From a bacterium (GTDB lineage: Bacteria > UBA9089 > CG2-30-40-21 > SBAY01), in contig JBFLYA010000107.1 in the NCBI GenBank assembly GCA_040757115.1, positions 3,985-13,361 of the forward strand: a stretch of 9,377 nucleotides of DNA, written 5' to 3'. The notes beneath the pieces are model-generated. The model saw only the letters and a list, made by a program, of their open reading frames with translations, was not told the origin of the DNA and did no database searches. The position numbers were made by a program, and so were the translations under genes. Shown one piece after another: positions 1 through 9,377 of this stretch; within the stretch, counting starts at the first letter, position 1, and the number at the start of each line of letters is the position of its first letter.

Positions 1-2
1 AC

Positions 3-215
3 GGGTTTTTATACGCTCCAAAGATTAATTATCCAGATATAGGGGAAAGGATTGAGCAGGATAAATGGATTATCTACACCTCAAATAATTTATTGGAGTG
101 GACACCCAAACCCAAACTGATTAAAGAGATAAAACTATCTGGTAGTGGTTGGGGATTTCACAGTAAGATTGCTAATGTAAAATTGATGGGGGAAAAAGGT
201 TCTGAGCATAGATGA
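3..215 (+). CDS. C-terminal fragment of an unrecognised protein (5' end outside the window)
   Basis: An open frame runs in from the left edge and ends at TGA 213-215, giving about 70 residues. The visible part is polar and aromatic (for example DKWIIYTSNNLLEW and SGSGWGFHSKI), with no transmembrane segment and no motif I can assign. It reads like the tail of an extracytoplasmic or beta-rich domain, but that is an impression only. It lies 67 bp upstream of dnaX on the same strand. No terminator is visible between them, so read-through into dnaX is possible. Real coding is inferred from the uninterrupted frame and natural amino-acid composition; the function is unknown. Confidence 0.55.
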   Translation, partial: GFLYAPKINYPDIGERIEQDKWIIYTSNNLLEWTPKPKLIKEIKLSGSGWGFHSKIANVKLMGEKGSEHR

Positions 216-282
216 AAATATACCATCTGTCCTATCGGCTTATTTCAATTGCACAGCTCGAAATAATTTGCAAAGGTGATTA

Positions 283-1857
283 ATGTCTTATCTCGTTTTA
301 GCCAGAAAGTATCGACCGAAGATTTTTAGTGAATTAATCGGTCAACCACATATTAAAGAAACCTTAAGCAATGCCATTACTTCTAATCGGTTAGCCCAGG
401 CATACCTATTCACGGGTTCACGAGGCACGGGAAAAACTACAACTGCCAGAATATTGGCTAAATGTCTAAATTGCCTTAACGGGATGTCGATAACCCCTTG
501 TGGTAAATGTTCTTCCTGCGAGGAGATTGCTGGTGGCTATTCAATGGATGTTATAGAAATAGATGGGGCATCAAATCGTGGAATTGATGAGATTCGAGAA
601 TTACGAGAAAGGGTTAAATTTCTCCCCGCGAAGGCAAAATATAAAGTTTATATCATTGATGAAGTGCATATGTTGACCAATGAGGCTTTTAATGCCTTAT
701 TAAAAACCCTCGAAGAACCACCTCCTCATGTTATATTCGTTTTTGCAACTACTGAACCTCATAAAGTTCCCCAGACTATCCTTTCAAGATGTCAACGGTT
801 TGATTTTAAAAGAATACCAATATCTGAAATTTGTAAATTATTAAAATACATTGCAGAAGAAGAGAAAATCGAAATAGACGATTTAACATTAATTTCTATC
901 GCCAAAGCCGCAGAAGGAAGTATGCGAGATGCAGAATCTATTTTAGACCAGGTAGTTTCTTATTGCGGGGATAAGGTTTCACAGGAGGATGTCGTAACTA
1001 TCCTCGGCATAGTAAAACAAGAGGTGTTATTTACCTTTTGCGAGGCAATAATTGCCGCCTCAGCAAATAAAATAATTCAACTCTTAAATGAGATAATTGA
1101 TAAAGGATTAGATTTATCACAGTTTGTTCGTGAGTTGATGATGCATCTACGGAATTTACTTATAATTAAAACAGGTTGCCGTCCTGATTCAGTCATTGAC
1201 CTGACTTCAGAAGGGATAAAATTATTAGAAAGCCAATCATCACAACTTGGACAGGAACAACTTTTAAATCTGATTGAAGCACTTCAAAAGGCAAATGAAA
1301 ATATGCGATTATTTCCACTCCAGGCAAGATTAATATTAGAAATAGCCTTGATAAAGATGATTCAGGGAAATAAGCCCAGGATAGAGGAAGTGAAACAAGA
1401 GGTTGTTTGGACTCCGCCAAAAGAATTATTTGTGAAAGAACCAATAGAGGAGGTTAAAGCACCTGTTGTTACCCCGAGTAAGGAATTTGAGAATCAATCT
1501 TTAGAGTTTTCTTTAGAGCAGATAAAAAATATTTGGCCAGAAATCCGAAAAAATATTAAAAATGAAAAACCGGCTTTAGATACCTGTCTGGCATTGGCTG
1601 AGATTACGGATTTAGTTAATCAGACCATTATCATTGGGTTTAAAAGGGGTGATTCATTTCATAAAGAAAGAATAGAACGCCTTGAGAACAAAGACTTTAT
1701 TCAAGAACAGCTTAAAAAAATAACAAACTGTAACCTGCACATCAAAACGATATTTATTGATGGAGCATCAATAGAGGAGGGAAAAACTGTAGTCAGTCCG
1801 AAGGTATTGGATATGGTTTTTAAAGTTTTCCCGGAGGCACAGATAATAGAAGGTTAG
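283..1857 (+). CDS. dnaX: DNA polymerase III subunit gamma/tau (clamp-loader ATPase)
   Basis: This is the AAA+ motor subunit of the replicative clamp loader, which opens the beta clamp and places it on primed DNA. Visible signatures are Walker A GSRGTGKT (residues 45-52), a zinc-binding set C64, C73, C76 and C79 with the spacing of E. coli DnaX, Walker B VYIIDEVH (122-129), sensor-1 FATTE (154-158) and the arginine-finger SRC motif (168-170). The collar domain follows to about residue 350, then a Lys/Glu/Pro-rich linker (about 365-405) and a tau-like C-terminal domain. At 524 aa it is a full-length tau-type protein. The start ATG is supported by AAAGGTGAT just upstream and by the conserved N-terminus [10 protein letters not shown]. 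ybaB and recR follow, the classic bacterial order. Two A AAA AAT heptamers near codons 414-424 could allow a -1 frameshift (see findings). Identification is very secure. Confidence 0.98.
1524..1559 (+). promoter_or_regulatory. candidate -1 frameshift site in dnaX
   Basis: Two heptamers of the X XXY YYZ form, both A AAA AAT in the correct phase, lie at 1524-1530 (codons ATA AAA AAT) and 1548-1554 (CGA AAA AAT). A -1 slip at either one leads to the same TAA at 1557-1559. The second slip adds one Tyr after residue 424, giving a product of about 425 residues. E. coli makes a 431-residue gamma in the same way, at A AAA AAG, with one extra residue before the stop. I see no convincing upstream Shine-Dalgarno stimulator or strong downstream stem, and AT-rich DNA makes such heptamers common, so this remains a hypothesis. 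Confidence 0.3.
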
Positions 1858-1860
1858 AGG

Positions 1861-1937
1861 GCAGAGGGCAGAAGGCAGAGGGCAGAGGGCAGAGGGCAGA
1901 GGGCAGAAGGCAGAGGGCAGAAGGCAGAAGGCAGAGG
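1861..1937 (+). repeat. 7-bp tandem array, 11 units of GCAGAGG/GCAGAAG
   Basis: Eleven head-to-tail heptamers begin 3 bp after the dnaX stop codon. Units differ only at the sixth base (G or A). A second, more degenerate array of the same heptamer lies at 8894-8942 on the same strand. The array is purine-only apart from one C per unit and has no spacers. It is a dispersed simple repeat rather than a CRISPR and shows no coding signal. Confidence 0.9.
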
Positions 1938-1954
1938 ACAACAGGAAGAAAAAA

Positions 1955-2042
1955 CCTTCAGCCTAATTACGGACACGGATACCGGACACAATTTACGAAT
2001 TTTCCGTGTTTCATCCGTGTCTATCTGTGGCTGAATAATTAC
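1955..2042 (+). repeat. palindromic dispersed repeat element between dnaX and ybaB
   Basis: The element is bounded by inverted ends TTCAGCC (1957-1963) and GGCTGAA (2029-2035). It contains an inner perfect inverted repeat GACACGGAT (1972-1980) / ATCCGTGTC (2013-2021), so the whole can fold into a long hairpin. Bases 1955-2004 match 9205-9254 at 45 of 50 positions, and the right end (about 2013-2042) matches the reverse complement of 8849-8879. It encodes nothing. The structure resembles a MITE or REP-type foldback repeat; mobility is inferred from the extra copies. Confidence 0.8.
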
Positions 2043-2065
2043 TTTTTATATTTGCTGCTCTTTGG

Positions 2066-2099
2066 AGGAAATTGACCCGTTTAAAAACTACAATTTCCT
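2066..2099 (+). other. 9-bp inverted repeat in the ybaB leader
   Basis: AGGAAATTG (2066-2074) pairs perfectly with CAATTTCCT (2091-2099) across a 16-nt loop. It lies about 50 bp before the ybaB start and has no following T-run, so it is not a typical intrinsic terminator. It may be a leader hairpin or a relic of another small repeat. No function can be assigned. Confidence 0.35.
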
Positions 2100-2149
2100 G
2101 GTTTTGCAGAACTCTAATTTACCAAAGAAAAGGAGGGATAAGTTAAAAA

Positions 2150-2470
2150 ATGGAGTTTCAAAACATTCTTAAACAAGTTCAAGAGATGGGAACACAATTT
2201 AAAAAGGTTCAAAAAGAACTGGCTTCTAAAAAAGTCACCGCCAGTGTTGGTGGTGGGATGGTTCAAGTTACGGCTAATGGACAAAAAGAAATCATCAGTA
2301 TTACCATAGAAAAAGCCATAATTAATCCTCAAGAAAAGCAGATGTTAGAGGATTTAGTTTGTGCCGGGGTAAATGAGGCACTTTCAAAGGCACAAGATTT
2401 AGCCGTAGAACAAATGATGAAAACGACTGGTGGGATGAACATCTTTGGATTATTAAAAGGGTTGGTTTGA
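2150..2470 (+). CDS. ybaB: YbaB/EbfC family nucleoid-associated protein
   Basis: The product is a small dimeric DNA-binding protein (106 aa, the family's usual length). Family members coat the nucleoid and are encoded next to recR in most bacteria. The N-terminal helix (residues 1-28) is rich in Gln and Lys. The signature turn and strand [15 protein letters not shown] spans 34-48, and [14 protein letters not shown] (65-78) matches the second conserved helix. The tail is Met/Gly-rich, as is common in the family. The ATG is preceded by AGGAGGG (2131-2137) with a rather long 12-nt spacer. recR starts 4 bp after the stop, so the two are almost certainly co-transcribed. The gap of nearly 300 bp from dnaX is filled by repeats, which is unusual for this normally tight cluster. 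Confidence 0.95.
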
Positions 2471-2474
2471 AAAA

Positions 2475-3071
2475 ATGTATTTAACCCCTTCTATGACCAA
2501 ATTAATAGAAGAATTATCTAAATTACCTACAATTGGGCCAAAAACTGCCTCCCGATTAGCATTTTATATCTTGAAAACATCACCCGAAGAGACAAAAAGA
2601 TTAGCCAGAGCAATCCTTGAGGTAAAAGAAAAGGTTAAAAATTGCTCGATTTGCTATAACATCACAGAACAAGACCCTTGTGATATTTGTCAGGACATTA
2701 AAAGGGATAAAAAAATAATCTGTGTGGTAGAACAGGCTCAAGATATAATGGCGGTGGAAAAGACAAGGGAATATAAAGGAACTTACCATGTCTTGGGCGG
2801 GGCTATTTCACCCCTGGATGGTATTAGTCCAGAACATCTACGGATAAAAGAATTAGTCAAAAGGATTGAGAGTAATCCATTAGAGGAAATGATTATCGCA
2901 ACCAATCCAAATGTAGAAGGTGAAGTAACCGCACTTTATCTGACTAAATTAATCAAACCGCTGGGAATAAAATTAACCCGAATAGCCTATGGCATACCTG
3001 TTGGTGGAGATCTGGAATATGCCGATGAGGTTACATTAGCTAAGGCGCTGGAAGGAAGGATACAACTATAG
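2475..3071 (+). CDS. recR: recombination mediator protein RecR
   Basis: RecR works with RecO (and RecF) to load RecA on gapped, SSB-coated DNA in recombinational repair. All family parts are visible in the usual length of 198 aa: a helix-hairpin-helix around [14 protein letters not shown] (17-30), a four-cysteine zinc finger at C57, C60, C69 and C72, a Toprim domain with [14 protein letters not shown] (84-97) and [15 protein letters not shown] (142-156), and the C-terminal [14 protein letters not shown] (171-184). Nothing is missing. It starts 4 bp after ybaB, with only a weak purine stretch inside the end of ybaB as a binding site, which suggests translational coupling. Confidence 0.98.
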
Positions 3072-3098
3072 AAAATTATAGGGTTTCACGAAATTAAA

Positions 3099-3159
3099 AG
3101 GAGGTAATTGGTCACTAATTACCATTCACCAGTTACCAATTACCAGAAAATAGGAGGTA
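3099..3159 (+). repeat. small palindromic insertion flanked by a duplicated Shine-Dalgarno (8-bp direct repeat)
   Basis: AGGAGGTA occurs at 3099-3106 and again at 3152-3159, the second copy being the binding site of dapA. Between and overlapping them is a palindrome: GGTAATTGGT (3103-3112) pairs perfectly with ACCAATTACC (3135-3144). A shorter alternative pairing is GGTAATT (3103-3109) with AATTACC (3117-3123). The layout is what a small foldback element with an 8-bp target duplication would leave. The alternative is two similar ribosome binding sites by chance. Confidence 0.5.
3152..3158 (+). promoter_or_regulatory. ribosome binding site of dapA
   Basis: AGGAGGT lies 7 nt before the dapA ATG and fixes that start. 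The upstream copy at 3099-3105 has no plausible ORF of its own apart from a TTG-initiated 18-codon frame (3108-3164) that ends just before dapA; its start is only 2 nt from that site, too close for normal initiation. Confidence 0.8.
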
Positions 3160-3165
3160 TTTAAA

Positions 3166-4041
3166 ATGTTTAAAGGTTCAATTGTTGCTCTGGTAACACC
3201 ATTTAAAGATGGTCAGGTAGATAAGGAAAGGTTGTTGGAATTAGTTGAGTTTCATATTCAAGAAGGGACAGATGGGATAGTACCGTGTGGGACTACTGGT
3301 GAATCAGCGACTTTGTCCCATGATGAACACAAAGAGGTCGTAACTCTGGTTGTCAACGCAGTAAATAAACGAATTCCAGTGATTGCCGGGGCGGGGTCAA
3401 ATTGCACGCGGGAATCTGTTGATTTAGCTCATCATGCGAAAAAGGTAGGTGCTGACGCTATTTTAGCCGTAACACCTTACTACAATAAACCAACACAAGC
3501 CGGACTATATGAACACTACGCCACCATTGCTAAAGAGGTTGATATTCCACTTATTCTTTATAATGTTCCAGGTAGAACCGGCGTAAATTTACAACCTGAA
3601 ACCGTGGCAAAACTATCTAAAATCAACAATATTGTTGGAATTAAAGAGGCATCGGCAGATTTAAGACAACAAACTAAAATTGTTGAGCTTTGCCGTCCAG
3701 ATTTTGCCTTAATCTCTGGTGATGATTTTACACTACTACCAACATTATCTATTGGTGGAGTAGGCGTTATCTCAGTCGTCGCAAACATTGTCCCAAAAGA
3801 TATGGCAAATTTAATTAAAGAGTTTAACAAAGGCAACTTTGATGAGGCGAAAAGATTACATTATAAAATATTTCCTTTATGTGAGGCTTGTTTTATTGAG
3901 ACAAGTCCGGTGCCTGTAAAAGAGGCATTAGGAATAATGGGTAAGATATTGCCAGAAGTAAGACTACCTTTAGTCCCATTACAAGAAACTAATCGAGAAA
4001 AACTACGGCAAACTCTAATTACCTATGGGATAGGCGTTTAG
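3166..4041 (+). CDS. dapA: 4-hydroxy-tetrahydrodipicolinate synthase
   Basis: The enzyme condenses pyruvate with aspartate semialdehyde, the first committed step to diaminopimelate and lysine, in the cytosol. It is a TIM-barrel lyase of the NAL superfamily. The substrate-binding GTTGE is at 42-46, the tyrosine pair at 105-106, the catalytic Tyr132 in LYNVPGRTG, Arg137, the Schiff-base Lys160 in GIKEAS, and the conserved SGDD at 184-187. The length of 291 aa is normal and all catalytic residues are present, so it should be active. It lies 94 bp downstream of recR on the same strand and may belong to that transcript. No lysine riboswitch fits in the gap. An insertion sequence begins about 58 bp past the stop, so any downstream dap genes that once followed have been separated. 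Confidence 0.97.
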   Translation: MFKGSIVALVTPFKDGQVDKERLLELVEFHIQEGTDGIVPCGTTGESATLSHDEHKEVVTLVVNAVNKRIPVIAGAGSNCTRESVDLAHHAKKVGADAILAVTPYYNKPTQAGLYEHYATIAKEVDIPLILYNVPGRTGVNLQPETVAKLSKINNIVGIKEASADLRQQTKIVELCRPDFALISGDDFTLLPTLSIGGVGVISVVANIVPKDMANLIKEFNKGNFDEAKRLHYKIFPLCEACFIETSPVPVKEALGIMGKILPEVRLPLVPLQETNREKLRQTLITYGIGV

Positions 4042-4063
4042 CAGATAGTTGAGCGATTACAAA

Positions 4064-4090
4064 GAGGGTGTTGAAAAAGTCCTCGCACCC
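4064..4090 (+). repeat. possible solitary end of another insertion sequence
   Basis: AGGGTGTTGAAAAAGTC (4065-4081) is followed by a short stem GGGTG (4066-4070) / CACCC (4086-4090). Its reverse complement, ending GACTTTTTCAACACCCT, resembles the ends of several known DDE insertion sequences as I remember them. It partly resembles the right end of the neighbouring element (13 of 16 bases against 6036-6021), but 4099-4116 matches that end better. It may therefore be a relic of a second element, or an outer repeat of the same one. Confidence 0.35.
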
Positions 4091-4098
4091 AACAAGGG

Positions 4099-4130
4099 GA
4101 GAGCGTTGCAAATAAGATTGGGATTTAATG
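4099..4130 (+). repeat. left terminal inverted repeat of the insertion sequence
   Basis: This pairs with 6007-6036. The identical blocks, left end inward, are GAGAG, GTTGCA and TAAG, then scattered matches through TTA. The left copy carries two extra A residues after GTTGCA. Confidence 0.7.
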
Positions 4131-4161
4131 CAGGTTTTATTTAGTAATGGAGAGATAGAAC

Positions 4162-4190
4162 TTGCCAAAGTAGGAAAAGAGATATAAAAT
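4162..4190 (+). promoter_or_regulatory. candidate transposase promoter
   Basis: TTGCCA (4162-4167), a 17-nt spacer and TAAAAT (4185-4190) give five of six consensus bases in each box. It lies inside the left end and points at the transposase, leaving a leader of about 130 nt. No ORF of note lies in the leader. Confidence 0.5.
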
Positions 4191-4326
4191 TGGAACTTGA
4201 CATCAAAGGAGGGTGTAGAATTAGGGAGTTATGGATTTGGTAGTAGCGTGAGAGGGCCTAATGTTTTGGATAAAATAAGTCGATAAAGATAACAGAAGTA
4301 AGTCTAAATTCTTTAGGAGGGGAGTA

Positions 4327-6006
4327 ATGAATACAAAAGAGGACTTCTGTTATCAGGGTATTTCATTTCAGTCCGAAGAGGATAGTGGCGTTGGGGGAGG
4401 ACTGGAAATCAAACAAGATGGGAATCGATTTTGTGTCATAGGCCGAGGGTTTAATATCGGCTGGTTACTGGATACTGCTTCGAATCGAAAGGCGGTGTTA
4501 GTGTTTATCCGGCTATTTCGAGACAAGGCAGGCAAACCATTATATACCCATCAGGAACTTTCAGAGATAGTGGGGAGTAAGAATCGGCAGGCTTCAAGCA
4601 GTCATATGGAACAATTTCATGCTTGTGGTGGCGATATATTGAAGTTTCTGAGTCGTCGTCGCAAGGTAGATGGAGAGGTAGTAGGAGCAGTATTATCAGA
4701 GTTAAAGAAGGATCCTTTAAAGGCAAAGAATGAATTATGTCAGGAAGTGAAGAGGAGGCTTAGTAGGGATGACCTGACGGAGATGAATATTCAAGCAGCG
4801 TTAGAGCAAATACCGTATGAACCATTATACCGTAGGTTAAGAGAGCAGTTGAACAAAGGGGAGGTGCATTATCAAGAGGACTATCTTTTGCAGGAGGTAA
4901 TGAATAGTTTTAGTTCCTGTGGAGGCGAGCAGGGAGGTATGATGCTGGGAGAAGTGGAAGGGATGAAGGTATCAGATCCGACAGGGATACGGAATTTGTT
5001 AACGCCGGAAGTAAGTTTATCCTGCATCAACAAATCGTTGCAGATAGTATGTTTTGTGATGGCCTTGTATCATCATGAGGTTGGATTGTCTGTTCTGGGT
5101 AAATGGTTGAAGGTTCATAAGACTACGATATTACGATGGATACTTGGGTTATCATTGGAGCTTTGGCCAATAGTGTGGAGTTGGGTAAAGAAGGGGGTGA
5201 AGACGAGGAAGGTCTATATAGATGAGAAATGGCTGAAGATTCAAAAGAGATGGTATTATTGGTTTGTCGTTTTGGATGAGGGGACAGGTTTACCGATAAT
5301 AACTTCACTTTTAGCATCTCGAGGGGTATGGGCATGTCGGTGGATAGGCTATCAGATGAAGAAGTTGGGTCAAATTCCTAAAGCAATTATCACGGATGGA
5401 ATGGTAACATATAAATATCTCAAGGAGATCTTAGGAAAAGATGTTGAGCATCTGTTGTGCCATTTTCATTATCAACAGGTTACCAGCCGATGGGTCAAAG
5501 AGAACTTCAAAGGGAATGAACAACTTATTAAGCAGCGTAAGAAAGAGTTGAAGGAGGTCTTACAAACTAACGATAAGCGGACGGTCAAGCGGCGTTTTGA
5601 GAAACTTAGAGGAATGGCCGAAATAATGGGGATACAAAGATGGGTTTCGAATATGGAGGAAGCATTGCCGAAGCTTTTACCTGCTATTGGAAGCAAGAAA
5701 TTTCCTAAGACCAATAATGCGATAGAGCGATTCTTTAGAGATTTTAATCAATTTTACAAAAGAAGGTGTGGATTCTTTTCTGTCATGAGTGCCAGGAGAG
5801 AAATCATCAGTTTTTTGGTAATGTACTTATTTCTTCAGCAGCCAGGTAGTTGCAAGGCTCCACTTGAAATGATTATGCCAGAAGTAAAAAATATGCCTTT
5901 CTATCAACTGGTTAACAATCCACTGGGTTGCCTGTTAGGACTACAAAATGTCAAGTTAAATAAAAATATGGCAGAAAATAGAACAAAACAATGCCTCGGA
6001 CCTTAA
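4327..6006 (+). CDS. DDE transposase with a C-x2-H motif (MULE/IS256-like core, family unassigned)
   Basis: This 559-aa protein is the only gene of the insertion sequence and should catalyse its cutting and joining. The N-terminal region has a likely helix-turn-helix near THQELSEIVGSKNRQASS (74-91), then basic helical segments (about 105-190). The catalytic core is visible: first Asp D299 in VYIDEKWLKI, second Asp D357 in AIITDGM, C378 and H381 in LLCHFH, and Glu E467 in TNNAIERFFRDF, followed by a basic FYKRRCGF. The D-58-D-110-E spacing and the Cys-His motif between the second Asp and the Glu recall MULE/IS256-type transposases, although the protein is longer than typical IS256 members. AGGAGG lies 6 nt before the ATG. 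The ORF is intact with no frameshift, so the enzyme may be active. Calling it a transposase is secure; the family is inferred. Confidence 0.9.
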   Translation: MNTKEDFCYQGISFQSEEDSGVGGGLEIKQDGNRFCVIGRGFNIGWLLDTASNRKAVLVFIRLFRDKAGKPLYTHQELSEIVGSKNRQASSSHMEQFHACGGDILKFLSRRRKVDGEVVGAVLSELKKDPLKAKNELCQEVKRRLSRDDLTEMNIQAALEQIPYEPLYRRLREQLNKGEVHYQEDYLLQEVMNSFSSCGGEQGGMMLGEVEGMKVSDPTGIRNLLTPEVSLSCINKSLQIVCFVMALYHHEVGLSVLGKWLKVHKTTILRWILGLSLELWPIVWSWVKKGVKTRKVYIDEKWLKIQKRWYYWFVVLDEGTGLPIITSLLASRGVWACRWIGYQMKKLGQIPKAIITDGMVTYKYLKEILGKDVEHLLCHFHYQQVTSRWVKENFKGNEQLIKQRKKELKEVLQTNDKRTVKRRFEKLRGMAEIMGIQRWVSNMEEALPKLLPAIGSKKFPKTNNAIERFFRDFNQFYKRRCGFFSVMSARREIISFLVMYLFLQQPGSCKAPLEMIMPEVKNMPFYQLVNNPLGCLLGLQNVKLNKNMAENRTKQCLGP

Positions 6007-6089
6007 ATATAACGCCAAACCTTATGCAACACTCTCGCTTTTATCCCATTAAAGTTTTTTGAAATCTCCTTTACTTCAAGAACATTCAT
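6003..6089 (-). pseudogene. livG: livG remnant: first 18 codons of an ABC transporter ATPase, cut by the insertion sequence
   Basis: The minus-strand ATG at 6089-6087 lies 12 nt after the livM stop, preceded by a purine-rich AGGTAGAGAGAG. The frame reads MNVLEVKEISKNFNGIKA, the characteristic start of a LivG/LivF-type ATPase (EV..ISK.F.G.KA), ending at the Ala codon 6038-6036. The next codons, RVLHKVWRYI and then TAA at 6005-6003, come from the IS right end. The Walker A, signature and Walker B regions are all absent. The first 18 residues come from real livG coding. The rest of livG is not on the other side of the element: the 57 bp before it show nothing like it, and dapA follows. This is a 5' stub of a destroyed gene, identified from its position after livHM plus the N-terminal pattern. 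Confidence 0.85.
6007..6036 (-). repeat. right terminal inverted repeat of the insertion sequence
   Basis: This is the partner of 4099-4130. It abuts the transposase stop (6004-6006) on one side and the surviving livG codons on the other. Read on the minus strand it supplies the foreign tail of the broken livG frame. Confidence 0.75.
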
Positions 6090-6101
6090 CTCTCTCTACC
6101 T

Positions 6102-6971
6102 TTACTCAAATTTGTATTCACCTGCAATCCCTTGAGGTCGAAAATACATAAAGCCGATGAGAAGCAGGGCATAAATCATCTGCCGCAGGTTAGCGGCTAC
6201 TGAATCTGGGATCCCGAGGAATCGTAAGACTTCCGGGATAATAAGGAGAAGAACTGTTCCAACAACCGGTCCTTTCAGATTGCCCATTCCGCCAACAATG
6301 ATAATGGTAGCAATGAATATTGACTCCTCTAATGTGAAGCTTGTCGGGTCGATGTAAGTAACATAATGGGCAAAGAGACTTCCGGAAATAGCTGCCATTC
6401 CAGCCGCAATAAGGAAGGCAAGAACCTTTACTCTGAATACATCCTTGCCCAGGGCCTGGGTGGCTAACTCATCCTCTCTGATTGCCTTTAATAATCTTCC
6501 AAAGGGAGAGACAAGAATTCTCCTTATCACAAAGAAAGAGCCTGCCACGATAATAAGGGTTAGCAAAAAGTATTTCGGCAAGGTGGAGAACTCAAATCCA
6601 AATAGTGATGGGACAGGTATACCAGGTATCCCATAAGGCCCTCTGGTAAGACCAATCCAGTTATACAGGATAGTAAATACAATGAGTTGGAATCCGATGG
6701 TGGCTAAGATAAAGTAGTCTCCCTTCAGGCGGAGGGATGGAAGAGAGACACACAGGCTTATAGCCATTGCCCCAAGAATACTTAGCGGAAGAGCTAAAAA
6801 GAAGTTTAGCCCCAGTTTCACCATCAGCAGGGTTGATATATAAGCCCCTATTCCATAAAAGGCAGCATGGCAAATAGAGAGAAGCCCGGTATAGCCTATT
6901 AGCAGGTTAAGGGAAAAAGCCAGGATGAGGTAGATATTTATCATAATCAAGATATGAAGTAAATAATTCAT
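6102..6971 (-). CDS. livM: branched-chain amino acid type ABC transporter permease LivM
   Basis: This is one of two inner-membrane permeases of a LIV-type (HAAT) importer for leucine, isoleucine, valine or a related substrate. The 289-aa product is almost entirely hydrophobic with about nine to ten membrane segments. Family marks are NLLIGYTGLLSICHAAFYGIGAY (22-44, region only), the cytoplasmic coupling loop SPFGRLLKAIREDELATQAL (155-174), GGMGNLKGPVVGT (227-239) and the terminal RPQGIAG (278-284). It overlaps livH by 4 bp (ATGA at 6971-6968), with AAGGAGG 11 nt upstream of the start inside livH. The gene is intact, but its ATPase partner livG is broken immediately downstream and no livF or binding-protein gene is in the window, so the transporter is probably not functional from this locus. 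Confidence 0.95.
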   Translation of the reverse strand: MNYLLHILIMINIYLILAFSLNLLIGYTGLLSICHAAFYGIGAYISTLLMVKLGLNFFLALPLSILGAMAISLCVSLPSLRLKGDYFILATIGFQLIVFTILYNWIGLTRGPYGIPGIPVPSLFGFEFSTLPKYFLLTLIIVAGSFFVIRRILVSPFGRLLKAIREDELATQALGKDVFRVKVLAFLIAAGMAAISGSLFAHYVTYIDPTSFTLEESIFIATIIIVGGMGNLKGPVVGTVLLLIIPEVLRFLGIPDSVAANLRQMIYALLLIGFMYFRPQGIAGEYKFE

Positions 6972-7843
6972 GTCTCTTCAAGCCTCCTTGTCTTGCCCAT
7001 AATTCCCTGCGGACGGAAGAGGAGAAACATAATCAGAATAGAGAAAGTGACCAGGTCTTGCCATCTGGCGGAGGTCTTCCAGATGACCATATTCTGGATT
7101 ATACCTAAGAATAATCCACCCAGGGCAGCTCCGGTAAAGGTCTTTACTCCACCCACAATAACGGCCACCGCCGCTAAGAGAAAGATGGAAAGGCCCATAT
7201 TGGGATCAATCCCTACATCTAAAGAGACAAGTGCCGCCCCAACACCAGCCAAAAGGGAACCTACTCCAAAGGCAATGATTCTTGTCTTCTCAACATCTAT
7301 CCCTACCACTTCTGCCAGAAGGGCATTATTAGACAATCCCCTTAATGCCTTCCCAAGTCTTGTTTTCATTAGGAAGATATAAAAGATGGAAAAGAGAATA
7401 ACAAAGGCTATGGCATCCAAGACCTGAATCCGGGTCAGGATAATTGAACCAAAGTGGTAGGTTTTGCTTACCCGAGGGAAGATGACTTTGGTTTCGTTTC
7501 CAAAGAGGAGGGCAATTAGGTTTTGAAGAAAGATATAGACACCAAGAGAGCTAATGATGTAAGTAGCTGGTGCGGCCTCCTTTTTTCTTAAAGGGGAGTA
7601 AATAAATACCTCTATCAGGATACCCAATAGAGTTGCTCCGGCCAGGGAGAGAAAAAGGCTTGTTAGAATGTTTGTCTTAAGATTGATAAAGAGGAGATAG
7701 AGAAGGTAAGCCCCACTTGTATAAACAATCCCATGTGCAAAATGAAAAATCCCCGTAGCGCTATATATTAACCCAAAGCCCATAGCAACCAATGCGTAAA
7801 CACATCCCATTACAATACCGTTAGATAGAAGCTGAATTAGCAA
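6968..7843 (-). CDS. livH: branched-chain amino acid type ABC transporter permease LivH
   Basis: This is the second membrane permease of the LIV-type importer, 291 aa and very hydrophobic. Family marks are the N-terminal IYSATGIFHFAHG (26-38), where the family has a NFAHG motif, the coupling loop TRLGKALRGLSNNALLAEVV (161-180) followed by GIDVEKTR (181-188), GGVKTFTGAALGG (231-243) and the terminal RPQGIMG (277-283). The start codon is TTG (7843-7841), chosen because TAGGAGG lies 5 nt upstream and because it gives the normal family N-terminus. It is the first gene of the livHMG' operon. A periplasmic binding-protein gene, often next to livH, is not found upstream; only a 12-codon ORF, an extended -10 promoter and repeats are there. 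By eye livH and livM look richer in G+C than dnaX and recR, which could reflect a different origin. Confidence 0.95.
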   Translation of the reverse strand: MLIQLLSNGIVMGCVYALVAMGFGLIYSATGIFHFAHGIVYTSGAYLLYLLFINLKTNILTSLFLSLAGATLLGILIEVFIYSPLRKKEAAPATYIISSLGVYIFLQNLIALLFGNETKVIFPRVSKTYHFGSIILTRIQVLDAIAFVILFSIFYIFLMKTRLGKALRGLSNNALLAEVVGIDVEKTRIIAFGVGSLLAGVGAALVSLDVGIDPNMGLSIFLLAAVAVIVGGVKTFTGAALGGLFLGIIQNMVIWKTSARWQDLVTFSILIMFLLFRPQGIMGKTRRLEET

Positions 7844-7888
7844 TTAAACCTCCTATACAAATAAAAATGAGAAGAACTTGCCCAAAGT

Positions 7889-7927
7889 TTAACTCCAAAA
7901 GTCAATAATCTCTTTCTTTTTGGACAT
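7889..7927 (-). CDS. possible 12-codon leader ORF upstream of livH
   Basis: ATG at 7927-7925 is preceded by AGGAGCG (7940-7934) with a 6-nt spacer and encodes MSKKKEIIDFWS before TAA. It lies between the likely promoter and livH. It could be a leader peptide, the stub of a deleted gene, or chance. There are no runs of branched-chain residues as expected for a classical attenuator (two Ile only). Confidence 0.3.
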   Translation of the reverse strand: MSKKKEIIDFWS

Positions 7928-7948
7928 CTTAATCGCTCCTAATTATAA

Positions 7949-7957
7949 AATATAGCA
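7949..7957 (-). promoter_or_regulatory. candidate extended -10 promoter for livHM
   Basis: Read on the minus strand, TGCTATATT fits the extended -10 pattern TGnTATAAT. A TATAAT also occurs at 7947-7942 with a poor -35 (TAATTT) 17 nt upstream. Either would start transcription just before the small ORF at 7927. No good -35 accompanies the extended -10. Confidence 0.4.
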
Positions 7958-7976
7958 TACTTTTAAATTAGTGACT

Positions 7977-8001
7977 CTACATTTGTAGCAAATTTGTAGC
8001 A
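7977..8001. promoter_or_regulatory. possible operator: overlapping direct and inverted repeats upstream of livH
   Basis: CTACATTTGTAG (7977-7988) is a perfect palindrome around TT. It overlaps ATTTGTAGCA at 7981-7990, repeated at 7992-8001. The repeats are phased about one helical turn apart and sit 20-45 bp upstream of the candidate -10, where a regulator could bind. No regulator gene is intact nearby. The repeats may instead be debris. Confidence 0.35.
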
Positions 8002-8015
8002 GACTCTGTTCTTTC

Positions 8016-8102
8016 TTATAAGGGATACTGTGTCAGTCTGCCCCTAATTCTCTTTTCTTTTTTGAGACACATTTTGAGACATTTTTCACTAAATTGAGAC
8101 AT
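8016..8102 (-). CDS. 28-codon ORF built on TGTCTCA repeats, directly after the winged-helix fragment
   Basis: Read on the minus strand, ATG 8102-8100 follows the TAA of the winged-helix fragment with no gap. The product begins MSQFSEKCLKMCLKKEKR and is very basic. Its first half is encoded by three copies of TGTCTCAA (8101-8094, 8081-8074, 8069-8062). There is no proper ribosome binding site. It is probably not a real protein, but the repeats and the exact TAAATG junction are worth recording. Confidence 0.2.
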   Translation of the reverse strand: MSQFSEKCLKMCLKKEKRIRGRLTQYPL

Positions 8103-8240
8103 TTATATTGCTCTATATCTTTTATCGCGTGTGGTTCCTTCAGCTTTTACATAACTTATCTTCTCTAACTTCTTAAAGTCTCTAAATGCGGTTTTTCTTG
8201 TAACATTGAACATCTTAGCATATTCCTTATTGGTAAGCGT
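8103..8240 (-). pseudogene. C-terminal winged-helix fragment (Fic or AlbA_2/COG2865-type regulator)
   Basis: An open frame of 45 codons on the minus strand has no start codon at its head; an in-frame TGA lies at 8243-8241. It encodes TLTNKEYAKMFNVTRKTA, then FRDFKKLEK and GTTRDKRYRAI before TAA. This is the helix-turn-helix and wing commonly found at the C-terminus of Fic-family proteins and of AlbA_2-domain regulators (pattern T.KEY..F.V.R.TA.RD...L). The upstream domains are absent: at 8241 the sequence changes to unrelated DNA. It is a 5'-truncated remnant. The fold is fairly clear; the parent family is inferred. Confidence 0.65.
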
Positions 8241-8287
8241 TCAGGGTGTAATGAAGGAAAAATGGAAAAGTTGGGGAAAAGGGGAAA

Positions 8288-8404
8288 TTATTTATTTATT
8301 TCCAGTCTCCGTATATCCAGTTTAAAATCAGCAAAGTTGATTAACAAACCCATCTTTTTATCTACTGCTTTCAGATAGGATCTTACCTGTGCATAATACT
8401 TCTG
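8288..8404 (-). pseudogene. C-terminal fragment of a GxxExxY-type (PD-(D/E)XK fold) protein
   Basis: Thirty-eight codons on the minus strand read QKYYAQVRSYLKAVDKK, then MGLLINFADFKLDIRRLEINK and TAA. Q..SYLKA...K.GLLINF...KL.I+R matches the C-terminal end of small GxxExxY-family proteins, which have a nuclease-like fold and unknown biological role. An in-frame TAA lies just upstream (8410-8408) and the GxxExxY and catalytic regions are missing, so this is a decayed remnant. Another minus-strand frame upstream (EEREILINKI) may be frame-shifted remains of the same gene, but I could not match it. Confidence 0.65.
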
Positions 8405-8444
8405 ATTTTATTGATTAGTATTTCTCTTTCTTCCTAAAAAAGTA

Positions 8445-8474
8445 TTGACAAGCGTTGAGGGTATATATTATACT
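8445..8474 (+). promoter_or_regulatory. sigma-70-type promoter in front of the AlbA_2 remnant
   Basis: A perfect TTGACA (8445-8450), an 18-nt spacer and TATACT (8469-8474, five of six) make the best promoter-like match I saw in the window. It points rightward at the remnant starting at 8561. The only ORF between is an 11-codon frame (8504-8539) that shares the reading frame of the remnant. Confidence 0.6.
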
Positions 8475-8560
8475 ATCTGAAAGGGTATCGGCGTTTGAGG
8501 TAAATGAAGGTATTTAATAAAGGGAAAAAGGAATTATAATCAAGGATCTTTCGAAAAGAT

Positions 8561-8784
8561 ATGAAAGAAACAAAACATAGTGAGTTTAAAAAATCAACCG
8601 GTGAGTGGAAAGAAATTGTAGAAACGGTTTCTGCTTTTTCTAACACCGAAGAAGAATTTCGTTTTGATAAGCAAATTTGCAAGAATGCTAAAATACAGCA
8701 CTGAGAGAATTAACCAGATTAAAAACACTAAACCTATTAATCCCAAAAGGCGTTGGAAGAGCAACCACCTATGTCCTTAAATGA
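8561..8784 (+). pseudogene. degenerate AlbA_2/Schlafen-type regulator (N- and C-terminal remains, frameshifted)
   Basis: The ATG at 8561 opens MKETKHSEFKKSTGEW, then KEIVETVSAFSNTEEEF, the characteristic start of AlbA_2 (Schlafen AAA_4-like) proteins, E..EFK.S..EWKEI.ETVSAF.NT. Where GG.I.IG should follow, the frame continues only briefly and stops at TGA 8702-8704. In the +2 frame relative to it, 8698-8781 encodes ALRELTRLKTLNLLIPKG, then VGRATTYVLK and TGA at 8782-8784, the usual winged-helix C-terminus of the same proteins. A gene of several hundred codons has therefore lost its middle and suffered a frameshift around 8695-8700. A strong promoter lies upstream, but there is no good ribosome binding site. 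It is not expected to make a working protein. Confidence 0.7.
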
Positions 8785-8848
8785 TGCGGTGAATTTGCGG
8801 TGAAGCAAACTGAATGCAAAATGGTCTTTAAATATTAAAATCCAAAAT

Positions 8849-8890
8849 GTAACTATTCAGCCATTGATTGACACGGATTAGCACAGATAA
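8849..8890 (-). repeat. partial second copy of the palindromic repeat element
   Basis: The reverse complement of this stretch contains ATCCGTGTC, ATCTGTG and GGCTGAATAGTTAC, matching the right end of the dnaX-ybaB element (2013-2042) with few differences. It directly adjoins the second 7-bp array at 8894, so both copies are coupled to the same heptamer array. Confidence 0.7.
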
Positions 8891-8893
8891 ATA

Positions 8894-8942
8894 GCAGAAG
8901 GCAGAGAGCAGAAGGCAGAGGACAGAAGACAGAGGTCAGAGG
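8894..8942 (+). repeat. 7-bp tandem array, seven degenerate units of GCAGARG
   Basis: Units in order are GCAGAAG, GCAGAGA, GCAGAAG, GCAGAGG, ACAGAAG, ACAGAGG and TCAGAGG. It is the same repeat as 1861-1937, but shorter and more diverged. Confidence 0.85.
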
Positions 8943-8944
8943 CG

Positions 8945-9008
8945 GGTTGTCCCCCGCTGGCGGGGGTTAGGGGGTGGTTGTCCCCCGCTGGCGGGGGATT
9001 AAGGGGGT
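8945..9008 (+). repeat. two tandem GC-rich hairpin repeats
   Basis: Two units of about 31 and 33 bp (8945-8975 and 8976-9008) share GGTTGTCCCCCGCTGGCGGG at the start and end in AGGGGGT. Each contains a perfect 7-bp stem CCCCCGC/GCGGGGG with a TG loop (8951-8966 and 8982-8997). The block is far richer in G+C than its surroundings and contains no ORF of its own. The hairpins are not followed by T-runs, so they are not standard intrinsic terminators. Confidence 0.85.
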
Positions 9009-9074
9009 GGAAATCTCTTCCACTGGCAGAGAATCAAGAAGGATAGAAAATAAAAGTTAGAAGGAGAAACGCTC

Positions 9075-9323
9075 ATGAACCGTTGGTTCACAAATGAAGA
9101 TGAAAATAGGTTTGATGGTTCAGGTGAAATCAGGCTGAAGCCTGCGGCTGCCAGCCTTCCCGAGTCCCGAACCCCGAGTCCCGAGTCCCGATTTTCAGAA
9201 GAACCCTTCAACCTGATTACGGACACGGAAAACGGACACGATTTACGAATTTTCGTAACCGTTCAGGCTATATATCAAAAGTGTAAGAAAGGGGATAAGG
9301 AGATAAGAGTGATATGGAGATAA
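9075..9323 (+). CDS. 82-codon ORF composed largely of dispersed repeats; doubtful gene
   Basis: AAGGAG (9061-9066) lies 8 nt before the ATG, a good initiation context, and the frame starts MNRWFTNEDENRFDGSGEIR. From about codon 20 it runs through recognisable repeats: an AGGCT/AGCCT palindrome (9131-9142), three GAGTCCCGA-like units (about 9161-9192), and at 9205-9254 a copy of the palindromic element, translated as PFNLITDTENGHDLRIF. The tail is basic. I recognise no domain. The likeliest reading is the 5' end of a former gene overwritten by repeat insertions, or a frame open by chance. Confidence 0.25.
   Translation: MNRWFTNEDENRFDGSGEIRLKPAAASLPESRTPSPESRFSEEPFNLITDTENGHDLRIFVTVQAIYQKCKKGDKEIRVIWR
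9159..9192 (+). repeat. short tandem repeat of CCCGAGTCCCGA-type units
   Basis: CCCGAGTCCCGA is followed by ACCCCGAGTCCCGAGTCCCG, giving three overlapping copies of CGAGTCCCGA. It sits directly before the palindromic-element copy at 9205, just as the heptamer arrays adjoin the other two copies. Confidence 0.7.
9205..9266 (+). repeat. third copy of the palindromic repeat element
   Basis: Bases 9205-9254 match 1955-2004 at 45 of 50 positions (shared blocks ATTACGGACACGGA and ATTTACGAATTTTC). After 9254 the copies diverge. Here TTACGAA (9243-9249) and TTCGTAA (9252-9258) form a tight inverted repeat. Confidence 0.8.
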
Positions 9324-9377
9324 GATAATAGAAATAGATTGAAATTTATAGAAATAGGTAGAAATTGATTGTGGAAA
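9283..9377 (+). repeat. purine-rich terminal stretch with ATAGAAATAG repeats
   Basis: After about 9283 the + strand is almost free of C. ATAGAAATAG occurs at 9328-9337 and 9348-9357, followed by a degenerate GGTAGAAATTGATT (9357-9370). GGAGATAAGA appears twice just before (9299-9308, 9316-9325). No coding signal is seen after 9323, and the stretch continues to the window edge. Confidence 0.5.

Follow-up and report, generated by a model that had tools for sequence, protein, structure and literature searches.

What kind of event leaves a single insertion sequence (IS) between dapA and a transporter operon that breaks off within the first codons of livG? The window, i.e., the whole stretch of 9,377 nucleotides that was analyzed, corresponds to positions 3985 to 13361 of contig C107, and its right end is the end of the contig. 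The host belongs to an uncultivated lineage with an IS-rich genome, and its assembly comprises 4.32 Mb in 462 contigs (99.87% complete, 1.41% contamination). From left to right, dapA on the plus strand is followed by 57 bp, the IS with its transposase on the plus strand, and then, on the minus strand, the livG remnant, livM, and livH. The features considered here are the following.

3166..4041, plus strand: dapA (4-hydroxy-tetrahydrodipicolinate synthase), left neighbor of the IS; TIGR00674, 370.7 bits (cut-off, 206)
4061..4098, plus strand: left stub of a dispersed repeat, 38 nt; 92 to 97% identity to copies in C202, C196, C126, and C9
4099..6036, plus strand: insertion sequence, 1,938 bp; imperfect terminal inverted repeats, a copy in C46, and the right ends of diverged copies
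4327..6006, plus strand: transposase, 559 amino acids; DDE_Tnp_IS240, 33.4 bits, and alignment with two relatives
6037..6089, minus strand: livG remnant, 17 codons plus 2 nt; DNA alignment to livG of the relative G003
6102..6971, minus strand: livM, intact; 89% identity to G003 LivM and BPD_transp_2, 166.7 bits
6968..7843, minus strand: livH, intact; 86% identity to G003 LivH and BPD_transp_2, 119.6 bits

The best matches of DapA (86% identity to G002 DapA and 84% to G003 DapA) and of LivM come from the same family, so the contig is not a mix of two organisms. An Rfam scan of the window gave no match. Among the smaller repeats, a tandem 7-bp unit (AGAGGGC, 11.7 copies) at 1856 to 1937 overlaps the end of dnaX, similar 7-bp arrays occupy 8895 to 8942 and 9158 to 9191, and two tandem copies of a 31- to 33-bp unit with a CCCCCGCTGGCGGGGG palindrome lie upstream of livH (8945 to 9010).

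The livG remnant and the repeat stub

The earlier note had described a LivG-type start 12 nt after livM, and this reading holds: livM ends at 6102, an ATG occupies 6089 to 6087 of the minus strand, and the frame from 6089 to 6036 (MNVLEVKEISKNFNGIKA) shows 72% identity to the N terminus of G003 LivG. As a reference operon, we used the intact livH-livM-livG-livF-livK of G003, a same-family relative (SBAY01000147.1, a record labeled "Nitrospira sp."). In a BLASTN comparison with this operon, positions 6037 to 8005 of the window aligned unbroken, with 81% identity over 1,978 nt; the last aligned base, 6037, directly adjoins the IS and corresponds to position 2 of G003 livG codon 18. Because base 6036 is the terminal G of the IS, the remainder of livG amounts to 17 full codons plus 2 nt; the cut had been placed after codon 18, which is correct to within one base in position and slightly too long in what remains. 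The remnant frame stays open for 28 codons before a stop and contains no ATP-binding motif. The expectation that this frame would match LivG in a profile search was not borne out, as the 28-residue query, which is too short, gave no match. The remnant is identified as livG by synteny and by the DNA alignment.

The two intact genes, livH and livM, encode tandem BPD_transp_2 permeases, as in HAAT branched-chain amino acid ABC transporter operons. At this locus livG is reduced to 17 codons, livF is absent, and the window contains no ORF for a periplasmic binding protein, in agreement with the earlier claim that the locus lacks all three; in G003 and in distant loci, these genes come after livHM. 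The order livHMGF, with livK in most loci, is conserved in distant lineages, and dapA was near none of the distant-lineage liv loci examined. The NG86 dN/dS values against G003 were 0.07/1.27 (about 0.06) for livM and 0.08/0.62 (about 0.14) for livH, with open reading frames; these ratios average over the whole divergence from G003 and cannot date the loss. Since livM and livH are open and conserved relative to G003, the loss is probably recent, or else the permeases remain in use together with other ATPases.

On the left side, the stop of dapA lies at 4041 and the IS begins 57 bp further on, with no livG there, just as had been described. What had been missed is that 38 of these 57 bp (4061 to 4098) are the beginning of another dispersed repeat. 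In C202, C196, C126, and C9 this repeat continues with ATTAARACTAATAAG or ATTAARACTAATAAGTAATTATTCC, while in the window it ends at 4098, the edge of the IS. As the repeat is cut at this edge, the IS sits inside the repeat and the remainder of the repeat is gone. The 38-nt stub is evidence, independent of the livG side, of DNA loss on the left as well. The neighbors of dapA in G002 differ on both sides (an aroE-like gene and a tRNA, by eye), so they are uninformative about the ancestral neighbor. In G001, which belongs to the same genus and is rated 100% complete, the search found no DapA homologue.

The insertion sequence, its transposase, and its target duplications

The IS has imperfect terminal inverted repeats (GAGAG[C/T]GTTGCA), with GAGAGCGTTGCA as the left end at 4099 and GAGAGTGTTGCA as the right end at 6036 (complement). 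Both of the edges proposed earlier are supported, the left one by a second copy in C46 whose first 275 nt are 100% identical and the right one by diverged elements whose ends fall on this base as well. After these 275 nt, the C46 copy is replaced by another repeat at the contig end (L003 1501 to 1898), which carries repeated GGCAATTGAAAATTGACCC motifs and resembles an IS21-type end.

By inspection, D299, D357, and E467 are the candidate catalytic residues of the transposase; the last two are separated by 110 residues, and a CHFH motif lies at 378 to 381. Its relatives in G001 and G007 show 61 to 65% identity. The scores for NF033587 (IS6; 45.9 bits) and NF033543 (IS256; 24.8 bits) are below the cut-offs of 125 and 150, respectively, and for DDE_Tnp_IS66 (cut-off, 23.1) the window transposase reaches 19.3 bits and the G007 relative 23.5 bits. 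In members of the IS6 family (IS26-like), the DDE core is compact, and about 34 residues separate its second D from the E. We left the IS out of IS6 because of the score below the IS6 cut-off and the 110-residue D-E spacing. A transposase search in plasmids gave no match, and the structure prediction, with a mean pLDDT of 37.6, was unusable. A candidate group for this transposase would combine an IS6-like D-D region and a long spacer before the E with 8-bp duplications and short non-autonomous derivatives.

The flanks of the IS in the window, AACAAGGG and GCTTTTAT, share 0 of 8 bases. Three short elements with the same ends are flanked by 8-bp duplications that match at 8/8, 8/8, and 7/8 positions (TTTGATAC in C100, TTTCCAAG/CTTCCAAG in C41, and TGGAAGGG in the relative G004), a flank match of at least 7/8 having a chance of about 0.0006 per element. 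No clear duplication is visible at a further four short elements or at the G007 copy, which is full-length (5/8). The absence of a target duplication had been used as an argument against simple insertion; the absence itself is confirmed, but because other elements of the family also lack a duplication, it is on its own no proof of rearrangement and is weaker than had been stated. Stronger evidence comes from the truncation of the partner sequence on both sides. Short elements (366 to 385 bp) with the ends of this IS were located at L159 2182 to 2547 (C100), L158 2764 to 3135 (C41), and L004 1343 to 1727 (C3); these are non-autonomous derivatives in which only the ends and part of the 3' region of the transposase gene are left, two of the three with 8-bp duplications.

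The missing genes and the origin of the junction

A DNA search of the assembly with 4.6 kb of G003, covering livG-livF-livK and downstream sequence, yielded only the 143-nt livM/livG start among the matches listed. Likewise among the matches listed, LivG as a protein query found distant ABC ATPases only, and LivK found just one protein, in C331, with 28% identity; the surviving ABC ATPases and the LivK-like protein of the host are distant paralogues (28 to 39%). Two left IS ends and one right end are present among the matches listed, and neither a reciprocal junction nor a second livG half appeared there by DNA, protein, or IS-end patterns. The earlier note had advised looking for a second IS copy flanked by the missing livG: a second left end does exist in C46, but its neighbors are unrelated and are not livG. 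No relative with the undeleted arrangement was found. The host also has a distant second liv system (livH-livM-livG in C114 and a LivF-like gene in C108), and as a conjecture, this system may supply ATPases. The LivG of C114 (L015 1551 to 1720, at a contig end) ends in a tail of about 30 to 40 residues, and similar tails (66 to 100% identity) occur at about 20 further sites, mostly at contig ends, probably another repeat inserted at the gene end.

Both junctions are present, partner sequence is lost on both sides, and the missing genes are absent from the assembly among the matches listed. We consider it likely that the junction is the scar of an IS-mediated deletion. The IS would first have resided beside dapA, within another repeat and 38 nt from its start; in a later event, its right end would have been joined to livG codon 18 with removal of the intervening DNA, namely, the rest of the repeat, further DNA, livK, livF, and the part of livG that starts at codon 18/19. 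The loss would comprise at least livK, livF, and most of livG, about 2.7 kb by the G003 spacing, plus a further stretch. With dapA on the plus strand and the liv operon on the minus strand, a single deletion suffices, and an inversion need not be invoked. A point against deletion is the fragmentation of the assembly (462 contigs), since the missing DNA, if flanked by repeats, may instead have stayed unbinned. The IS could have targeted livG on the same molecule, giving an adjacent deletion, or it could have recombined with a second copy already present in livG. We slightly prefer the adjacent deletion because one IS copy suffices; the two routes leave the same scar and cannot be told apart.

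The second route is deletion by homologous recombination between one IS copy in livG and another in the repeat next to dapA; recombination between two copies of the element had been offered as an example in the earlier note. It is not established, an adjacent deletion by one copy explains the junction equally well, and we hold it as a tentative sub-case of deletion. The 275 identical nucleotides in C46 indicate that the IS was multicopy, and the expected product, a single IS with unmatched flanks, is what is observed. However, this route requires an earlier insertion in livG of which no other trace remains, and no excision circle or reciprocal product occurs in the assembly among the matches listed.

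An assembly chimera, in which two loci were joined via the repeated IS, is improbable. Such an error would fit the fragmentation of the assembly, the repeats at the ends of other contigs, an IS that at 1.9 kb is longer than short reads, and a left flank that consists of a repeat stub. Against it, IS bases 276 to 1938 have a single occurrence among the assembly matches listed, so there is probably no alternative graph path in this part; on either side, the junction coincides to the base with an end of the IS, and the best matches of the two flanks come from one family. A chimera would also be expected to leave the other half of livG as unique sequence, and none was found among the matches listed.

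Deletion or inversion had both been envisaged earlier, and of these, deletion is favored because the livG remainder was not found in the assembly among the matches listed. An IS-mediated inversion or translocation, with this remainder elsewhere beside another IS copy, would agree with two unpaired flanks, but we regard it as very unlikely: an inversion would keep all of the DNA, the livG remainder, livF, and livK of the operon were not found among the matches listed, and C46, the only other IS end, has unrelated neighbors and a flank (TACAAACT) unlike GCTTTTAT. Simple insertion, rejected in the earlier note as well, is ruled out since neither flank resumes across the IS, and the mismatch between TACAAACT and GCTTTTAT also rules out C46 as the other half of such an insertion.

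A literature search for an earlier report of the livG-IS-dapA arrangement, judged by title and abstract, found no relevant paper among those listed. The event is real but ordinary, a common kind of rearrangement in genome erosion; its value is that of a base-precise example of a transporter operon that has lost a part to an IS, in a lineage that is uncultivated and rich in such elements.

Comparison with known systems

Compared with the livHMGFK operon of G003, livH and livM are collinear at 86 to 89% identity and so is the start of livG, whereas the window lacks livG from codon 18/19 onward, livF, and livK. Homologous recombination between direct IS copies gives an identical final structure, but a second copy in livG must be assumed. 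IS26-type elements make adjacent deletions, in which the 8-bp duplication is split between the products (PMC9602291). The locus resembles these IS6-family deletions in the 8-bp duplications of the family and the one-sided loss of a chromosomal segment (PMC9602291), as well as in the single IS between unpaired loci with no flanking duplication. It differs in its transposase, which has 559 residues, is only distantly IS6-like, and keeps D and E 110 residues apart. That this IS represents a transposase group outside the NCBIfam IS families that makes replicative adjacent deletions is a doubtful proposal at present; if true, the IS26-like route would reach beyond IS6 proper.
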